Source: Natrarchaeobius chitinivorans
GTDB lineage: Archaea; Halobacteriota; Halobacteria; Halobacteriales; Natrialbaceae
DNA: 64,000 bases
Assembly (NCBI RefSeq): GCF_003841505.1
Contig: NZ_REGA01000022.1
Coordinates: 1 to 64,000, forward strand
Direction: 5' to 3'
The translations under genes and the position numbers were made by a program. Shown here piece by piece: positions 1 to 64,000 of the stretch (within the stretch, counting starts at the first letter, position 1; every line of letters starts with the position of its first letter). The notes below the pieces were generated by a model. The model ran no database searches. It was not told the origin of the DNA and saw only the letters and a list, made by a program, of their open reading frames with translations.

Positions 1-231
1 GATCTGGTCACCGAACAAGCGGACGATGAGATCGTGTTTCCGCCGGAACGCTGGGCGGCGACCTTCCGGTCGCACGCCCAGCTCATCCTCCACGAACTTG
101 GCGAATATCTCGGCTACTCGCCGCCACCGCTGCTCGACCGACTGATCGACGACGCACAGAAGATTCACCAGCAACGGCCAGTGTTACAAGAGACGCTCGC
201 TACCGCTACGCAACCGAGGTGTGAGTCTTAG
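1..231 (+). CDS. C-terminal part of an unrecognised protein (5' truncated)
   Basis: The reading frame is open from the first base of the window and ends at a TAG before base 232, so only about 76 C-terminal residues are visible. A GTG at 34 is an internal valine more likely than a start. The visible part is probably helical (ATFRSHAQLILHELGEYLGY followed by a DRLIDDAQKIHQQ segment). I do not recognise the family. It points towards the convergent PIN-like gene, whose stop lies 18 bp downstream. Confidence 0.45.
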   Translation, partial: DLVTEQADDEIVFPPERWAATFRSHAQLILHELGEYLGYSPPPLLDRLIDDAQKIHQQRPVLQETLATATQPRCES

Positions 232-249
232 CTAAAGACGAATAGCGGA

Positions 250-777
250 TCAGGTAATCTCGTCGATCAGCTCGAATCCATTTTTGAACTGGACGCGATT
301 TTCGAGTCCGTTCGCCCCAAGAGCAGCTACGACGCCCTCACCCGCATCAACGTCAGTGGTCACGAGACAAATGTGGCAGGCACCTTCCTCGAGGAGTTGG
401 ACTGCGACCGCTGCAAGCGCGGTATCTGCCTTTTCGATTTGGTCTTCGGTCCGGTTTGACGAACGAGCGATGAACGTTCGGACGTCATCCATCACTCGTG
501 AAACCGTCCCCTTCGTGTAGTCGGGTGCGTCAGCAATCCGCACCCATCCGGCGTCGATTGCGCTGTTAATCGGCGTCTGTCCTGGAGTGCTACGGTCTGG
601 TGCTTCGCCCAGTTCGTCGTAGACGCGCTGTGGAATCACGAACGTGAGATCGTTCTGTGCCGCGAATCGCTCGAGTGCGGCGTACTTGTTGTTCTGCCGT
701 CGGCCACAGGCGATAAACAGACCCGAATCCGCTATCCAGGCTACAGTCCCCTGAAACGGGTCGAAAGGGTCACTCAT
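250..777 (-). CDS. PIN-domain-like protein, probable toxin of a PIN/wHTH pair
   Basis: A 175-residue protein. An acidic residue in WIADSGLFIACG near the N-terminus, mid-protein acidic residues, and a C-terminal CLVTTDVDAGEGVVAAL segment resemble the spaced metal-binding acids of PIN ribonucleases. PIN proteins of this size are usually RNA-cleaving toxins. The gene lies 12 bp after the wHTH gene at 790-1371 on the same strand, as in many haloarchaeal toxin-antitoxin-like pairs. The toxin role is inferred from the fold pattern and from this pairing; activity cannot be read from the sequence. Confidence 0.6.
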   Translation of the reverse strand: MSDPFDPFQGTVAWIADSGLFIACGRRQNNKYAALERFAAQNDLTFVIPQRVYDELGEAPDRSTPGQTPINSAIDAGWVRIADAPDYTKGTVSRVMDDVRTFIARSSNRTEDQIEKADTALAAVAVQLLEEGACHICLVTTDVDAGEGVVAALGANGLENRVQFKNGFELIDEIT

Positions 778-789
778 CGATTCCGCCCC

Positions 790-1371
790 TCACTCCTCCG
801 CAACCGGTTGATTACGAGCGTTCCGGATGTCTTCGAAGTAGGGATCTACCGCCCTCATATCCAGCACGACATCCCGCAACGCGTGGAGAACGGCAATGGC
901 AAACGCATGCTGCAGATCGAGTTCCCGAGCAGCGATTCGTTCAGACATCTCTCCCTCAGCGTACGGTACCGCGTACGTAAGAGCAGCTGCGAGCTTCCCG
1001 AGCCCGTGCTTTTCGAGTAGGAGGTCGAGATCCTGGTCTTGAGGCGAGCGACCGAACGCCTCGACAAGCGTTGGGGTGACCGTGTATTCGTCTTCGTCGA
1101 GGTTCGCGGTGAGTGTGATTGGGATCGCCGAATACGTGTGCGTCTTTTGCTCCTCATTCCGAGTTAGTACTCCGAGTTCGACGAGCGTCCCCATGTCCGA
1201 ATACGCCGTCGTTCGTGGCATCTCCAGTTTGTCGACGATATCGTCGATAGTTACCTCTCCCTCTCGAAGGACAAACGTATAGAGGCGAGCCAGCCGCGGC
1301 TCTTCCAGGAGCTGTGCGACCGACATGAGGCCGTTGATGGCCCGTTCGGGATCACCGGCGGCTTTCGACAT
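790..1371 (-). CDS. Winged-helix transcriptional regulator, probable antitoxin partner
   Basis: About 193 residues from the ATG at 1371 (MSKAAGDPERAI). An upstream in-frame start at 1434 adds a 21-residue stretch that looks non-coding. The N-terminal third is a winged helix: LYTFVLREGEVTIDDIVDKL, then MPRTTAYSDMGTLVELGVL, then a wing with THTYSAIPITLT. The C-terminal half is helical and acidic and could bind the PIN protein. The stop is 12 bp before the PIN gene, so the regulator is translated first, the usual order when it controls its own operon. The DNA target is unknown. Confidence 0.65.
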   Translation of the reverse strand: MSKAAGDPERAINGLMSVAQLLEEPRLARLYTFVLREGEVTIDDIVDKLEMPRTTAYSDMGTLVELGVLTRNEEQKTHTYSAIPITLTANLDEDEYTVTPTLVEAFGRSPQDQDLDLLLEKHGLGKLAAALTYAVPYAEGEMSERIAARELDLQHAFAIAVLHALRDVVLDMRAVDPYFEDIRNARNQPVAEE

Positions 1372-1610
1372 ACAATTCATGATTCGTGTGTTGAGTAATA
1401 ACGCTTGGGGAGAGGGACAGTCTGGTTGATTCACTTCAGCACCAAGCGACTCATCTCAGCTGGCTCTCGTATCGATTTGGCCCGGTCGAATAGTAGCTGG
1501 AGCAACGACGAAAACGGATCATCGGACGGTAATGCCGTACGAGCGCCACCCTCTGCGAGCTCACCGGTACGTCGCCCAGTGTTAATACTCACCAACTCCA
1601 GAGTAGTGAG

Positions 1611-1620
1611 TTTTAATAAT
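1611..1620 (+). promoter_or_regulatory. TATA-like box upstream of the GTG at 1645
   Basis: TTTTAATAAT lies about 30 bp before the GTG at 1645 in otherwise GC-rich DNA, the spacing expected for a leaderless archaeal transcript. It supports the start chosen for the ORF at 1645-2100. Confidence 0.4.
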
Positions 1621-1644
1621 ATAGAGTACTGGTTTAGTAATACT

Positions 1645-2100
1645 GTGAGAAAGGCACCGATAACGGCTGATTGGATACCGTACGACCTCACCCGCAAGCG
1701 GCGGTACGCGACGACGATTCTTCTCGTTGTGCTCTTCGTCGGTGGGACGGTCAGGCTGGGGAGTCACGGGTCGTTCGTTCATACTGTCGGACAGAACTAT
1801 TCGAAGATCGGTCGCACTCCTGCGGCCGTCTCCGATGTCGACGGCCGCGAATTCGCGACCGACTTCGCACTGACTTCTGTCCGACAGTATCTGCAACTGG
1901 GAGAGACGACGCTACTCGCGGCGATCGCAGGCGGTGGTTCCCCCTGGGTTCTGGGACGGCTCGCAGCAGTCGTCACCGGTAACACCGATCGCTATCTGTT
2001 TGCGTACCCGACACGCGAGAACGCGACGAAAGACGGAATCCCACGCGGCGTCGGCGGGTCAGAACCGATCGAGGACTCGACACTGGTGGACGTCCGATGA
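1645..2100 (+). CDS. Hypothetical protein with one membrane segment, containing a palindromic element
   Basis: A 151-residue frame starting at GTG 1645 behind a TATA-like box. One hydrophobic segment (YATTILLVVLFVGGTVRL) follows a basic stretch. The middle of the frame is exactly a 110-bp repeat of family A (1781-1890), so residues near 46-82 are element sequence and not an ancestral protein. Since 110 is not a multiple of three, the parts before and after the element may not have shared a frame originally. The frame ends in an ATGA overlap with the flavoprotein gene, which suggests translational coupling. It may be a disrupted gene; I do not recognise a family. Confidence 0.35.
   Translation: MRKAPITADWIPYDLTRKRRYATTILLVVLFVGGTVRLGSHGSFVHTVGQNYSKIGRTPAAVSDVDGREFATDFALTSVRQYLQLGETTLLAAIAGGGSPWVLGRLAAVVTGNTDRYLFAYPTRENATKDGIPRGVGGSEPIEDSTLVDVR
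1781..1890. repeat. Palindromic MITE-like element, family A, copy 1
   Basis: 110 bp bounded by perfect 16-bp inverted repeats, ATACTGTCGGACAGAA on the left and its exact complement on the right. The interior is also partly palindromic (GGTCGC...GCGACC and CGGCCG...CGGCCG). A second 110-bp copy lies at 42536-42645 and a partial one at 45126-45159. No transposase is encoded, so this fits a non-autonomous miniature element. No clear target duplication was found. Confidence 0.75.
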
Positions 2101-3407
2101 CGCCGCCGAAATCGGTCGACGTCGCGATCGTGGGCGCGGGGGCCGCTGGCATCGGGTCCGCCGTTGCGTTGTCGCTGCTCGATCTCGAGACAGTAATCAT
2201 AGAACGGGACGAGATCGGAGCGTCGTTTCGACGATGGCCCGACGAGATGCGATTTATCACGCCGTCGTTTCCGAGCAACAGCTTCGGGCTGACCGACCTG
2301 AACGCGATCACGCCGAAGACGTCACCTGCGGTCACCCTGGATCGGGAACACCCAAGCGGTGACGAGTACGCCGACTATCTGGAGGCGGTTGCCGACGTTC
2401 ACGAGTTGGCGGTGGAGACGGGCATCGAGGTGACTGGAATCCAGCGTCCTGATGGAACGGGATCAACAGAACCGACGGGGCGAAATGCAGCGATGCCGGC
2501 CGTCGACGGTGGAGCGGTACGCGAAGACGACGCTGCGGGCGAACCGGACGTCCCGGGTGGGGGCAACGTCGACGGCGACCACGGAGACGAGCAGGCAACG
2601 GAAACCGGATTCGTCCTCGAGACGAGCGAGGGGATCGTTCACAGCAGGTACGTCATCTGGGCGGCTGGCCAGTTCAGCTCCCCGCGAGCGGACGCCGTTC
2701 CCGGTGGCGAGCGGTGCGTTCACACCAGCGAAGTCAGATCGTGGGTCGACCACGCGTCTGCGAGCAGCACGGACGACTTCCTGATCGTCGGCGGCTACGA
2801 GAGCGGTATCGACGCCGCCGTTGCGCTCGTCGAGGCCGGCTGTCGAGTGCGCGTACTCGATCGCGGCGAGCCGTGGGCGACCCGCGGTCCCGACCCCAGC
2901 GAGGTGCTGTCGCCGTACACCAAAGAGCGCCTCGAGTCGGTGGCTGACACCGGTCGACTGTGCGTCGAAGGTGGTGCCATCGTCGAGGAGGTCCGTCGCG
3001 ACGACGACGGCTGTTTCCAGGTTCGTGCGCGCGCTGCAGACGGGTACGAACTCGATGACGAGAAGTCCTCGACGTACACCGTACCCACCCGTCCGATTCT
3101 GGCGACCGGCTTCGAGTCGGCGCTCGGGCCGGTTGCAGATCACTTCCCACGAGAGGACGGAGCGATCCAGCTGACGGATAGCGACGAATCGCCGACGACA
3201 CCCGGACTGTTTCTCGCCGGACCGGACGTGAGCCACAACGGCGTCAAGTTCTGCTTTATCTACAAGTTCAGAGCCAGGTTTCCGGTTCTCGCCGAAACGA
3301 TCGGAAGCCGACTCGGCGTCGACACCGATCCGCTCGAGGTTTACCGGGAGCAGAACATGTACCTCGAGGACCTGTCGTGCTGTGAACCGGACATGTGCGA
3401 TTGCTAA
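2097..3407 (+). CDS. FAD/NAD(P)-dependent oxidoreductase with Cys-rich C-terminal tail
   Basis: A 436-residue flavoprotein. The N-terminal FAD-binding Rossmann motif is VAIVGAGAAGIGSA (residues about 8-21). A second nucleotide-binding motif, FLIVGGYESGIDAAVALVEAG, lies near residue 225, and ILATGFES plus GLFLAGPD form the C-terminal FAD part, as in flavin monooxygenases and thioredoxin-reductase-like enzymes. Residues about 120-165 are a low-complexity Gly/Asp insertion. The protein ends in CCEPDMCDC, a tail that could hold metal or a redox disulfide. The stop is only 9 bp before feoB, so a role linked to iron handling (for example reduction of ferric iron) is a reasonable inference. The substrate is unknown. 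Confidence 0.8.
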   Translation: MTPPKSVDVAIVGAGAAGIGSAVALSLLDLETVIIERDEIGASFRRWPDEMRFITPSFPSNSFGLTDLNAITPKTSPAVTLDREHPSGDEYADYLEAVADVHELAVETGIEVTGIQRPDGTGSTEPTGRNAAMPAVDGGAVREDDAAGEPDVPGGGNVDGDHGDEQATETGFVLETSEGIVHSRYVIWAAGQFSSPRADAVPGGERCVHTSEVRSWVDHASASSTDDFLIVGGYESGIDAAVALVEAGCRVRVLDRGEPWATRGPDPSEVLSPYTKERLESVADTGRLCVEGGAIVEEVRRDDDGCFQVRARAADGYELDDEKSSTYTVPTRPILATGFESALGPVADHFPREDGAIQLTDSDESPTTPGLFLAGPDVSHNGVKFCFIYKFRARFPVLAETIGSRLGVDTDPLEVYREQNMYLEDLSCCEPDMCDC

Positions 3408-3416
3408 GATGAGTCG

Positions 3417-5168
3417 ATGACGAAACCACATTCACGAAGAGAGACGGAAAGAGGCGACGGCACCGATAATGAGACAGAGGGAAGCGACGGCACCGATCGG
3501 GAAACGGTCGTCGTGGTCGGCAAGGAGAGCGTCGGCAAGTCCGAACTCGTTTCGTCGCTGACGGGTGACCGACCGACGAGCGGAAACTTCCGCGGAACGA
3601 CCGTCCGGAGCGAGCGGTACACGACGGCGGACTACGAGTTCGTCGATACGCCAGGGATCGTTCTCGACGCCGACACCGAGACGACCCGTGATGCGCTTTC
3701 ACGCGTGGGCGAGAACGAAACCGTGTTGCTCGTCGTTCCCGCGACCGATATCGATAGCGATCTCGAGGACCTGCTTCCGCTGGTCGATGGACAGTTCGGT
3801 GCCGTCGTGGTGACGTTCTGGGACAAAGTCGAGGCGACCGACGAAACGCGTCGAGCCCTCGAAACGCTGAGCGCCGACGTCGGCGTCCCCATCGTTCCCG
3901 TCGACGCTCGAGACGTCTCGCGGCCGATGACCGACGGCGGGAGCGAAACCGGAAGCGCCGACTTCAGGTACGACACGATCGACGATGGTACCCGGATCCT
4001 GCGCGCGCTCGAGCAGCCGGGGATTTTCCCGGACGCGGCGTCGCGTGAGATCGGGCGGCGGATCGAACCGCCCGAACGCGTGTTCGAGTGGCCCTACGTC
4101 GGTCCGGCGGTCAGCATCGGCCTGTTGTTGCTCCCGGCTGCGATTGCGGTCTGGTTCGCCAACACGCTCGCGGGGGAACTCGATCCGATCGTCGGGGCGG
4201 CTTTCGAGCCGCTGATCGCGTGGGCTGGGACGTTTCCCGAACCCTTCGCGGCGATACTCATCAATCAGTACGGATTCCTCTCGATGGGACCGTTTCTGTT
4301 CGTGTGGGCCGGCCCGACGATGCTCGTCTTCGCCGTGGTCATCGGCGTCTACAAAACCTCCGGACTCCTCCCGCGGATGACCGTCTCGCTTCACCCGACG
4401 ATGCGACGGTTCGGGCTCACTGGCCGTGATCTGGTTCGGGTGGTGATGGGGTTTGGCTGTAACGTCCCCGCGGTCATCAACACCCGGTCGTGTAGTGATT
4501 GTACGCGTTGTACGACGATCTCGGCGATCTCGTTCGGCTCTGCGTGTTCGTATCAGTTTCCCGCGACGCTCGCGGTCTTTGGGGCCGTCGGGATGTGGTG
4601 GCTCGTCGGGCCGTATCTGCTGGTCCTTGCAGTCACGACGCTCGTATACGTCGCCGTGATCGCTCCACCGGCGGCCAGGGCGTCTCACACCGTGATCGAC
4701 CGGCGAACGTTTTTGAGCTGGCCCGACCCACGCGCCGTCGCTCGTGAAACCTGGAGTGCGCTTCGGGAGTTCGTGGTGAAGGCGTTGCCCGTGTTCGTCG
4801 TCATCACCGTCGTGGCTGCGTTGCTCGACGAGGGTGGCGCAATCGACGCGCTTGGCGGGGTTCTCGGTCCGGTGATGGGCGTGTTCAACCTGCCAGCGGA
4901 GGCGGCGCTCACCGTCGTGTTGGCTTCGGTCCGAAAGGACGGAATCGCCCTGTTGACCGAAGGTGGAGTTGCAACGACGCTGTCACCGCTCGAGGTGCTC
5001 GTCGCAGTGTACCTGGCCGGCGTTCTGTTGCCCTGTCTCGTGACCGCGTTTACCGTCGCTCGAGAGGTCTCCCTGAAGTGGGCGCTCACGATGATGGCTC
5101 GACAGGCGCTCGCTGCGATCGGCTTCGCGATCGCGATCGCCTGGGGCGGGCATCTGTTGTTCGGATAA
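3417..5168 (+). CDS. feoB: Ferrous iron transport protein B (FeoB)
   Basis: A 583-residue GTPase-permease for Fe(II) uptake. The G1 loop GKESVGKS is at residues 35-42 and G3 DTPG at 77-80. The G4 position reads FWDK instead of the usual NKxD, so guanine specificity may be altered. The membrane part has the FeoB gate signature GFGCNVPAVINTRSC, the Cys-rich SDCTRC segment, SACSYQFP, and several later membrane spans. It is shorter than typical bacterial FeoB and no FeoA gene is adjacent. The N-terminus has a degenerate Gly-Asp-Gly-Thr-Asp repeat. It probably shares a transcript with the flavoprotein upstream. Confidence 0.9.
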   Translation: MTKPHSRRETERGDGTDNETEGSDGTDRETVVVVGKESVGKSELVSSLTGDRPTSGNFRGTTVRSERYTTADYEFVDTPGIVLDADTETTRDALSRVGENETVLLVVPATDIDSDLEDLLPLVDGQFGAVVVTFWDKVEATDETRRALETLSADVGVPIVPVDARDVSRPMTDGGSETGSADFRYDTIDDGTRILRALEQPGIFPDAASREIGRRIEPPERVFEWPYVGPAVSIGLLLLPAAIAVWFANTLAGELDPIVGAAFEPLIAWAGTFPEPFAAILINQYGFLSMGPFLFVWAGPTMLVFAVVIGVYKTSGLLPRMTVSLHPTMRRFGLTGRDLVRVVMGFGCNVPAVINTRSCSDCTRCTTISAISFGSACSYQFPATLAVFGAVGMWWLVGPYLLVLAVTTLVYVAVIAPPAARASHTVIDRRTFLSWPDPRAVARETWSALREFVVKALPVFVVITVVAALLDEGGAIDALGGVLGPVMGVFNLPAEAALTVVLASVRKDGIALLTEGGVATTLSPLEVLVAVYLAGVLLPCLVTAFTVAREVSLKWALTMMARQALAAIGFAIAIAWGGHLLFG

Positions 5169-5230
5169 TACGGTCTATCGGGCGGTTCTGGACGACGAAA
5201 CGCTTGCCGAGGATGTGACGACGGACACGT

Positions 5231-6481
5231 TCAGGATCCGTCGCTCGAGGAGGCTTCGATCTCGATCCGGTCGTGAATGTGGCCGGCCCGACTCCGGAGG
5301 TGATCCGGATCGCGATCGTTTTCGACTGCAAGCACCTCCGCGACGATACTGTGGGCGATCTGATACGGCGAACCGCCGCCGAGGTCGAGTCCGATCGGCG
5401 TATAAAGCGACGAGAGGTCGTCCTCGTCGTAGTGGATTCCGTCGTCCGCGAACGCCTCGAGCATCTCGTCGAAGCGTTCGGTGGGTCCCATCAGTCCGAC
5501 GTAGGGGGCCGGCGAGTCGAGCAACGCCTCGACGGCCAGTCGGTCGTCGACGAAGTTGTGGGTCATGACGACGGCGTAGGTCCGATCGTCGAACGTGAGG
5601 TCGTCCTCGAGTGTGCCCGGAGACGTCGTGACGGTCCGATCGGCGTCGGGGAACCGCTCGTCGAGGTCGACCGCACCGCGAAAGCCGACGACCGTCACGC
5701 GGAAGTCGTTCGCGGCTGCAAGTTCGGTGACTGGACCGACGTCGTGTCCGCTGCCGAAGACGATCAGTTCGGCGGGCGCGGCGATGCCGTCGACGAACAC
5801 CTCGAGTCCGTCCCCGAGGGAAACGACGTTTCCGCGGCCGCGGTCGGCGAGTTGTTCCGCCGGCCCGGTGAGCGCATCGACCGGCCAGGCGCTCGCGTCC
5901 GACCCGGCATCGGCCGGAACCGAGAACCGATCCTCGTCCGGGTAGTAGTACGCACGGTCGCCGAACTCGAGCGATCCGGATTCGTCACCGTCGGTTGCGG
6001 CGTCTTCGGCGGACGGCGCGGTTTCGTCGGCCGGGACGTCTCCGGCGGGCGGCGCGTGCCCATCGGCGACGACCGTGAGGACGGCGACGTCCCGCCCGGC
6101 GTCGAACGCCTCGACGGCCGGCCGATACCGTTCGGTGAGCGGCTCGAGCAGAACGTCGATGATTCCGTTGCAGCCGACGCCGAGTCCCCAGACGTCGTCG
6201 TCGTCCTCCATCAGATCGTAAGTGACGAGTTCCGGTCGGCCGGTTTCGCGGACGTCCTCGGCCGTCCGGAGGAGTTCGTCCTCGAGACAGCCGGCGGTGA
6301 TGCTTCCAACGCCCTCGCCACCTTCGTCGAGGAGCATCTTCGCCCCCGGTCGGCGGTAGGCGTTGCCCTCGACGTCGACGATGGTCGCGAGGACGTCGTC
6401 GCCGCCCGTCTCGAGGCGACGGTGGATTCGCTGTACGACTTCGGTTTCGGGAACGCTCCAGTTGTGCTGGCTTCGTGTCAT
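5231..6481 (-). CDS. XdhC/CoxI family protein
   Basis: A 416-residue XdhC-type protein. The N-terminal XdhC_CoxI domain has the AKMLLDEGGEGVGSITAGCL signature near residues 50-70, including its conserved Cys. The C-terminal Rossmann domain starts at LIVFGSGHDVGPVTELAA and contains the THNFVDDRLAVEALL segment. In bacteria XdhC inserts or sulfurates the molybdenum cofactor of xanthine-dehydrogenase-type enzymes. A roughly 60-residue acidic insertion separates the domains, common in halophiles. The start overlaps the stop of the DUF364 gene by 4 bp, so the two are one operon. No molybdoenzyme subunit gene is visible nearby, so its client is unknown. Confidence 0.85.
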   Translation of the reverse strand: MTRSQHNWSVPETEVVQRIHRRLETGGDDVLATIVDVEGNAYRRPGAKMLLDEGGEGVGSITAGCLEDELLRTAEDVRETGRPELVTYDLMEDDDDVWGLGVGCNGIIDVLLEPLTERYRPAVEAFDAGRDVAVLTVVADGHAPPAGDVPADETAPSAEDAATDGDESGSLEFGDRAYYYPDEDRFSVPADAGSDASAWPVDALTGPAEQLADRGRGNVVSLGDGLEVFVDGIAAPAELIVFGSGHDVGPVTELAAANDFRVTVVGFRGAVDLDERFPDADRTVTTSPGTLEDDLTFDDRTYAVVMTHNFVDDRLAVEALLDSPAPYVGLMGPTERFDEMLEAFADDGIHYDEDDLSSLYTPIGLDLGGGSPYQIAHSIVAEVLAVENDRDPDHLRSRAGHIHDRIEIEASSSDGS

Positions 6482-7401
6482 GGGTTGTCTGTCGATCGCA
6501 GTGAGTCGCTCGCGTTCGGATCGAGGCGGATCCCCGACGGTCGTTGGGTCGCAACGTAGCCCTTCCGGAGGCCGCTATCGTGGAGGCCGGTTCCGCAGTT
6601 ACCGGCGCGGATCGCCGCCCGAACGGCGTCAGGGTCCTCGACCGCCGCACCGGCGACGACGTCGACCCCGGCTTCGAATAGCGGGCCGGGGAGAAACGAG
6701 GCGGTCGCACCGATCACGACGACGGTCGCCGACGGCGGCGCGATCTCCAGGTAGCGGCTCGCACCGCCGTAGACGAACGCCGATCCAGTCACGAAGACGA
6801 CCTCCGCGCCGTCCATCGCTCGTTCTGCCTCGTCGGGTTCGAACGTCGACACGCACACCCCTGGCGGCGTCGAGATCTGTCCGACCGCCCTCCGTTCGAT
6901 CACCCGGACGTCGACGTCGTCGAACGTTCGAAACGCCGGCCGGAAGAGACCGACCGTCGTAATCGTCTCGATCGACGGCTCGAGCAGTGCCATCGGATCA
7001 CCGTCTCGCCACTCGAGAAACGGAGCCGACAGCGCGTTCAGCGTCGCGACGGCAACCGCTCGGCCGGTGGGATCCGGACCGACAGTCGCGCCGCCATCGG
7101 GACCGTCGGCGTCGTCGGGGTCGACACCAACTGATGGCTCCCGATCGACCGACGCGCCGATTTCGATCGGCTCGAGCAGGTCCTCGAGGGTCGGATCCGA
7201 CGTCGGTAGCCACTCGTCGGCCCCTCGCGGGCGATGGGCTACCCCGGCGAGTGGGGTATCCGCTCCGACAGGCGCATCGTCCGGACTCAGTTCCACGAGG
7301 ATCGCCCGGTCGCCGACGGTGACACGATCGGGCGTTACCCCGGCGAGCGCTCCGGCGTCCGCGAGGCGGTCTCGAGTATCGGTAAGGACGGGATCGATCA
7401 T
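6478..7401 (-). CDS. DUF364 (Rossmann-like, putative heavy-metal chelation) protein
   Basis: About 307 residues from the ATG at 7401 (MIDPVLTDTRDRLADAG). Longer starts upstream run through the direct repeats at 7511-7573 and look non-coding. The C-terminal domain has VGLFRPAFRTFDD, VFVTGSAFVYGGASRYLEIA and VVVIGATASFLPGPLFEAGV, matching the DUF364 fold, which resembles enolase-like plus Rossmann chelation proteins sometimes linked to molybdenum or cofactor metabolism. It is translationally coupled to xdhC by a 4-bp overlap, so a shared role in metal or molybdopterin handling is plausible but inferred. Confidence 0.75.
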   Translation of the reverse strand: MIDPVLTDTRDRLADAGALAGVTPDRVTVGDRAILVELSPDDAPVGADTPLAGVAHRPRGADEWLPTSDPTLEDLLEPIEIGASVDREPSVGVDPDDADGPDGGATVGPDPTGRAVAVATLNALSAPFLEWRDGDPMALLEPSIETITTVGLFRPAFRTFDDVDVRVIERRAVGQISTPPGVCVSTFEPDEAERAMDGAEVVFVTGSAFVYGGASRYLEIAPPSATVVVIGATASFLPGPLFEAGVDVVAGAAVEDPDAVRAAIRAGNCGTGLHDSGLRKGYVATQRPSGIRLDPNASDSLRSTDNP

Positions 7402-7510
7402 TCTGTTTACTCGTTCGGGTCGGGTTAGTGGCGCTACGGTCTCGTCCTGCTTAAGCGAACAGGCGAGAGACGTCGATTTCTCCCGGGGTATGGCAGCTTG
7501 CAAACACCAC

Positions 7511-7573
7511 TGGGCCGTCGGCACTACCGGGCCGCCGCCGTCGGGTTGGGCCGTCACACTACCGGGCCGCCGA
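7511..7573. repeat. Short direct repeat upstream of the DUF364 gene
   Basis: Two close copies of TGGGCCGTC(GG)CACTACCGGGCCGCCG start at 7511 and 7547, 36 bp apart, followed by a fragment AGGGCCGTC. They lie in the 274-bp space 7402-7675, where I see no gene. Confidence 0.5.
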
Positions 7574-7675
7574 CGTCGAACAGGGCCGTCGTCCCGTGTC
7601 GGTCATCTCCGAGTCCGTGTCGGTTGACCTCGAGTGATCCGAAATTCGAGAGCAAAAACGGTGAATCGAAAGCCG

Positions 7676-8743
7676 CTAGAAACTGCGCAGTTCCTCGAGT
7701 ACTGCCTCGGCGCTCCCGTCGTCGATTACCTCTCGAGCGCGCTCGAGACCCTCCTCGACGCTGTCGACGTCCTGGCGCGCGTACATCCGGAACGCGCCGT
7801 TTACCGCGATGGCGTCGGCGAACTGGTCCTCGCGCTCGCCGCCCACCACCTCCTCGGTGATCGTCGCCGAATCCGCGGTGACGTCGTCGACCGCGAGATC
7901 CTCGCTTTCCATCTCCATGCCGTACTCGGCGGTTTCGATCTCGTAGTCCTCAAGGCCCGACCCCCGACTCCACTCGGCGACCTTCGTGTAGCCGGGACGG
8001 ATGTCGTCGTACCCTTCCATTCCCTGGAAGAAGATAGCCCGGGAGTACTCGAGTTCCTCGCTCGTCTTGATGAGGTCGGTCATCTTCTTTGCGAACGCGA
8101 GGTGATAAAACGAGCCGAGGTGAACGTCTGCGTTTGCGGGGTTGGCGACCGTCTCGATGGTGTTGACGAACGTCCGAACGCCCATCTGATCGCGCCGGTC
8201 GTAGAGGTCCTGGATTCCGGGGTTGAATTCGGGCTGATAGTAAAAGCCGAAGCCGGTTTCGTCGACCATCTCGGCGCTCTCGGCCGGCTCGAGTTCCGTC
8301 CCGACGCCGAGTTCGTCGAGGACGTGTTTGTACGCCGTCGCCTTCTGGGTGGGAACGCGGTCGCCGGAGTGGACCACGACGGGCGTGCCCGCCGCGGCGG
8401 CGACGACACCCGCACCGACGCCGAGGACCGCCGATGTGTGCTTGCCGTCGTAGTTCGCCCCGCAGTCGACGGGATCACAGTCGGGTTCTGCGGTGACGAC
8501 CGCCTCCTCGCGCATGACGTCGGTGTAGGCCGCGAGTTCCTCCGGCGTATTGCGCTTCCAGCGATTTGCGAGCCAGAACGCACCGAGCGTCGTCGCGTCC
8601 GGTTCGCCCGCGAGTATTCGCTGGAACGCCTCTCGAGCCTGCTCGCGCGTCATGTCGTCGGCGGACTTGTGTCCAGATCCGACGACCTCCGTCATCAACC
8701 GCTTGAGCGGCCAATCACCGAACTCCTGGGTCGTTTGGGCCAT
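7676..8743 (-). CDS. Anthranilate phosphoribosyltransferase-like protein (TrpD2/YbiB type)
   Basis: 355 residues from the ATG at 8743 (MAQTTQEFGDWPLK); a TTG nine codons upstream is less likely. The helical N-terminal domain is followed by the TrpD-type core: DCGANYDGKHTSAVLGVGA, GTPVVVHSGDRVPTQKATAY and VLDELGV, in the order of the PRPP-binding and anthranilate-binding regions. The canonical TrpD motif GTGGDGxxTFNISTA is replaced by YDGKHTSAVLG, so this is not the tryptophan-pathway enzyme but the TrpD2/YbiB branch, whose substrate is poorly known and which has been reported to bind nucleic acid in bacteria. No other trp gene is nearby. Confidence 0.7.
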   Translation of the reverse strand: MAQTTQEFGDWPLKRLMTEVVGSGHKSADDMTREQAREAFQRILAGEPDATTLGAFWLANRWKRNTPEELAAYTDVMREEAVVTAEPDCDPVDCGANYDGKHTSAVLGVGAGVVAAAAGTPVVVHSGDRVPTQKATAYKHVLDELGVGTELEPAESAEMVDETGFGFYYQPEFNPGIQDLYDRRDQMGVRTFVNTIETVANPANADVHLGSFYHLAFAKKMTDLIKTSEELEYSRAIFFQGMEGYDDIRPGYTKVAEWSRGSGLEDYEIETAEYGMEMESEDLAVDDVTADSATITEEVVGGEREDQFADAIAVNGAFRMYARQDVDSVEEGLERAREVIDDGSAEAVLEELRSF

Positions 8744-8885
8744 ACTCGAGCGTTGGGATGGATCGCGCAAAAGCGTCCCGCTTCCGGAAGCGGCCGGCCC
8801 CGACGAGAGAGGATCGAACCGGTTCGCACATCAAAACTGGCACGCGATGATACTGACGTGACCGACGGGAAACGGACGTGACCGG

Positions 8886-9647
8886 TTACAGTTCGGTCGC
8901 CATCATCACCTCGTCGAGATACGCCTCGCCGAGTTTGTAGTGATCCTCACGGATCGCCTCGATCGTCCAGTCGCGATCCTCGAAGAACGAAATCGCCTCC
9001 TCGTTGCTCGAGGGGACGGTCTGGTACACCTTCTCCTGGCCGTTCGAACGGGCCCACTCGAGGGCGCGGTCGAGTAATTCGGTGCCGATTCCCATCCCGC
9101 GGTAGCCCTCGAGCACGCCAACCGTGAGTTCGGCGGTGTGACTCAGTTTCTCGAGTTTCGGAACGTGGAGGTGTGCCCAGCCGACGACGTCGCCGTCGAC
9201 GGTCGCCACGAAGAACATCCGCGACTCGAGGTCGTTGTGGCGTAACAGTACGTCCTCGTGGTCGATCTCGTCGGCGATACTTTCGGCTTCGATGTACGTC
9301 ATCTCCTCGACGACCCGGCGAATCGCCCCGACGATGCCCGTGAGGTCTTCCTGTCTTGCTGGCCTGATCGTTACCTCGACGTCGTCGGTCGAAAACTCTT
9401 CGCGCTCGGCCTCGAGGTCGACGGCGATTCGTAACGTTCCGTCCGCACTCTCTTCGAGGTAGCCGTCCCGTTTGAGGATCGCGACCCCGTGGCGAAAGGC
9501 TCTCGAATACTGCGGGTCGCCGTGTGGATCGGTCGGAAACAGTTCCCGACGGGCCCGCTCAGCATCGACCGCACCGTTGGCTTCGACGTAGCCGTAGATC
9601 CGCTCGCGCTCGTCACCGTCGATCGAAATCGGTTCGGTCAGTGCCAT
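8886..9647 (-). CDS. GNAT acetyltransferase with N-terminal winged-helix-like domain
   Basis: 253 residues from the ATG at 9647 (MALTEPISIDG). Residues about 1-75 look like a small winged helix (ERIYGYVEANGAVDAERARR ... RHGVAILKRDGYLEE). Residues about 90-245 are a GNAT domain: VTIRPARQEDLTGI, FFVATVDGDVVGWAHL, and the acetyl-CoA loop VLEGYRGMGIGTELLDRALEWA. The substrate is unknown; the fused DNA-binding-like module suggests a regulatory or ribosomal-protein-type target, but this is inference. Divergently oriented to the ahbA/ahbB fusion. Confidence 0.75.
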   Translation of the reverse strand: MALTEPISIDGDERERIYGYVEANGAVDAERARRELFPTDPHGDPQYSRAFRHGVAILKRDGYLEESADGTLRIAVDLEAEREEFSTDDVEVTIRPARQEDLTGIVGAIRRVVEEMTYIEAESIADEIDHEDVLLRHNDLESRMFFVATVDGDVVGWAHLHVPKLEKLSHTAELTVGVLEGYRGMGIGTELLDRALEWARSNGQEKVYQTVPSSNEEAISFFEDRDWTIEAIREDHYKLGEAYLDEVMMATEL

Positions 9648-9784
9648 GTGTTGTGATAACAACGTCCATAGCAATAATTGTTGTCGTGTCGATACCCCTC
9701 GAATTCACCGCCGAAGTGATCGAAACGACGCGACGCCGACAGCGACCCGAAAACGATACGTATCGAAGCGGCCTAGATGCGTCA

Positions 9785-10825
9785 ATGAGCAGTCTCTCGG
9801 GGGACTGGTGGGATGCAATCGACGACGTGGACGCGGCGATCATCGACGGCTACCAGAGCGGGTTTCCAGTCGAACAACGCCCCTTCGATCGGATCGGAGA
9901 CGAACTGGGGATCGACGGAGACGATGCCTGCGAGCGCGTCGCTCGTCTCGCCGATCTGGGGATCGTTCGGCGGTTCGGCGCGGTTCTCAACCCGCCGGTG
10001 ATCGGATCGTCGACGCTGGCAGCCGTCCAAGCACCCGACGATCGCTTCGACGAGATCGCCGACGTCGTCAACGGCTACCGACAGGTCAACCACAACTACG
10101 CGCGCGATCACGACTGGAACATGTGGTTCGTCGTCACCGCCGGTTCGCGAGAGACCCGCGACGAGATTCTCGCGGAGATCGAACGCCGAACCGGCTGTCG
10201 CGTACTCGAGTTGCCGATGCTCACCGACTACTACATCGACCTCGAGTTTCCGGTCGTCAACGCCGACCGATTCGCACGGGAGTCACTCGAGAACCGGACT
10301 GACGCGTCCGCGACCCGGATCAGCGAGGAGGCGACGGGCGACCTCTCGGCGTTCGACGCCGACCTCTTGCTCGCGATTCAGGACGGATTTCCGCTTTCGG
10401 AGACGCCGTACCGGGAGATCGCCGACGATCTCGAGGCGGACGTCGATGCAGTACTCGAGGCGATCGAGCGGCTGAAATCGAACGGGTGTATCAAGCGCAT
10501 CGGCTGCGTTATCAACCACGTCGTCACGGGCTTCGACGCCAACTGTATGGTGGTCTGGGACGTTCCCGACGACGAACTCGACGAGCGCGGCGAGCGGGCG
10601 GGCGGACTTCCGTCCGTCACGCTCTGTTATCATCGTCCCCGGCGACCGGAACTCGACTGGCCGTACAACCTCTTTACCATGATCCACGGCCGCGATGCCG
10701 CCGCCGTCGAGGCGAAGATCGACGAACTGGCATCCGAACACCTCCCGGTCGACCACGAGCGCCTCTACTCGACGGAGACGCTGAAGCAGACGGGGGCTCG
10801 GTACGACGAAATTCTCCCCTCATGA
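9785..10825 (+). CDS. ahbAB: Fused siroheme decarboxylase AhbA-AhbB (Lrp/AsnC-like)
   Basis: 346 residues, starting at MSSLSGDWWDAI. The protein is a tandem of two Lrp/AsnC-like halves. The first (about 12-160) has GYQSGFPVEQRPFDRIGDEL and NHNYARDHDWNMWFV (102-116). The second (about 190-340) has DLLLAIQDGFPLSETPYREI, LCYHRPRR (280-287) and WPYNLFTMIHG (292-302). These two signature blocks are those of AhbA and AhbB (NirDLGH family), which together remove two acetate carboxyls from siroheme to give 12,18-didecarboxysiroheme in the archaeal alternative haem pathway. It would normally be annotated as an AsnC regulator; the active-site blocks argue for the enzyme. Other haem genes are not in the window. 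Confidence 0.85.
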   Translation: MSSLSGDWWDAIDDVDAAIIDGYQSGFPVEQRPFDRIGDELGIDGDDACERVARLADLGIVRRFGAVLNPPVIGSSTLAAVQAPDDRFDEIADVVNGYRQVNHNYARDHDWNMWFVVTAGSRETRDEILAEIERRTGCRVLELPMLTDYYIDLEFPVVNADRFARESLENRTDASATRISEEATGDLSAFDADLLLAIQDGFPLSETPYREIADDLEADVDAVLEAIERLKSNGCIKRIGCVINHVVTGFDANCMVVWDVPDDELDERGERAGGLPSVTLCYHRPRRPELDWPYNLFTMIHGRDAAAVEAKIDELASEHLPVDHERLYSTETLKQTGARYDEILPS

Positions 10826-10890
10826 TGGGATCCGGTCGATCGTAGCCAACGTATCGGAACGTTAATACTATCGAGTTCGTATTGGCGGCT

Positions 10891-11088
10891 ATGGTCCCTC
10901 TGTTCGTCCCGGGCGTACCCGGCGGTCCCGAACTGCTCGTAATCCTCGTTATGCTCGTCTTCTACCTCGTGATCCCGATACTCGTTATCGTCGCCATCTA
11001 CAACTTCCTCGACGGAAAGCGCGGCTACGAGAGTCGGATCACGGCGTTAGAGGAGCGAGTCGAAGAACTCGAGAGCGAACAGCGATAG
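10891..11088 (+). CDS. Small membrane protein with C-terminal coiled coil
   Basis: 65 residues from the ATG at 10891, preceded by the promoter-like TTAATACTATCG. A hydrophobic segment rich in Leu, Val and Ile (about residues 13-37) is followed by a charged helix with a heptad-like pattern (ITALEERVEELESEQR). The layout is that of a tail-exposed single-span protein; a TatA resemblance is superficial. The last codons form the first unit of a 22-bp tandem repeat, so the C-terminus may vary between strains. Function unknown. Confidence 0.6.
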   Translation: MVPLFVPGVPGGPELLVILVMLVFYLVIPILVIVAIYNFLDGKRGYESRITALEERVEELESEQR

Positions 11089-11150
11089 GCACGGCAACGA
11101 ACAGCGATAGGCACGGCAACGAACAGCGATAGGCACGGCGACGAACAGCA
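11076..11150. repeat. 22-bp tandem repeat, 3.4 copies
   Basis: Units beginning CGAACAGCGATAGGCACGGC start at 11076, 11098, 11120 and (partial, diverged) 11142. The first unit contains the final codons and stop of the small membrane protein, so expansion or contraction would change only the 3' flank. Confidence 0.85.
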
Positions 11151-11176
11151 GTAAGCGCGACAACACCGCGGGACGA

Positions 11177-11863
11177 TCAGTTCCCGTGGACGGTGACCGA
11201 CTCGAGGAGGACGTCCTCGGTCGGCCGGCCGTGTTCGTCCGTCTCGACGCTGCCGATCTCGCGGACGACGTCCATGCCCTCGACGACGGTGCCGAAGACG
11301 GCGTGATCACCGTCGAGGTGTGGCTGGGCGTCGAGCGTGATGAAAAACTGCGAGCCGTTGGTATCCGGCCCGGAGTTTGCCATGCTCAAAATCCCGGCGT
11401 CGTCGTGGCGCAGGTCGTCGTGGAACTCGTCGTCGAACTCGTAGCCCGGACCGCCCCGTCCCGTGCCAGTCGGATCGCCCGTCTGGATCATGAAGCCGTC
11501 GATGACGCGGTGAAAGAGCACGTCGTCGTACAGCGGTTCGTCTTCCACCTCTTCGCCCGTCTCGGGATCCGTCCAGGCCCTCTCGCCGGTCGCGAGGCCG
11601 ACGAAGTTGTCGACGGTTCGCGGCGCACGTTCGTCGTAGAGTTTGGCTACGACGTCTCCGTGGCTCGTACGAAGCGTCGCCGCGAGCGATTCGGGATCGG
11701 TGTGAGCGTCGCCGTCACTGGCGGCGACCGAATCGGAGTCGATACTCGAGTCGTCATCACCGGCATCCGATCCGTCGTTCGTCCCGTCACCCGCTTTGCC
11801 GTCGACTGACTCGCCGTCGCTCGAGCAGCCGGCGACCGTACTTCCGACACACACACCAGTCAC
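11177..11863 (-). CDS. Secreted cyclophilin-type peptidyl-prolyl isomerase, lipoprotein
   Basis: 228 residues from GTG 11863. The cyclophilin core contains RTVDNFVGLATGE, FHRVIDGFMIQTGDPTGTGR, MANSGPDTNGSQFFITL and HLDGDHAVFGTVVEGMDVV, carrying the catalytic Arg and the Gln/Phe site. A lipobox ending STVAGC precedes an acidic linker, so it should be membrane-anchored outside the cell. The frame stays open upstream and reads N-R-R-T-L-L-A-V before the GTG, a twin-arginine signal, but its first codon at 11887-11885 is ATC, not ATG. The true start is therefore uncertain. The core is nearly identical in DNA to the next gene. Confidence 0.85.
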   Translation of the reverse strand: MTGVCVGSTVAGCSSDGESVDGKAGDGTNDGSDAGDDDSSIDSDSVAASDGDAHTDPESLAATLRTSHGDVVAKLYDERAPRTVDNFVGLATGERAWTDPETGEEVEDEPLYDDVLFHRVIDGFMIQTGDPTGTGRGGPGYEFDDEFHDDLRHDDAGILSMANSGPDTNGSQFFITLDAQPHLDGDHAVFGTVVEGMDVVREIGSVETDEHGRPTEDVLLESVTVHGN

Positions 11864-11954
11864 TGCCAGCAGAGTTCGTCGGTTGATACCAGTGCTGTGT
11901 CGGGCAGGAAAATAACGATGCTGATCCGAAGCGGGGTCGACGGCCCGAGGTCCG

Positions 11955-12473
11955 CTACTCGTAGTCGACGGAGACCGACTCGAGGAGGACCTCCTCCCGA
12001 GGCTGGTCGTTTGGACCGGTGTCGACGCTCCCGATTTCGCGGACGACGTCCATGCCGTCGATTACCTTTCCGAACACCGAGTGGCGGTCGTCGAGGTGTG
12101 GCTGGGCGTCGAGCGTGATGAAAAACTGCGAGCCGTTGGTGTCCGGCCCGGAGTTTGCCATGCTCAAAATCCCGGCGTCGTCGTGGCGCAGGTCGTCGTG
12201 GAACTCGTCGTCGAACTCGTAGCCCGGACCGCCACGTCCCGTGCCGGTCGGATCGCCGCCCTGAATCATGAAGTCCTCGATAACCCGGTGAAAGACCACG
12301 TCGTCGTACAGCGGTTCCCCCTCCACTTCCTCGCCCGTCTCGGGGTCTGTCCAGGTCTTCCCGCCGGTCGCGAGGCCGACGAAGTTGTCGACGGTTCGCG
12401 GCGCGCGGTCGTCGTAGAGTTCGACGTCGATGTCGCCCTTGCTCGTGTGCAGGGTTGCAGTAACGTTGCCCAT
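11955..12473 (-). CDS. Cytosolic cyclophilin-type peptidyl-prolyl isomerase
   Basis: 172 residues, starting MGNVTATLHTSKGDIDVELY, with no signal sequence. The core motifs FHRVIEDFMIQGGDPTGTGR, NSGPDTNGSQFFITLDAQ and HSVFGKVIDGMDVVREIGS are complete, so it should catalyse cis-trans isomerisation of Xaa-Pro bonds. The neighbouring lipoprotein gene shares long nearly identical DNA over the core, pointing to tandem duplication followed by gene conversion; the intracellular copy kept the short form. Confidence 0.9.
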   Translation of the reverse strand: MGNVTATLHTSKGDIDVELYDDRAPRTVDNFVGLATGGKTWTDPETGEEVEGEPLYDDVVFHRVIEDFMIQGGDPTGTGRGGPGYEFDDEFHDDLRHDDAGILSMANSGPDTNGSQFFITLDAQPHLDDRHSVFGKVIDGMDVVREIGSVDTGPNDQPREEVLLESVSVDYE

Positions 12474-12599
12474 ACGCCGCCGACGTGGGGACGGCCCTAA
12501 ACGCTAGTGGTCTCGAGCGACGAGTGCCGGCCGGCCGGCGAACTCACGAAGTCGGCTGCCGGCCGACAGTATAAATCCGCGGCCGATGAACGTGCGTCT

Positions 12600-13586
12600 A
12601 TGAGTTCCGGGTCGCACTCGGTCGAGGAGATGACCCTCGCCCGGTTGCCGTCGGGGGTCGAACTGACGACAGCCGTACACACCTATCGCGGCAGTGAGCC
12701 AGAGCGCGAACCGACGGTCTACGTCCAGGCCGCCCAGCACGGCAGAGAGGTAAACGGTACCGAAACGCTTCGGCGGTTCCACGATCGGTTGCCGCTGGAA
12801 TCGCTGTCGGGAACCGTCGTCGCCGTTCCCGTCGCGAATCCGCTCACGTTCGACCGCGTCTCCTATACGGCACCCGAGGTGTTCGACAGCGTCAACGCCA
12901 ACATGAATCGAGTCTGGCCGGGAGACGTCGACGGGAGCCTCCACGAACGGATGGCCAGCACGCTCTGGGAGTACGCCGCTCGAGCCGACGCCATCGTCGA
13001 TCTCCACACGGGCAGTCCGGACATGCACCCACACGTCGTCTTTCGCGAGGGGGACGACCGTTCCCGCCGTCTCGCCGAAGCGTTCGGAACGGACCTCTTG
13101 CTATCGGAACCGTCGGACGACGATGCGTCCGACGAATGGCACAGCCGCGGGTTTGCAGGAAAGCTCCGGGTTGCCGCTGCCGAGGAAGACATTCCGTCGA
13201 TCACGCCCGAACTCGCCTACAACAAACAGATCGTCGAGGAGGCCGTAGAAACGGGCGTCGACGGACTTCTCGATCTCCTTCGATCGCTCGAGATGCTTCC
13301 GGGAACGGTTCCCCGACGGAGCCAGACGGTGGCCCGCAACCACCTCGGAAAACTCCGCGCCGACGAATCGGGACTGTTCCGACCGGTACCCTCACTCGAG
13401 GTCGGCGACTCGATTACCGAGGGAACGACGGTCGGAACGGTGTACGATCCAGCCACCTACGAACCGGTACAGAAATCCGTCGCCGATCGGAGCGGCATCC
13501 TTTATGCACTAACTCAGGAAGCGACCGTCACGGTGGGTGATCAGCTCGCGAGCGTCGCCGTGATTCGGGAAGAACGATCGGCCTGA
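12600..13586 (+). CDS. Succinylglutamate desuccinylase/aspartoacylase family deacylase
   Basis: 328 residues from the ATG at 12600 (MSSGSHSVEEMTLARLPSG); an upstream ATG at 12507 adds a low-quality stretch. The zinc peptidase M14-like core shows QAAQHGREVNG (zinc His and Glu), VANPLTFDRVSY, NMNRVWPG, VDLHTGSPDMHPHV (third zinc ligand) and ITPELAYNKQ with the catalytic Glu. A C-terminal beta domain (GLFRPVPSLEVGDSITEG) follows. Family members deacylate N-acyl amino acids; some haloarchaeal ones are used for ectoine-like or amino-acid turnover. The substrate here is not evident. Confidence 0.8.
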   Translation: MSSGSHSVEEMTLARLPSGVELTTAVHTYRGSEPEREPTVYVQAAQHGREVNGTETLRRFHDRLPLESLSGTVVAVPVANPLTFDRVSYTAPEVFDSVNANMNRVWPGDVDGSLHERMASTLWEYAARADAIVDLHTGSPDMHPHVVFREGDDRSRRLAEAFGTDLLLSEPSDDDASDEWHSRGFAGKLRVAAAEEDIPSITPELAYNKQIVEEAVETGVDGLLDLLRSLEMLPGTVPRRSQTVARNHLGKLRADESGLFRPVPSLEVGDSITEGTTVGTVYDPATYEPVQKSVADRSGILYALTQEATVTVGDQLASVAVIREERSA

Positions 13587-13657
13587 ACGAAGCCAGATCG
13601 ACCTCGAGTCCGGGCTCGAGGCGACTCGCTATCGAACGGAATCAACCGTTCTTTATC

Positions 13658-13696
13658 GGGAAATCCCGCCGCTTGCGGTGAGAAGAAAGTCACCTG
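13658..13696. mobile_element. Possible decayed right end of an IS200/IS605 (IS1341-type) element
   Basis: The sequence GGGAAATCCCGCCGCTTGCG followed by GTGAGAAGAAAGTCA resembles the conserved 3' end of haloarchaeal tnpB elements: GGGAATCC, then a short GC hairpin, then GGAGGATGTCA. No tnpB reading frame remains next to it. The match is from memory of the motif and is weak. Confidence 0.25.
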
Positions 13697-13702
13697 TGAT
13701 CC

Positions 13703-13732
13703 TGCCGAGGCAACGGTACAACGATCCGTATC
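13703..13732. repeat. Half copy of palindromic repeat family B
   Basis: GGTACAACGATCCGTATC matches the right arm of the family B elements at 16941, 19408, 32282 and 50110. The left arm is missing here, replaced by the IS-like remnant. Confidence 0.55.
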
Positions 13733-14077
13733 GAATAGAGTGTTCAACTCACAAACTATTCTAGCGCATACATGGTTTTGAAAATACATGTAAAGATAAC
13801 ATACACATACTCATTTTTACTATTTATGAGTAGTTAGTACTATAGAGTGAATAGAACAATAGAGAGTCGTAAATAATCGCTATTCTCTGAGTGTAGAAGT
13901 GGCAGCACTATGTTTATTCGTTGTAGCGATAAAACATCCATTATTACGACCCACAATATCAACTCTACTCGGACAGATAGTAACTCCAGTAATCGATGGT
14001 ACGGGTATTGTGGGGTCAACACCGTTGCGAAATCAACCACCAAAGGTTTATCACTCGGCTGGGAAGTTATTCGAACG

Positions 14078-16063
14078 ATGGCTACGCAGCAACCTGTGGC
14101 CCGAGAGGTACAATTACGGGCCGAGAATATCGGCGGTATCGACGAAACCACGGTCGAACTCGAGTCGGGGGTTACCGTCCTCGCGGGGCGAAACGCGACG
14201 AACCGAACCTCACTCCTCCAGGCCTTCATGGCCGCACTGGGCGGGGAGTCTGCCTCACTGAAAGCGGATGCACAGGAGGGGTACGCCGAACTCGCGATCG
14301 GCGAGGATACCTACCGACGCACGCTCCAGCGAAGTGGCGGAACGGTCATTATGGGTGGCGAACCGTATCTCGACGATCCGGAACTCGCCGATCTCTTCGC
14401 CTTTTTGCTCGAGTCGAACCCGGCCCGACGAGCGGTAACCACGGGAGACGATCTCCGCGAGATCATCCTCCGACCCGTCGACACCGACGAGATCGAATCC
14501 GAGATCACACAGCTCACAGCCGAAAAAGAGCAGATCTCGGACGAGCTCGACCGCCTCGAATCGCTCAAAAACGAGTTGCCGTCGCTCGAGAGTCACCGGT
14601 CGGATATCGAAAGCCAGATCGAAGAGAAACAGGACGAACTTGAGACGGTCAAAGCCGCGATCGAAGACGCCGAAGCCGACGCCGAGACGCGCCACGACGA
14701 TCAGGACGAACTCGAGGAGAAACTCACCGAACTTCGCGAGCGGCGATCGTCGCTCGAGGACGTGCGATTCGACCTCGATACCGAACGCGAGAGTCTGGCG
14801 GCGCTGCGCGAAGAGCGCGAGGACTTACAGGAAGAAGCCGACGATCTGCCGGCAGACGACTCGCTGAATCGTGACGACATCGATGCGGAGATCGATCGGC
14901 TCCAGCGACGATCGCAGTCGATCGACGGCGTCGTCAGCCAGCTACAGAGTATCGTCCAGTTCAACGAGGAGATGCTCGAGGGTTCCCATCCCGAGATTCG
15001 GGAACTACTCGCCGAAGGCGAGTCCAGTTCGAGCGACGGCACGGTCACCGATCGACTGCTCGAAGAAGAAGAAACCGTCCGTTGCTGGACGTGTGGAAGC
15101 GAGGTCCAGCGCACCGAGATCGAGGGCACGATCGAACGCCTGCGATCGCTTCAGGAAACGAAACTGAGCGAACGCGACGACCTCGAAGAGCAGATCAAGT
15201 CGCTTCGAACCGAACGCCGCGAGATCGATCAGACGCGAAAGCGACGCGAACGCGTCGAGGCTCGGCTCACTGACGTCGACAACGAGATCGAACGGCGCGA
15301 AAGCCGTCTCGAGGAACTGACAGAGCGACAGGAAGAACTCGAAGGAGAGATCGAGGAACTCGAAGCCGAAGCCGCCGAGCTCGAGACCGAAGCCGACGAC
15401 GAGGGCGACGATGAAGACGACGAAGAGGGACTGCTCGACCTCAATCGGCGGGCGAACGAACTCGAGTTTTCGCTCGGACGTCTCGAACGGGACCTCGAGA
15501 CGACGACCGAAGAGATCGACGAGATCGAATCGGCTCTCGGCGAACAGGAGCGCCTGACGAACCGCCGCGAGGAAATCCGCGAGGAACTCGAGGAGCTTCG
15601 GACCCGGATCGATCGGATCGAACGCCAGGCCGTCGAATCGTTCAACGAACACATGGACGCCGTCCTCGAGGTGCTCGAGTACGAGAATATCGATCGCATC
15701 TGGATCGAACGGATCGGTGAGACGGTCCGAGAAGGGCGTCGGAAGGTCGAACAGACGAAGTTCGACCTCCACATCGTCCGGAGCACGGACGACGGCAGAA
15801 CCTACGAGGACACGATCGATCACCTGAGTGAGAGCGAACGCGAAGTCACCGGGTTGATCTTCGCACTCGCCGGCTATCTCGTCCACGAGGTCTACGAAGT
15901 CGTTCCGTTCATGTTACTCGACTCGCTCGAGGCACTCGACTCGAATCGGATCGCCGACCTCGTCGAGTACTTCGAGGAGTACACGGACTTCCTCGTCGTC
16001 GCTTTACTGCCCGAAGACGCCGAAGCGATCGACGACAGCCACGAACGAATCTCCGAAATATAG
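14078..16063 (+). CDS. sph3: Archaea-specific SMC-related coiled-coil ATPase (Sph3-like)
   Basis: 661 residues from the ATG at 14078. The N-terminal head has TVLAGRNATNRTSLLQAF (about 34-51), the degenerate Walker A loop of this family. Long heptad coiled coils run from about 150 to 320 and 350 to 560, joined by a zinc-hook-like CWTCG near residue 336. The C-terminal head has DHLSESEREVTGLIFALAGY and PFMLLDSLEALDSNRIADL. In Haloferax an Sph protein next to rdfA is needed for cell-shape control; the convergent rdfA 72 bp downstream supports the same pairing. The exact Sph3 orthology is from context and memory. Confidence 0.8.
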   Translation: MATQQPVAREVQLRAENIGGIDETTVELESGVTVLAGRNATNRTSLLQAFMAALGGESASLKADAQEGYAELAIGEDTYRRTLQRSGGTVIMGGEPYLDDPELADLFAFLLESNPARRAVTTGDDLREIILRPVDTDEIESEITQLTAEKEQISDELDRLESLKNELPSLESHRSDIESQIEEKQDELETVKAAIEDAEADAETRHDDQDELEEKLTELRERRSSLEDVRFDLDTERESLAALREEREDLQEEADDLPADDSLNRDDIDAEIDRLQRRSQSIDGVVSQLQSIVQFNEEMLEGSHPEIRELLAEGESSSSDGTVTDRLLEEEETVRCWTCGSEVQRTEIEGTIERLRSLQETKLSERDDLEEQIKSLRTERREIDQTRKRRERVEARLTDVDNEIERRESRLEELTERQEELEGEIEELEAEAAELETEADDEGDDEDDEEGLLDLNRRANELEFSLGRLERDLETTTEEIDEIESALGEQERLTNRREEIREELEELRTRIDRIERQAVESFNEHMDAVLEVLEYENIDRIWIERIGETVREGRRKVEQTKFDLHIVRSTDDGRTYEDTIDHLSESEREVTGLIFALAGYLVHEVYEVVPFMLLDSLEALDSNRIADLVEYFEEYTDFLVVALLPEDAEAIDDSHERISEI

Positions 16064-16090
16064 GGTCGACCGTTCGTCACTGAGAAAACA

Positions 16091-16116
16091 CGTAACAGAA
16101 GTACGACTGTTATACG
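16091..16116. terminator. Imperfect hairpin between convergent sph3 and rdfA
   Basis: CGTAACAG and CTGTTATACG, separated by 8 bases, can pair with a small bulge. It lies in the 71-bp gap between the two convergent genes and could serve as a bidirectional terminator; no T-run is present. Confidence 0.3.
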
Positions 16117-16134
16117 TTACGTCGCCGACCGGAC

Positions 16135-16752
16135 TCACGATTCGAAACACTCACACGCACCGTTCTCGAGCAGGTTCGTAACCTCGTACTGCTTTCCACA
16201 CGTCTCACAGAGGACCTGAACGTCGACCAGGACACGTCGTGAACCGATTCGAAGGCGGTCCGTCTCGCGCAATCTGGCGAGTTTACTCTCGGAGACGGAA
16301 ACGGTTCGCTGGCGGAGCCCTTCGATCGTCTGTGACGCTCGTTCACAGGTAACGCCGTCCGTAGTCGCCGGCAACGAGACGCCTCGACAACCGGTGAGAT
16401 AGGATCGAATCGCTCCGTAGGAGACGAACTCCGAGGTCACGGTCGAAACGTCGACGCCGTTTCGCTCGAGGCGTCGTTCGACCTGCGTCCGTTCGCCACG
16501 GCTCCCCCGTTCCCGATCGAGCAAGGCGTAGAGGTGGCCCACGTCCTCGGCGACGGTGTCGATTCCCTCCCGCGAGAGTGCCTCCCGAAGCAGGCGTTCG
16601 TTAAACAGGTCCGCGAGTCCCCGAAGACTCGTCCGATCGGTGGGATGTGTCCACTGCGATTCCAGTTCGTCGCCGAGGCCCTCGAAGTCGTATTTGTCGA
16701 TGAGGCGGGCCACCTTCGGTTTGGGCCCCGGGGTATCGTTCCGGTCGTCCAT
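16135..16752 (-). CDS. rdfA: Rod-determining factor RdfA
   Basis: 205 residues. The N-terminal KVARLIDKYDFEGLGDELES block, the LRGLADLFNERLL helix, the YALLDRERGSRGERTQVERR segment and the RRLERNGVDVSTVTSEFVSY stretch match the RdfA family of haloarchaea, a regulator required for rod shape. The C-terminus carries a zinc-ribbon-like CETCGKQYEVTNLLENGACEC. The gene faces the SMC-like gene. The likely job is control of the rod/disk transition; the molecular mechanism is not known to me. Confidence 0.85.
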   Translation of the reverse strand: MDDRNDTPGPKPKVARLIDKYDFEGLGDELESQWTHPTDRTSLRGLADLFNERLLREALSREGIDTVAEDVGHLYALLDRERGSRGERTQVERRLERNGVDVSTVTSEFVSYGAIRSYLTGCRGVSLPATTDGVTCERASQTIEGLRQRTVSVSESKLARLRETDRLRIGSRRVLVDVQVLCETCGKQYEVTNLLENGACECFES

Positions 16753-16940
16753 CGTCCGAATATCCGCGAGGGGATGGAAAAACCGTTCGATATATCGGTT
16801 CGTGTGGCCTGCTGTGACGACGTACCGGCACAGCCGCGCCCGCCGGTGGCTCTACCGGTGGGGATTTCCAATGGGCCGTCTCCGAGTGTACCGGTGGATA
16901 TTTTCGATGGGCTGTCTCAGATCGTATCCACCGTCGTTTC

Positions 16941-17022
16941 ATACGTCTTACTGTACGTCATTGCCGGCGAACCCGCGACCCGGGCGGCGGGTGCGCCGGT
17001 ACACAGTTACAGTAATCCGTAT
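16941..17022. repeat. Palindromic repeat family B, copy at rdfA/gcdH gap
   Basis: 82 bp. Left arm ATACGTCTTACTGTACGTCA, right arm ending ACAGTAATCCGTAT; the centre also pairs (CCGGCG...CGCCGG). It lies just outside the stop of the dehydrogenase gene. A nearby 36-bp direct duplication (TACCGGTGG units at 16853 and 16889) adds to the repetitive nature of 16753-17025, where I see no gene. Confidence 0.75.
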
Positions 17023-17025
17023 CAG

Positions 17026-18192
17026 TCAGGTCGTATACGCCTGCACTCCCGTTAGATCTTCGCCGAGGATCAGCGTGTGGATGTCGTGGGTTCCCTCGTA
17101 CGTGTACACCGTCTCCATGTTTGCCATGTGACGCATCGGGGAGTAGTCGGTGGTAATACCGTTTCCACCGAGCATCTCGCGGGCGACTCTCGATCCATCA
17201 CGGGCCATCCGGACGTTGTTTCGCTTGGCCAGCGAGATGTGTTGTGGCCGCAGGTCTCCACGCTCTTTGAGGTCGGCGAGGCGGTAGGCGAGCAACTGGG
17301 CGAGCGTGATCTCGGTCGCCAGTTCCGCGAGTTTCGACTGTTGTAACTGAAACCGCGCGATCGGCCCGCCGAACTGTTCGCGCTCGAGTGCGTAGGATCT
17401 CGCCTCCTCGAAACAGTCTCTGGCCGCACCGACGGCTCCCCACGCGATTCCGTATCGCGCCTGCGTCAGACACGATAGCGGCCCTTTCATTCCCGAGACG
17501 TCGGGGAGACGACTCTCCGTGGGAACGTGGACGTCGTTCAGATCGATTTCGCCCGTACTCGAGGCGCGAAGCGAAAGCTTCCCCGAGATTTCGTTCGTCG
17601 TCACGCCGTCGCGGTCAGTTTCGACCAGAAACCCGCGAACGGGATTCTCGTCGACCGAGTGATCCCGTGCCCAGACCACCGCGACGTCGGCGATCGGTGA
17701 GTTCGTTATCCACGTTTTCGTGCCGTTTAACACGTATCCATCGCCATCTTGCTCCGCACGAGTGTCCATGGCCGACGGATTCGATCCGTGTTCGGGTTCC
17801 GTAAGACCGAAACAGCCGACCGCCTCACCCCGCCCGAGCGGGGGGAGCCACCGCTCTTTCTGTTGCTCGCTCCCGTATCTGTGGATTGGGTACATGACCA
17901 GTGCCCCCTGGACGGATGCCATCGAACGCAGCCCCGAATCGCCCGCCTCGAGTTCTTGCATCAACAATCCGTACGCGGTTTCGGAGACGTTCGGGGAGCC
18001 ATACCCCTCGAGATTCGGCGCGTAAAATCCGAGTTTTCCCATCTCGGGAATCAGGTGAGTCGGAGCGGTACCGTTCTCGAAGTGCTCGCCAATGTCGGGT
18101 GAGACCTGCTCGGCGACGAACTCTCGAGCCGTATCGCGTATCATTCGCTCTTCCTGGCCGAGGTCCGCTTCGAGTTGGACGTAATCGAGCAT
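17026..18192 (-). CDS. Acyl-CoA dehydrogenase, glutaryl-CoA dehydrogenase type
   Basis: 388 residues from the ATG at 18192 (MLDYVQLEADLGQEERMIRD). Acyl-CoA dehydrogenase signatures are clear: CFGLTEPEHGSNPS (FAD/acyl site), WITNSPIADVAVVWA, RYGIAWGAVGAA, REMLGGNGITTDY and the catalytic-base region METVYTYEGTHDIHTLILG. The YEGTHDIH...GEDLTG form is typical of glutaryl-CoA dehydrogenases, which oxidatively decarboxylate glutaryl-CoA to crotonyl-CoA in lysine and aromatic breakdown. An electron-transfer flavoprotein partner is not in the window. Confidence 0.85.
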   Translation of the reverse strand: MLDYVQLEADLGQEERMIRDTAREFVAEQVSPDIGEHFENGTAPTHLIPEMGKLGFYAPNLEGYGSPNVSETAYGLLMQELEAGDSGLRSMASVQGALVMYPIHRYGSEQQKERWLPPLGRGEAVGCFGLTEPEHGSNPSAMDTRAEQDGDGYVLNGTKTWITNSPIADVAVVWARDHSVDENPVRGFLVETDRDGVTTNEISGKLSLRASSTGEIDLNDVHVPTESRLPDVSGMKGPLSCLTQARYGIAWGAVGAARDCFEEARSYALEREQFGGPIARFQLQQSKLAELATEITLAQLLAYRLADLKERGDLRPQHISLAKRNNVRMARDGSRVAREMLGGNGITTDYSPMRHMANMETVYTYEGTHDIHTLILGEDLTGVQAYTT

Positions 18193-19171
18193 ACGACAAG
18201 CTATACGACCCACGTCATAGAGGTTGGGGTAAAACCGGCCACGCGACGCCAGTTGATCGAGCGTGATACGGTGGAGTTTCGACAGGGCGAACACCGCGTT
18301 TGATCCCGCGATAGCACTAATATGAAACTATATAAGAAGGTCGTTATCTGGACACTGCGTCGATCACACCACGTGGAATTCGATCCGTTCGAGGCGTGAT
18401 CTTCCCTCTTAGGTCGTTTCAAACGGTTTTCGTACCGTGTCCGGGAGCGCGTCATCCCTCCCTACTGCTCAGGAATGATATTCTTCATACACTAATAGGA
18501 CAGAGCATGCGGGGGTCCCAGCGAGTATGTGGATTTCCGAGAGAGATACACGGGGAGTCAGTCAAACGCCCAGTTGCTCGCGTCCTGTTACCGATTGCCG
18601 TCCTCACCATCGGCGAGCGGACACCGAACAAGGAAGCGATTCGACTTCGAGACGGAACACGCCAGCCAGCCTATCAACGACGAATGCAGCAATACAGATA
18701 ATATAACAGATAATTATTGATTTTAGACTGCTACAGACCCCAGTATAGAAATTTGGCTCGAGAGGCGTAGAACCGGAGGGGAGAGACAATACCTGCTGCC
18801 CGAAAATCATCTCAACGAGATGTTTTTATAGATCCATATCCAGACGAAGACATAGATCCGATACGATCGAGACAGCAGTACCCGGATGAGGACTCGCGAC
18901 AGTAGTTCCCAAGTCCCCACAACTATTTCACCGGCGGCCGCCGAGTGACGACCGCACGAAGTTCTCCCGTCGAACCGCTCGAGTTCCGGGCATGAGAGTT
19001 TACGGACATACGGTCGTAATGCATATCAATGCCTGTTTCGAGCGAGCGAACGCGAGTCGCCGAACAACCGTCCTAACGACTGGAACCGACGTTCAACAGA
19101 CCGTACGAACGGTTCGATCACCTGCAGTTCCGTATCGGCGGTGTCCGTCCATCAACACAAACCCCGATTTG

Positions 19172-19397
19172 TAGTAGCCACTGGAAGTCAATGCACACTT
19201 GATCGCACGAGGTGTACGCGGTTCGGAGCGAGTGGAACGAGCGAGAACCGCGGAATGGCGAGCGGGGAACGACGTGACCCGCGAGGAGCGCGGTTCGGAG
19301 TGAGTGTAACGAACGAGAACCGCGATATAGCGAACGGGGAACGCAGTGAGCCGTGAGCTGTGCGATCAGTGTGTGAATAGTTCCAGTTGTTACTATA
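19172..19397. mobile_element. MITE-like element C with internal direct repeats
   Basis: About 226 bp. Imperfect terminal inverted repeats read ACTGGAAGTCAATGCACAC then TTGATCGCAC on the left, and ACTGGAACTATTCACACAC then TGATCGCAC when the right end is complemented. Inside are two 72-bp direct repeats, beginning GCGGTTCGGAGCGAGTGG at 19218 and GCGGTTCGGAGTGAGTGT at 19290; each carries the GCGGTTC...GAACCGC palindrome common in haloarchaeal genomes. It encodes no protein. Confidence 0.65.
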
Positions 19398-19407
19398 GTA
19401 TCGACTG

Positions 19408-19489
19408 ATACGGACTGCTGTACGTCATTACCGGAGCGACCGGACGCCGTCCCGCGGTTGCTCCGGTACACAGGTACAGCAATCCGTAT
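19408..19489. repeat. Palindromic repeat family B, intergenic copy
   Basis: 82 bp from ATACGGACTGCTGTACGTCA to TACAGCAATCCGTAT. Outer arms of about 16 bp pair well, and CCGGAGCGACCGG near the centre pairs with its opposite arm. It starts 11 bp after element C. Confidence 0.8.
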
Positions 19490-20101
19490 GAACCGTTTCA
19501 CACACCGATCGCCGATCCGTCCCGCGGTCGGATGTGCAGTGACGGTATAGTAAGCAGAGACGGGCGGCCACGGAAACGTATCACAGTGTGCAAGCGGATA
19601 CCACACGTTCACCGACGGCAAAACACGCGTCGATACTGCTGGCAAAAGCCGTCGGGTAGATTGGAAATCAGTGACCGGGCCTCGAGTCTGGTTGGTACTC
19701 GAACGACGATACACTGGCCGGTCCAAGTGAAGAATGATATATTATTAGTAGTTCTACAGAAATGTGGGATATTATATAACTGCCCAGCCAATCGATGGCT
19801 GTTTTACTTAGATTTTATCGAGTATATTCTACTAATATCCAATTATATCCAGATAAATGCGGTTATAGTTGTATTCCTTCCGAATTGAAGAGGTAGCAGT
19901 TAGTTCGGGAGACACCTCATCCAGAACTGTAATAGTGAATATATACCTTGGAAGCAGTCAATTTCGGCCAGACCGGGGACAGCAATCGAGTTTCCCCGGA
20001 GAACTGATCGGACCTCACGGACGGGAGAAGCGCGTCGATGTCGAGTCGGTCGGCGATACCAAAGGCCGACGCTTTAAGCCGCCGAGAGGCAAGGGGTAGG
20101 T

Positions 20102-23100
20102 ATGTCCCTCGAGCCGAGTGCCGATCCAGCCGCCGATCGGCGGGCGAACTACGACTATCGGAGTGACGCTATCGACCGGCCGGCGCTAGTCGAGGACATA
20201 GAGCGGATCGTCGACTGTGACGTTCGTGCGGATTCGTATACGCGAGAGCTGTACGCGACGGACGCGAGCGCGTACGAACTGACGCCGATCGCCGTCGCCT
20301 TCCCGGAATCGACGGCCGACGTATCCGGAATCGTCGACTACTGTGCCGGACGCACGATTCCGATCTTACCGCGAGGTGGCGGAACGAGTCTGGCCGGCCA
20401 GACGGTCAACCGCGCGGTCGTCCTCGACTTTTCGAGACACATGGACGGGATCCAGGATATCGATCCAGAGAGTCAAACGGCGACCGTCCAGCCGGGAACG
20501 ATCCTCGGAACGCTGAACGAGAGGCTCTCGTCGCACGATCTCAAGTTTGCCCCCGATCCAGCGTGGGGTGACAAGAGCGCGATCGGTGGTGCGATCGGCA
20601 ACAACTCGACCGGGTCGCACTCGCTCGAGTACGGCAAAACCGACGCGTACGTCGACTCCTGCGAGGTCGTCCTCGCCGACGGCACCGTCACCGAATTCGG
20701 CGAGGTAACGCTCGAGGAGATCGACGACCGGAGCGACCCCGACGGGGATCTCGAAGCCCGCATCTACGCCGAAGTGAACCGGATTCTCGCGGAGGACGCC
20801 GACCTGATCGAGAACGCGTATCCGGACCTCAAGCGAAACGTCTCGGGGTACAACCTGGACCGGTTGGTCGCCGAAGCGCGCGGGGAGACGTTGCCGGGCG
20901 GCGAGGAGACCGGCGAGCCGGGAACGGTCAACCTGGCACGTCTGCTCGCGGGTAGTGAGGGGACGCTCGCGATCGTGACCGAGGCGACAGTTTCTCTCGA
21001 ACCGGTTCCGGAGACGAAAGCCGTCTCGCTGCTTTGCTATTCGGACCTCCACGACGCCATGCGCGACGTCGAACCGATTCTCGAGCACGAACCGTCCGCG
21101 GTCGAAGTGCTCGACGACGTTCTCATCGACCTCGCCCGTGATACGGCCGAATTCGGGCCGGTCACGGCGATCCTTCCGGAGAGGACCAACGCCGTCTTGC
21201 TCGTGGAGTTCTACGCCGACGACGTGGTCCACGGCCGCGAGCAGGTCGCTTCCCTCCTCGCCGACCGCTGTCCCGACGCCGACGCCGAGGGCAAGCCGGC
21301 CGACGACGTGCCCGATACCGAGCCGGAGACGCTCGCGCTCGAGGCGATCGAAGCCTACGAAGACGAAGAGCGCGCGAAGCTCTGGAAGCTCCGCAAGTCC
21401 GGGCTTCCGATCTTGCTCTCGCGGACGACAGACGAAAAGCACATCTCGTTCATCGAGGACACCGGGATTCCGCCGGCACGCTTGCCCGAGTTCGTCGAAC
21501 GATTCGAGGCGATTCTCGAGGATCACGACACCTACGCCAGCTTCTACGCCCACGCCGGTCCCGGCGTCCTCCACGTTCGGCCGCTGATCAACACGAAAAC
21601 CGACGTCGGTCTCGAGCAACTCCACGGGATCGCCGACGACGTTACCGACCTCGTCGTCGACCTCGGCGGCTCCGTCTCCGGCGAACACGGCGACGGCCGC
21701 GCGCGAACGCAGTGGAATCGGAAACTCTACGGCGACGACCTGTGGCAGACGTTTCAGGATCTCAAAGGCGCGTTCGACCCGGACTGGATCTTCAATCCCG
21801 GACAGGTCGTCTTTCGCGAGGACGACCCGACCGACCTCCGGGAGAACCTCCGGTTCGACCCCGACTACGCGTTCGACGCCGGCTTCGAACCCGCACTCGA
21901 GTGGGAAACCGACAACGGGTTTCAGGGAATGGTCGAACTCTGTCACGGCTGTGGCGGCTGTCGGGGCGAACAGTCGACGACCGGCGGCGTGATGTGTCCG
22001 ACCTATCGGGCGAGTCACGAAGAGATCACCGCGACCCGCGGGCGGGCAAACGCGCTCCGGCAGGCGATGAGCGGCGACCTCGAGCCGGGGGAAGCGTTTT
22101 CCGACGAGTTCGTCGAAGAAGTGATGGGACTCTGTATCGGCTGTAAGGGGTGTGCCATCGACTGTCCGAGCGAGGTGGATATGGCCAAACTCAAAGCCGA
22201 GGTCACCCACGAATATCACGAGCGAAACGGCGCCACCCTCCGCGACCACCTGTTTGCCAACGTCGCGACGCTCTCGAAGTGGGGATCGCGACTCGCCCCC
22301 CTCTCGAACGCCCTGCCGAAGATTCCCGGCACCAGGCGGCTCCTCGAGGCGACGATCGGGATCGGCTCGGAGCGACCGCTCCCGACGTTTTACGCGACGA
22401 CGTTTCGAGACTGGTTCGACCGCCGCGGCGGTGCCCGCGTTCCGGAAGTCGACGCCGACCGGAAGGCCGTCGTCTACCCGGACACCTACACCAACTACAG
22501 CCATCCCGAGGCCGGGAAAGCAACCGTTCGCGTCCTCGAGGCCGCCGGCGTACACGTTACCGTCCCCGACGAACTGGGCGATACTGGTCGACCAGCCTTT
22601 TCGAAAGGGTTTCTCGACGAGGCCCGGGAAACGGCGATCGAAAACGTCGAAACGCTCGCGCCGCTGGTCACCGACGGCTGGGACGTCGTCGTCGTCGAAC
22701 CCTCCGATGCGGTCATGTTCCAGTCGGACTACCTCGACCTCCTCTCGGACGACGCAACCGAGATGGTCGCAAGCGCAACCTACGGCGTCTGCGAGTACGT
22801 CGATAGCTTCCGACTCGACGAGCAAGTCGAGTTCGACGGCGACGCAGCGAATCAGCGCCTGACGTATCATGGCCACTGTCACCAGAAGGCGACCCGGAAG
22901 GACCATCACGCGGTGGGCGTTTTACGGCGTGCCGGGTACGCTGTCGACCCGCTCGACTCCGGGTGCTGTGGAATGGCCGGGAGCTTCGGCTACGAGGCCG
23001 AACACGCCTCGATGAGCGATGCCATCGCATCGATCCTCTACGAGCAGATCGGCGAAAGCGACGGCGACCGGGTCGTCGCACCCGGTGCCTCGTGTCGAAC

Positions 23101-23185
23101 CCAACTCGAGAACCGGACCAGGGTCGAAAAAGCGCCGCCGACGCCGATCGAACTCGTCGCGGACGCTATCGATCGGCTCGAGTGA
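20102..23185 (+). CDS. FAD-linked oxidase/iron-sulfur fusion (D-lactate dehydrogenase or glycolate oxidase type)
   Basis: 1027 residues. Residues about 50-550 form an FAD-binding PCMH and FAD-oxidase C domain (ILPRGGGTSLAGQTVN, GDKSAIGGAIGNNSTGSHS, SVSGEHGDGRARTQW). Two Cys clusters follow, CHGCGGCRG near 614 and CIGCKGCAIDCP near 678, then a CCG-type domain with GHCHQKATR and SGCCGMAGSFG near 950. This fuses a GlcD-like dehydrogenase with a GlpC/GlcF-like iron-sulfur subunit. Such haloarchaeal proteins oxidise a 2-hydroxyacid, most often D-lactate, feeding electrons to quinone. D-lactate versus another substrate cannot be decided here. Confidence 0.85.
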   Translation: MSLEPSADPAADRRANYDYRSDAIDRPALVEDIERIVDCDVRADSYTRELYATDASAYELTPIAVAFPESTADVSGIVDYCAGRTIPILPRGGGTSLAGQTVNRAVVLDFSRHMDGIQDIDPESQTATVQPGTILGTLNERLSSHDLKFAPDPAWGDKSAIGGAIGNNSTGSHSLEYGKTDAYVDSCEVVLADGTVTEFGEVTLEEIDDRSDPDGDLEARIYAEVNRILAEDADLIENAYPDLKRNVSGYNLDRLVAEARGETLPGGEETGEPGTVNLARLLAGSEGTLAIVTEATVSLEPVPETKAVSLLCYSDLHDAMRDVEPILEHEPSAVEVLDDVLIDLARDTAEFGPVTAILPERTNAVLLVEFYADDVVHGREQVASLLADRCPDADAEGKPADDVPDTEPETLALEAIEAYEDEERAKLWKLRKSGLPILLSRTTDEKHISFIEDTGIPPARLPEFVERFEAILEDHDTYASFYAHAGPGVLHVRPLINTKTDVGLEQLHGIADDVTDLVVDLGGSVSGEHGDGRARTQWNRKLYGDDLWQTFQDLKGAFDPDWIFNPGQVVFREDDPTDLRENLRFDPDYAFDAGFEPALEWETDNGFQGMVELCHGCGGCRGEQSTTGGVMCPTYRASHEEITATRGRANALRQAMSGDLEPGEAFSDEFVEEVMGLCIGCKGCAIDCPSEVDMAKLKAEVTHEYHERNGATLRDHLFANVATLSKWGSRLAPLSNALPKIPGTRRLLEATIGIGSERPLPTFYATTFRDWFDRRGGARVPEVDADRKAVVYPDTYTNYSHPEAGKATVRVLEAAGVHVTVPDELGDTGRPAFSKGFLDEARETAIENVETLAPLVTDGWDVVVVEPSDAVMFQSDYLDLLSDDATEMVASATYGVCEYVDSFRLDEQVEFDGDAANQRLTYHGHCHQKATRKDHHAVGVLRRAGYAVDPLDSGCCGMAGSFGYEAEHASMSDAIASILYEQIGESDGDRVVAPGASCRTQLENRTRVEKAPPTPIELVADAIDRLE

Positions 23186-23293
23186 CGGGTGGGGATTGCT
23201 GCACTCGCTTCTCGACGCCACCGAGTACGAGGCGATTCCCGACGCCACCGGGGGTACGGAGAACTCGCACGGAACTGAGAGACACGGACCCGA

Positions 23294-23536
23294 TTAACGG
23301 AAAAAAGAGAAGAAACGTAACCACCCCCACACCGCGAGCAAGACGGCAGTCACCGCGAGCAGAAAATACAGTGGAACCGCATCGGCCGCCGGGCCGTGGT
23401 CTGGAACGATGTACTCCAGGATCCCGATCCAGTAGAGTAGAAAGACCAGCGTGAGAACGAAGACCGATCCCGCGACGATCGTGACTGCTAGTTTGTTCCC
23501 GTCGATCCGCGAGTTGGCGTTTTTCGTTCGTGACAT
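23294..23536 (-). CDS. Small two-span membrane protein
   Basis: 80 residues. Two hydrophobic segments (LAVTIVAGSVFVLTLVFLLY and VPLYFLLAVTAVLLAVWGWL) are joined by a short acidic loop. The layout is common among unnamed haloarchaeal membrane proteins. It is convergent with the preceding dehydrogenase and divergent from the signal peptidase. I do not recognise the family. Confidence 0.6.
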   Translation of the reverse strand: MSRTKNANSRIDGNKLAVTIVAGSVFVLTLVFLLYWIGILEYIVPDHGPAADAVPLYFLLAVTAVLLAVWGWLRFFSFFR

Positions 23537-23655
23537 CGTCGATCGCCGGGGCTACCGCCGGGAACGATGAAGCGCTTTTACTTGCACGCTCCGGGAGATT
23601 CCGACACCGATCGACGGAGACGGAACGTTGATTAGCCGGTTGAGAGAACCGGGCA

Positions 23656-24468
23656 GTGATGGACGGTCCGCGCTCCGGACGCCCTCCGGACGGAAACGAC
23701 GACAGCAGTGCAGGAGACGGGTCCTCGATCGATGCGCCGGCGAACCGGGGTCGGGAAAGAAGTCAGGTCCGGGATCGGTTGTGCCGATTGTTAAACGCCG
23801 ACAGCGGGCCGGCTCTTCTCGTACGCGACGTGTTGACCGTCCTCGCAATCGTCTCGGTGATCGGGCTCGTTCTGTTCGGCGTCAGTGGCGTCTGGCCGCC
23901 GATGGTCGCGATCGAGAGTCCGAGCATGGAACCGAACGCGAACGTGGGGGACATGGTCTTTCTCGTCGAGGAACAACGATTCGCCGCCTTGAGTTCGGTC
24001 GACGGGACGGGCGTCGCTACGCACGAATCCGGCCTGAACGGCGAGCACGAACAGTTCGGAAAGCCCGGCGACGTGATCGTCTTCGAACCGAACGGTGACG
24101 AACGAGAAACGCCGATCATCCACCGTGCTCACCTCTGGGTCGAAGAGGGGGACGACTGGGTGAGGATGGCCGATCCGGACTACGTCGGGACGACGAACTG
24201 TGAGATCGTGTCGTCCTGTCCCGCAGCACACGACGGATTCATCACCAAAGGGGATGCGAACAGTCACTACGACCAGCGCGACCCACAGGGGATGACCGAC
24301 GTCGTCAAACCGGAGTGGATCGTCGGCAAGGGATTGATCCGGGTTCCGTGGCTCGGCCAGGTTCGTTTGACCCTCGAGTCGGTTCTGGTCACCGGCGGCG
24401 TCGTCACTTCCCTCGCCACAGTCGCCGGTATCGCGACAGTCAGCGACCGAATACGGCGGGACCCGTAA
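23656..24468 (+). CDS. Signal peptidase I, archaeal S26B type
   Basis: 270 residues (a second ATG follows at 23659). A disordered N-terminus of about 50 residues precedes one membrane segment (VLTVLAIVSVIGLVLFGV). The catalytic Ser90 is in ESPSMEP and His156 in PIIHRAH, replacing the bacterial Lys, so this is the Sec11-like Ser-His form. GDAN near 199-202 gives the conserved Asp region. A second membrane segment lies near residue 240. It removes signal peptides from Sec-exported proteins. The Asn/Gly/Glu insertion between the Ser and His is typical of haloarchaea. Confidence 0.85.
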   Translation: MMDGPRSGRPPDGNDDSSAGDGSSIDAPANRGRERSQVRDRLCRLLNADSGPALLVRDVLTVLAIVSVIGLVLFGVSGVWPPMVAIESPSMEPNANVGDMVFLVEEQRFAALSSVDGTGVATHESGLNGEHEQFGKPGDVIVFEPNGDERETPIIHRAHLWVEEGDDWVRMADPDYVGTTNCEIVSSCPAAHDGFITKGDANSHYDQRDPQGMTDVVKPEWIVGKGLIRVPWLGQVRLTLESVLVTGGVVTSLATVAGIATVSDRIRRDP

Positions 24469-24652
24469 CGATGCTGGCCACTGCACGTCACTTCCCACCG
24501 GATCGTACACCGGCGTGTAAATCGTTGTAACAGCTGCTGTACTATCCCGACAGTTCGAGCGACAGGGGGCGAACTCTCGCAAAAAGGATACGGCGAGACG
24601 TCGTCAAACGGGGATCACTACAGCGGGGTGAACGGAAACGAGACGGTGTCGG

Positions 24653-25120
24653 TCAGTCGCCGGTTTCGTTCTTGACGATTGCAAACCAGAAGTCGCCGAC
24701 GTCCTGTGCGAACCGAATGAATTCATCGGTTTGAACCGGCTTTTGCATGTACTCGTCCGCTTCGACGTCGTTCGATTTTACGATCTGTTCTCCGACACGA
24801 GAACTCGTGAGCACGACGACCGGAACGTCGCCCAGTTCCGGATCGCTTTTCAACTCGGTGAGGAACTCCATGCCACTCATTCCGGGGAGTTGTGGCTCGA
24901 TCAAGACGAGGTCAGGCTGCGGCTTGTCTTCGTACTCCCCACGCTGGTAGACGAAATCGAGTGCATCCTCGCCGTTCTCGACGGCGTGAACGGCGTTCAC
25001 CAGTTTTCCGTCCCGGAAGTTTTCCTCGAAGAGTCGAGTGTCACCGGGGTTCGGTTCGACGAGTAAAATGTCGACCACCGTTCCGATATCACCCCCGTTT
25101 TCACCATCTGCAGAGGCCAT
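24653..25120 (-). CDS. Receiver-domain protein lacking the phosphoacceptor Asp
   Basis: 155 residues, receiver domain only. The fold is clear (VDILLVEPNPGDTRLFEENF, DLVLIEPQLPGMSGMEFL, VVVLTSSRVG and ADEYMQKPVQ with the conserved Lys127). However, the position that is Asp in active receivers (normally LLDLxLPG) is Glu75, and the second member of the acidic pair (normally V-E-D) is Pro23. Phosphorylation therefore seems unlikely; Glu may mimic the phosphorylated state. Many haloarchaeal stand-alone receivers of this size serve bat or sensor kinase networks, but no kinase is near. Confidence 0.8.
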   Translation of the reverse strand: MASADGENGGDIGTVVDILLVEPNPGDTRLFEENFRDGKLVNAVHAVENGEDALDFVYQRGEYEDKPQPDLVLIEPQLPGMSGMEFLTELKSDPELGDVPVVVLTSSRVGEQIVKSNDVEADEYMQKPVQTDEFIRFAQDVGDFWFAIVKNETGD

Positions 25121-25330
25121 ACGTATGGCTGAAACCGCAACGGTAAAAGTTCGCCCCTAAGGCCGCTATACGGTCAGTGTTCCGTGTCTTTCACCTCCTG
25201 AAACGTGACGTATTCGGTGGAGGAGTCCTTTTCTCACCCACGGAAACACATCGGACCGATTCGCATTCGCCAGCGTATGTCGATCTGAACCGTCTCGCCG
25301 AGGATGTGTGATCCCTTTTGGCCGACGGTA

Positions 25331-25783
25331 TCAGTCACGCTCTACAGTCACCCCTGGCCCCGTCTCCTTTTCCTCGAGACATACGTCAGCGATCACACCA
25401 ACGACGATTGCAACGATTCCCACCCAGAAGAGTGCCGTCATTTCGACGAGTATCGTGAGTACGAACATGATGCTGAAAACGATCGCTCCCAAAAAGGAAT
25501 ACGGTCCGAGTTCTTCCAGGTCGCCATCAGAACCGCGAGAATCAGTTCGAGTAGGGGCATAGGCGCTGTCGTTGTGGATCGCGGTATGACAATCGTAACA
25601 GAGTGTACGGAGGTTTTCTATATCGTTGGTCCCCCCTTTCGCAAGCGGAACGATGTGATGAGCCTCGAGTTGATGAGTACCGCGAGGACCACCACGAACA
25701 CCGCAGTTTCCGCAAGCGTAATTGTCTCGCCGGTAGACCCGTTTCCGGCGTTCATCCCAATCGGACGGGTAATCGTGGTGCAT
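25331..25783 (-). CDS. HNH endonuclease fold with C-terminal membrane segments
   Basis: 150 residues. The N-terminal half is an HNH domain: YACGNCGVRGG, LEAHHIVPLAKGGTNDIENL with the metal HH pair, and LCYDCHTAIH. CxxC pairs form its zinc site. Residues about 95-140 are two hydrophobic segments (FLGAIVFSIMFVLTILVEM and ALFWVGIVAIVVGVIADVCL), so the nuclease domain would be tethered to the membrane. HNH-membrane pairings are seen in haloarchaea, but the target is unknown. Confidence 0.75.
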   Translation of the reverse strand: MHHDYPSDWDERRKRVYRRDNYACGNCGVRGGPRGTHQLEAHHIVPLAKGGTNDIENLRTLCYDCHTAIHNDSAYAPTRTDSRGSDGDLEELGPYSFLGAIVFSIMFVLTILVEMTALFWVGIVAIVVGVIADVCLEEKETGPGVTVERD

Positions 25784-25901
25784 ACGAAGTGCCAGAAGCG
25801 AAACGGCATCAAGTATTCGCCCAGACGGTCATCACAGTAGCCACTGCACGTCAGCCCACACCTGGTCGCCAGACAGATATACGGCACCCCCGTTCGATCG
25901 G

Positions 25902-26915
25902 TTACCGAATCCCCCAGAACGTTTTGTCTCCTTGATCGAAGAGGGCGAATTCGAACACCCAATAGAGCGGTGTCAATCCCTCCGCAACCTCGTAAGCTAT
26001 CCGACCACGGCGTTGATCGCCGTCGGCGATCGGCGACCCTTCTTCGAAGGCCTGATCGAGTGCGGCTACAGCGCCAAGGTCCTCCCCGTAACTGTACCCG
26101 TCGTCGTCTTTGAGTTGCATCTGAAGGAGCGTCGATACGTGTTGCTCCTCACCGGTATCGTTTGCCACAGTAATGTCTACGATGACGAACTCGCGGCCGT
26201 CACCGGCAGCTGTGAACTCATCGAGTTCCGTCGCGGTTTCGATCTCGTTGACCGTCACGGTCGTCCCCTCGTGCTCGATTCCGGCACCGACGTCGTGAAC
26301 GTCGACGCGAAGATCCTGCTCGAGGACGTGGGGATCGTCGGCCTCCGCCTCCAGATCGATCGTCGCCCGCTGGAGCGTCCCGAATAGTCCGAGATCGAAG
26401 TCGAACTCGAGTGAAAGGTTCGTGGCGTCTTCGGGCACCTCGTAGACGACGTCACCACGTTCGAGTTCACCCGGTGCGATCTGTCCATCGTTGAGTGCCT
26501 GGGCCGTCCCGTAGATAGATTGGTCGTACGTATAGTCCTCGGCGTCGCGTACCCGGGAGCTCAAGAACCCGCTAACGGTGTGAAACTCGTCGCCGACGTT
26601 TTTGTACGCGACACTGACGACGACGAGTTCGTTACCCGCGTCGGCTTCGGTGAATTCGTCTAGCTGGTCTGTTCGGTCGACACCTTCGACGACGAGGTGG
26701 ATGTCCTCACCCTCCACGAGTTCGCCGACCAGCGCATTGCGTTCTTCCCCGTCGTCATCGTCACCGTCCTCACTGCCAGATTCGTCACTGCCATCGTCGG
26801 GAGAATCATCATCGCCACCACTGGTTTCCTGCAACTCATCATCGGTTCCGACACATCCAGCAATTACCGTCGAAAACGCCGCTGTACCACCCACCAAGAG
26901 AGTTCTGCGCTCCAT
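25902..26915 (-). CDS. DUF4352-type secreted lipoprotein, two repeats
   Basis: 337 residues. MERRTLLVGG with a twin-arginine pair and lipobox TVIAGC21 shows Tat export and lipid attachment. A disordered Asp/Ser/Gly linker (about 25-60) is followed by two tandem beta-sandwich domains of the DUF4352 type, each with a strand like ELVVVSVAYKNVGDEFHTVS or EFVIVDITVANDTGEEQHVS and a loop like DDGYSYGEDLGAV. Such domains are extracellular and may bind ligands; no function is known. It lies upstream of the HNH gene, on the same strand. Confidence 0.75.
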   Translation of the reverse strand: MERRTLLVGGTAAFSTVIAGCVGTDDELQETSGGDDDSPDDGSDESGSEDGDDDDGEERNALVGELVEGEDIHLVVEGVDRTDQLDEFTEADAGNELVVVSVAYKNVGDEFHTVSGFLSSRVRDAEDYTYDQSIYGTAQALNDGQIAPGELERGDVVYEVPEDATNLSLEFDFDLGLFGTLQRATIDLEAEADDPHVLEQDLRVDVHDVGAGIEHEGTTVTVNEIETATELDEFTAAGDGREFVIVDITVANDTGEEQHVSTLLQMQLKDDDGYSYGEDLGAVAALDQAFEEGSPIADGDQRRGRIAYEVAEGLTPLYWVFEFALFDQGDKTFWGIR

Positions 26916-27272
26916 ATCCCATCCGGTACCAGTCTATCTCTTTAGTTATCCTGTGGAAAGTGGCAAGTAGGTCGATTGTACACAGCCAGGGAATAGGACG
27001 TCCGATGCTGCTCACGGAATTCCGACCCAGAAACGCGAAAACGAGTCGTTCGTGTTCGCTCGAGGGAACCTGTAGGCCTCGCGTACAGCGTATTCGAGAG
27101 ACACATCAACGTGACCTGCAGCCGGCAAAACCGCGTGACTGGATACACGTCGGTACGTGAGGATGAGATTTGCCGACGCGAGGCGGTCGTCCTCACTTCG
27201 TCCGGACGCTGCGACTCGCGTGGTTCGAATCACAAGAGCGCAGTTGCCGCTCACGGACTGTTCGCGGCAACA
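26916..27272. other. Intergenic region without a recognised gene
   Basis: This 357-bp space lies between the lipoprotein start and the 3' end of the tRNA-Leu gene. No frame shows a convincing protein and I see no repeat or hairpin of note. Confidence 0.5.
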
Positions 27273-27356
27273 TGCGAGGGTTGGGATTTGAACCCAAGGA
27301 CTCCTACGAGAGCGGGTCTTAAGCCCACCGCCGTTGGCCTGCTTGGCTACCCTCGC
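27273..27356 (-). tRNA. tRNA-Leu (anticodon UAA)
   Basis: An 84-nt class II tRNA on the minus strand. The 7-bp acceptor GCGAGGG pairs with CCCTCGC, discriminator A, CCA not encoded. The D arm GCC...GGC, anticodon stem GTGGG/CCCGC with loop CTTAAGA (anticodon TAA), a long variable arm and T arm TTGGG-TTCAAAT-CCCAA are all present. It reads UUA leucine codons. Confidence 0.95.
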
Positions 27357-27466
27357 ACAGAAGGCAATCGTCCGTTGTCGGCGGGGGTGGATGTGCGTTT
27401 CGGTGTGACTCGAGCGGGAGATCGACGCGAGCCGAAATCAGTAAAACCGGCCGCGAAAGCGCGGGT

Positions 27467-27805
27467 TCACCAGTCGACGCTCAGTGTGCCGTCACCGTGG
27501 GGGTCGGGTGCGATCTCCTCGTCGGTTCGACGGTCGACGACGTGAATACAGCCGTCGTCCTTTTTCGCCGGGCAGACCTCCGCAGCGCGGACGTTGTGTT
27601 CTAGCTCGTCCTCGCCGAAGAAGTACGAATTCGGTTTCGCGATGCCCGACTCGAGTGACATCTCCCAGTTGTCGCTGACCTCGGCGCACTTGCCCGCGCC
27701 GAAACACTTGTTGGCTTCGAAGACGATCTTGTACGGCTTTTCTTCGATCGGCGGCGCGTCCGCCGAACCGACGTCGCTCGCGCGTTGAATGCCGTCGTCG
27801 CTCAT
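27467..27805 (-). CDS. Ferredoxin-like iron-sulfur protein
   Basis: 112 residues. The Cys pattern CFGAGKC with a later CPAKKDDGC is that of small ferredoxins with a modified cluster, probably 3Fe-4S or 4Fe-4S; the middle residue pair Ala-Gly replaces the usual Cys. The N-terminus is a short acidic tail. Members act as low-potential electron carriers, for example with P450 or dehydrogenases; the partner is not evident here. Confidence 0.75.
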   Translation of the reverse strand: MSDDGIQRASDVGSADAPPIEEKPYKIVFEANKCFGAGKCAEVSDNWEMSLESGIAKPNSYFFGEDELEHNVRAAEVCPAKKDDGCIHVVDRRTDEEIAPDPHGDGTLSVDW

Positions 27806-28033
27806 TGGTCGAGAGTTAGAGCGCGAAACCTTTCACGTTACGGTTGGCGCGTCGAATCGGTCGTCGCCCAACTCGTCGGTCGGGGGACGCCGGGGAATCG
27901 AATCGACGGCCTTGTTGAAACACTCACGCAATGATAGTTTTCAGTAGCTGGGCAGCATACAGGGCGCGAATGTCGCACTGTGTCATCGAGAAATGCCACT
28001 AGATTTTTGTCACCAATCGTAGTAGTTGCAGAG

Positions 28034-28303
28034 ATGATAGCACGAGACGAATCGAATAATACAGATGTACGGTTCAGAAAGCGACTTCTCAGGGTGTGCG
28101 TCTCGATAGTCATACTGACTGGCGTGACTGTTATTCTCGGATACGGTGGCTGGATTGTGTTGACGTTCACCGCCAAAGTCGGTGGCTACGATCCAACGAC
28201 AGCCAATGGGGAGTTGCTACGTGATCGGTTACTGGCGTGGCCCGACCGCAACAGAGAAGTCATGCGCTCGAACGGCAGAACGAACCTCCCTCTGAAACCG
28301 TAG
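28034..28303 (+). CDS. Small membrane protein inside the transposon-like unit
   Basis: 89 residues from the ATG at 28034 (MIARDESNNTDVRFRKR); the first in-frame ATG at 27980 is less likely because it follows the repeat. One or two hydrophobic segments (VCVSIVILTGVTVILGYGGW). The base composition is lower in GC than the surrounding genes, so it is likely imported with the element. A gene of similar type follows 22 bp downstream. No family recognised. Confidence 0.45.
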   Translation: MIARDESNNTDVRFRKRLLRVCVSIVILTGVTVILGYGGWIVLTFTAKVGGYDPTTANGELLRDRLLAWPDRNREVMRSNGRTNLPLKP

Positions 28304-28325
28304 CGCATTTGCGACGCTCAGTTTC

Positions 28326-28778
28326 TTGAGCGTACAAAGAGATCTCGGTACTACCCTATTTCAGAGGAATAACTATACGGAATTAGGTGAACAGTCAAGC
28401 ACGAAGCTCTCGTCGCTGTCAGTATGGGAGTCACTGACTCTCTCAATTTTTGTGAGTGTTCTGATACTCGGTGGGATAACGCTGCACCTCCTTACTAGCC
28501 CGTTCACAGTCGCATTCGACCTTCCGACAGTGGTCTTCCTTATTCTATCATCGGTACTGACGTTCGGTCTTCCGCTCTTTCTGTATCTTTACTATGACTT
28601 CCTCGTTCCAGTCATACTTCTTGTGGCTATCGCCAGTGTTTGGGCGTATGGTGGGCTAACTGGTGGAGGAGATAGTTCCGCTGCGGGGCTGATGCTCGCG
28701 TTCGTCTACGTGTATGTTCCGTTGTACCTCGTTGCTGGTGGTCTCGAATATGTCGTCAAAACCCAGATACTCAATTAG
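28326..28778 (+). CDS. Multi-span membrane protein inside the transposon-like unit
   Basis: 150 residues from a TTG start; no ATG lies near the start, so the true start is uncertain. Four hydrophobic segments (LTLSIFVSVLILGGITLHLL, VVFLILSSVLTFGLPLFLYL, LVPVILLVAIASVWAYGG and LMLAFVYVYVPLYLVAGG) suggest an integral membrane protein. The GC content is low for the region. It follows the 89-residue gene by 22 bp, probably co-transcribed. No function inferred. Confidence 0.5.
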   Translation: MSVQRDLGTTLFQRNNYTELGEQSSTKLSSLSVWESLTLSIFVSVLILGGITLHLLTSPFTVAFDLPTVVFLILSSVLTFGLPLFLYLYYDFLVPVILLVAIASVWAYGGLTGGGDSSAAGLMLAFVYVYVPLYLVAGGLEYVVKTQILN

Positions 28779-28952
28779 GTGCGTTGTCGAATAGCTTCCA
28801 AATGGCGGTTAGAGTGGCTCACAGGACTTTCTATGTTGATGATGGCGAACATGAGGATGATTTCACGGAACTGGCGATACCAGAGTACAAAGTTTCGGTT
28901 TTCAGTGCTGAGAGTAGCCGTTTGACATCCTCCCTACGACCACGTCCTGTCT

Positions 28953-29018
28953 GGCTCTGTTGAAACCCTCTCGTTTGGTGACGGGTTTCAGCGGACTTGT
29001 TGCATACAGGGCGCGAAT
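28953..29018. repeat. Second IS-end fragment, related to the left end at 27908
   Basis: GGCTCTGTTGAAACCCTC ... GCATACAGGGCGCGAAT aligns with the sequence at 27908-27971 (GGCCTTGTTGAAACACTC ... GCATACAGGGCGCGAAT). Both end in the identical 17-mer. It shows that more than one related insertion sequence has landed here. Confidence 0.6.
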
Positions 29019-29069
29019 CGTTCACTTCTGGAACCTTGGCAGTCTCGGATGTCTGACGGTATAGGCCCA

Positions 29070-29405
29070 CTATTCGACCCCAAGATATCCAGCAGCATCC
29101 CCTGCGATTTTTCTCACTGTTTCGTCGTCGAGACGACTTTCCTCCTGCTGAATGTCACTATGACGGATCGAGATAATTGTCCACGGATTTACGTAGCTTT
29201 CACGAGGGAGTCCACCGGAATCGAAATCGTCGTCCCCAAGCGGAATCGCGACAGCTCGCCGCGTCGTCGTAATCGCTGCATACAGCGCTTCTTCTTCGGA
29301 AAACGGATGGGTATCGTCGCTCAGGCACACGTACGGACGGTAGTCGTGCTCGGCGAGTAGGTCAGGTCCCTTAACCACCATCCCACGAGTGTAGATGGCA
29401 CTCAT
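29070..29405 (-). CDS. MazF/PemK-like toxin, probable
   Basis: 111 residues. The GMVVKGPDLL start and RPYVCLSDDTHPFSEEEAL resemble the beta-barrel of haloarchaeal MazF/PemK-like endoribonuclease toxins, as do ITTTRRAVAIPLGDDDFDSG, GLPRESYVNPWTIISIRHSD and a C-terminal helix. Such toxins cut mRNA at short sequence sites. The start overlaps the wHTH gene stop by 4 bp, so the pair is translationally coupled. The toxin assignment rests on motif and context only. Confidence 0.65.
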   Translation of the reverse strand: MSAIYTRGMVVKGPDLLAEHDYRPYVCLSDDTHPFSEEEALYAAITTTRRAVAIPLGDDDFDSGGLPRESYVNPWTIISIRHSDIQQEESRLDDETVRKIAGDAAGYLGVE

Positions 29406-29719
29406 TCCTCGCCGTAGTAATCGTCCGTCGTCGAGGCGGAGCTAGCCGCGTGCTGTGCAGCATACGAGGCGAGGCGGTCGTCCTCCGCGATGGCCCAATA
29501 TCGTCCACGATGACGCACGAGATCACGGTCCTCGAGTCGTGAGAGGACGGCACCAACACTTGCTCGCTTGATCCCTGTCGCCTCGTGAATCTCCGTCTGT
29601 GTGAATGCCTCATCGCTGTGCTCCGCAAGGAACTGAAGGATACGGTGAGGTTGTGTCCCTTCCTGTATATCGAGTGCGTCTTCTGGGCCGTCTTCGAACC
29701 GATCGATGCTGATTGGCAT
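29402..29719 (-). CDS. Winged-helix antitoxin partner of the MazF-like gene
   Basis: 105 residues. A winged helix occupies the middle: HRILQFLAEHSDEAFTQTEI, then TGIKRASVGAVLSRLEDRDL with its wing VRHRGRYWAI. A helical Ser/Thr-rich tail follows, ending YYGEE, and could neutralise the toxin. The gene precedes the toxin and its promoter carries three spaced repeats, so it probably represses its own operon. Annotated as antitoxin by position and fold. Confidence 0.65.
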   Translation of the reverse strand: MPISIDRFEDGPEDALDIQEGTQPHRILQFLAEHSDEAFTQTEIHEATGIKRASVGAVLSRLEDRDLVRHRGRYWAIAEDDRLASYAAQHAASSASTTDDYYGEE

Positions 29720-29747
29720 GTCTAATAGGACGTAATAGAGCGTAATA
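29720..29747 (-). promoter_or_regulatory. Triple 10-bp-spaced operator overlapping the antitoxin promoter
   Basis: On the minus strand TATTACG, TATTACG and TATTAGA begin 10 bp apart, directly before the ATG at 29719. Exact helical spacing of an AT-rich motif that also covers the TATA-box position suggests a regulator-binding array for autoregulation. Binding is inferred. Confidence 0.5.
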
Positions 29748-29851
29748 ACGGTTTGGTACGATCCGGGGAATCTGAGGTTTTCACTGCTCTCTACGAACGT
29801 CGCGACCGTGCTGAAGACACCCCCTGTATGCAGCAGTCCGTTCCATTCGAA

Positions 29852-30049
29852 TCACGTACATTCGCTGTCCTCGTGTGAAATAGTGCGGATTCGCTCCAGA
29901 TTGTGAACCACGCACTTGATGACGAGTTCGCAGAACTGCTTCCACCAAAGGCGTGACCGCACAAAGGCACCGAATTTCTGTTTGATCGCCGCATTGACTG
30001 TCTCGTTCATGTTCCGTCGATGGTAGAAGTCGAGACTTCGGGAAGCCAT
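29852..30049 (-). pseudogene. C-terminal remnant of an IS5-type transposase
   Basis: About 65 residues containing FYHRRNMNETVNAAIKQKFG and LWWKQFCELVIKCVVHNLE. This is the C-terminal part of the DDE transposase (region around the catalytic Glu helix) of haloarchaeal IS5-family elements. The N-terminal catalytic parts are missing and the frame is interrupted upstream. It lies just inside the right inverted repeat at 30095. Confidence 0.7.
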
Positions 30050-30117
30050 CCATCATAACTCACGCTACTCACTCGTACTGTTTCTCAACAAGGCCGAATC
30101 GACGGTCCCGAAATCGT

Positions 30118-31092
30118 CTACGGCGCTGAAGCCGCCGGCTTCGGTAGCGCGTATTCGACGCCGGTCAGTTCCTTCGAGACGGCCCACAGTCGTCGTGCGG
30201 TTTCCCGGTCGTACGAGCGATCCGAAGACGCCTGCCGTTCGGGCGGTCCGCGCATGTTCAGTATCCCACTCGGCCCGTAGTACGCACCGCCCTCGACGTC
30301 GGGAGCCGTCGCGGCGTAAAGCGTCGCTAACGCGCCTCTCGCTGCAGACTGGGCGAACACTGCGTTCGAGAGCCGCCGTATTGCCGCACGAATGGCCGAT
30401 CCGCGGTCGTCGATTCCTCGAAACTGGAGTTTCGTGTCGGCGTATCCGGGGTGGACCGCGACGCTCTGGACGTCAGCGCCGGCGGTGCGGAGCCTGCGCT
30501 CGAGTTCGTACGCGAACAGGACGTTCGCCAGTTTCGACTGGGCGTACGCCGACCACGGGTCGTACGATCGCTCGCCCTGGAGGTCCGTGAAATCGATCTC
30601 GCCGCGTTCGTGGAGCGCACTCGAGACGGTTACCACTCGCGCGGGTCGCTCCTCGTCCGTTTCACGACGGAGATTTCCGAGCAACAACCCGGTGAGTGCG
30701 AAGTGACCGAGGTGGTTGACGCCGAACTGCGTCTCGAACCCGTCATCGGTTTCGCTCCGTGGAATTGCCATCGTTCCGGCGTTGTTGACCAGGACGTCGA
30801 CGCCGCCTTCCAGTCGGCCGGCGAACGATCGGACGGACTCGAGGCTGGCGAGGTCACAGCCTTCGAGTCGGAGGTCGGCGTCCGGAACGTCGCTTCGAAT
30901 CTCCCGAGCAGCCTCCTCGGCACGCTCGAGGTTCCGACAGGCCATGACGACGGTCACACCGTGACGACTCAGTTCGCGGGTCGTTTCGAGGCCGATTCCG
31001 CTGTTCGCGCCGGTGACGACGGCGCGTCGCCCGGACTGGTCGGGAACGTCGTTCGCTGTAATGCTCACATCGGTTCGACGAGGAGTGGCCAC
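30118..31092 (-). CDS. Short-chain dehydrogenase/reductase, retinol-dehydrogenase-like
   Basis: 324 residues. The classical SDR motifs are present: the cofactor loop VVTGANSGIGLET (about 25-37), DVLVNNAGTM, the catalytic YAQSKLAN with preceding Ser in VTVSSALHERG, and the MACRNLERAEEA segment suggesting NADP preference. Long insertion-rich C-terminus (YYGPSGILNMRGPPERQAS). The family reduces a carbonyl or oxidises an alcohol; the substrate is unknown. It lies 14 bp outside the transposon target duplication. Confidence 0.8.
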   Translation of the reverse strand: MATPRRTDVSITANDVPDQSGRRAVVTGANSGIGLETTRELSRHGVTVVMACRNLERAEEAAREIRSDVPDADLRLEGCDLASLESVRSFAGRLEGGVDVLVNNAGTMAIPRSETDDGFETQFGVNHLGHFALTGLLLGNLRRETDEERPARVVTVSSALHERGEIDFTDLQGERSYDPWSAYAQSKLANVLFAYELERRLRTAGADVQSVAVHPGYADTKLQFRGIDDRGSAIRAAIRRLSNAVFAQSAARGALATLYAATAPDVEGGAYYGPSGILNMRGPPERQASSDRSYDRETARRLWAVSKELTGVEYALPKPAASAP

Positions 31093-31354
31093 GTCTATGT
31101 TTTCCCGGACGGCGATATTCAGGTCACCGATCCGCCATAAACTCGGTCATATTAGTGGCACATATCGGCCGGATAGAGAGATTCACGGAGCAGGTAGACG
31201 CCCTTAGAGACGGTTTTAAAATTTAAAATGAGTTCTCATATCGTTTTGAGACGCCGTGAAATCAGAAGAAACGTACAGCTCTCGGTGATGGTCGTAAAAA
31301 CGTGTGAATCACGACTAATGATACGTCCTTTATATGGGGTCGGAGGAACAAGCG

Positions 31355-31618
31355 ATGAGTGAGGTGAGAAACATGCTGTCGACCCCGAACCCTGATCCCC
31401 CCGCTCACACGACCGCCAGACACCTGGCGTCTACCGTGAGCGAGTCGATCATGTCGCCACTTCGGGCGAGTGCCTTCTGGGCGACGATCGCCCTCCCTCT
31501 CCTCGCGCTCGTCTTGCTGGTCGCAGGCGTCGTATCGATTTCACTACTAACCACAGCCGGTTTCCTCGCCGCGTACGGTGCGTGTGCGATCGCCGGCCAC
31601 AACCACACCCCCAACTAA
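31355..31618 (+). CDS. Small membrane protein, first gene of a three-gene set
   Basis: 87 residues from the ATG at 31355, which has TTTATAT about 25 bp upstream and a GGAGG stretch closer in. A disordered N-terminus precedes two hydrophobic segments (FWATIALPLLALVLLVAGVV and SISLLTTAGFLAAYGACAIA). The next gene starts 2 bp after the stop. No family recognised. Confidence 0.55.
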   Translation: MSEVRNMLSTPNPDPPAHTTARHLASTVSESIMSPLRASAFWATIALPLLALVLLVAGVVSISLLTTAGFLAAYGACAIAGHNHTPN

Positions 31619-31620
31619 CA

Positions 31621-31878
31621 ATGAGTACACGAGCCACCCCCTCCGGACAGCACAGTTCCCCGAAAGCCCAGCGACTCGTCTCCTACCTCAGAGACGAACT
31701 CGAGGAGCGATCCGGCGACCTGTACGTCAAAGGGAAGTTCATCGCGAACGACGTCGACCTCTCCCCGAAGGAGATCGGCGCGTTGATGGTCCAGTTGCAG
31801 GGATCCGTCGACGATATCGAGATCGAAAAGTGGTCGTACACGTCCGCAACGACCTGGCGAGTCGCAAAACAGGCCTGA
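31621..31878 (+). CDS. DUF7123-type small protein
   Basis: 85 residues from ATG 31621, 2 bp after the preceding stop. The body LRDELEERSGDLYVKGKFIA, DVDLSPKEIGALMVQLQGS and IEIEKWSYTSATTWRVAK is a known haloarchaeal conserved small family, winged-helix-like in outline. Role unknown. It belongs to a tight three-gene set with 31355-31618 and 31881-32033. Confidence 0.75.
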   Translation: MSTRATPSGQHSSPKAQRLVSYLRDELEERSGDLYVKGKFIANDVDLSPKEIGALMVQLQGSVDDIEIEKWSYTSATTWRVAKQA

Positions 31879-31880
31879 GG

Positions 31881-32033
31881 ATGACCAACATAACTCCCGA
31901 AGAACGGGCCCTGGCAGCGAGCGAAGCGGTCGAGCAGGTGACCGCGACGCTCGAGTCCAGAGCCAGACGAGACGGCCGGCGTCGGTTCCCCTCCAGAACC
32001 GGCGCTCGAGACGAGCACTCCGGTTCACGGTAA
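31881..32033 (+). CDS. Small hypothetical protein
   Basis: 50 residues (MTNITPEERALAASEAVEQV), too short for confident calling. In favour: it begins 2 bp after the DUF7123 stop and continues the same tight spacing. The C-terminal half is Arg-rich (RARRDGRRRFPSRTG) and not typical of a halophile protein, which weakens the case. Confidence 0.35.
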   Translation: MTNITPEERALAASEAVEQVTATLESRARRDGRRRFPSRTGARDEHSGSR

Positions 32034-32471
32034 CCGCTTTCGCTTCTTGCCGCCCGCAAAACGGCCGTACTCGAATTTATACCGACTTCCGTCCCGAGTC
32101 ACGCGACGACGGCCGGAATCGTCCACGCGAGGGTACGAGGTGAACGTGGGGACGAGCGAGCGACACGATGAGAAGTGTAGCGGAACGACCCGGCGACGCC
32201 GGAGCGGACGAATCGTTCCCATTCCGACCGCTGTAGCCACGGAGAACACGTCTCCGCAACCAACTCCGAGTGGATTACCTGATACGGATTGCTGTACCGA
32301 TGTCCCGGCGAACCCGCCGCCCGGGTCGCGGGTGCGCCGGAAATGACTACAGTAAACCGTATGAGTCCGTTCACGAGCGTCGACTGCTGAGTGAAATCGG
32401 ATCACACCGCAGAATTTCGCACATCAGTTCGGGCCTGGAACGCCACCGAGGTCGTCCGAAGGGAGCAAACG
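32034..32471. other. Intergenic region with a family B repeat
   Basis: 438 bp between the small gene set and the stop of kptA. Apart from the palindromic repeat at 32282-32362 I see no gene, RNA or promoter. Confidence 0.5.
32282..32362. repeat. Palindromic repeat family B, copy downstream of kptA
   Basis: 81 bp from ATACGGATTGCTGTACCGAT to ACTACAGTAAACCGTAT, the best example of the consensus arms, with an inner CCCGGCG...CGCCGG pairing. Confidence 0.8.
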
Positions 32472-33164
32472 CTAGTCGTTCGTCGAGAGGTAGGCGGGCG
32501 GTACCTCGTCGGTCGTGTACGTCTCCCGGCCGCGTTTCGTGATCCGACGGCCGTCGGCGAGCATCGACGCTGCGTCGACGACGAGGACGACGGGATCGGA
32601 GGCGTGGCGTCGACCGACGCCTCGAGCCGCCTCGTGACTTTCCGAGAGGTGGACCTGCTGGCGAGACATCGGCCGCAGGCCCTCCGTGCGGATCGACCGG
32701 AGGTTCGTCGGGGCGGTACCGTGGTACAGTTCGTCGGGAACCGGCCCGTCCGTCGGCTCGAGGGAGACGTCGACCGAGTGCCCGTAAGCAGCCCGAACGC
32801 GATCGTCGTCGCCTCCATCCTCGTTATCCCCGTGTCCGCCTTCCTCGGCGACGCCGGTACGCTCGAACCGACCCTTCGGGTCGGTTTCGATCACCGCCTC
32901 GAGGTGGCGCTCGCTCGCCCAGTCGTACTGGCGTTCGATCGCCGAGACGAGGTCGCCGTAAGGGGTCCATCCACGTTCGTCCAGGTCCAGACCGGCGTCC
33001 TCGGGAAAGTGTCTGAGCGCGCCGCTGACGAACGTCGAGAGCTGTCGTCGTCGACGACCCGAAAGCGATTCCGTTCCGCGGTCGTCACAGATCGGGCAGG
33101 CCTCGCGGTCGCCCTCGCTTTCGAACGGGCCGTGTTCGGGACAGGTTCGAACGGGTGCCGTCAC
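32472..33164 (-). CDS. kptA: RNA 2'-phosphotransferase KptA
   Basis: 230 residues from GTG 33164. An N-terminal zinc-ribbon-like module, TCPEHGPFESEGDREACPIC, precedes the Tpt1/KptA domain: LSTFVSGALRHFPEDAGLDL, GWTPYGDLVSAI, RAAYGHSVDVSL (the conserved R-x-x-x-G-H-S), ELYHGTAPTNLRSIRTEGL and RQQVHLSES. The enzyme transfers a 2'-phosphate from spliced tRNA to NAD. The nicotinate gene nadC starts upstream on the same strand, 98 bp away, a loose link through NAD. A disordered acidic insert lies near residue 110. Confidence 0.85.
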   Translation of the reverse strand: MTAPVRTCPEHGPFESEGDREACPICDDRGTESLSGRRRRQLSTFVSGALRHFPEDAGLDLDERGWTPYGDLVSAIERQYDWASERHLEAVIETDPKGRFERTGVAEEGGHGDNEDGGDDDRVRAAYGHSVDVSLEPTDGPVPDELYHGTAPTNLRSIRTEGLRPMSRQQVHLSESHEAARGVGRRHASDPVVLVVDAASMLADGRRITKRGRETYTTDEVPPAYLSTND

Positions 33165-33262
33165 GCGTCGAACTGGACGGTCGAAGGGAAAAGATCGATC
33201 GGTCCCGTCGAAGACCGCACTCGTCGGTCCGCCGGGCGACCAGCCGCGACGACGCGGTCGAT

Positions 33263-34078
33263 CTACTTCCCGGTTCGAAACGACAGGTCGAGCGACGGTG
33301 CCGAGTGCGTGAGCGATCCCATCGACACGACGTCGACGCCCGTGGCAGCGTATTCGGGCACCGCCTCGAGTGTGATCCCGCCGCTGGCTTCGGCGAGGAC
33401 GCTCTCGTACTCCGAAAGCGTCTCGACGGCCGTGGCCGTTTCGGCGGGCGTCATGTTGTCGAGCAACACCACGTCCGCACCCGCATCGGCGGCCCGCGGT
33501 GCGTCCTCGACGGCTTCGACTTCGACCTCGATTTTCGTCGCGAACGACACGCGCTCGCGGAAGTGCGAGATCGCTCCCTCGAGACCCATCTCGGCGACGT
33601 GGTTGTCCTTTACCATCACCATGTGCGAGAGATCGAGCCGGTGGGTGTCGCCGCCGCCGGCGACGACGGCCCGCTTCTCGAGCCCGCGGAGACCGGGCGT
33701 CGTCTTCCGGGTCGCAGCGATTCGGACGTCCTCGGATTCGATCCGGGCGGCGTCCACCGCCTGGCGCGTTCGCGTCGCGACACCGGAGGCGTGTCCCGCG
33801 AGGTTGACCGCGATGCGTTCGCCCCGGAGCACCTCCCGGGCGGAACCCTCGACCTCGAGAAGGGTATCGCCGGGCTCGATTCGCGTTCCCGCCTCGAGGC
33901 GGTCGAGAACGTCGACCCCGAGGTACTCGAAGACGGCACACGCGGCCTCGAGTCCAGCGACGACGCCGTTTGCTTTCGCGACGAGGCGGCCGGTCGTCTC
34001 CCCCGGTACCTGATTCGTGACGTCGTGGTGGCCGACGTCCTCGCGGAGCCAGCGTTCGACGTCTGCGTCGGTGATCAT
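33263..34078 (-). CDS. nadC: Nicotinate-nucleotide pyrophosphorylase (carboxylating)
   Basis: 271 residues. MITDADVERWLREDVGHHDV begins the enzyme. Key elements are the GVVAGLEAACAVFEYLGV turn, NLAGHASGVATRTRQAVDAA, TRKTTPGLRGLEKRAVVAGG (quinolinate-binding Arg and Lys), HMVMVKDNHVAE, DVVLLDNMTPA and EASGGITLEAV. It forms nicotinate mononucleotide from quinolinate and PRPP. Last of the nadA-nadB-nadC operon; the nadB stop is 5 bp upstream of the start. Confidence 0.95.
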   Translation of the reverse strand: MITDADVERWLREDVGHHDVTNQVPGETTGRLVAKANGVVAGLEAACAVFEYLGVDVLDRLEAGTRIEPGDTLLEVEGSAREVLRGERIAVNLAGHASGVATRTRQAVDAARIESEDVRIAATRKTTPGLRGLEKRAVVAGGGDTHRLDLSHMVMVKDNHVAEMGLEGAISHFRERVSFATKIEVEVEAVEDAPRAADAGADVVLLDNMTPAETATAVETLSEYESVLAEASGGITLEAVPEYAATGVDVVSMGSLTHSAPSLDLSFRTGK

Positions 34079-34083
34079 CGTCG

Positions 34084-35646
34084 TCAGTCGCCCGCCGGCG
34101 GTTCGGTTTCGGTTTCCGCGTCGGTCGAACGCGCGTCGTCCGAATCGACGAGATAGTGACAGCCTTTCGATTCGTGGTTCTCGCTCGCAGCGCGAGCGAT
34201 CAACAGCGCGGTGATGCTCGCGTTTCTGAGTTCGTACAGATCGCGGGACGTCCGCGTCCGGACGTAGGCGTCGACCTCGCCTTTCAGTCGACGGAGGACC
34301 GCACCGGCCCGGGCGATTTCGTCCGGATCGCGCTCGAGGCCGAGGTACTCGTCCATCGTCCGGTTCAGCCTGACGAACTTCTCGGCCGCGAATCGGTCCG
34401 GAAGGTCGGGGTCACTGTTCAGGAGGTCGGGGGCCTCGACGACCTCGGGCGTCGCGTCCGAATCCGCGGCGGCTTCGCCGGCCCGGAGCCCCCAGACGAG
34501 CCCCTCGAGGAGGCTCGTACTCGCCAGGCGGTTCGCGCCGTGGACGCCCGTTCGGGCGCACTCGCCGACGGCGTAGAGGCGGTCGAGGGTCGTCCGGCCC
34601 CGATCGTCGACGTCGATCCCGCCACAGAGGAAGTGCTCACAAGGTGCGACGGGGATCTCGTCGCCGTCGATCCCGCGATCGCGACAGTTCCGTGCGATCG
34701 TCGGAAACGCCACGTCGAACTCGAGCGGGCTCACGTCGAGGACGACCTCACCGGTTTCCTCGCGTTCGGTGGCGACCGCGCGGGCGACGACGTCCCGCGG
34801 TGCGAGCTCCGCGTCCGAGTGGTAGTCGTCCATGAACCGATCGCCGTCGCCGTTTCGAAGGAGCGCACCCTCGCCGCGAAGCGCCTCCGAGAGCAGGAAG
34901 GTGCCGCCGTTCTCGTCCGGGAAGCGCTCGGACTCCCCGCCGGCGAACGCGGTCGGGTGAAACTGGACGTACTCCATGTCCTCGACGGCGGCCCCGGCGA
35001 GTGCGGCCATGGCGATCCCGTCGCCGGTGGCGTCGGCCGGGTTGGTCGAGCGCGTGTAGAGCGCGCCGATGCCGCCGGTCGCGAGTATCGTCCGTCCGGC
35101 GAAGATCGGCCGGCCGGCCGGCGCTTCGTCGCTGACGACGCCGTGAACGCGGCCCTCGTGGGTGAGGAGTTCGAGCGCAGCCGTGTCCTGGCGGACCTCG
35201 ATACGCTCGTGGTCGTCGAGGTAGTTCAGAAACGGTCGCAGAATGTGCGTTCCCGTCGCGGCGTCGACGTGAAGAATGCGGTTCTCGGAGTGGGCAGCCT
35301 CCCGGGCGTAGTCGAACTCGCCGTCCTCGCCGTCGAACTCGATCTCGAGCGTCTCGAGGAGCACGTCCTCGACGGCGTCGTCCGCGTGCTCGACCAGCAC
35401 GTCGACGGCGTCGGGATCTGCGGTGGCGTCACTCGCCGCGAGGACGTCCCGCTTGAGCGAGTCGGGGTCGCCGCGGGTGGTCGAGATTCCGCCTTGTGCC
35501 CAGTCGGTGCTCGCGTCGTCGGGTCGCTCGGCCTTGGTGAGCACGAGCACGTCGGCACCGCCTCTGGCGGCCGCGAGCGCGGCCGCACAGCCGGCGATAC
35601 CGCTGCCGACGACGAGAACGTCGGTGGTGTCGGTCGTCCCCGCCAT
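34084..35646 (-). CDS. nadB: L-aspartate oxidase
   Basis: 520 residues. FAD motif VLVVGSGIAGCAAALAAARG at about 10-30, THWAQGGIS-like block (DWAQGGISTTRGD), LATGGIGALYTRSTNPADAT, QFHPTAF, and HFLCGGIDVDDRGRTTLDRLY followed by GANRLASTSLLEGLVWG, with the succinate-dehydrogenase-like C-terminal helices. It oxidises aspartate to iminoaspartate for quinolinate synthesis. It lies 1 bp after nadA and 5 bp before nadC. Confidence 0.95.
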   Translation of the reverse strand: MAGTTDTTDVLVVGSGIAGCAAALAAARGGADVLVLTKAERPDDASTDWAQGGISTTRGDPDSLKRDVLAASDATADPDAVDVLVEHADDAVEDVLLETLEIEFDGEDGEFDYAREAAHSENRILHVDAATGTHILRPFLNYLDDHERIEVRQDTAALELLTHEGRVHGVVSDEAPAGRPIFAGRTILATGGIGALYTRSTNPADATGDGIAMAALAGAAVEDMEYVQFHPTAFAGGESERFPDENGGTFLLSEALRGEGALLRNGDGDRFMDDYHSDAELAPRDVVARAVATEREETGEVVLDVSPLEFDVAFPTIARNCRDRGIDGDEIPVAPCEHFLCGGIDVDDRGRTTLDRLYAVGECARTGVHGANRLASTSLLEGLVWGLRAGEAAADSDATPEVVEAPDLLNSDPDLPDRFAAEKFVRLNRTMDEYLGLERDPDEIARAGAVLRRLKGEVDAYVRTRTSRDLYELRNASITALLIARAASENHESKGCHYLVDSDDARSTDAETETEPPAGD

Positions 35647-35647
35647 C

Positions 35648-36781
35648 TCAGATCTCGAGCATGCGTTCGAGCGCGACGTTCGCGAGGTCTTTCTCCTCGG
35701 GGGCCACCTCGATCACGTTTCGCTCCCGCCCCTCGAGCAGTTCCTCGAGCACCCAGGTGAGGTAGTTGGGATCGATCTGTCGCATGGCGTTGCAGTCCAT
35801 ACAGGCGTCCCCGCACAGCGGGAGAACGTTCACCTCGGGGTGCCACCGCTGGAGGTGGTTCGTGAGGTGGATCTCCGTGCCGATCGCCCAGGTGTCGCCG
35901 GGGTCGGCCTCCTCGATGGTCTTGCAGATCGTCGCCGTGGAGCCTGCTTTGTCGGCGGCCTCGACGACTTCGCGACGGCACTCGGGGTGGACGATGACCT
36001 TCGCATCGTCGTGTTCGGCACGAACCTGCTCGATGTGTTCCTCGCGGAACCGCTCGTGGACCTGGCAGTAGCCGTCCCAGAGGATGATATCGCTCTCGGC
36101 GACGTCCTCCGCGTCTTTTCCCTCGGGGTCCCACGGGTCCCACTTCGCGATTTCGTCTTCCATTTCCAGCCGATAGGCGGTGTTTTCGCCGAGGTGTTTG
36201 TCGGGGAGAAAGAGCACCTTGTCGCCCCGCTCGAAGGCGTACTCGAACGCCCTGTGAGCGTTCGAGGAGGTACAGACGAGTCCGCCCTGGCTGGCACAGA
36301 ACGCTTTCAGATCCGCATACGAGTTCATGTAGGTGATCGGGATGATGTCGGCGTCGGGTGCGGCCGCGGTGATCTCGGCCCAGGCGGCGTCGACCTGTAA
36401 CGCTTCGGCCATTCCCGCCATCGGGCAGGACGCCTCCATGCTCGGGAGGATCACCGTCTGCTCGTCGTCGGTGATGATGTCCGCCGACTCGGCCATGAAC
36501 GTCACGCCGCCGAAGATCACGTACTCGGCGTCGGCTTCGGCAGCCTGCTGGGAGAGTTGATAGGAGTCGCCGACGAAATCGGCGTGCTCGACGATCTCTC
36601 GGCGCTGGTAGTTGTGCCCGAGGATCACGACGTCGTCGCCGAGTTCCGCGAGCGCGGCCTCGATGCGCTCGGTTCGTTCGTCCTCGTCGAGATCACGGTA
36701 TCTCGGCGGGAGTTGCTCGAGATTGTCGTACTTGAACAGACTGAGATCGGTTTCTAGCTCTGCGGTTTCCATCTTGACCAT
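35648..36781 (-). CDS. nadA: Quinolinate synthase
   Basis: 377 residues. Three 4Fe-4S Cys positions are plausible in ASCPMAGMA, LVCTSSNAH and CGDACMDC; other signatures are VILGHNYQRREIVEHADFVG, YVIFGGVTFMAESADI, ITYMNSYADLKAF and LFLPDKHLG. It condenses iminoaspartate with dihydroxyacetone phosphate. A GGTGA stretch lies 8 bases before the ATG at 36781; the alternative start METAELE is 9 bp further on. First gene of nadABC. No NadR-type operator is recognised upstream. Confidence 0.95.
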   Translation of the reverse strand: MVKMETAELETDLSLFKYDNLEQLPPRYRDLDEDERTERIEAALAELGDDVVILGHNYQRREIVEHADFVGDSYQLSQQAAEADAEYVIFGGVTFMAESADIITDDEQTVILPSMEASCPMAGMAEALQVDAAWAEITAAAPDADIIPITYMNSYADLKAFCASQGGLVCTSSNAHRAFEYAFERGDKVLFLPDKHLGENTAYRLEMEDEIAKWDPWDPEGKDAEDVAESDIILWDGYCQVHERFREEHIEQVRAEHDDAKVIVHPECRREVVEAADKAGSTATICKTIEEADPGDTWAIGTEIHLTNHLQRWHPEVNVLPLCGDACMDCNAMRQIDPNYLTWVLEELLEGRERNVIEVAPEEKDLANVALERMLEI

Positions 36782-36983
36782 GTCACGTCACCTGTGGTTG
36801 AACGCATATCACAGACGCCTATTGAATAACTTTTTCCTTCGATCGTGAGCTACGTGAGAATTCTATCGACTGAGATCATAACCGAACGCGAACTCCCCCT
36901 CTATCGAGCGAGCGAATAGGTGACGCGTCACGACGGTCGAGCGGCGTGGAGTGATTCTTTTCGCTGCGGCCCGTAGAGCCGAT

Positions 36984-38054
36984 ATGGCCCTCGAAAGCGC
37001 GTTTGCGAACTTCACACGCCGGGACTGGGAGCGCGAGGACGTCGACGGAACGGTTCGTCTGGCCGTCATCGGCGTCGGCGGCTTCGCCCGCCAGCGTGCA
37101 CTGCCGGGAATCGCGGACGGAGAATACTGCGAGACGACGGTGCTGGTCACCGGTTCGCCCGATCGATCCCGGTCCGTCGCCGAGGCGTTCGACATCCCAC
37201 ACGTCATCGACTACGACGCGTTCCTCGATGGGGATCACGCCGGAGCGTACGACGCGGTCTACGTCGCGACGCCGAACGCCTTCCACGGAACGTACGCCAC
37301 GGCCGCAGCCGACCGCGAAAAGCACGTTATCTGCGAGAAACCCCTCGACGTCTCCGAGCGGGTGGCACGGGAGATCGTCGACGCCTGCGAGGACGCGGGC
37401 GTGACGCTCATGACGGCCTATCGGCTCCAGACGGAGCCGTCGGTTCGCCGAACGCGAGAACTCGTTCGGGATGGCGCCATCGGCGACGTCGTCCAGATCC
37501 ACGGCGGATTCTCGAACCCGCTCCTCGAAAACGCCGATCCCGACACGTGGCGAGTCGATCCCGACGTGGCGGGTGGCGGGGCGCTGGTCGACCTCGGGGT
37601 CTACCCGCTCAACACCACTCGGTTCGTCCTCGACAGCGAACCGGTCGGCGTCTACGCGACGACCCACTCGAGCGGGCCGCCGTTCGACGGCGTCGACGAA
37701 CACGTCGCGTTCCAACTCGAGTTTCCCTCCGGCGCGACAGCCTCGTGTACGGCGAGTTTCGACGCCCACGCGAACAGCCAGTTGCAGCTGATCGGCACCG
37801 ACGGCACGATTTCGATCGCGTCGCCGTTCGGCGGCGTCGTCCCCCACGAGATGGTCGTCGAAAGCGGCGACATGTGCATGGAGTACACGGGGCCGCCGGT
37901 GGACGAGGTCCTCGAGGAGTTCGATTACTTCGGCTACTGCGTGCTGACCGGAACCGATCCCGAACCGGACGGTGTCGACGGACTCGCGGACTTACGCGCC
38001 ATCGAGGCCGCCTACGAATCAGCGGAGACCGGACGACAGGTCGAACTCGAGTGA
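36984..38054 (+). CDS. gfo6: Gfo/Idh/MocA oxidoreductase, probable D-xylose 1-dehydrogenase
   Basis: 356 residues from the ATG at 36984. The NAD(P)-binding Rossmann motif is VRLAVIGVGGFARQRALPG, followed by VYVATPNAFHG, HVICEKPLDVSE (catalytic Lys of the EKP motif), GGGALVDLGVYPLNTTRFVL with the catalytic region, and FQLEFPSGATASCTASF. Haloarchaeal proteins of this type (Gfo6) oxidise D-xylose. No other xylose-pathway gene is nearby, so the sugar is inferred from family only. It faces away from nadA across a 202-bp gap. Confidence 0.8.
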   Translation: MALESAFANFTRRDWEREDVDGTVRLAVIGVGGFARQRALPGIADGEYCETTVLVTGSPDRSRSVAEAFDIPHVIDYDAFLDGDHAGAYDAVYVATPNAFHGTYATAAADREKHVICEKPLDVSERVAREIVDACEDAGVTLMTAYRLQTEPSVRRTRELVRDGAIGDVVQIHGGFSNPLLENADPDTWRVDPDVAGGGALVDLGVYPLNTTRFVLDSEPVGVYATTHSSGPPFDGVDEHVAFQLEFPSGATASCTASFDAHANSQLQLIGTDGTISIASPFGGVVPHEMVVESGDMCMEYTGPPVDEVLEEFDYFGYCVLTGTDPEPDGVDGLADLRAIEAAYESAETGRQVELE

Positions 38055-38233
38055 GTTGAATCGACGACCGTCTCGAGTTCGTCGGACGTCTTCGACGACG
38101 ACTGCGGGCGACGTCGACTCGAGTTCCTGGGCCATCCCTGTAGCGGGATACCACGATGGCCGGGATAGTGTTTTGGAACCAACACTTCCGACGTCATTCA
38201 CGATCGGCTACCAGACGCGGGTCGGTAGGAACC

Positions 38234-39805
38234 TCACTCATCGCGACCGTCGTAGACGACCGAGCCGTCGACGACCGTCATCGTGACGTCGATCTCGTCG
38301 ATCCGATCGGCGGCCGCCCACGGCGACTCCTCGAGCACGACGAGATCGGCCTTCGTTCCGACCTCGAGCGTTCCCAGTCGCCGCTCGTCGAAGCCCGCGT
38401 AGGCCGCCCCGCGGGTGTACGCCCGGAGCGCCTCGGTCACCGAGAGCCGCTGGGCCTCGGTCGGCGCGTTCACCGCGTGGCGGACGCCGAACAGCGGATC
38501 CAGCGGCATACAGTCCGAACCGAACGCGAGCGGGACGCCGGCCTCGAGGATCCGCCGAAACCGATTCGTCCGATCGCGTCGATCCGATCCGAGTCGTTGC
38601 TCGTAGAGGCCCCCCTCGCCCGCCCACTGGTGAAAGTTCGGCTGCATCGACGCGACGATGCCGGCGTCGGCCATCCGCGCTATGTGGTCGTCTGTCGCGA
38701 GTTCGACGTGTTCGATCCGGTGGCGCGAGCCGGCCGGATCGGTCGTCGCCTCGAGCGCGGACAGCGCCTCCTCGATCGCCTCGTCGCCGATCGCGTGAGC
38801 GGTCACCTGAAAGCCGGCGTCGTCGGCTCGTTCGACGATCTCCTCGAGTTCGTCGGGGGTGACGACCCACTCGCCGTCATCCGGGACTGTCTCCGAGGAG
38901 GAGCCGGCTCCGTCGTACGGCTCCGAGAGCTTCGCCGTCCGGGCACCGATACTGCCGTCGGTGTAGGTCTTGATCGCGCCCGTCTGCACGCGCTCGCTGC
39001 CCGCGTTCGTCGCCAGCCCGACCTCGATCACCTCGTCGGCGTGGTCGGTCCAGTAGTTGATCCGGATCCGGGTAGGCAGTTCGCCAGCGGCGTCGAGGTC
39101 ACGGTAGACCCGCGGCGAGCGGGAGTTTCGAACCATGTCGTGGACCGCCGTCACGCCTTTCCGAACTGCGTGCTCGAGTCCGGCGGTCACGAGTTCGCGA
39201 GTCTCGTCGTACCCCGGCGCGATCCGCTCGCGGACGCGCTCGGCCGCGTCCTCGACGACAACGCCGGTCGGTTCGCCGGTCGCGTCGTCGCGGCGAACGT
39301 CCGCGTCAGGCAGGTCGTCGACGAGGCGCTCGAGGGCGACCGAGTTGAGCGACGCCGCGTGCATGTCGATCCGGAGGGCGACGACCGGCCGATCGACGCT
39401 CACCCGGTCGAGGTGCTCGCGCGTGAGGTAGCCCCGATCGGCGTCGTCCCACTCGCTCTCGTCGTAGCCAAATCCCTGGATCCACTCGGCGTCGGTCTCG
39501 TCGGCTCTGGCGGCCAGGCGGTCGATGCACTCCTCGGAGCCGTCGGCCCCGGTGAGATCCGCGTGGACGAGAAACCGCCCCGCGTTCTCGACGTGCGTGT
39601 GGGCGTCGACGAAGCCGGGGAGGACGACTCGTCCCTCGCAGTCGATCACCTCGGTCTCGACGCCCTCGAGGAACGCGATCTCGTACTCGCTGTCGAGTCG
39701 AACGATCTCGCCGTCGCGGACCGCGATCGCCTCGTAAACCTCGTCGGGCGTCGTGAGGGAGTGAGCCTCCGCGTTCGTAAACAGCCGGTCGGCGGCCTCG
39801 GTCAT
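38234..39805 (-). CDS. YtcJ-type amidohydrolase
   Basis: 523 residues. Metal-dependent hydrolase signatures: FVDAHTHVENAG (zinc HxH), GFGYDESEWDDADRGYLTRE, VVALRIDMHAASLNSVAL, AHAIGDEAIEEALSALEATT, RHRIEHVELATDDHIARMAD and FGSDCMPLDPLFGV. These place it in the YtcJ family of TIM-barrel amidohydrolases. Substrates of haloarchaeal members are largely unknown. The last strand and the C-terminal VVDGSVVYDGRDE are typical. It converges on gfo6. Confidence 0.85.
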   Translation of the reverse strand: MTEAADRLFTNAEAHSLTTPDEVYEAIAVRDGEIVRLDSEYEIAFLEGVETEVIDCEGRVVLPGFVDAHTHVENAGRFLVHADLTGADGSEECIDRLAARADETDAEWIQGFGYDESEWDDADRGYLTREHLDRVSVDRPVVALRIDMHAASLNSVALERLVDDLPDADVRRDDATGEPTGVVVEDAAERVRERIAPGYDETRELVTAGLEHAVRKGVTAVHDMVRNSRSPRVYRDLDAAGELPTRIRINYWTDHADEVIEVGLATNAGSERVQTGAIKTYTDGSIGARTAKLSEPYDGAGSSSETVPDDGEWVVTPDELEEIVERADDAGFQVTAHAIGDEAIEEALSALEATTDPAGSRHRIEHVELATDDHIARMADAGIVASMQPNFHQWAGEGGLYEQRLGSDRRDRTNRFRRILEAGVPLAFGSDCMPLDPLFGVRHAVNAPTEAQRLSVTEALRAYTRGAAYAGFDERRLGTLEVGTKADLVVLEESPWAAADRIDEIDVTMTVVDGSVVYDGRDE

Positions 39806-39928
39806 GCCGGAAGGCGCGCGGGCGAACGTGAAAACGATTGTGGAGGGGAAGCCGAACGTGAAAACGCGTTGGAGAGGAGGGCGAACGAATCAGCAACCCT
39901 TAGGGCGGGGCGACGTCTGCTCTGAGCC

Positions 39929-41161
39929 ATGACAAGCGCCGAGGACCTCGCCGACCGCGTTCGCGAGGGCGAGCTTCGCATCCACGAACTCGAGGAACAC
40001 GCCGACTACGACACCGCCGCGGCGGCCCGACGGTTGCACGTCGAACGCGAGACTGGAACCGACCTCGAGGCCATTGGCGACTACGGATTTCCCGCGAAGC
40101 AGGCCGAACCGAACGTCGAGAACATGATCGGTGCGGCCCAGGTTCCGCTGGGCGTCGTCGGTCCGGTCGCCGTCTCGGGTGGCGCGGTCGACGGCGAGCG
40201 CTATTTGCCGCTCGCGACGACCGAGGGCGCGCTGCTGGCGTCGGTCAACCGCGGCCTCTCGGTGATTCGCTCCGCGGGCGGCGCTGACGCCCGCGTGACG
40301 AAAAACGGGATGACCCGCGCCCCCGTGTTTCGGGTCGACGGCGTCGCCGAGGCCGCGGAGACGGTCGAGTGGGTCGAAGACAACGTCGAGGCGTTACGCG
40401 AGGCCGCGGAGTCGACCACGAGCCACGGCGAGTTGCTGGGCGTCGAACCGTACGTCGTGGGCGACTCGGTCTACCTCCGGTTCGCCTACGACACCAAAGA
40501 CGCCATGGGGATGAACATGGCCACCATCGCGACCGGCGAAGCCTGCGCGGTCGTCGAGGACGAGACGCCGGCCGACCTCGTTGCGCTCTCTGGGAACCTC
40601 TGTTCGGACAAGAAACCCGCCGCGGTCAACGCCGTCGAGGGCCGCGGCCGGTCGGTGACGGCCGACGTCGTGATCCCCGGCGAGATCCTCGAGCAGCGAC
40701 TCCACACCACGGCGGCGGCGATCGTCGAGGCGAACACCCGCAAGAACCTGATCGGCAGCGCGAAAGCCGGCAGCCTCGGGTTCAACGCCCACGCCGCCAA
40801 CGTCGTCGGCGCTGCGTTTCTCGCGACCGGTCAGGACGAAGCCCAGGTCGTCGAAGGCGCAAACGCGATCACGACGATGGACGTCCGCGAACCTGCAAGC
40901 GAGGAGGATCCAGCCGACCTCTACGCTTCGATCTCGCTTGCCTCCCTCGAGGTCGGCACCGTCGGCGGCGGAACCAAGCTCCCGACCCAGTCCGAAGCGC
41001 TCGAGATCCTCGGCGTCCGCGGCGGCGGCGATCCTGCGGGGTCGAACGCCGACGCGCTGGCGGAGATCATCGCGGTGGGAGCACTCGCCGGCGAACTCTC
41101 CCTGCTCGCGGCACTGGCCTCGCGCCACCTCGCGAGCGCACACGAGGACCTGGGTCGGTGA
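39929..41161 (+). CDS. hmgA: 3-hydroxy-3-methylglutaryl-CoA reductase (class I)
   Basis: 410 residues from ATG 39929. Class I signatures: ENMIGAAQVPLGVVGPVAVS, LATTEGALLASVNRG (catalytic Glu), FAYDTKDAMGMNMATI (catalytic Asp region), SDKKPAAVN (catalytic Lys), TRKNLIGSAKAGSLGFNAHA and GTVGGGTKLPTQ, ending ASAHEDLG with the conserved His. NADPH-dependent production of mevalonate for archaeal isoprenoid lipids; the target of statins in haloarchaea. The gene is single, with no obvious operon partner. Confidence 0.97.
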   Translation: MTSAEDLADRVREGELRIHELEEHADYDTAAAARRLHVERETGTDLEAIGDYGFPAKQAEPNVENMIGAAQVPLGVVGPVAVSGGAVDGERYLPLATTEGALLASVNRGLSVIRSAGGADARVTKNGMTRAPVFRVDGVAEAAETVEWVEDNVEALREAAESTTSHGELLGVEPYVVGDSVYLRFAYDTKDAMGMNMATIATGEACAVVEDETPADLVALSGNLCSDKKPAAVNAVEGRGRSVTADVVIPGEILEQRLHTTAAAIVEANTRKNLIGSAKAGSLGFNAHAANVVGAAFLATGQDEAQVVEGANAITTMDVREPASEEDPADLYASISLASLEVGTVGGGTKLPTQSEALEILGVRGGGDPAGSNADALAEIIAVGALAGELSLLAALASRHLASAHEDLGR

Positions 41162-41406
41162 ACCACACCGGATCGGTGAGTCGCGACTCGCGAAAATGAA
41201 CGGAGCGGGCAACTCGAGATGGAACGCGGCGTAGGGAGTCGCTACCAATCGTTCGAACCGTAATCCGGAGGAAGCGGCCTACCGGGAAAGCATCACGTAC
41301 TGGGAACGAAACGCTGTGGGAAATATCGGCCCTGAGAGCGTACGGTCTGGCTTGCTCTCTCAGGTGACAGCTATACTAACTCATAGACAGTATTTCCTTC
41401 TGCTCC

Positions 41407-42525
41407 GTGAGCCAGTATACCGCTCAGAAGCCGAAGAAGTGTCAGATTCGGCACTTTCGATCGGGCGATCGAGACCAACTGATCAGATTACACGACACTG
41501 TTTTCGGGCACAATTGGGGCCACGACTGGTTCGAGTGGAAATTCGAGAACAACCCGTACGTCGATCACGTCCCGGTCATCGTCGCGACGCGAGACGACCA
41601 AATCGTCGGCTGCCGTGCGTTTTTCGCCCTCGAGATGCGAGTCGGTGCCACGACCCGGATCGGGTTACAACCGTGCGATACGATGGTTCACCCCGACCAC
41701 CGTCGACAGGGGCTTTTCAGTCGAATGAACGAACTGGCTCTCGAGTACTACGCCGACAGGCGGCCCGACTTCTTCTTTAACTTTCCCAACGAACATTCGA
41801 AACGCGGAAATCTCAAACACGGCTGGAAGGTGGTCGGGACCGTTCCGATGTATTATCGCCTCCACGATCCCGTCGCGCTCGCCGAAAAGCGGGTCGAAAG
41901 CGATCGGTCGAAAGAGTTGGTACACGCGTATTCTGACCTGCAGAGAGCCGCTTCGGCGATCGCCGACGAATTTACGTCGCCGCCCTCCCTTTCCGAACGG
42001 TGGTCTCTCGATACCGATCTCGAGGGCGTACGAATCGAACGATACGAAACCCCACCGTGTTCCCTCCTGGCGTCGATAGAGCGTGAATCGGCGGGTATTC
42101 ACGCGAATCGATCCCCCGAATTTTATCGCTGGCGGCTCGCCAATCCGGAGCACGATTACGTAACCTACATGGCCAAACGCGACGGGGACGCGCTCGCGGC
42201 GGTCGTCGTGTCGTGTGTCGACGACTGCGTCCGACTTATCGAACTCGTCCCCCGGGAGTTCAGCGCTCGAGAGAACGAAATCGACCGGCTCGTTCGCACC
42301 GTGATATCCGAGTATTCGAACAGGAGTTACTTCACTGCGTTCGGGATCGGGGTTCCCAACCCGGTGCGAAACCGGTTCTTCCCGGACACTCGAGTCCCAC
42401 TGTCGCTGTTCGTCAAATCGACGGCGCGGACGCTGTTAGCACGCGATATCGGTGACGCGACGGTCGTCGAGGACAGTTCACCGGCGGAGTGGGGGCTCAC
42501 TCGACTCGATTTAGACACGACGTGA
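41407..42525 (+). CDS. GNAT-fold acyltransferase, unknown substrate
   Basis: 372 residues from GTG 41407, with a TATACTA box about 35 bp upstream. The N-terminal half is a GNAT domain: CQIRHFRSGDRDQLIRLHDT, FFALEMRVGATTRIGLQPCD, VHPDHRRQGLFSRMNELALE (acyl-CoA loop). A second, GNAT-like half follows (VVVSCVDDCVRLIELVPREF). Proteins of this build often sit beside ATP-grasp ligases in haloarchaeal polysaccharide or natural-product loci. Here the ATP-grasp gene is the convergent next gene, separated by repeat A2. Confidence 0.7.
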   Translation: MSQYTAQKPKKCQIRHFRSGDRDQLIRLHDTVFGHNWGHDWFEWKFENNPYVDHVPVIVATRDDQIVGCRAFFALEMRVGATTRIGLQPCDTMVHPDHRRQGLFSRMNELALEYYADRRPDFFFNFPNEHSKRGNLKHGWKVVGTVPMYYRLHDPVALAEKRVESDRSKELVHAYSDLQRAASAIADEFTSPPSLSERWSLDTDLEGVRIERYETPPCSLLASIERESAGIHANRSPEFYRWRLANPEHDYVTYMAKRDGDALAAVVVSCVDDCVRLIELVPREFSARENEIDRLVRTVISEYSNRSYFTAFGIGVPNPVRNRFFPDTRVPLSLFVKSTARTLLARDIGDATVVEDSSPAEWGLTRLDLDTT

Positions 42526-42535
42526 ACACGATCGT

Positions 42536-42645
42536 ATACTGCCGGACAGAACTACTCGAAGATCGATCGCTCGAGCGCGGCCGTCACCGATGGGGACGGC
42601 CGCGAGTTCGCGATCGACTGCTCGTTGACTTCTGTCCGACAGTAT
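42536..42645. repeat. Palindromic MITE-like element, family A, copy 2
   Basis: 110 bp, same length as copy 1. Left arm ATACTGCCGGACAGAA, right arm complement of ATACTGTCGGACAGAA, one mismatch. The inner arms GCGATCG...CGATCGC-like also pair. It fills nearly all of the 135-bp gap between two convergent genes, so as RNA it could act as a terminator for both. Confidence 0.8.
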
Positions 42646-42660
42646 CCCGGGACCGAAGTA

Positions 42661-43917
42661 TCACTGTTCGGGCAACGGCCGTTCCCCGTCACGGACCGTC
42701 GGGGACCCGGCCCGCGAAGAGAGCAGTTCACCGATCACGTTTCGACTATCCTGTAGGAACGGGCCAGGATCGTCGAGATCGAGGTAATCGAAGCGCGGCT
42801 GACGAACCAGTGACGTGCCGATGTCGATCACGGTCTGTACACGCGATGGACGGTCGACCACCGGATACTCCTCGGTGAAAACGCTGTGGAGGTGGAGGAG
42901 TTCTCCCCGGAGGAGGTGACCGCCGATACCGACGTCGTACGCCGGATCGGTAGAAACCGGGCGACCGGTAGCCTGTTGCCAGTACAGGTGCGGGAAATCG
43001 ACCCCAGCCTGGACGGTAAAGGGAAGCGACGTCCAGAACCGTGGGTTGATCTCCATCAGTTTGAACTCCCCAGTTGTGGGATCACGGAGGAACTCGACCA
43101 TCGCGAGGCCGTGCCACTCGAGTTCGTCGAGTAACCGTCGACCCGCCGCGTCGAGTTCGGGGATGGCGACCGATTCGCGATAGGCGCTCGGTCCGCCGGA
43201 GTACTTCCAGGCGCGTCGTTGTCGGTGCTGGAACGTCGCGAGCGCCTCACCGTCGCGGTACAACGCGAAAAACCCGTACTCCGAGGAGTTGGGGACGTAC
43301 TCCTGGACGATCGGGACGTGTCCGAACTCGTCGACGACCGCCGCGCGATCGATCTCCGAGTCCGTCGGAACGAACTGAGCGGACTTTTCCTGTGGACGGA
43401 CCTTGGAGAACTCTCGCCGATACTCCGGTGCGTGAACTGTATACCGAGGTTTGACGACCAGGTCCGTATTCCAATCGGTCCACTCGTCTACGGGTTTCGT
43501 TTTCGGTATCGATACGTCGGCCGCCCGTGCAGCATCGAACAACCGAACGCGGTCCTGTACGGCCCCTAATTTCTCTATCGACGGCCATACGGTAGCGACG
43601 TGATCGGTAAGCGTCTCCTTATTCCGGGCCAGCGCGTAGATATCGGCTTCCCGGACGGGGATGATCGTACAGACGTCCGGTCGACGAGCGAGCGCGAGGA
43701 GTGCATCCTCGTAGGCGGTGAAGTTACTCCCCGGATCGGGGACTCGAATTGATTCCTCACAGTACTTGGAGTTGAAGCCGGGCGGCCGTCGCTGTTCGGA
43801 GATAGCGACCGTTTGGATACCGCGCTTTCCGAGCGATCGCATGCAGGCGACGCTACTCGCCGCATCGATCGCCGGAATAACGATTTTTTGCTCCGGCCCC
43901 GTCGGATCGCCGCGCAT
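42661..43917 (-). CDS. ATP-grasp carboxylate-amine ligase-like protein
   Basis: 418 residues from the ATG at 43917 (MRGDPTGPEQKIVIPAIDA), which has a TTAACTAAAC box about 30 bp upstream; a frame start at 43986 is also open. The pre-ATP-grasp domain is VIPAIDAASSVACMRSLGKR. The ATP-grasp domain has DLVVKPRYTVHA, VPIVQEYVPNSSEYGFFALY, HGLAMVEFLRDPTTGEFKLM and MEINPRFWTSLPF with the Mg ligands Glu and Asn. It should join a carboxylate and an amine with ATP; substrates unknown. Probable partner of the facing GNAT gene. Confidence 0.8.
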   Translation of the reverse strand: MRGDPTGPEQKIVIPAIDAASSVACMRSLGKRGIQTVAISEQRRPPGFNSKYCEESIRVPDPGSNFTAYEDALLALARRPDVCTIIPVREADIYALARNKETLTDHVATVWPSIEKLGAVQDRVRLFDAARAADVSIPKTKPVDEWTDWNTDLVVKPRYTVHAPEYRREFSKVRPQEKSAQFVPTDSEIDRAAVVDEFGHVPIVQEYVPNSSEYGFFALYRDGEALATFQHRQRRAWKYSGGPSAYRESVAIPELDAAGRRLLDELEWHGLAMVEFLRDPTTGEFKLMEINPRFWTSLPFTVQAGVDFPHLYWQQATGRPVSTDPAYDVGIGGHLLRGELLHLHSVFTEEYPVVDRPSRVQTVIDIGTSLVRQPRFDYLDLDDPGPFLQDSRNVIGELLSSRAGSPTVRDGERPLPEQ

Positions 43918-44143
43918 ATCCCATCTACGCACGTACCGGAGTTTAGTTAACGGTGATGTGAATGCTGTACGGACGACTTGAACCACCGCATCACGTGCTG
44001 AGAGCGTTCGTATTCAGTTCGATACACCTCACTTCGTTGACCCGAGCCGCGTCCTCATCGCGAGATCAGGTGTGGACCGACTGTCGAGAGCTACGACGGC
44101 ACACGGGAGTCGTCCGTCGAGTCGTATGCAACCGATACTCGGA

Positions 44144-44500
44144 CTACCCCGTGGCGTCGCTTGCATCCTTCCGGACGCGCAACGTCTCGCGAGCGACGTA
44201 CCCGCCGCCACCGGCGAGCAACAGGAAACCGATCAGGACGTACACCCCGCTCGAGCCGACCGCGACGAGAGCGAGGCCGACGCCGGCGACGGCGTGTGCA
44301 AGCGCGAAATCCCGACGGCCGTACGCGCCGTGGAGCGTGGCGACGGCGAGAAACGTCCCGGCGAACGCCAGAATCGCGAGGTCGGTGGCGTCGACGCCCA
44401 GAATCGTCTCGTTGACGACCGATCCGTACCCGTAGAGGGCGAACGCGATCACCGTTCCGACGCCGATCGCGAGTTCCTGGACGTCGACCTGCTCGGTCAT
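44144..44500 (-). CDS. Membrane protein, four spans
   Basis: 118 residues from the ATG at 44500 (MTEQVDVQELAIG). Four hydrophobic segments (LAIGVGTVIAFALYGYGSVV, LAILAFAGTFLAVATLHGAY, FALAHAVAGVGLALVAVGSS and YVLIGFLLLAGGGGYVAR). Acidic N-terminus, basic C-terminus. A common kind of unnamed haloarchaeal membrane protein. The zinc-ribbon gene lies upstream on the same strand. Confidence 0.7.
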   Translation of the reverse strand: MTEQVDVQELAIGVGTVIAFALYGYGSVVNETILGVDATDLAILAFAGTFLAVATLHGAYGRRDFALAHAVAGVGLALVAVGSSGVYVLIGFLLLAGGGGYVARETLRVRKDASDATG

Positions 44501-44572
44501 CACCTCGAGATTCCGTCGCTCGACTCAAAGCCCTGCCGTTCTCGGTTCGAGCGGCCCTCGACTGAAACGACC

Positions 44573-45097
44573 CTACAGTTTTCGGTACCGACCCCGGCTC
44601 TCGCTGACTGCGCCGCGTCGGACGAGTTTGTCGAGTGCGTCCCGAACGTAGGACGGGGAGACGCCGTGCTCGCCGGCGTAGTCGACGACCTCGCTCTCGG
44701 TCGGTCCCTCGAGGTCCTCGAGCGCCCGTTCGACGATTTCCTTCTTGCTCCCGGTTCGCGTCGACCCCCGCGGATCCCGATCGCCCGCCGCCTCGAGTTC
44801 GTCGACGTCCAGACCGGCCGCTTCGACGTACTCCGTCTCGCCGACGACGCCATCCGCCACGTCGTCCTCGAGGTCCGAAAACGAGTCCAGTTCGGCGAAC
44901 GCGTCGCCTTCGCCCTGGCGGTTCGCGAGCATCGACGCGCGCACGTCCCGGGCGTGGTCGACATCGTCCGTCTCGACGAACTTCTTGCGTTTCTCGTATG
45001 CGCGACGCGAACCACACCGCGGACACTGGGTCGTCTCGGACCGCCCCTCGATAATCCAGAGGTTCGAACACTCGCTACAGCCGACGACGGCGTACAT
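44573..45097 (-). CDS. DUF5817-type protein with zinc ribbon and helix-turn-helix
   Basis: 174 residues from the ATG at 45097 (MYAVVGCSECSNLWIIEG); an upstream ATG at 45127 lies in repeat A3. Zinc ribbon CSEC...CPRCGSRRAY with a following KKFVETDDVDHAR. C-terminal DNA-binding-like domain: KKEIVERALEDLEGPTESEV, YAGEHGVSPSYVRDALDKLV and RRGAVSESRGRYRKL. The combination suggests a DNA- or RNA-associated regulator; no target is known. Confidence 0.8.
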   Translation of the reverse strand: MYAVVGCSECSNLWIIEGRSETTQCPRCGSRRAYEKRKKFVETDDVDHARDVRASMLANRQGEGDAFAELDSFSDLEDDVADGVVGETEYVEAAGLDVDELEAAGDRDPRGSTRTGSKKEIVERALEDLEGPTESEVVDYAGEHGVSPSYVRDALDKLVRRGAVSESRGRYRKL

Positions 45098-45125
45098 AAC
45101 TACGACTGAGTCGGGACGACAGTTC

Positions 45126-45159
45126 ATACTGTCGGACGAAATCCAGTGCGAAGTCGGCC
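45126..45159. repeat. Partial copy of family A repeat
   Basis: ATACTGTCGGACGAAATCCA then GTGCGAAGTCGGCC matches the complement of the right half of copy 1 (ATACTGTCGGACAGAA then GTCAGTGCGAAGTCGG). Only one arm remains. It sits between the zinc-ribbon gene start and the GNAT stop. Confidence 0.6.
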
Positions 45160-45166
45160 GGTGGAG

Positions 45167-45589
45167 TTACTTTCGCATTTCGACGTGTGGGATTCCAGCC
45201 TCGTCGAACTCCGGTCCGTGGCGTTCGTAGCCGAGGCGGCGGTAGAAGTCCGCCGCGTGCGTCTGGGAGTGCAGCGTAAACGAGGTGATACCGCGCGAGT
45301 TCGCCTCGCGCTCGAGTACGTCCATCAGCGCTCGACCGATCCCCTCGTTCCGGTGTGCTCGTTTCACCGCAACACGTTCGACCTTTCCGCCACCGTCCTC
45401 GAGTTCGCGGAGTCTGGCCGCGCCGACGGGTTCCCCGTCGTCGTAGGCGACGAAGTGGACGGCATCGGTGTCGTACTCGTCGTACTCGACGTCCTCGTCG
45501 ACCCCCTGCTCGTCGACGAAGACGTCCTGGCGGACCGCGAAGGCGTCCGTGCGTTCCCGGTCGGTTTCGGCGATACGTACGTCGACCAT
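45167..45589 (-). CDS. GNAT N-acetyltransferase
   Basis: 140 residues. VRIAETDRERTDAFAVRQDV, FVDEQGVDEDVEYDEYD, HFVAYDDGEPVGAARLREL, then the acetyl-CoA loop VAVKRAHRNEGIGRALMDVL and YRRLGYERHGPEFDEAGIPH. This resembles the YjcF/ElaA-type GNAT family. Substrate unknown. Confidence 0.85.
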   Translation of the reverse strand: MVDVRIAETDRERTDAFAVRQDVFVDEQGVDEDVEYDEYDTDAVHFVAYDDGEPVGAARLRELEDGGGKVERVAVKRAHRNEGIGRALMDVLEREANSRGITSFTLHSQTHAADFYRRLGYERHGPEFDEAGIPHVEMRK

Positions 45590-45773
45590 CGAACGGGCGT
45601 ACGAATCTCGAGGGTGAGAACGTTACGACTGTCGGTGCGGTGTCCCGGTCACAGACGCGAGATCCCGCCAGTTACCAGCAACCGAAGACGTGGGTTCTCC
45701 TTGCATCGCTGTGAGGACGCCTCGAGCGGGAATCCGCGAATCGGCCGCGAACGATCCCGATGTGTTCTAACGG

Positions 45774-45786
45774 ATAGCTTTATAAT
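45774..45786 (+). promoter_or_regulatory. TATA box of the pilin-like gene
   Basis: GCTTTATAATCG about 28 bp before the ATG at 45810, inside an AT-rich patch. It supports a leaderless transcript starting near the chosen ATG. Confidence 0.55.
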
Positions 45787-45809
45787 CGAATAGAATAGAT
45801 TTCTAGCAA

Positions 45810-47297
45810 ATGTGTCTCGGGTGGAAGAATAGGCGGCCGAACGGGAACGATCGTGGGGTGTCCCCGGTTATCGCCGCAGTGTTGATGATCGGTATCACGG
45901 TCGCGGTCGTAACGGTCTCCGCTACGGTCCTGATGGGGATGACCGATACGCCGGATCCGGCCCCGGACACCGGCCTCGAGGTCAGAGAGTCCGCAGACGG
46001 TGACGGCTACGAACTCGTCAATTACGCGGGCGACGACCTCGATCCGGAGCGGGTGCGACTGGTCGGGAACGAAACCGAGACGGGATGGAGCGAGGAGGCA
46101 CTCCGGTCGGGCGAGCGCGTCGACCTCGAACCGGTCAACGACGACAACGAGATTCGGGTCGTCTGGGAGTCAGAAGACGGCGAAACCCAGCATCTGCTCA
46201 CGACGCTGACCGTCAGCGGAAGCAGCGGCGGCGGTGGCGGTGGCGGCGAACGCCACATTCCTGGCCCGACCGGCGACTGTAATACCGTCCTCCAACCGGA
46301 GACCGTCAACGGCGAAACCGCCGTCGTCATCGACGAGGTAATCGAGTGTGACGTCGACGTGAGTTACCCGGTCTACGTCGAGGACGGCGGCGGCGTCATC
46401 GGTGACGTCGGGAGCAGTCAGTCCCCAGAGGACGTCACGATCGAGGACGGATTCATCGACGGGATAGTCAACGTCGACAGAAACGTAAGCGTCACCGACG
46501 GCTTCATCACCGAAGACACGACCGGATCGACGGCGAGCCTCGAGCGAGGCGAAATCGACGGCGACCTCGACGTCAGTGCTCCGGCCGCAGGTAGTCCGAA
46601 CACCGACGCCGTCTACGCCGAGGACAGCAGCGTCGAAGGCGAGGTCTCCGCACAGGGGAACATCACCGCGTTCGATTCGGAGTTCGAACAGATCCTCACG
46701 TCAGAACACAGCGAGATTACCATCACCGACGTGAGCGTCGGAGACGACGTCGAGGCGAACAACAACATCACGATCACGAACAGCGACGTCGACGGAGACG
46801 TCGACGCGCTCGGTGACAGAGTGACGCTCGAAGACGCGACGGTCACCGGCGACGTCAGCGGCCAGAGCGGTGTCGACGCCGTGTCCAGCACGATCGACGG
46901 AAGCATCAACGCAGCGTATGCATCGGTGACTCTCGAGGACGTCACGGTCGGCGACTACGTCGATGCCGACGGCATCACGGTCACGAACAGCGACGTCGGA
47001 GACGTCTACGGCGACTACGAGGACACTGTCCTCGAGGGGACGGCGATCGAGGGCGGGATCTACGCCAACGGTGAGGTGGCGGTACTCGACTCGAGTACCG
47101 TCGAAGGTGAGATCCAGACCGATGACGGAATCGACATCGACTCGAGTACCGTCGAAGGCGACATTTCGACCGACTACGGAACTATCGCGCTCGACGACGG
47201 AACGGTCCACGGCGACGCCTACTTCGACACCTCACTCGACTGCAACGGAGACTCCGAAATCAACGGAACCGACTGTGAGGATTACGACTCACCGTGA
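45810..47297 (+). CDS. Archaeal pilin-type protein with a long repetitive beta-helix-like domain
   Basis: 495 residues. DRG16-VSPVIAAVLMIGITVAVV (type IV pilin N-terminal domain) gives a prepilin-peptidase site after Gly16 and a hydrophobic spine at 17-43. A usual globular pilin part to about 145 follows, then a Gly-rich linker. Residues about 180-490 are roughly 20-residue repeats with alternating GDV, VxGDVxx, SSTVEGxI and TVTNSDV steps, Asp/Thr/Val rich and free of Cys except near the end. This pattern is that of a right-handed beta-helix, as in bactofilins. The protein is about three times longer than ordinary PilA pilins. Confidence 0.8.
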   Translation: MCLGWKNRRPNGNDRGVSPVIAAVLMIGITVAVVTVSATVLMGMTDTPDPAPDTGLEVRESADGDGYELVNYAGDDLDPERVRLVGNETETGWSEEALRSGERVDLEPVNDDNEIRVVWESEDGETQHLLTTLTVSGSSGGGGGGGERHIPGPTGDCNTVLQPETVNGETAVVIDEVIECDVDVSYPVYVEDGGGVIGDVGSSQSPEDVTIEDGFIDGIVNVDRNVSVTDGFITEDTTGSTASLERGEIDGDLDVSAPAAGSPNTDAVYAEDSSVEGEVSAQGNITAFDSEFEQILTSEHSEITITDVSVGDDVEANNNITITNSDVDGDVDALGDRVTLEDATVTGDVSGQSGVDAVSSTIDGSINAAYASVTLEDVTVGDYVDADGITVTNSDVGDVYGDYEDTVLEGTAIEGGIYANGEVAVLDSSTVEGEIQTDDGIDIDSSTVEGDISTDYGTIALDDGTVHGDAYFDTSLDCNGDSEINGTDCEDYDSP

Positions 47298-47372
47298 GCA
47301 CGATAGTAGTCGAGTAACTGCCGGTCGGAACAGCGACCAGGTGGTCGGCGCAGGAACGAATGACTGGTTGTG

Positions 47373-47401
47373 AGTGACGTGTTCCATGAAACCACGTCAC
47401 T
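47373..47401. terminator. Perfect 9-bp hairpin downstream of the pilin-like gene
   Basis: AGTGACGTG and CACGTCACT, separated by 11 bases, form a perfect inverted repeat followed by TTT. It lies between the convergent pilin-like gene and icd; a terminator or regulator site is possible. Confidence 0.35.
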
Positions 47402-47572
47402 TTCTGAGGTCGCAGATAGCCAGTCACAGCTGGCCGGACCAGAAGAGAGAGAAGAGCGGAGAGAAATAAAACGGTACGTGTAGCGTTCGTGTGGTCGGTC
47501 AGCACGCCCGAGAGTACGACAGCATCTCGATGTCGGCAGAACGCCCGGCGTTCTGACCGCTCGAACAACGGT

Positions 47573-48835
47573 CTACGACAGCTGTTCGATGTTTTCGACG
47601 ACTGCGTCGGCGTACTCGCTGGTGGCGAGTTTCTCGGCGTCCTCGAGTTGGCGCTCTAAGTCGTAGGTGACCTTGCCCGAGGAGATGGTCTCCTCGACGG
47701 CGTCACGGACGAGGTCGGCGGCGTCGCTCCAGCCGAGGTACTCGAGCATCATGCGACCCGAGAGGATCATGGCGGTCGGGTTGACCTTGTCCTGACCCTC
47801 GTATTTGGGTGCGGAGCCGTGGACGGGTTCGGCGAGCAGTCGGCCGTCACCGAAGTTCGCCCCGGGAGCGATGCCGAGACCGCCGATCTGTGCGCCGGCG
47901 GCGTCGGACATGTAGTCACCGTTTAGATTCATCGTCGCGATGACGTCGTAGTTGTCCGTGCGGGTCAGCAACTGCTGGAGCATGTTGTCCGCGATGCGAT
48001 CGTTGACGACGACGGCGTCCTCGGGGGCCTCGCCGTCGCGTTCCTCCCAGAGGGTGTCCTCGGTGATGACCTCGTCGCCGTACTCCTCGTTGGCAACCTC
48101 GTAGCCCCAGTCGCGGAACTGCCCCTCGGTGAACTTCATGATGTTGCCCTTGTGGACGAGGGTGACCGAGTCGCGGTCGTGTTCCAGCGCGTAGTCGATG
48201 GCGCGGCGGACGAGTCGTTTCGTCCCGAACTCGGTGATCGGCTTGATGCCGATGCCGACGGGGCCGTCGTGGATGACGTCGTCTTCGCCCATCTCGTCTT
48301 CGACGAACTGCTTGACCTGCTCGACTTCGTCGGTACCGGCTTCCCACTCGATACCGGCGTAGACGTCCTCGGTGTTCTCACGGAACGTGACCATATCCAT
48401 CTTCTCGGGCTCGGAGACTGGCGACGGGACGCCCTCGAGGTGGTAGGTCGGCCGGACGTTCGCGTAGAGATCGAGCAGTTTTCGCAGACCGACGTTCAGC
48501 GATCGGAAGCCGGCACCGACCGGCGTCGTCAGCGGTCCCTTGATCGCGACGCGGTGTTCCTTGATCGCTTCGACGGTCTCCTCGGGCAGATTCTCGTCGT
48601 ACTTCTCGCGAGCGGATTCGCCGGCGTAGACGCGCATCCAGTTGATCTCGCGACCGGTCGCCTCCGCCGCGGCGTCGAGTACCTGCTGTGCAGCAGGACC
48701 GACGTCGCTGCCGACGCCGTCACCGTAGATAATCGGGATAATCGGATCGTCAGGCACCTCGAGTTCGTTCTCGGTACCCTCTTTCAGCGTGATCTTCTCT
48801 CCCCCTTCGGGGACCTCGATATTCTCGTAGCTCAT
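47573..48835 (-). CDS. icd: Isocitrate dehydrogenase (NADP+)
   Basis: 420 residues from the ATG at 48835 (MSYENIEVPEGGEKITLKEG). Signatures: PIIPIIYGDGVGSDVGPAAQ, FRSLNVGLRKLLDLYANVRP, DMVTFRENTEDVYAGIEWEA, LVHKGNIMKFTEGQFRDWGY, DVIATMNLNGDYMSDAAGAQ, GLGIAPGANFGDGRLLAEPV and VHGSAPKYEGQDKVNPTAMI. Converts isocitrate to 2-oxoglutarate in the TCA cycle. It is strongly expressed in haloarchaea; alone on the minus strand here. Confidence 0.97.
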   Translation of the reverse strand: MSYENIEVPEGGEKITLKEGTENELEVPDDPIIPIIYGDGVGSDVGPAAQQVLDAAAEATGREINWMRVYAGESAREKYDENLPEETVEAIKEHRVAIKGPLTTPVGAGFRSLNVGLRKLLDLYANVRPTYHLEGVPSPVSEPEKMDMVTFRENTEDVYAGIEWEAGTDEVEQVKQFVEDEMGEDDVIHDGPVGIGIKPITEFGTKRLVRRAIDYALEHDRDSVTLVHKGNIMKFTEGQFRDWGYEVANEEYGDEVITEDTLWEERDGEAPEDAVVVNDRIADNMLQQLLTRTDNYDVIATMNLNGDYMSDAAGAQIGGLGIAPGANFGDGRLLAEPVHGSAPKYEGQDKVNPTAMILSGRMMLEYLGWSDAADLVRDAVEETISSGKVTYDLERQLEDAEKLATSEYADAVVENIEQLS

Positions 48836-49109
48836 CTCGTCTGTACGGTGCTTCGAGAGGGGTAAAAGACCTACCATTTCCGTCGAGGTCCGCGGACGAT
48901 GGCACCCATGCAAGCGGTTTGTTACCCCATATCGTAGTCGGAATCAGGGGTGTGAGTACGGTATCTCGGAAAACGTGCGTCTACCGAAACGGTTTCCGAA
49001 CGGACGATCACTCCACAGGCGGTTCGGGAAAAGTTCGACCGCGTTTCGATGGCTGCGACACGAAATCAGTCTCGAGTGCAAAATCGGCGCTCGAGAGATC
49101 CCGTCGTCG

Positions 49110-50039
49110 TCAGTCGCTTGCATCGGGAAACGGAACGTCGACCTTCTGTCCGTCCTCGGGGACGAACGCGTTCTCGAAGACGCCACGAGCCTCCGCGAGG
49201 TGATCGTCGACGTCTCCCGCGTACCGCGAGGAGAGGTGCGTAAGCGCCAGTCGTTTCGCGCCGGCACGGTTCCCGATTTCGGCGGCCTGCCGGGCGGTCG
49301 AGTGGGCCGTCTCCGCGGCGCGGTCGGCGCGATCTGCTGCGAAGGTCGCGTCGTGTATCAACAGATCCGGCTCCGCCGCGACCTCGATCGTCGCCGCCGT
49401 CGGCCGGGTATCCCCCGTGTAGACGACGGCTCGGCCGGGCCGTGGATCGCCGACGACCTGATCCGACTCGACGACGGTCCCGTCCTCGAGTTCGACGGAT
49501 TCGCCCGCGTGAAGCCTCGAGAACTTCGGTCCGACCGGCACGCCGAGTTCCTCGGCGCGTTCGCGGTCGAATCGGCCCTTGCGGTCGTCCTCGACGAGCG
49601 CGTAGCCGACCGACCGGGCGTCGTGGTCGGTCGCGAACGCCCGCACCTCGTACTCGTCGGCGCGGTAGGCGACGTCGCCGCCGTCGACCTCGCGGATCTC
49701 GACCGGAAAGGAGGGTCGGTTTCCGACTGCGTTGGCGAGTCCCTCGAGTTGGCCCCGCGTCCCGCGTGGCGTGTAGATCGTAAGCGGCGCTTCGCGGTCG
49801 TTGAAGTCCATCGTCTGGAGTAATCCGGGAATTCCGAGGACGTGGTCGCCGTGAAGGTGCGTGACGAACAGCTTCGAGATCGAAAATCCCGTTCCAAAGC
49901 GCATCATCTGGCGCTGGGTTCCCTCGCCGGCGTCGAACAACAGCTCCTCACCCTCGCGGGCGACGAAGATTCCGCTCGGGTTCCGCTCGGTCGTCGGAAT
50001 CGCCCCGGCCGTCCCGAGGAACGTCACGCGCAGTGGCAT
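49110..50039 (-). CDS. rnz: Ribonuclease Z (tRNase Z)
   Basis: 309 residues. The beta-lactamase-fold RNase Z motifs are intact: FLGTAGAIPTTERNPSG, LLFDAGEGTQRQMMRFG, VTHLHGDHVLGIPGLL (zinc HxHxDH at about 61-66), VVYTGDTRPT, LLIHDATFAADRADRA and HSTARQAAEIGNRAG, then LALTHLSSRYAGD. It removes 3' trailers from pre-tRNAs; the tRNA-Leu in this window lacks an encoded CCA, which fits this pathway. Length normal for archaea. Confidence 0.95.
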   Translation of the reverse strand: MPLRVTFLGTAGAIPTTERNPSGIFVAREGEELLFDAGEGTQRQMMRFGTGFSISKLFVTHLHGDHVLGIPGLLQTMDFNDREAPLTIYTPRGTRGQLEGLANAVGNRPSFPVEIREVDGGDVAYRADEYEVRAFATDHDARSVGYALVEDDRKGRFDRERAEELGVPVGPKFSRLHAGESVELEDGTVVESDQVVGDPRPGRAVVYTGDTRPTAATIEVAAEPDLLIHDATFAADRADRAAETAHSTARQAAEIGNRAGAKRLALTHLSSRYAGDVDDHLAEARGVFENAFVPEDGQKVDVPFPDASD

Positions 50040-50394
50040 CGGGAGAGACTCGGAGAGCCGCGACTAAACCGCCTTCGGATCGCTCGAACCGGAGCCGTGA
50101 ACTGACCCGATACGGGTTACTGGAAGACAGTTCCGACACACCTGCCGCCCGAGTCGTGAGTGTGCCGGGACATCGGTACAACAATCCGTCTAAATCGTGG
50201 GGGTTCGATCAAATCCCCAGAAACGGTGTCGACCGAACCGATTCGTCGAACCCACAGCCGGCTCGCGGATCAGTCTCGGTAAGCAATCATTACCGAGTTG
50301 AATCGACGCGAACGATCCGATTCCTGCAAACGGAGGGCGCGTTTTACGTCACTCCAGTCCCTACTGATCGAGTAACGAGCGATACACCCCCCAG
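50040..50394. other. Intergenic region with a family B repeat
   Basis: 355 bp between the divergent rnz and the surface-protein gene. Besides the repeat at 50110-50191 I see no gene; TCACTCCAGTCCC and neighbouring AT patches near 50285 may hold the promoters. Confidence 0.5.
50110..50191. repeat. Palindromic repeat family B, degenerate copy
   Basis: 82 bp from ATACGGGTTACTGGAAGACA to GTACAACAATCCGTCT. Arms are less perfect than in the copies at 19408 and 32282, showing this copy is older. Confidence 0.65.
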
Positions 50395-51567
50395 ATGAGC
50401 ACGAGATCGACGGTTGGCACGGTAAAACGCATCGGTGCGATCGTGATCGCGATTGCGATCGTCCTCGCCGCGGGCATCATCGTTGGGCAGGCCCCGGCGA
50501 TCTTCGGCGTCGACCAGGACCTCGAGGCATCGATCGAATTCGAGGACCAGCAAGGCGACGGCACGAACGTGACGATCAGCGAGGTCTCGCTCTCGGAGGG
50601 GGGCTTCGTGGTGATCAGCGACGGCGGTACGGATCCCATCGCCGTCTCTGAGTACCTCGGGAGTGGAACCCACGAGAACGTGACCGTCGGAATCGACGAG
50701 GACGCCGAACCCGACCTGTACGGTCAGTTGACCGCGACGGTCCACCAGGACACGACCGGCGACGAGACGTACGCCTACGACGAAACCGACGGCGAAGAGG
50801 ATCGGCCGTACCTGAAAGACGGGTTCCCGGTCAGCGACACGGCCACGGTCACGACCACCGACGACGACGCGCTCACCGACTCGTTCGTGATCGAGTCCTT
50901 CGACGCACCGGCCGAGGCCACGACGAACGAAACGATCGAAATCGTCGCCGAGATCCGTAATCCGACCGAGTTTGACACCCAGCAGACGGTCGCATTCCGC
51001 GTCGACGGTGCGGTTCTCGAACGGCAGGCGCTCGAGCTCGACGGCGGTGAGTCCCGGGAAGTCACCTTCGAGGTCAACACGACCGGTGCACCGCCGGGCG
51101 AACAGACCTTCGGTGTCTACACCGACGACGACGGCGCACTCCAGACGATCGAACTCGAGTTCCACACCGATCCCGCAGTCGACGTCGTCGACGCGGACGA
51201 GGAAAACGTTACGACGAACGTCGCGATTCCCGAAGACGGATTCGTCGCCGTCGAGGACAACGAATCGATACTCGGCACGAGCGACCAACTTGGACCGGGC
51301 GAACACGCAAACGTCACGATCGAACTCGAGGAGTCGGTCGACGAGGACGACGAACTGACCGCCGGACTCTACGCGGGTGATCCCGAAGAACCCGACGATG
51401 CGGAACCGATCGAACACGACAACGAATCCGTCGACGTCACGTTCACGATCGCGGACGTAGCGGCGGGCGACGACGATGACGACGCAGGCGAAGACGATGC
51501 CGACAACGACACCGAGGGCGACGACGAAGGCGCAGACGAAGCCGAGGCAGACGACGAGAGCGACTGA
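50395..51567 (+). CDS. Surface protein with two DUF7282-like domains and a CARDB-like middle
   Basis: 390 residues. One N-terminal membrane segment (IGAIVIAIAIVLAAGIIVG) acts as signal or anchor. Two similar domains, one near 45-155 (VTISEVSLSEGGFVVISDGG ... SEYLGSGTHENVTVGID) and one near 270-350 (AIPEDGFVAVEDNESILGTS ... GEHANVTIELEES), flank a CARDB-like sandwich (VIESFDAPAEATTNETIEIV). The tail is Asp/Glu-rich. These domains are common in haloarchaeal extracellular proteins of unknown ligand. The N-terminal signal lacks a lipobox. Confidence 0.75.
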   Translation: MSTRSTVGTVKRIGAIVIAIAIVLAAGIIVGQAPAIFGVDQDLEASIEFEDQQGDGTNVTISEVSLSEGGFVVISDGGTDPIAVSEYLGSGTHENVTVGIDEDAEPDLYGQLTATVHQDTTGDETYAYDETDGEEDRPYLKDGFPVSDTATVTTTDDDALTDSFVIESFDAPAEATTNETIEIVAEIRNPTEFDTQQTVAFRVDGAVLERQALELDGGESREVTFEVNTTGAPPGEQTFGVYTDDDGALQTIELEFHTDPAVDVVDADEENVTTNVAIPEDGFVAVEDNESILGTSDQLGPGEHANVTIELEESVDEDDELTAGLYAGDPEEPDDAEPIEHDNESVDVTFTIADVAAGDDDDDAGEDDADNDTEGDDEGADEAEADDESD

Positions 51568-51760
51568 CGGCGAACGCGCGGACGACGACGGTCATCACTC
51601 GTATCCAGTCGTCCATATCGACGGCAGGTGAACTGTTCGCCCGGTTCGACGGCAGAAGATCGCCTGCCCGGTTCGACGGCAGAAGATCGCTGCCGCCCGT
51701 CTCCGGTCCGACGTCACCGGATCGACCGATTCTTACCCTTGCCGTTCGTACCGTCTGCCG

Positions 51761-52765
51761 ATGGACGCGCCGCTGTGGACCGATACCCACGCTCCCGAGC
51801 TGGCCGAGTTGCCACAGGACGACGCCCGCGAGTACCTCCAGCGGGCCGTCGACGAGCCGATCAATCTCCTCCTGTACGGCCCGCCCGGAAGCGGAAAGAC
51901 CGCTGCAGCGCGCGCACTCGCTCGAGCGGCCCACACCGATCCGGACAACGATCTGATCGAGATCAACGTCGCCGACTTCTTCGGACGGACGAAAACCGAG
52001 ATCAAGAACGATCCGCGATTCGAGCAGTTTCTCGTCGGCCGCTCGAGCCTCTCGAAGCGGGACATGATCAACCGCGTCCTGAAAGAGTCCGCGAGCTACG
52101 CCGCCGTCTCCGGAGAGTACAAGACGATCCTGCTCGACAACGCAGAGGACGTCCGCGAGGACTTCCAACAGGCGTTGCGCCGTATCATGGAACAACACCA
52201 CCGGACGACGCAGTTTATCGTCGCGACCCGCCAGCCGACCAAACTGATCCCACCGATTCGATCTCGCTGTTTCCCCGTTTCCTTCCGGTCGCCCACCACC
52301 GCGGAGACGGTCGACGTCCTCGCCCGCATCGTCGACGCCGAGGGCGTCGACTACGACGAAGACGGCCTCGAGTTCGTCGCTGGCTACGCAAGCGGGAACC
52401 TGCGTGAGGCGATCCTTGCGGCCCAGACGACGGTCGAATCCGAAGGCGAGTTGACGATGGGCGGCGCATACGAGACCCTCGGCGAGGTCGGTCTGGACGA
52501 CGAAATCGAGTCGATGCTCGAGGCCGCAGAGGCCGGCGAGTTCACCGACGCCCGAAAGACCGTCGACGACCTGCTCGTCGACGAGGGCCTGGACGGTGAG
52601 GAAGTCGTCGAATCGATCCTCGACGTCGCCCGAAAACGATACCAGGGACGAAAACTGGCTCGCATCCACCGGCTGGCGGCCGACGTCGAGTTCGAGATGC
52701 ACGAGGGCACGAGCGATCGGATCCACGTCTCACACCTTCTCGCCGAACTGGGTCGGGACAGCTGA
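51761..52765 (+). CDS. rfcC: Replication factor C small-subunit paralogue (RfcC type)
   Basis: 334 residues. AAA+ clamp-loader fold: TDTHAPELAELPQDDAREYL, the Walker A LLLYGPPGSGKTAAARALAR (about 35-54), TILLDNAEDVREDFQQALRR at the Walker B position, TQFIVATRQPTKLIPPIRSR with the SRC arginine finger, and the lid GLEFVAGYASGNLREAILAA. Walker B carries Asn at the position of the catalytic Glu (D-N-A-E instead of D-E-A-D), as I recall for the RfcC paralogue of haloarchaea, so this subunit may hydrolyse ATP poorly. It works in the RFC complex that loads PCNA. Confidence 0.85.
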   Translation: MDAPLWTDTHAPELAELPQDDAREYLQRAVDEPINLLLYGPPGSGKTAAARALARAAHTDPDNDLIEINVADFFGRTKTEIKNDPRFEQFLVGRSSLSKRDMINRVLKESASYAAVSGEYKTILLDNAEDVREDFQQALRRIMEQHHRTTQFIVATRQPTKLIPPIRSRCFPVSFRSPTTAETVDVLARIVDAEGVDYDEDGLEFVAGYASGNLREAILAAQTTVESEGELTMGGAYETLGEVGLDDEIESMLEAAEAGEFTDARKTVDDLLVDEGLDGEEVVESILDVARKRYQGRKLARIHRLAADVEFEMHEGTSDRIHVSHLLAELGRDS

Positions 52766-52854
52766 TCGGCTACCGGCAAACTGTATCGGAAGCGTCTGCT
52801 CACGTATTTCTCGAAAAATGGGGATGTCGAATCGACGTTCGACTGGCAGATCCG

Positions 52855-52998
52855 TCAGAAGACGGAGCCAGTGAGCGGCGTGCCGTCGGACCACTGGTCG
52901 TCTCCGGTGCCGACTTTGTCCTGCTGGGTGATTGATTCGACGGTGCCGTACTCGGTCAGTTCCGGCGCTTCGTACCGCTTCGAGTTGCGTTCAGACAT
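52855..52998 (-). CDS. Lasso peptide precursor (leader plus core)
   Basis: A 47-residue gene with start ATG at 52998 and stop TGA at 52857-52855. Tyr9, Pro12, Leu14, Gly18 and Thr24 fit the lasso leader motif YxxPxLxxxGxxxxxT exactly (YEAPELTEYGTVESIT). Thr24 at leader position -2 predicts cleavage after Gln25, giving a 22-residue core beginning Gln-Asp-Lys-Val-Gly with Asp33 and Asp34 at core positions 8 and 9, either of which could close an 8- or 9-residue macrolactam. Trp36 and Phe47 are tail aromatics. A Gln at core position 1 is unusual (Gly is most common). It follows the cyclase gene by 48 bp and has its own TATA box. Confidence 0.85.
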   Translation of the reverse strand: MSERNSKRYEAPELTEYGTVESITQQDKVGTGDDQWSDGTPLTGSVF

Positions 52999-53022
52999 CA
53001 AATTAGTATTATTCCCCCGCCC

Positions 53023-53031
53023 ATATAAATT
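53023..53031 (-). promoter_or_regulatory. TATA box of the lasso precursor gene
   Basis: TTTATATGG on the minus strand lies about 28 bp before the ATG at 52998, with an AT-rich spacer. It suggests a short or absent leader RNA and transcription of the precursor separately from, and probably more strongly than, the enzyme genes. Confidence 0.65.
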
Positions 53032-53046
53032 TCATTGTTTTATATC

Positions 53047-54957
53047 CTAATGATTGGTCGTCGGGACGTCGTACTCTTCTCGAGGGGGTGAGCCGGTCGA
53101 GTCGAGCCAGACCGAAAGCGAGAGCGCACGCCAGAGCGCGCGAGCGTCGCGTGAGGTCGGCTCGTTCTCGAACCGATCGACGGCGGCCTCGAGCGCATCG
53201 ATGTCGAGATACCGCGTGACTGGCCCCGGGTCGGCGACGAGTTCCGCAAGCCGGTCGGTCTCGAGTGTGAGTTCGTTCCAGAACGCCTCGTTCATCATCG
53301 TCTTCCAGGGACGACGGCGAATCGGCTCGGGAAGGAGGTCCTCGAGCGACCGACGGACGAGCGATCTGGTCCACCCGTCCGCGAACTGCTGGCGGGGTGA
53401 GATTGCAAGCGAAAATTCGAGGAGTCGCCTATCGGCGAACGGATATCGTGGCTCGACGCCGAACGCGCCGGCGATCAGATCGGCCGTCTCGAAGTTCGCG
53501 ACGTTTCGTCCGGCCGTGATCGACCGGTACTGGCGTTTGCGGTCCGTACTTCGGACGAACACCGAACCGGGCGAGGAGAGCGTTCGATACCGGGATCGGA
53601 GGTCGGTCCGGTCGACGAACGAGGGATCGAGCGTCGGGTTCGCGCGCGCGACGAGCACCGGTTGCCCGCGGCGGCGTCGCCGACGACGTTTGACCGGTTC
53701 GGGGACGAGCGGAGCCACGACGTGGCGGGCGAACAGGTGCCAAACAGGTGCGTCCGCGACGTCGCTCATCGCCCGAAGTTCTCGAGAGAGGGCGAGCCAC
53801 CGGCCCGTGCGAAAGAGCTGTGGTAATAGACCCAGCCCGTAGTTGATCGCGCTGTCGCCGAGTGCGCCGCTCAACGCGACGTCGACGCCGGCTTCGGCGG
53901 CACGCTCCGCGAGTTTCCACTCTCCGAAGTGGATCGTGTTGTGTGGCGGCCTGTCGAACTGTCGAGTCAGTCGGTCCCGGTCGACCAGCGCGCCACACCC
54001 CTCCGGAGACACGTAGTGTGACTCGATTCCCGGTCGATCGACTACCGTCTCGACGAACTCCCGCTCGTCGCTCGAGGGTGCATCGTCGAAGACGTTCGAG
54101 AACGTATGAAGCGTCTCGGTCTCTGGTAGTAGATCCCTCGCGACGACGGTAACCGACGACGAATCCAGACCGCCGCTGAGCTGTGCGCCCACGGGACCCG
54201 ACGACCTGAGTCGGCAGCCGACCGCCTCCTCGAGCAGTTCGCGAAACCGGCGTTCGTAGGCCGTATCCGACTCGAGGGATATCGTCCGCGTCGGATCGAG
54301 ATCCCAGTATCGCCACTGGTCGATCCCCGCCGAATCGACACACATCGCGTGGGCCGGCGGGAGGCGATCGATAGCCTCGCAAAACGTCCGCCGCTCGTCC
54401 TCGAGGACGCCCGTGAGGAAGTCGCCGATCGTCGTCTCGTCGACGTCGGCGGACACCGTCGGGACGGTCAGCAACGCCCTGAGTTCGGTGCCGAACGCGA
54501 AGCGATCGGCCGATCGGTGATAGTAGAAGGGCTTGATTCCGACGTGGTCTCGAGCACAGAACAGCGTCTTCTCGGTCCGGTTCCAGATCGCAAACGCGAA
54601 CGCGCCGATCAGGTGGTCGACGCACCGACTCCCCCACCGTCGGTAAGCCAGAACCACCAGTTCGCTGTCCGGCACCCGATTCGACGCGCCAGCGGTCGGG
54701 AGCGTCCGGAGTAACTCCTCGCGGTTGTCGATCCGTGCGTCGACGACGCCGACGAGATCGCCGTCGCGAACGGGCTGGTCGTCGAATCGGGCTTCCGGAG
54801 TCGTCGAGAGCAACTGGTGGCCGAGGCCGACCGGCCCCGCACACCACCGTCCGCCACCGTCCGGACCGCGGTGACCGAGACGGTCGTGCATCCGCTCGAG
54901 TTCCGCGTCGCCGATGTGACCGCCCCCGCGGTCGACGACGCCGACGATCGCGCTCAC
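53047..54957 (-). CDS. Lasso peptide cyclase (asparagine-synthetase-like, C protein)
   Basis: 636 residues. The N-terminal glutaminase-like domain starts MSAIVGVVD, so Ser replaces the catalytic Cys2 and no glutamine is used, as in lasso cyclases; HRGPDGGG is at 29-36. The synthetase domain has PVGAQLSGGLDSSSVTVVAR (PP-loop, 261-268), then ALSGALGDSAINYG and RYPFADRRLLEFSLAI. It would adenylate the Asp side chain and close the macrolactam with the core N-terminus. The GTG start overlaps the B2 stop. An Arg/Pro-rich stretch near 420-430 is unusual. Confidence 0.85.
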   Translation of the reverse strand: MSAIVGVVDRGGGHIGDAELERMHDRLGHRGPDGGGRWCAGPVGLGHQLLSTTPEARFDDQPVRDGDLVGVVDARIDNREELLRTLPTAGASNRVPDSELVVLAYRRWGSRCVDHLIGAFAFAIWNRTEKTLFCARDHVGIKPFYYHRSADRFAFGTELRALLTVPTVSADVDETTIGDFLTGVLEDERRTFCEAIDRLPPAHAMCVDSAGIDQWRYWDLDPTRTISLESDTAYERRFRELLEEAVGCRLRSSGPVGAQLSGGLDSSSVTVVARDLLPETETLHTFSNVFDDAPSSDEREFVETVVDRPGIESHYVSPEGCGALVDRDRLTRQFDRPPHNTIHFGEWKLAERAAEAGVDVALSGALGDSAINYGLGLLPQLFRTGRWLALSRELRAMSDVADAPVWHLFARHVVAPLVPEPVKRRRRRRRGQPVLVARANPTLDPSFVDRTDLRSRYRTLSSPGSVFVRSTDRKRQYRSITAGRNVANFETADLIAGAFGVEPRYPFADRRLLEFSLAISPRQQFADGWTRSLVRRSLEDLLPEPIRRRPWKTMMNEAFWNELTLETDRLAELVADPGPVTRYLDIDALEAAVDRFENEPTSRDARALWRALSLSVWLDSTGSPPREEYDVPTTNH

Positions 54958-55490
54958 GGTTCACCCGGATCGGCAAGCGGCGGTAGCGGTTCGAACCGGG
55001 AGAGGTCCTCGAGATCGCCGAGAATCACCGTCCCGTCGTGTTCGATCCAGCTGTGGGCCTCGAACTCGCCACCACCGGGTCGATCGATATCGATCTCGTC
55101 GCCGGCGCTACCCGTGGTGTGGTCACCGTCGTCGGAGGTGTCCACAGCGTGTTCGTCGCCGGGACCGTCCGGATCGACGCCGATCCGGTGAACGACGTCG
55201 TGGCCGTACGCGCTGTGAATCGCCTCCGAAGTCAACGACCGCATCAGACAGGTTCGATGTCCCGGGATGGTCCGGTCTGTCACCTCGACCGCCCAGGCGA
55301 CGCGAACGGGAGGCGGTGAGCCTGGAACGATCCGCGACAGCGACGACGACAGCGCGAGCAACCGCCGTCTGAACGCGGCGAACGACACGACGACGAAGCT
55401 GAGACGAACGACCAGTAACAATACCGCCGCCGTCACGATTCGCCCTTTGTCTCCGATCGACACCGCGAGAAATCCGGTAACTCGACCCAT
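54954..55490 (-). CDS. Lasso peptide leader protease B2 (transglutaminase-like)
   Basis: 178 residues. The transglutaminase-like triad is visible: Cys81 in PGHRTCLMRSLTSEAIHSAY, His146 in EAHSWIE and Asp159 in VILGD. Two hydrophobic stretches in the first 50 residues suggest membrane association. Residues about 106-140 form an Asp/Gly-rich insert not usual in bacterial B2 proteins and probably a halophilic adaptation. B2 removes the leader after the RRE protein delivers it. It begins 18 bp after the RRE gene stop and overlaps the cyclase gene start by 4 bp. Confidence 0.85.
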   Translation of the reverse strand: MGRVTGFLAVSIGDKGRIVTAAVLLLVVRLSFVVVSFAAFRRRLLALSSSLSRIVPGSPPPVRVAWAVEVTDRTIPGHRTCLMRSLTSEAIHSAYGHDVVHRIGVDPDGPGDEHAVDTSDDGDHTTGSAGDEIDIDRPGGGEFEAHSWIEHDGTVILGDLEDLSRFEPLPPLADPGEP

Positions 55491-55508
55491 GGGTGGTCTC
55501 GACGTCAG

Positions 55509-55820
55509 TTACTCCTCGCGATCGGGTTCGATCTCGACGAGGCCGGCCTCGGAGAAGTCGGCCAGTATCGAGTCGATGTCGCCCGTACACTCCTCTGGAG
55601 AGACGTCGTACTCGTCACTGACGTACTCGCGGAGTTGCGCGACCGTTCGTGGCTGCTGGAGCGAGTCCCAGAGCGACGATGCCACCCCGTTCAAACCGTA
55701 GTATTGCCCCGATTCCAGGTGCAAGATGACGGCCTCGCCGTCGATCGTCGTCGCCAGGTGATCGTCAGTCGCGACGACTTCGGCCGAATCCGATAGTTCA
55801 CCCACATTCGTTTCTCCCAT
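55509..55820 (-). CDS. PqqD-like leader-recognition protein (RRE, B1)
   Basis: 103 residues. The PqqD/RRE fold is recognisable: an extended N-terminal strand region (HLATTIDGEAVILHLESGQY), the turn YYGLNGVASSLWDSLQQPRT, then VAQLREYVSDEYDVSPEECT and IDSILADFSEAGLVEIE, the usual beta-strand/three-helix order. In lasso systems this B1 protein binds the leader (the Tyr-Pro-Leu motif) and hands it to B2. First gene of the cluster, starting from a shared control region. Confidence 0.8.
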   Translation of the reverse strand: MGETNVGELSDSAEVVATDDHLATTIDGEAVILHLESGQYYGLNGVASSLWDSLQQPRTVAQLREYVSDEYDVSPEECTGDIDSILADFSEAGLVEIEPDREE

Positions 55821-55878
55821 ACATTCGTTACTATTTTCTCAATAGTATAAATTTGTATATATTGGACGAATAATCGAA
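55821..55878. promoter_or_regulatory. Bidirectional promoter between the lasso operon and the membrane-gene pair
   Basis: Only 58 bp separate divergent starts. A minus-strand AATTTATACTATTGAG box lies about 30 bp before the RRE gene ATG, and a plus-strand TGTATATATTGG box about 25 bp before the ATG at 55879. The two boxes overlap, so one regulator could control both sides. Confidence 0.55.
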
Positions 55879-56502
55879 ATGCCGTTTACGCTCCGGTCCA
55901 AACACCACCTATCGCAGCCGATGATGAAACGTCCACTGCAGTCGAAACCGGAGCCCTTCGGCCAGCTAGGGAGAGGACTCGCGGCCGCGTTCCTGTTCGT
56001 CGTCCTCGTTGGACTGCTGATCTGGTATGGATCGACCAGACCGGCGATACTCGAGGCGATTTCGCCGGGCAGTCTCGAGGGGCTCACGCCCGTCCTCGAG
56101 CGCGTGTTTCCGCTGACCGACAGGCCACCTACGCGGGAGTCGTGGGAAACGACGTACATGTACTACATCTCGTGGGTCGGCGGCATCTGGACGACGATCC
56201 GGTTCGTCCAGGGGTGGCGGTTCGACCGTGAACGGCTCGCGTTCGTTCCGCGAGCACGACACCGGACGATCCTCGACGCGTGGAAGCGTCTCACCCACCC
56301 ACGCGAGAGCGATCCACGAAACACTGACCTCGAGCAGCCAAAGCCAGAGTCCGGCCTCGAGCGGCGAAGGCAAGAATCCAAACTCGAGCGGCGAAGGCAA
56401 GAATCCAAACTCGAGCGGCGGACGCGAGAATCCGGACTCGATCACACACGAAAACCCGGACTCGATCCCGACCCATCCGACGACGGAGGTTCGGATGGCT
56501 GA
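55879..56502 (+). CDS. Membrane protein with a 9-residue tandem-repeat tail
   Basis: 207 residues. Two hydrophobic segments (GLAAAFLFVVLVGLLIWYGS near 33-52 and the MYYISWVGGIWTTIRFVQGW region near 95-115) flank an external loop, followed by a cytosolic tail of about 90 residues with ERRRQESKL-type repeats encoded by a 27-bp tandem repeat. I do not recognise the family. Being divergent from the lasso operon and overlapping the next gene by 8 bp, it may serve in export or self-protection of the peptide, but this is inference. Confidence 0.6.
   Translation: MPFTLRSKHHLSQPMMKRPLQSKPEPFGQLGRGLAAAFLFVVLVGLLIWYGSTRPAILEAISPGSLEGLTPVLERVFPLTDRPPTRESWETTYMYYISWVGGIWTTIRFVQGWRFDRERLAFVPRARHRTILDAWKRLTHPRESDPRNTDLEQPKPESGLERRRQESKLERRRQESKLERRTRESGLDHTRKPGLDPDPSDDGGSDG
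56347..56442. repeat. 27-bp tandem repeat in the membrane-protein tail
   Basis: Units begin at 56347, 56374, 56401 and 56428 (the last partial), each near GAATCCAAACTCGAGCGGCG. The translated unit is ESKLERRRQ or a variant. Confidence 0.85.
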
Positions 56503-57022
56503 CGTTCTGACCCACGTCCTGGCCGGCTACGTCATCGGCTCGCTCGTCGCGCTCCGATACGACTGGGCGAGGACGCCACACGTAACCATGGTCATGATCG
56601 GAGCCCTCTCACCGGACTTCAAGAAGATCGACCACGTGATCACCGACGGTATGGTCACGAGTGCCCTCGGGATTCCCTGGGGGTGGACGGCGCTTCACAC
56701 CACCGGTGGCACGATCGTCGTGGCCCTGCTCGGCTCGTTACTGGTCGCGCCGGGCCACCGCAAACGCGTGATCGCGTTGATCGTGATCGGGGCAGCGTCC
56801 CACCACGTGCTGGACCTGCTTCTCGTCAAAGGAACTGGATACACCTATCCCGTCCTCTGGCCGTTCGTGGAGTACCGACCGCCGGCCGGCGGACTCTACC
56901 TGAGCAGCGACCGCTGGCCCGCACTCCTCACCGGGACGATCGCGGCGGTTCTCTGGGGCGTTCGACGACGGTACGACCGGTCTCCCTCGAGCGGGTACGC
57001 CGATCCGGCCTCGAGGCCGTGA
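56495..57022 (+). CDS. YdjM/DUF457-type membrane-bound metal-dependent hydrolase
   Basis: 175 residues from the ATG at 56495, overlapping the preceding stop. MADVLTHVLAGYVIGSLVAL carries the conserved N-terminal His, followed by IGALSPDFKKIDHVI (Asp and His of the metal site), WGWTALHTTGGTIVVALLGS, and VIGAASHHVLDLLLVKGTGY (second His cluster). Several hydrophobic stretches. Members are membrane hydrolases of unknown substrate. Its place beside the lasso genes is suggestive only. Confidence 0.75.
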   Translation: MADVLTHVLAGYVIGSLVALRYDWARTPHVTMVMIGALSPDFKKIDHVITDGMVTSALGIPWGWTALHTTGGTIVVALLGSLLVAPGHRKRVIALIVIGAASHHVLDLLLVKGTGYTYPVLWPFVEYRPPAGGLYLSSDRWPALLTGTIAAVLWGVRRRYDRSPSSGYADPASRP

Positions 57023-57057
57023 GCAGGGACGAACGCAGACTGAACGCCCAATTCGTA

Positions 57058-58119
57058 TCAGTCGTCGGGTTCGGCGACGGTCACGGGCAAGGAAACGTAC
57101 TGGCCGGCCCGTTCGATCGTCGGCTCGTCCGGCGCGCCGTCGGGATAGAGCAACCAGACGATCCGCCCCTCGCCATCCATCGTCGGCGCGACCTCGTGGC
57201 CGTGGCGCCAGCGTTCCCCGTGGTTCAGTTCCACCTCGAAGCGCTCGAGTTCCCGCTGGTCCGTCACCGTCACCGAGTCGCCGGTTCGATCGACGCGCTG
57301 TTCGACGACGACGACCGCGTACTCGACCGCCCGGTGTTCTTCGTTGTCGACGCCGACGGTCAGTTCGTGGCGCTCCCCCGACGCGAGTTCCAGCGAAGAC
57401 GGGTAGCCGGAGACGTCGTCTGAGTCCCCGGACAGGACGTAGATCGACGAATATCCCTCTCCATCGATCGGAGCCAGAACGGCGACGCTCGCTGCGGCGC
57501 CGAGGATGGCCACCGATCCGATCAGCACGACGAGCAATACGACGGCGGGCCCACGTCGCCGACCGTCTCGGTCGCGCCATCCTGACGACGTCCACTCGCG
57601 ATACCGGACTCGAAAGCGCCTCTCTGGGGGTAAGTGCCATCTGCGGACCACGGCGGCGGCCGTCGAGACCAGAACGAACCCGCTCGTGACGGTCATAATC
57701 GGTCCGAGTCGCATCTCCCACGGCGTCACCTCGAGCGGGAGGACGAGCAGGGGGACGACCGCGACGCTCGCGGCGAGCGAGAGGGCGACCCGTTCGACGG
57801 TATCGAGACCGCTCGCGTCCGGCTCGGGCCTCGGTCCTCCCGCTTTCGGGGCCGAGTCTGTTCTCGAGGCCCCCGCTTTCGAAGCCAGGTCCGACCTCGA
57901 GTCTCCCGCTCCCGGAAACGCGGCCGCGACGAGTGCGTATCCGGGAACGACGAGGAAAAAGAGTACGCCCAGAAGCGTTCCGAGTGGCGTTTCGCGGACC
58001 ACCGGCAGGAACGTGGCGGCGTTGACGGTCACGGTACACGCGAGGACGGCGACGAGATCCGCGGGAATCGCCCGGAGCGGTCGTGGAAGGAGCACTCGGC
58101 GCAACCGATCGTCAGTCAT
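57058..58119 (-). CDS. DUF1616-type membrane protein
   Basis: 353 residues. Four hydrophobic segments (LVAVLACTVTVNAATFLPVV, LGVLFFLVVPGYALVAAAF, VALSLAASVAVVPLLVLPLE and IMTVTSGFVLVSTAAAVV) precede a fifth (AVVLLVVLIGSVAILGAAAS) and an extracellular beta-rich C-terminal domain (SSIYVLSGDSDDVSGYPSSL, ELTVGVDNEEHRAVEYAVVV). The order fits the DUF1616 family. It lies downstream of the DUF4129 protein in the same direction and probably works with it in the cell envelope. Function unknown. Confidence 0.8.
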   Translation of the reverse strand: MTDDRLRRVLLPRPLRAIPADLVAVLACTVTVNAATFLPVVRETPLGTLLGVLFFLVVPGYALVAAAFPGAGDSRSDLASKAGASRTDSAPKAGGPRPEPDASGLDTVERVALSLAASVAVVPLLVLPLEVTPWEMRLGPIMTVTSGFVLVSTAAAVVRRWHLPPERRFRVRYREWTSSGWRDRDGRRRGPAVVLLVVLIGSVAILGAAASVAVLAPIDGEGYSSIYVLSGDSDDVSGYPSSLELASGERHELTVGVDNEEHRAVEYAVVVVEQRVDRTGDSVTVTDQRELERFEVELNHGERWRHGHEVAPTMDGEGRIVWLLYPDGAPDEPTIERAGQYVSLPVTVAEPDD

Positions 58120-58187
58120 CGAACCTGTGCCTCGTCATAACGGTGTGAAATCGGACAGTGCATTTCGAATACGTCCCCTATCGATCG

Positions 58188-60431
58188 TCAGGTCTCGATG
58201 ACGATCCCCTCGAGATCGTCCGAGCCGTTCTCGTCGGCGAGTTTGATCAGCGCGTGCGCGTCGACGAGAACACCCGATGCCTCCTCGTCGGTGAGCGTCG
58301 CGGGACCGAACTCAGCACGTTCGTACGATTCGGTAATCGACGCCAGTTCTTCCGCCTGCGGACCCGAATACCGGTCTTCGAACTCCCAGTGAGTGAGCGT
58401 CCCTTCCTCCGGCGACGACCGGAGTTCGGCCCGAACCGCCGCGTACGCAGCCCGAACGGCGTCGTTGGTTCGGCCGTCCGAGAGGCGCTCCGTGGCACGC
58501 TCGAGTAGTTCGTCGGCCCGACCGGCCGAAGCCGGGCCACCGGGATCGATCTCGATCCGATCCGATCCGGTGGAGATTATCGGCGGCGTCTCCGATCGGG
58601 ATTCGGATCGATCGTCCTCCGTCGGGGACGGGTCCGGAACGGCGACGGTCGACCCTCGAGACGCCAGGACGGAGTGGGTGGCGGGCGAGTGCCGGCGGCG
58701 GCGAACGTACCGCCACAGCCCCCACGTTCCGGAGAGGATGACGCCGACAGCGACGGCCGCCACGACGAGGAAAAACACCGGACGGGAGTCGTAAACCAGC
58801 GACGAGGCGCCGCCCGATCCCTGCCACGCGACTGCCGTCCGCTCCTCCGCCGAGGCCAGATTACCGTCTTCCCCATCGTAGGTCGCGGTAACCGTCACTT
58901 CCCCGGCCGGATCGGCGGGCGTCACGTTCTCCTCGAACCGGCCGTCGTCGTCGGTCGTGACGGTGGTAGAACGATTACCGTCGACGGACAAGGCGATCGG
59001 TTGCTCCGCGACGGGAACTCCATCGACGGTCGCCAGTTGGCCGCCGACGAGAACGCCGTCCCCGTCTCGATCGGCGACGATTGCGAGCTGTGTCCCGCTC
59101 TCCTGGACGGCGATCGGAACGCGCTCGCTCGTCGTCTCGAGCGCGTGACCGTCTCCGACGACCAGCACGGACAGTTCCCGGTCGCCGCTGGGAACCGACG
59201 GGGGAACGAGAACCGTCTCGTCGATCTGCCCGTCGGTCGTCGTCGTTGTCGACACCAGTTCCGTACCGGCGAGCGAGAGCGTGATCGGCGCGCCGGCGAC
59301 CGGTTCGTCGCCGACCGTCACCGTACTCGCGACGTCGACCGTCTCGCCGTATGCGACGGGGTCGGGTTCCTCGAGTCCGGCTACCGACGGCTCGGTCGAC
59401 TCGATCGAAACGGGAACGGTCGTCTCGTCCCCGAGGTGGTCGACTCCGGGGTCCGGGACGTATCGAACCCGGAGTTCGTCGGCCGTCGGCTCGAGCGGGG
59501 CCGGCCGGTAGTCGATCGAGAACTGGCCGTCACCCCGGGTCTGGACAGAGTGAGGCTCGTCGTTGATTTCGACCGTGATCTGTTCGCCGCCGACCGTCTC
59601 GCTGCCGTTCTCGAGGGTTACCTCCCCGGTTATTTCGACGGGATCGACGGGGCTGGTCGTCCCGCCGTCGGCCTCCGCTTGGATCCTCGCCGTCGTGAAC
59701 TGATCCGAGCGGACGGCCGATTGCTCGCGCTGTATCTCCTCGTCGATGGCCTCGACGCGTGTTCGCGTCTCGACGACGTCGGCGTCGACGACGGGATCGA
59801 TGCCGGCGAACTGCCGGGACAGGCGGTCGGTGACCGTCGCGACGTCGGCCGCGATGACGTCGAGTTCGCGCGCGAGATCCAGCGCTTGCTCTTCGTCGCC
59901 GCGGACGATCGCCCGATCGTACGCCGATCGAACGCTGCGATAGGATTCGACCGATTCGGCCAGCGTCCGCTGATCCGCGCCCGCTCGATCGAACGCGTCG
60001 GCCGGCGGAGGCACATCCTCGGGAAACTCACGGTCGTACCCGCCAGTCTCGTCGACGAGCGTACCGTACCGGTCTGCGTGATCCGCGTACCCGTCGCCGA
60101 CGTACACCTTCGAGCGGTCGTACTCGCCGCCCTCGAGTTCGGCGACGCTCGCGCGCAGGCGATCCGCGAGGCGGTTCGCCAGCCACGCACGCAGCGCTTC
60201 GCTGTCGCCGGGCTCGGCGTACTCGTCGGGATCGACGTGTGGGTCGATCCCGTTGCTGTCGGGTTCACCGTTCGGGTCGGCGTCGTCGCTCCCCATCACG
60301 ACGGCGGCGGGCGAAGCGACGCCCGCCGGCGATGACTCCGCTACAGTCACCCCGATTCCGGAGCTGACCGCGACGAACACGAGGATCAGCGGAACGGCGA
60401 GTGAAATCCATCGCCACGCATCCGTATTCAC
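58188..60431 (-). CDS. DUF4129-type membrane protein with beta-sandwich repeats
   Basis: 747 residues. A signal-like N-terminus (WISLAVPLILVFVAVSSGIG) is followed by a helical stalk (about 85-235), several Ig-like or transthyretin-like beta domains (VEITGEVTLENGSETVGGEQ; EPVAGAPITLSLAGTELVST; GVPVAEQPIALSVDGNRSTT), one membrane segment near 560 (VFFLVVAAVAVGVILSGTWG) and a C-terminal DUF4129 domain with RAAYAAVRAELRSSPEEGTL and LTHWEFEDRYSG. Such proteins sit in MoxR/transglutaminase-like membrane clusters. The function is unknown. Confidence 0.8.
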   Translation of the reverse strand: MNTDAWRWISLAVPLILVFVAVSSGIGVTVAESSPAGVASPAAVVMGSDDADPNGEPDSNGIDPHVDPDEYAEPGDSEALRAWLANRLADRLRASVAELEGGEYDRSKVYVGDGYADHADRYGTLVDETGGYDREFPEDVPPPADAFDRAGADQRTLAESVESYRSVRSAYDRAIVRGDEEQALDLARELDVIAADVATVTDRLSRQFAGIDPVVDADVVETRTRVEAIDEEIQREQSAVRSDQFTTARIQAEADGGTTSPVDPVEITGEVTLENGSETVGGEQITVEINDEPHSVQTRGDGQFSIDYRPAPLEPTADELRVRYVPDPGVDHLGDETTVPVSIESTEPSVAGLEEPDPVAYGETVDVASTVTVGDEPVAGAPITLSLAGTELVSTTTTTDGQIDETVLVPPSVPSGDRELSVLVVGDGHALETTSERVPIAVQESGTQLAIVADRDGDGVLVGGQLATVDGVPVAEQPIALSVDGNRSTTVTTDDDGRFEENVTPADPAGEVTVTATYDGEDGNLASAEERTAVAWQGSGGASSLVYDSRPVFFLVVAAVAVGVILSGTWGLWRYVRRRRHSPATHSVLASRGSTVAVPDPSPTEDDRSESRSETPPIISTGSDRIEIDPGGPASAGRADELLERATERLSDGRTNDAVRAAYAAVRAELRSSPEEGTLTHWEFEDRYSGPQAEELASITESYERAEFGPATLTDEEASGVLVDAHALIKLADENGSDDLEGIVIET

Positions 60432-60538
60432 ATTTGTCTTTCGTTGGCTAAAATCAAAAAGCTATTCAATTGAACCGGACGTGAACCGGTACATGTGTCT
60501 CGTCGCTCGGCCGCCGATCGGGGCTCGAATCTAAACCT

Positions 60539-61996
60539 ATGCAACCGAACTCGCGTTTCCTGGCGGTCTGGGTGCTCTCGGTCGTTCTCGTCGGCTTCGG
60601 GATCGTCCTCGAGAGTCCGCTGTACCTCGCAGGTGCCGTCGCCGTCTGGGGCTGGATCGTCGCACGACAGATCGCGTTCACGATCGAGTTGCTGGGAGTG
60701 GTCGACGGACTGTCGGTCACGCAGGAACTCGAGCAAACCACGTTTCGCGCGGGCGATTCCGTCTCGGTTACGCTCGAGGCGACCCTCGAGGAACCCTCCA
60801 GTCTACGCCTGTCACTCTCCGGCGGCGTGCCGACGCCCGCCTCTCTGGGCGACGATAGGGCGGCGACGCCGCTCGCGCTCACGCTCGAGTCGGGAATGAC
60901 GACGGCGACCGTCACCCGTCCCGTCGCGTGGCCGGTTTCGGGCCGCCACGAGTTCGACGAGCCGACGGTGACGGCAACCGACGGATACGTCCAGGAAACG
61001 ATTACCGCCGGCGACCCTCCGACGGTCACAGTCGCCCCGCGTGACGACGACCGGATCCACGTCGGAGCCGCCGGCAACCGCATCGGAAGCGCGTACGGAG
61101 AACACGAGAGCGGGCGTCTCGATGCCGGAGAGGTTCCCGCGGAACTCCGCGAGTACGTTCCTGGCGATACGGCCGACAGGATCGACTGGAAGGTGACGGC
61201 GCGTCTCGGAACACCCCACGTCAGGGAGTTCGAGACTGATACCGACCGCCGAACGGTGCTCGTGGTCGACCACCGGGGAACGCTCGCCGACGGGTCACTC
61301 GGCGAAACGAAGTTCGATTACCTCCGTGACGTCGCGCTTTCGTTCGCCGAAACCGCCTTCCAGCGGGGCAATCCGATCGAACTCGTCAGCGTCGACGACG
61401 ACGGCATCACCAGCCACGTCGGCCGGACGACCGCCGGCGGCGAGTACCGAACGATCCGGCGGCGACTGTTCGACCTCGAGCCGAGCGCGACTGGGACACT
61501 CGAGTGCGGCCGACGGCTCACCGGTGACGAAGCGCGACGGCGTCTCGGCGACATCACCGGGGGCGGGACCGACGAGGGGCCGTTCGTCGCGACGCTTCGC
61601 CCGTTCTACGAGGAGCGAGCGAGTGGGACCGACCGGATCGGAGTCGACTCGCTCGCCGACGGCGTCAGGGCGGCCCTCGGTGCACAACAGCACCGCCAGC
61701 GGACGGTCGTGTTCACCGACTGCGCCCGCCCCGACGAACTTCGGCGGACGGTGTCGATCGCCCGCAGCAGCGGTACCGACGTTCTCGTCTTCCTCGCACC
61801 GGCAGTCCTCTACGGAGGCGACACCGACGATCGCGAGCGCGCCTTCGATCAGTACCACGACTTCGAGCGGTTTCGCCGCGACCTCTCCCGGATGGAGAAC
61901 GTGAGCGCGCTGGAAGTCGGCCCCGTCGATCGGTTCTCGACGCTTCTGACCGGGGAACACGACGGACGGGGTCGTTCCCGTGGGGGGCTGTCGTGA
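60539..61996 (+). CDS. DUF58 protein (MoxR-associated)
   Basis: 485 residues. Two N-terminal hydrophobic segments are followed by the DUF58 signature REYVPGDTADRIDWKVTARL, then REFETDTDRRTVLVVDHRGT, a VWA-like region with a partial metal site (VVDHRGTL), and TVVFTDCARPDELRRTVSIA. DUF58 proteins partner MoxR ATPases. The stop overlaps the next gene by 4 bp. Divergent from the DUF4129 gene across 107 bp. Confidence 0.85.
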   Translation: MQPNSRFLAVWVLSVVLVGFGIVLESPLYLAGAVAVWGWIVARQIAFTIELLGVVDGLSVTQELEQTTFRAGDSVSVTLEATLEEPSSLRLSLSGGVPTPASLGDDRAATPLALTLESGMTTATVTRPVAWPVSGRHEFDEPTVTATDGYVQETITAGDPPTVTVAPRDDDRIHVGAAGNRIGSAYGEHESGRLDAGEVPAELREYVPGDTADRIDWKVTARLGTPHVREFETDTDRRTVLVVDHRGTLADGSLGETKFDYLRDVALSFAETAFQRGNPIELVSVDDDGITSHVGRTTAGGEYRTIRRRLFDLEPSATGTLECGRRLTGDEARRRLGDITGGGTDEGPFVATLRPFYEERASGTDRIGVDSLADGVRAALGAQQHRQRTVVFTDCARPDELRRTVSIARSSGTDVLVFLAPAVLYGGDTDDRERAFDQYHDFERFRRDLSRMENVSALEVGPVDRFSTLLTGEHDGRGRSRGGLS

Positions 61997-62595
61997 ACGC
62001 AGACACCGAGTCCGGCGGCGCGATCACGTCCACCGATCGGACGGCACTCGAGGCACTCGCATTGCTCGTGACCCTCGCGACGCTGTGGCTCACCGTCGGC
62101 TCGATCGGTGTCGCGATCGGCCTCGCCACCGCCGTCGTCTGGTACGCCTTCGGCCCGCCGTACGGGCTGGCTGTCGGATTCGTCGGACTGGCCGGGGCGT
62201 TTCCGACCGTCGGATTCGGGTTCGAGCCGGTACGGGTTCCGATCGTGGCGTTTGCCATTACGCTGCTCGCTGCCGGGGTTCGGACCGCCACGCCACTCCG
62301 ATTCGGACTCGCCGCAGTCACGACAGTCAGCGGACTCGCCGCCATCGGCTGGCTCGCACTCGCGAGCACGGGGGGTTCGATCCTGCTCGCGGGTCTCGTA
62401 ACGGGCGCGGTCGCAGCCACCCTTTCGTATCTCGTCCACCGATACGAGCGCCTCAGTGTGAACCCGCCGAGCGCCGACAGATCGAGTGAGACGGTCTACG
62501 ATGAGTCTGTTCCGGTCGATCGCAGAACGTCGAGAGATCGACCGGCAATCGGTCATAGCAGACCGTATGAAACACCCGACGGAGACGAACGATGA
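61993..62595 (+). CDS. Membrane protein in the DUF58 operon
   Basis: 200 residues, overlapping the DUF58 stop and the next start by 4 bp each. Five or six hydrophobic segments (LALLVTLATLWLTVGSIGVA, YGLAVGFVGLAGAFPTVGF, VPIVAFAITLLAAGVRTATP, LRFGLAAVTTVSGLAAIGWL, SILLAGLVTGAVAATLSYLV), acidic tail. A conserved partner of MoxR/DUF58 genes in haloarchaea; no biochemical role known to me. Confidence 0.75.
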   Translation: MNADTESGGAITSTDRTALEALALLVTLATLWLTVGSIGVAIGLATAVVWYAFGPPYGLAVGFVGLAGAFPTVGFGFEPVRVPIVAFAITLLAAGVRTATPLRFGLAAVTTVSGLAAIGWLALASTGGSILLAGLVTGAVAATLSYLVHRYERLSVNPPSADRSSETVYDESVPVDRRTSRDRPAIGHSRPYETPDGDER

Positions 62596-63521
62596 GCAAC
62601 ACCGACGCCTCCCAGGAGACGACCGCACCGTCCCGCCAAACGACCGAACCGAACGCGACGGGTGACGACTCGAGAGAGCCCGAACGAGCCGAGCTCGCCA
62701 GACAAAACGAGCTCCTCGAGTCGGAAAACCGGCGGCTCAGAAACGAGTATGCCCGCGTCAAGCGAGTCCGGTACCGGACGCGGGCGATCGCACTCGCCCT
62801 CGTCGGCCTCTTCGCGATCGGTGCCAGCCTCCTCCTCGCAGACGTTCGCGACGTCCTCCTCGCTCTCGGCGCGACCGGGCTGTTCGCCGCAGTTTTGACC
62901 TATTACCTCTCGCCCGGTGCGTTCGTCCCCGCAGACGTCGGCGAACGCGTCTACGCCGCACTCGCGGCCAACCAGCGGACGATCGCGGAGGCACTCGGTC
63001 TCGGCGACGAACGTCTCTACGTTCCCGAAACGGAACGAGGATCCCCCGCCTGTCGGCTGTTCGTCCCTCGGTACCGACAGTACGAGTTCCCCGACGGCGA
63101 CGACGGCCCGATCGTCACGGACGAAACCGCCCGCGGGCTGGTTCTCGAGCCGACCGGACACCACCTCTTCGAAGAGTTCGAGCGCACGCTGGCGGCCGAA
63201 CTCGCACGCACGCCGTCACCGCTTTCCGCTCAACTGGCCGACGCGCTCGTCGAACAGTTCGAGTTCGCGAGAAGCGCGACCGTAGACGTCGACCCGACTC
63301 GCGTCACGTTCGCCGTCACCGAGAGCACCTTCGGCGACGTCGATCGGTTCGACCATCCGATCGCGTCGTTTCTCGCAGTCGGCCTCGCGGTCGGCCTCGA
63401 GCACCCGATCGCACTCGAGGTCGCCGGCGACGAGCAATCCGGCTGGCTGATCACCTGTCGGTGGGAACTCGAGGCAGGGGCCGATACGACGGCCGACGTC
63501 GGTACACCGAAGTCGAACTGA
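62592..63521 (+). CDS. Membrane protein with coiled coil, DUF58 operon
   Basis: 309 residues. N-terminal charged helix (RAELARQNELLESENRRLRN) and two hydrophobic segments (TRAIALALVGLFAIGASLLL, VLLALGATGLFAAVLTYYLS), then a soluble domain with VFVPRYRQYEFPDGDDGPIV-like and FARSATVDVDPTRVTFAVTE strands, ending in a short disordered tail. Third gene of the overlapping run from 60539; same unnamed MoxR-cluster family. Converges on the MoxR gene. Confidence 0.75.
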   Translation: MSNTDASQETTAPSRQTTEPNATGDDSREPERAELARQNELLESENRRLRNEYARVKRVRYRTRAIALALVGLFAIGASLLLADVRDVLLALGATGLFAAVLTYYLSPGAFVPADVGERVYAALAANQRTIAEALGLGDERLYVPETERGSPACRLFVPRYRQYEFPDGDDGPIVTDETARGLVLEPTGHHLFEEFERTLAAELARTPSPLSAQLADALVEQFEFARSATVDVDPTRVTFAVTESTFGDVDRFDHPIASFLAVGLAVGLEHPIALEVAGDEQSGWLITCRWELEAGADTTADVGTPKSN

Positions 63522-63544
63522 TCGAGTAAGCCGGCCGTCGCCGA

Positions 63545-64000
63545 TCAGATCTCGTGATCGAGCCCTTCCCCAATCGCGTCCGCACCGGGTGGCTCGATGG
63601 AGTCGACGACGTCGTCGACGATTTCGCCTGGAACCACGCCGCCCAGATCGGCGTCGGTGCTCAACACGAGACGATGTGCGAGAATCGGCGTCGCGAACCG
63701 CTTTACGTCGTCGGGGATGACGTAGTCGCGACCGTCGATCGCCGCGGCCGCTTTCGCGACGTCGACGAACGCGAGCGTGGCCCGCGGCGAGCCGCCGTGG
63801 GTAACGGTGGGCCGATCACGGGTCGCCCGAACCAGGTCGAGTACGTACTCCTTGACTGCCGGCGCGACGTGGACGTCGCGAACGTACTCGCGGGCCGCCA
63901 GCAATTCGGTTCTCGTGACGACCGGCTCGAGAGCCGCCGGCCCCAGCTGCGGTTTCGAGTCGAACCGGTCGACCAGCGTACGTTCGGCCTCGCGGTCGGG
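63545..64000 (-). CDS. MoxR-type AAA+ ATPase, C-terminal part (cut by the window end)
   Basis: The frame is open through base 64000, so only the C-terminal lid region of about 151 residues is visible. Features are RTELLAAREYVRDVHVAPAV, ATRDRPTVTHGGSPRATLAF (arginine finger/lid), VDVAKAAAAIDGRDYVIPDD and RFATPILAHRLVLSTDADLG, the standard MoxR tail. The ATP-binding motifs lie outside the window. It would be the ATPase partner of the convergent DUF58 operon. Confidence 0.85.
   Translation of the reverse strand, partial: PDREAERTLVDRFDSKPQLGPAALEPVVTRTELLAAREYVRDVHVAPAVKEYVLDLVRATRDRPTVTHGGSPRATLAFVDVAKAAAAIDGRDYVIPDDVKRFATPILAHRLVLSTDADLGGVVPGEIVDDVVDSIEPPGADAIGEGLDHEI

Follow-up and report, generated by a model that had tools for sequence, protein, structure and literature searches.

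A haloarchaeal lasso-peptide locus, split from its accessory genes, with a conserved Lys/Asp-framed segment that suggests ring closure off the textbook position

Does a short gene cluster of Natrarchaeobius chitinivorans encode a genuine lasso peptide, and on which residues would its ring be closed? The cluster lies in a window of 64,000 nucleotides (contig NZ_REGA01000022.1, positions 1 to 64,000), meaning the whole stretch of DNA that was analyzed. On the minus strand, the genes follow the order B1–B2–C and then A, encoding a PqqD-like protein (RRE), a leader peptidase, an AS-B-like cyclase, and a 47-residue precursor, respectively. The tight order with 4-bp overlaps that the original prediction described is seen for B2 and C, the sole overlapping pair (4 bp), but not for B1 and B2 or for C and A, which are separated by 18 bp and 48 bp. 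B2, C, and A each score above the cut-off of a curated lasso model. The family matches of all four genes and their recurrence in relatives bear out the claim of a lasso-peptide locus in a haloarchaeon, and its sequence gives good support for a genuine, easily missed precursor.

B1 (55509..55820, minus strand), the first gene, encodes a PqqD-like RRE of 103 residues (PF05402, 2.5e-18) that also matches lasso PqqD models below cut-off. A TATA-like box (TTTATA; 55846..55851, minus strand) is located at −31 of its start codon. The haloarchaeal B1 profile matches the solved leader-binding lasso RREs TbiB1 (5v1u, 1e-19) and TfuB1 (6jx3, 1e-8); B1 thereby qualifies as the RRE of a lasso system with a YxxPxL leader, whose binding is predicted. 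B2 (54954..55490, minus strand) is a transglutaminase-like leader peptidase of 178 residues (PF13471; NF033537 with 76 bits, cut-off 33) with an acidic insertion at approximately residues 107–143. Of its proposed triad Cys81/His146/Asp159, the first two residues are invariant in 16 haloarchaeal homologues, whereas Asp159 is replaced by His or Glu in several of them. A PDB sequence search with B2 returned no relative, and a scan of the genome contigs with the single B2 sequence gave no match; the contigs were then scanned with a cyclase alignment in its place. C (53047..54957, minus strand) is a cyclase of 636 residues with the ATP loop S261-G-G-L-D-S, matching NF033535 with 604 bits (cut-off 525). 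The SGGxDS residues are invariant in 19 homologues, and C falls inside a haloarchaeal clade of the cyclase tree with a support of 100/100. Its N-terminal Cys is indeed replaced by Ser, as had been noticed; since relatives also carry Ser, Gly, or Thr at residue 2, this is ordinary. The locus hence encodes the Cys peptidase and the ATP-dependent AS-B-like cyclase of a lasso system. Graspetides are defined by a ligase beside the precursor, and no ATP-grasp family occurs among the ten locus ORFs scanned.

The precursor A (MSERNSKRYEAPELTEYGTVESITQQDKVGTGDDQWSDGTPLTGSVF; 52855..52998, minus strand) matches NCBIfam NF033521 with its leader (24.3 bits, cut-off 19). Near B1/B2/C genes, 26 haloarchaeal precursors share this leader together with a Lys-x5-Asp core, and the recurrence of the whole pattern is beyond chance. 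Substitutions among the homologues are enriched at third codon positions. The start codon ATG 52998 aligns with the ATGs of homologues and lies downstream of a TATA-like box (TTTATA at −31; 53024..53029, minus strand), similar boxes being found at −30 to −33 of many homologous genes. TTG 53001 was dropped as a start because of the homologous starts and the TATA spacing. A is probably transcribed separately as a leaderless message, judging from this arrangement. The proposed precursor gene is thus genuine by its shared leader and core, its third-position excess, and its TATA-like box. A homologous precursor on a Halopiger xanaduensis plasmid is likewise missing from the (incomplete) gene table. 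A search of the N. chitinivorans genome for a second precursor of the haloarchaeal type returned A as its sole match.

The leader recognition segment Tyr9..Thr24 (52927..52974, minus strand; YxxPxL...G.....T) follows the known pattern closely. Tyr9, Pro12, Gly18, and Thr24 are invariant in 24 aligned precursors, and position 14 (Leu in A) is hydrophobic in homologues. Lack of such conservation had been named as a ground for discarding the prediction; the motif is conserved, and its exact lasso spacing is confirmed, with Tyr9, Pro12, Leu14, and Thr24 at −17/−14/−12/−2 if Gln26 is the first core residue. For bacteria, the rule of Thr at −2 and YxxPxL at −17 to −12 is established (PMC10368454).

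The core is less conventional. In the canonical register, Asp33 and Asp34 take core positions 8 and 9, and the 22-residue core initially proposed fits A itself. However, the same register leaves 12 of the 26 haloarchaeal precursors without Asp or Glu at positions 7–9, the acid being found at 10–13 instead; A on its own complies with the rule that nearly half of its family violates. What is constant among the aligned precursors is the spacing of the invariant Lys28 and Asp34, whereas the gap between Thr24 and Lys28 varies. Asp33 was ruled out as the ring acid, because E, T, D, S, M, V, P, or N occupies position 33 in homologues. The residue before Lys is limited to Asn, Asp, or Glu in haloarchaeal precursors. 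Hence, the predicted ring segment is Asp27-Lys28-Val-Gly-Thr-Gly-Asp33-Asp34 (52897..52920, minus strand; [NDE]-K-x-G-x3-D). K-x5-D occurs in 21 of 23 rule-breaking precursors (shuffled-core mean 2.1) and, with L131 added, in 22 of 24, bacterial ones among them. Beyond the haloarchaeal family, it is present in nine of 11 rule-breakers versus two of 33 rule-keepers. Conservation gives good support to ring closure on Asp34 and points to this Lys/Asp-framed segment, off the textbook lasso position, as the site of closure; a core register from Gln26 is doubtful.

In the proposed maturation, B1 would bind Tyr9-xx-Pro12-x-Leu14 of the leader, and B2 would remove the leader by means of Cys81/His146. 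C would then adenylate the side chain of Asp34, not that of Asp33, and close a macrolactam, with the tail Trp36...Phe47 threading through the ring. That the product is a lasso-type macrolactam closed on Asp34, whichever amine takes part, is probable. As for the amine, our best estimate, held with slightly less than even confidence, is that residue 27 supplies its alpha-amine, which would make an eight-residue ring Asp1-Lys2...Asp8; the cut would then fall one residue farther from Thr24 than the canonical site. Gln26 with a nine-residue ring is clearly a weaker candidate, and the side chain of Lys28 a slightly weaker one still. A cut before Asp27 would yield a predicted core of 21 residues (52858..52920, minus strand), and the calculated monoisotopic masses of the macrolactam are 2162.98 from Asp27 and 2291.03 from Gln26. 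We know of no precedent for Asp at ring position 1 of a lasso peptide. For precursor A, the register Gln1–Asp9 is also permitted. K-type cyclases are scattered over several places in the cyclase tree, so a shifted ring would need a recurrent origin. In favor of closure on Asp34, one type-1 cyclase gene in each of the regions L034, L035, and L043 accompanies two precursors that differ in their Thr–Lys gap.

The strongest competitor, though an unlikely one, is a fully canonical lasso peptide, in which B2 cleaves between Gln25 and Gln26 (Thr at −2) and a core Gln26–Phe47 forms a ring Gln1–Asp8 or Gln1–Asp9. It draws on the exact bacterial leader spacing (PMC10368454) and on Gln at position 1 of a predicted metanodin relative (PMC12670498). 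The leader of the family, with its canonical Tyr−17...Thr−2 spacing and Gln or Glu after Thr24, argues for a B2 cut that is still after Gln25. Of the two possible rings, the one on Asp8 is unlikely since Asp33 is unconserved, and the one on Asp9 suits the shortest-gap precursors alone, with rings of 10–13 residues needed for the others. Nor does this reading explain the invariant Lys28.

Somewhat less likely again is a canonical cut throughout the family with the cyclase joining the side-chain amine of Lys28 to Asp34, leaving a short free N-terminal tail. This would account for the fixed canonical leader followed by a variable gap, and for the unvarying Lys and Asp a constant distance apart, both in haloarchaeal precursors and in those of the same type from other archaea and bacteria. 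By arithmetic, such a ring has 26 atoms, near the 25 of an eight-residue lasso ring. To our knowledge, no lasso cyclase uses a side-chain amine. Lasso peptides are moreover defined by the N-terminal alpha-amine (PMC9266682), the restriction to Asn/Asp/Glu before Lys in haloarchaea would lack an explanation, and a repeated origin on the cyclase tree would be required. Equally tentative is the wider proposal of a cross-domain lasso-type class, in which an asparagine-synthetase-type cyclase joins the invariant Lys side chain to the Asp six residues on; with such a ring, the leader cut need not fall at the first ring residue. This class would span haloarchaea, another archaeal lineage of the phylum, Chloroflexota, Rokubacteria, and Acidobacteriota.

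In relatives, kinase-like, ABC, and nucleotidyltransferase genes sit beside A. A tblastn search of the window matched no tailoring kinase, nucleotidyltransferase, or transporter, which sets the cluster apart from the paeninodin type in this respect; in N. chitinivorans, the kinase-like, ABC, and nucleotidyltransferase (NTP_transf_5) genes are found on contig C11. The cluster had been described as complete and is better called split, as this usual set sits on another contig. Relocation of the tailoring and export module within the genome is the best explanation, and, the module being unlinked, its involvement is assumed. Ser45 of a conserved L-x-G-S motif (52864..52866, minus strand) is a candidate phosphorylation or glycosylation site: Gly44 is invariant and the adjacent Ser is kept in many homologues, although it is two residues short of the C terminus. 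The HPr-kinase-like protein and NTP_transf_5 would probably phosphorylate and glycosylate it, and the adjoining ABC protein would export the product, plausibly an antagonistic or signaling peptide. Upstream, two companion genes are encoded on the plus strand: a small divergent membrane protein (55879..56502) that adjoins B1 and is kept in several type-1 clusters, and a YdjM-type PF04307 membrane protein (56495..57022; 46.9 bits). Each of the 11 lasso-bearing genomes tested has 7–13 PF04307 copies, with a copy close to the cluster in every case; the protein is a possible immunity or maturation factor. A decayed cluster, left over from a rearrangement that separated the accessory genes, would fit synteny that breaks immediately after A and the module on another contig, and it is improbable given that the four cluster genes and the separated module are all open and conserved and two TATA-like boxes are in place. 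Least probable is a phosphorylated peptide that is linear or unthreaded, resembling the LPPs published in Bacillota (PMC13381572), with C inactive or acting elsewhere. Haloarchaea do have cyclase-less B1–B2–kinase–nucleotidyltransferase–ABC clusters with similar leaders (L041–L054), and G154 and G036 lack any NF033535 match; here, however, C is intact, scores over the curated cut-off, retains its SGGxDS loop, and occurs alongside a precursor of constant K-x5-D length.

The haloarchaeal family is common enough for testing and violates the Thr(−2)/acid-at-7–9 rule on which genome mining leans (e.g., PMC7533575). If K-x5-D marks a shifted cleavage or a Lys-closed ring, rule-based mining would overlook or misdraw a set of bacterial and archaeal peptides, and an as yet undescribed specificity or chemistry would have to be assigned to the leader peptidase or cyclase. 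Haloarchaea would also gain a second plausible antagonistic or signaling RiPP class after lanthipeptides. The supposed rarity in archaea is less well supported: B2 is present in 31 of 391 Halobacteria species (genomes), and archaeal lassopeptide clusters, including that of Halopiger, are already published. A literature search, with subscription papers mostly outside it, found no structurally characterized archaeal lasso peptide and no Lys-closed lasso ring.

Among known systems, the cluster on the H. xanaduensis plasmid pHALXA01 (NC_015658.1; L038/L201), noted in PMC10093198, likewise has B1–B2–C, an unannotated K-type precursor, and a PF04307 protein upstream. It differs in being plasmid-borne with linked kinase-like, ABC, and nucleotidyltransferase genes, in a Thr–Lys gap longer by one residue, and in a cyclase of 57% identity. 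LPPs (PMC13381572) share a similar RRE and leader and the set of kinase, NTP transferase, and transporter; they have no macrolactam cyclase, whereas C is intact here. Metanodin carries Asn as its first ring residue, a placement also predicted for many haloarchaeal homologues. It is, however, a gammaproteobacterial peptide that follows the Thr(−2) rule, and no Lys2 signature is described for it in the consulted part of PMC12670498. Phosphorylated lasso peptides of the paeninodin/pseudomycoidin type share the HPr-kinase-like enzyme, the nucleotidyltransferase, and a conserved Ser near the C terminus, for which they provide the bacterial precedent of phosphorylation and glycosylation (PMC9266682). 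The haloarchaeal locus differs from them by its YxxP instead of WxxP leader, its K-x5-D ring segment, a Ser two residues from the C terminus, and its unlinked accessory genes.

Precursor A (52855-52998, minus strand) is a 47-codon open reading frame that matches the lasso leader family NF033521 (lasso_leader_L3; 24.3 bits, cut-off 19). The leader peptidase B2 scores above cut-off in 31 of the 391 Halobacteria genomes sampled, and precursors with the leader of A lie close to B1 (the PqqD-like RRE), B2, and the cyclase C in the regions around these loci, which upholds the original prediction of a lasso precursor. Across 24 aligned precursors, Tyr9, Pro12, Gly18, Thr24, Lys28, Asp34, and Gly44 are invariant, the leader motif thus being conserved; Halosimplex salinum has two further precursors beyond this alignment. 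Because the leader pattern used for searching demanded a Thr, the constancy of that Thr follows in part from the method; this does not apply to the spacing. A profile of 21 haloarchaeal precursors finds a single copy in the N. chitinivorans genome, at 52858-52998. Substitutions between close pairs of A genes concentrate at third codon positions (e.g., 3/3/21), and many A genes are preceded by a TATA-like box at −30 to −33 from the ATG, located at −31 for both A and B1 of the window. Because of the homologues, the third-position changes, and the TATA-like box, A looks like a protein-coding gene, probably with a separate, leaderless transcript.

The biosynthetic genes lie on the minus strand as well. 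B1 (55509-55820) is PqqD-like (PF05402, 2.5e-18), and a profile built from B1 proteins of haloarchaea matches TbiB1 (5v1u, 1e-19) and TfuB1 (6jx3, 1e-8), both lasso RRE–leader complexes (PMC13381572). B2 (54954-55490) matches Transglut_core3 and NF033537 (lasso_biosyn_B2; 76 bits, cut-off 33), and C (53047-54957) matches NF033535 (lasso cyclase; 604 bits, cut-off 525). Of the tight order with 4-bp overlaps, only the B2/C overlap persists, with gaps of 18 bp at B1/B2 and 48 bp at C/A. Within the proposed B2 triad, Cys81 and His146 are invariant in 16 haloarchaeal proteins, but Asp159 becomes His or Glu in several. The Ser noted in place of Cys at cyclase residue 2 agrees with the relatives, which usually carry Ser, Gly, or Thr there. 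B2 residues about 107–143 form an acidic, Gly-rich insertion, shared by near relatives and lacking in others. In the tree, C falls inside a haloarchaeal clade (support 100/100), the window grouping with relatives of its own family, Natrialbaceae, to which the Halopiger xanaduensis locus also belongs.

A Thr at core position −2, together with YxxPxL at −17 to −12, is a firmly established rule in bacteria (PMC10368454). A core beginning at Gln26, as first proposed, follows this Thr(-2) rule and is possible for A, but it fits the family spacing poorly: 12 of 26 haloarchaeal precursors would have no Asp or Glu at core positions 7–9. Thr24 and Lys28 are not equally far apart in all members of the haloarchaeal alignment, but the segment [Asn/Asp/Glu]-Lys-x-Gly-x3-Asp34 is constant in length, with Gln replacing Gly once; Asp33 is variable. 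At L034, L035, and L043, one cyclase gene of type-1 (the window's K-x5-D family) accompanies two precursors with unequal gaps. As controls, a second haloarchaeal type (L035:13295-13468, L040:4740-4943, L075:3104-3256; core GxHFSxVDGNSGTTGNRG), which adjoins a divergent cyclase, keeps Gly1–Asp8, and the Thr(-2) rule also holds for most precursors that lie next to related cyclases in cyanobacteria and other bacteria.

The rule is broken by 23 of 70 precursors examined, and in 21 of these a Lys stands six residues ahead of the Asp (shuffled cores: mean 2.1, maximum 7 in 2000). Beyond type-1, 9 of 11 rule-breakers show this signature, but just 2 of 33 precursors that keep the rule (Fisher p about 4e-6, kinship not corrected for). 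L131 is a further rule-breaker with the signature, additional to the 70. These signature-bearing rule-breakers belong to Rokubacteria, Chloroflexota, Acidobacteriota, and a different archaeal lineage within the phylum (G594/L203). K-x2-G-x2-D is common to the ten non-haloarchaeal ones, and bacterial and other archaeal precursors with this motif and a displaced Thr are found at L122, L123, L131, L132, L145, and L203.

Conservation speaks strongly for Asp34 as the residue on which the ring closes. The leading candidate partner, at slightly below an even chance, is the α-amine of residue 27, which would give an 8-residue ring and a cut displaced from Thr; metanodin provides experimental precedent for the Asn1 that many homologues would then carry (PMC12670498). 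The α-amine of Gln26, with a canonical cut and a 9-residue ring, is a distinctly less probable partner: it would serve for A itself, but such a ring is impossible for long-gap relatives. Ranked last is the Lys28 side chain, an unlikely partner that would permit the canonical cut in every member (26-atom ring) and best accounts for the invariant Lys and fixed leader, but we know of no lasso cyclase that joins a ring in this way. Other possibilities share the small remainder. The product is presumably threaded and exported, and may act in antagonism or signalling.

Relatives belonging to the same genus and family have convergent genes after A, encoding an HPr-kinase-like protein, a fused ABC transporter, and an NTP_transf_5 protein. 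In the window, synteny is lost directly after A, where a replication-factor C gene comes next, and the trio is found elsewhere in the genome, on contig C11 (46.1-50.2 kb; L108:6083-10167); hence, the cluster is not complete, contrary to what had been claimed. The C11 kinase homologue was assigned by tblastn with the relatives' protein and has no HPr kinase score of its own in Pfam. Such kinases in bacteria transfer phosphate to a conserved Ser at the C-terminus, and PsmN, a nucleotidyltransferase, brings about hexosylation (PMC9266682); by analogy, Ser45 in the conserved LxGS would be the natural candidate site for either modification. Divergent from B1 are genes for a small membrane protein and a PF04307 membrane protein (55879-57022). 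A PF04307 gene lies near the cluster in 11 of 11 lasso-bearing genomes tested (7-13 copies per genome; estimated chance ~3% per locus, loci not all independent).

A ~90-bp dispersed repeat adjoins the kinase end (L108:5996-6097). An imperfect ~89-bp dispersed repeat, which resembles a small mobile or REP-like element, occurs in both orientations at 16934-17022, 19401-19489, 32275-32363, and 50103-50191 of the window, and on C11 too. Two 300-nt direct repeats (11186-11485 and 11964-12263) are 87% identical.

Other haloarchaeal clusters combine B1, B2, a nucleotidyltransferase, and usually a kinase and an ABC transporter, with no cyclase found within the region (L041, L042, L044-L046, L048-L050, and L052-L054 from one genus; also L032, L033, L047, L051, L057, and L074). 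Their precursors are short, e.g., MKEYETPSVETYGTVEEKTNWWDHDDGYGKWS, and L032:13129-15334 holds five precursor-like ORFs in tandem with leaders YExPTLETYGxxESLTQ. These clusters may be the archaeal equivalent of linear polyphosphorylated peptides.

No K-x5-D family whose leader gap varies turned up in the literature searched. Haloarchaeal lasso clusters as such are already on record (PMC10093198, PMC12144867; Tietz et al. 2017, as cited in PMC7533575), and with B2 as frequent as it is in Halobacteria, archaeal examples are not as rare as originally supposed. To these known clusters, the window contributes a rearranged member.
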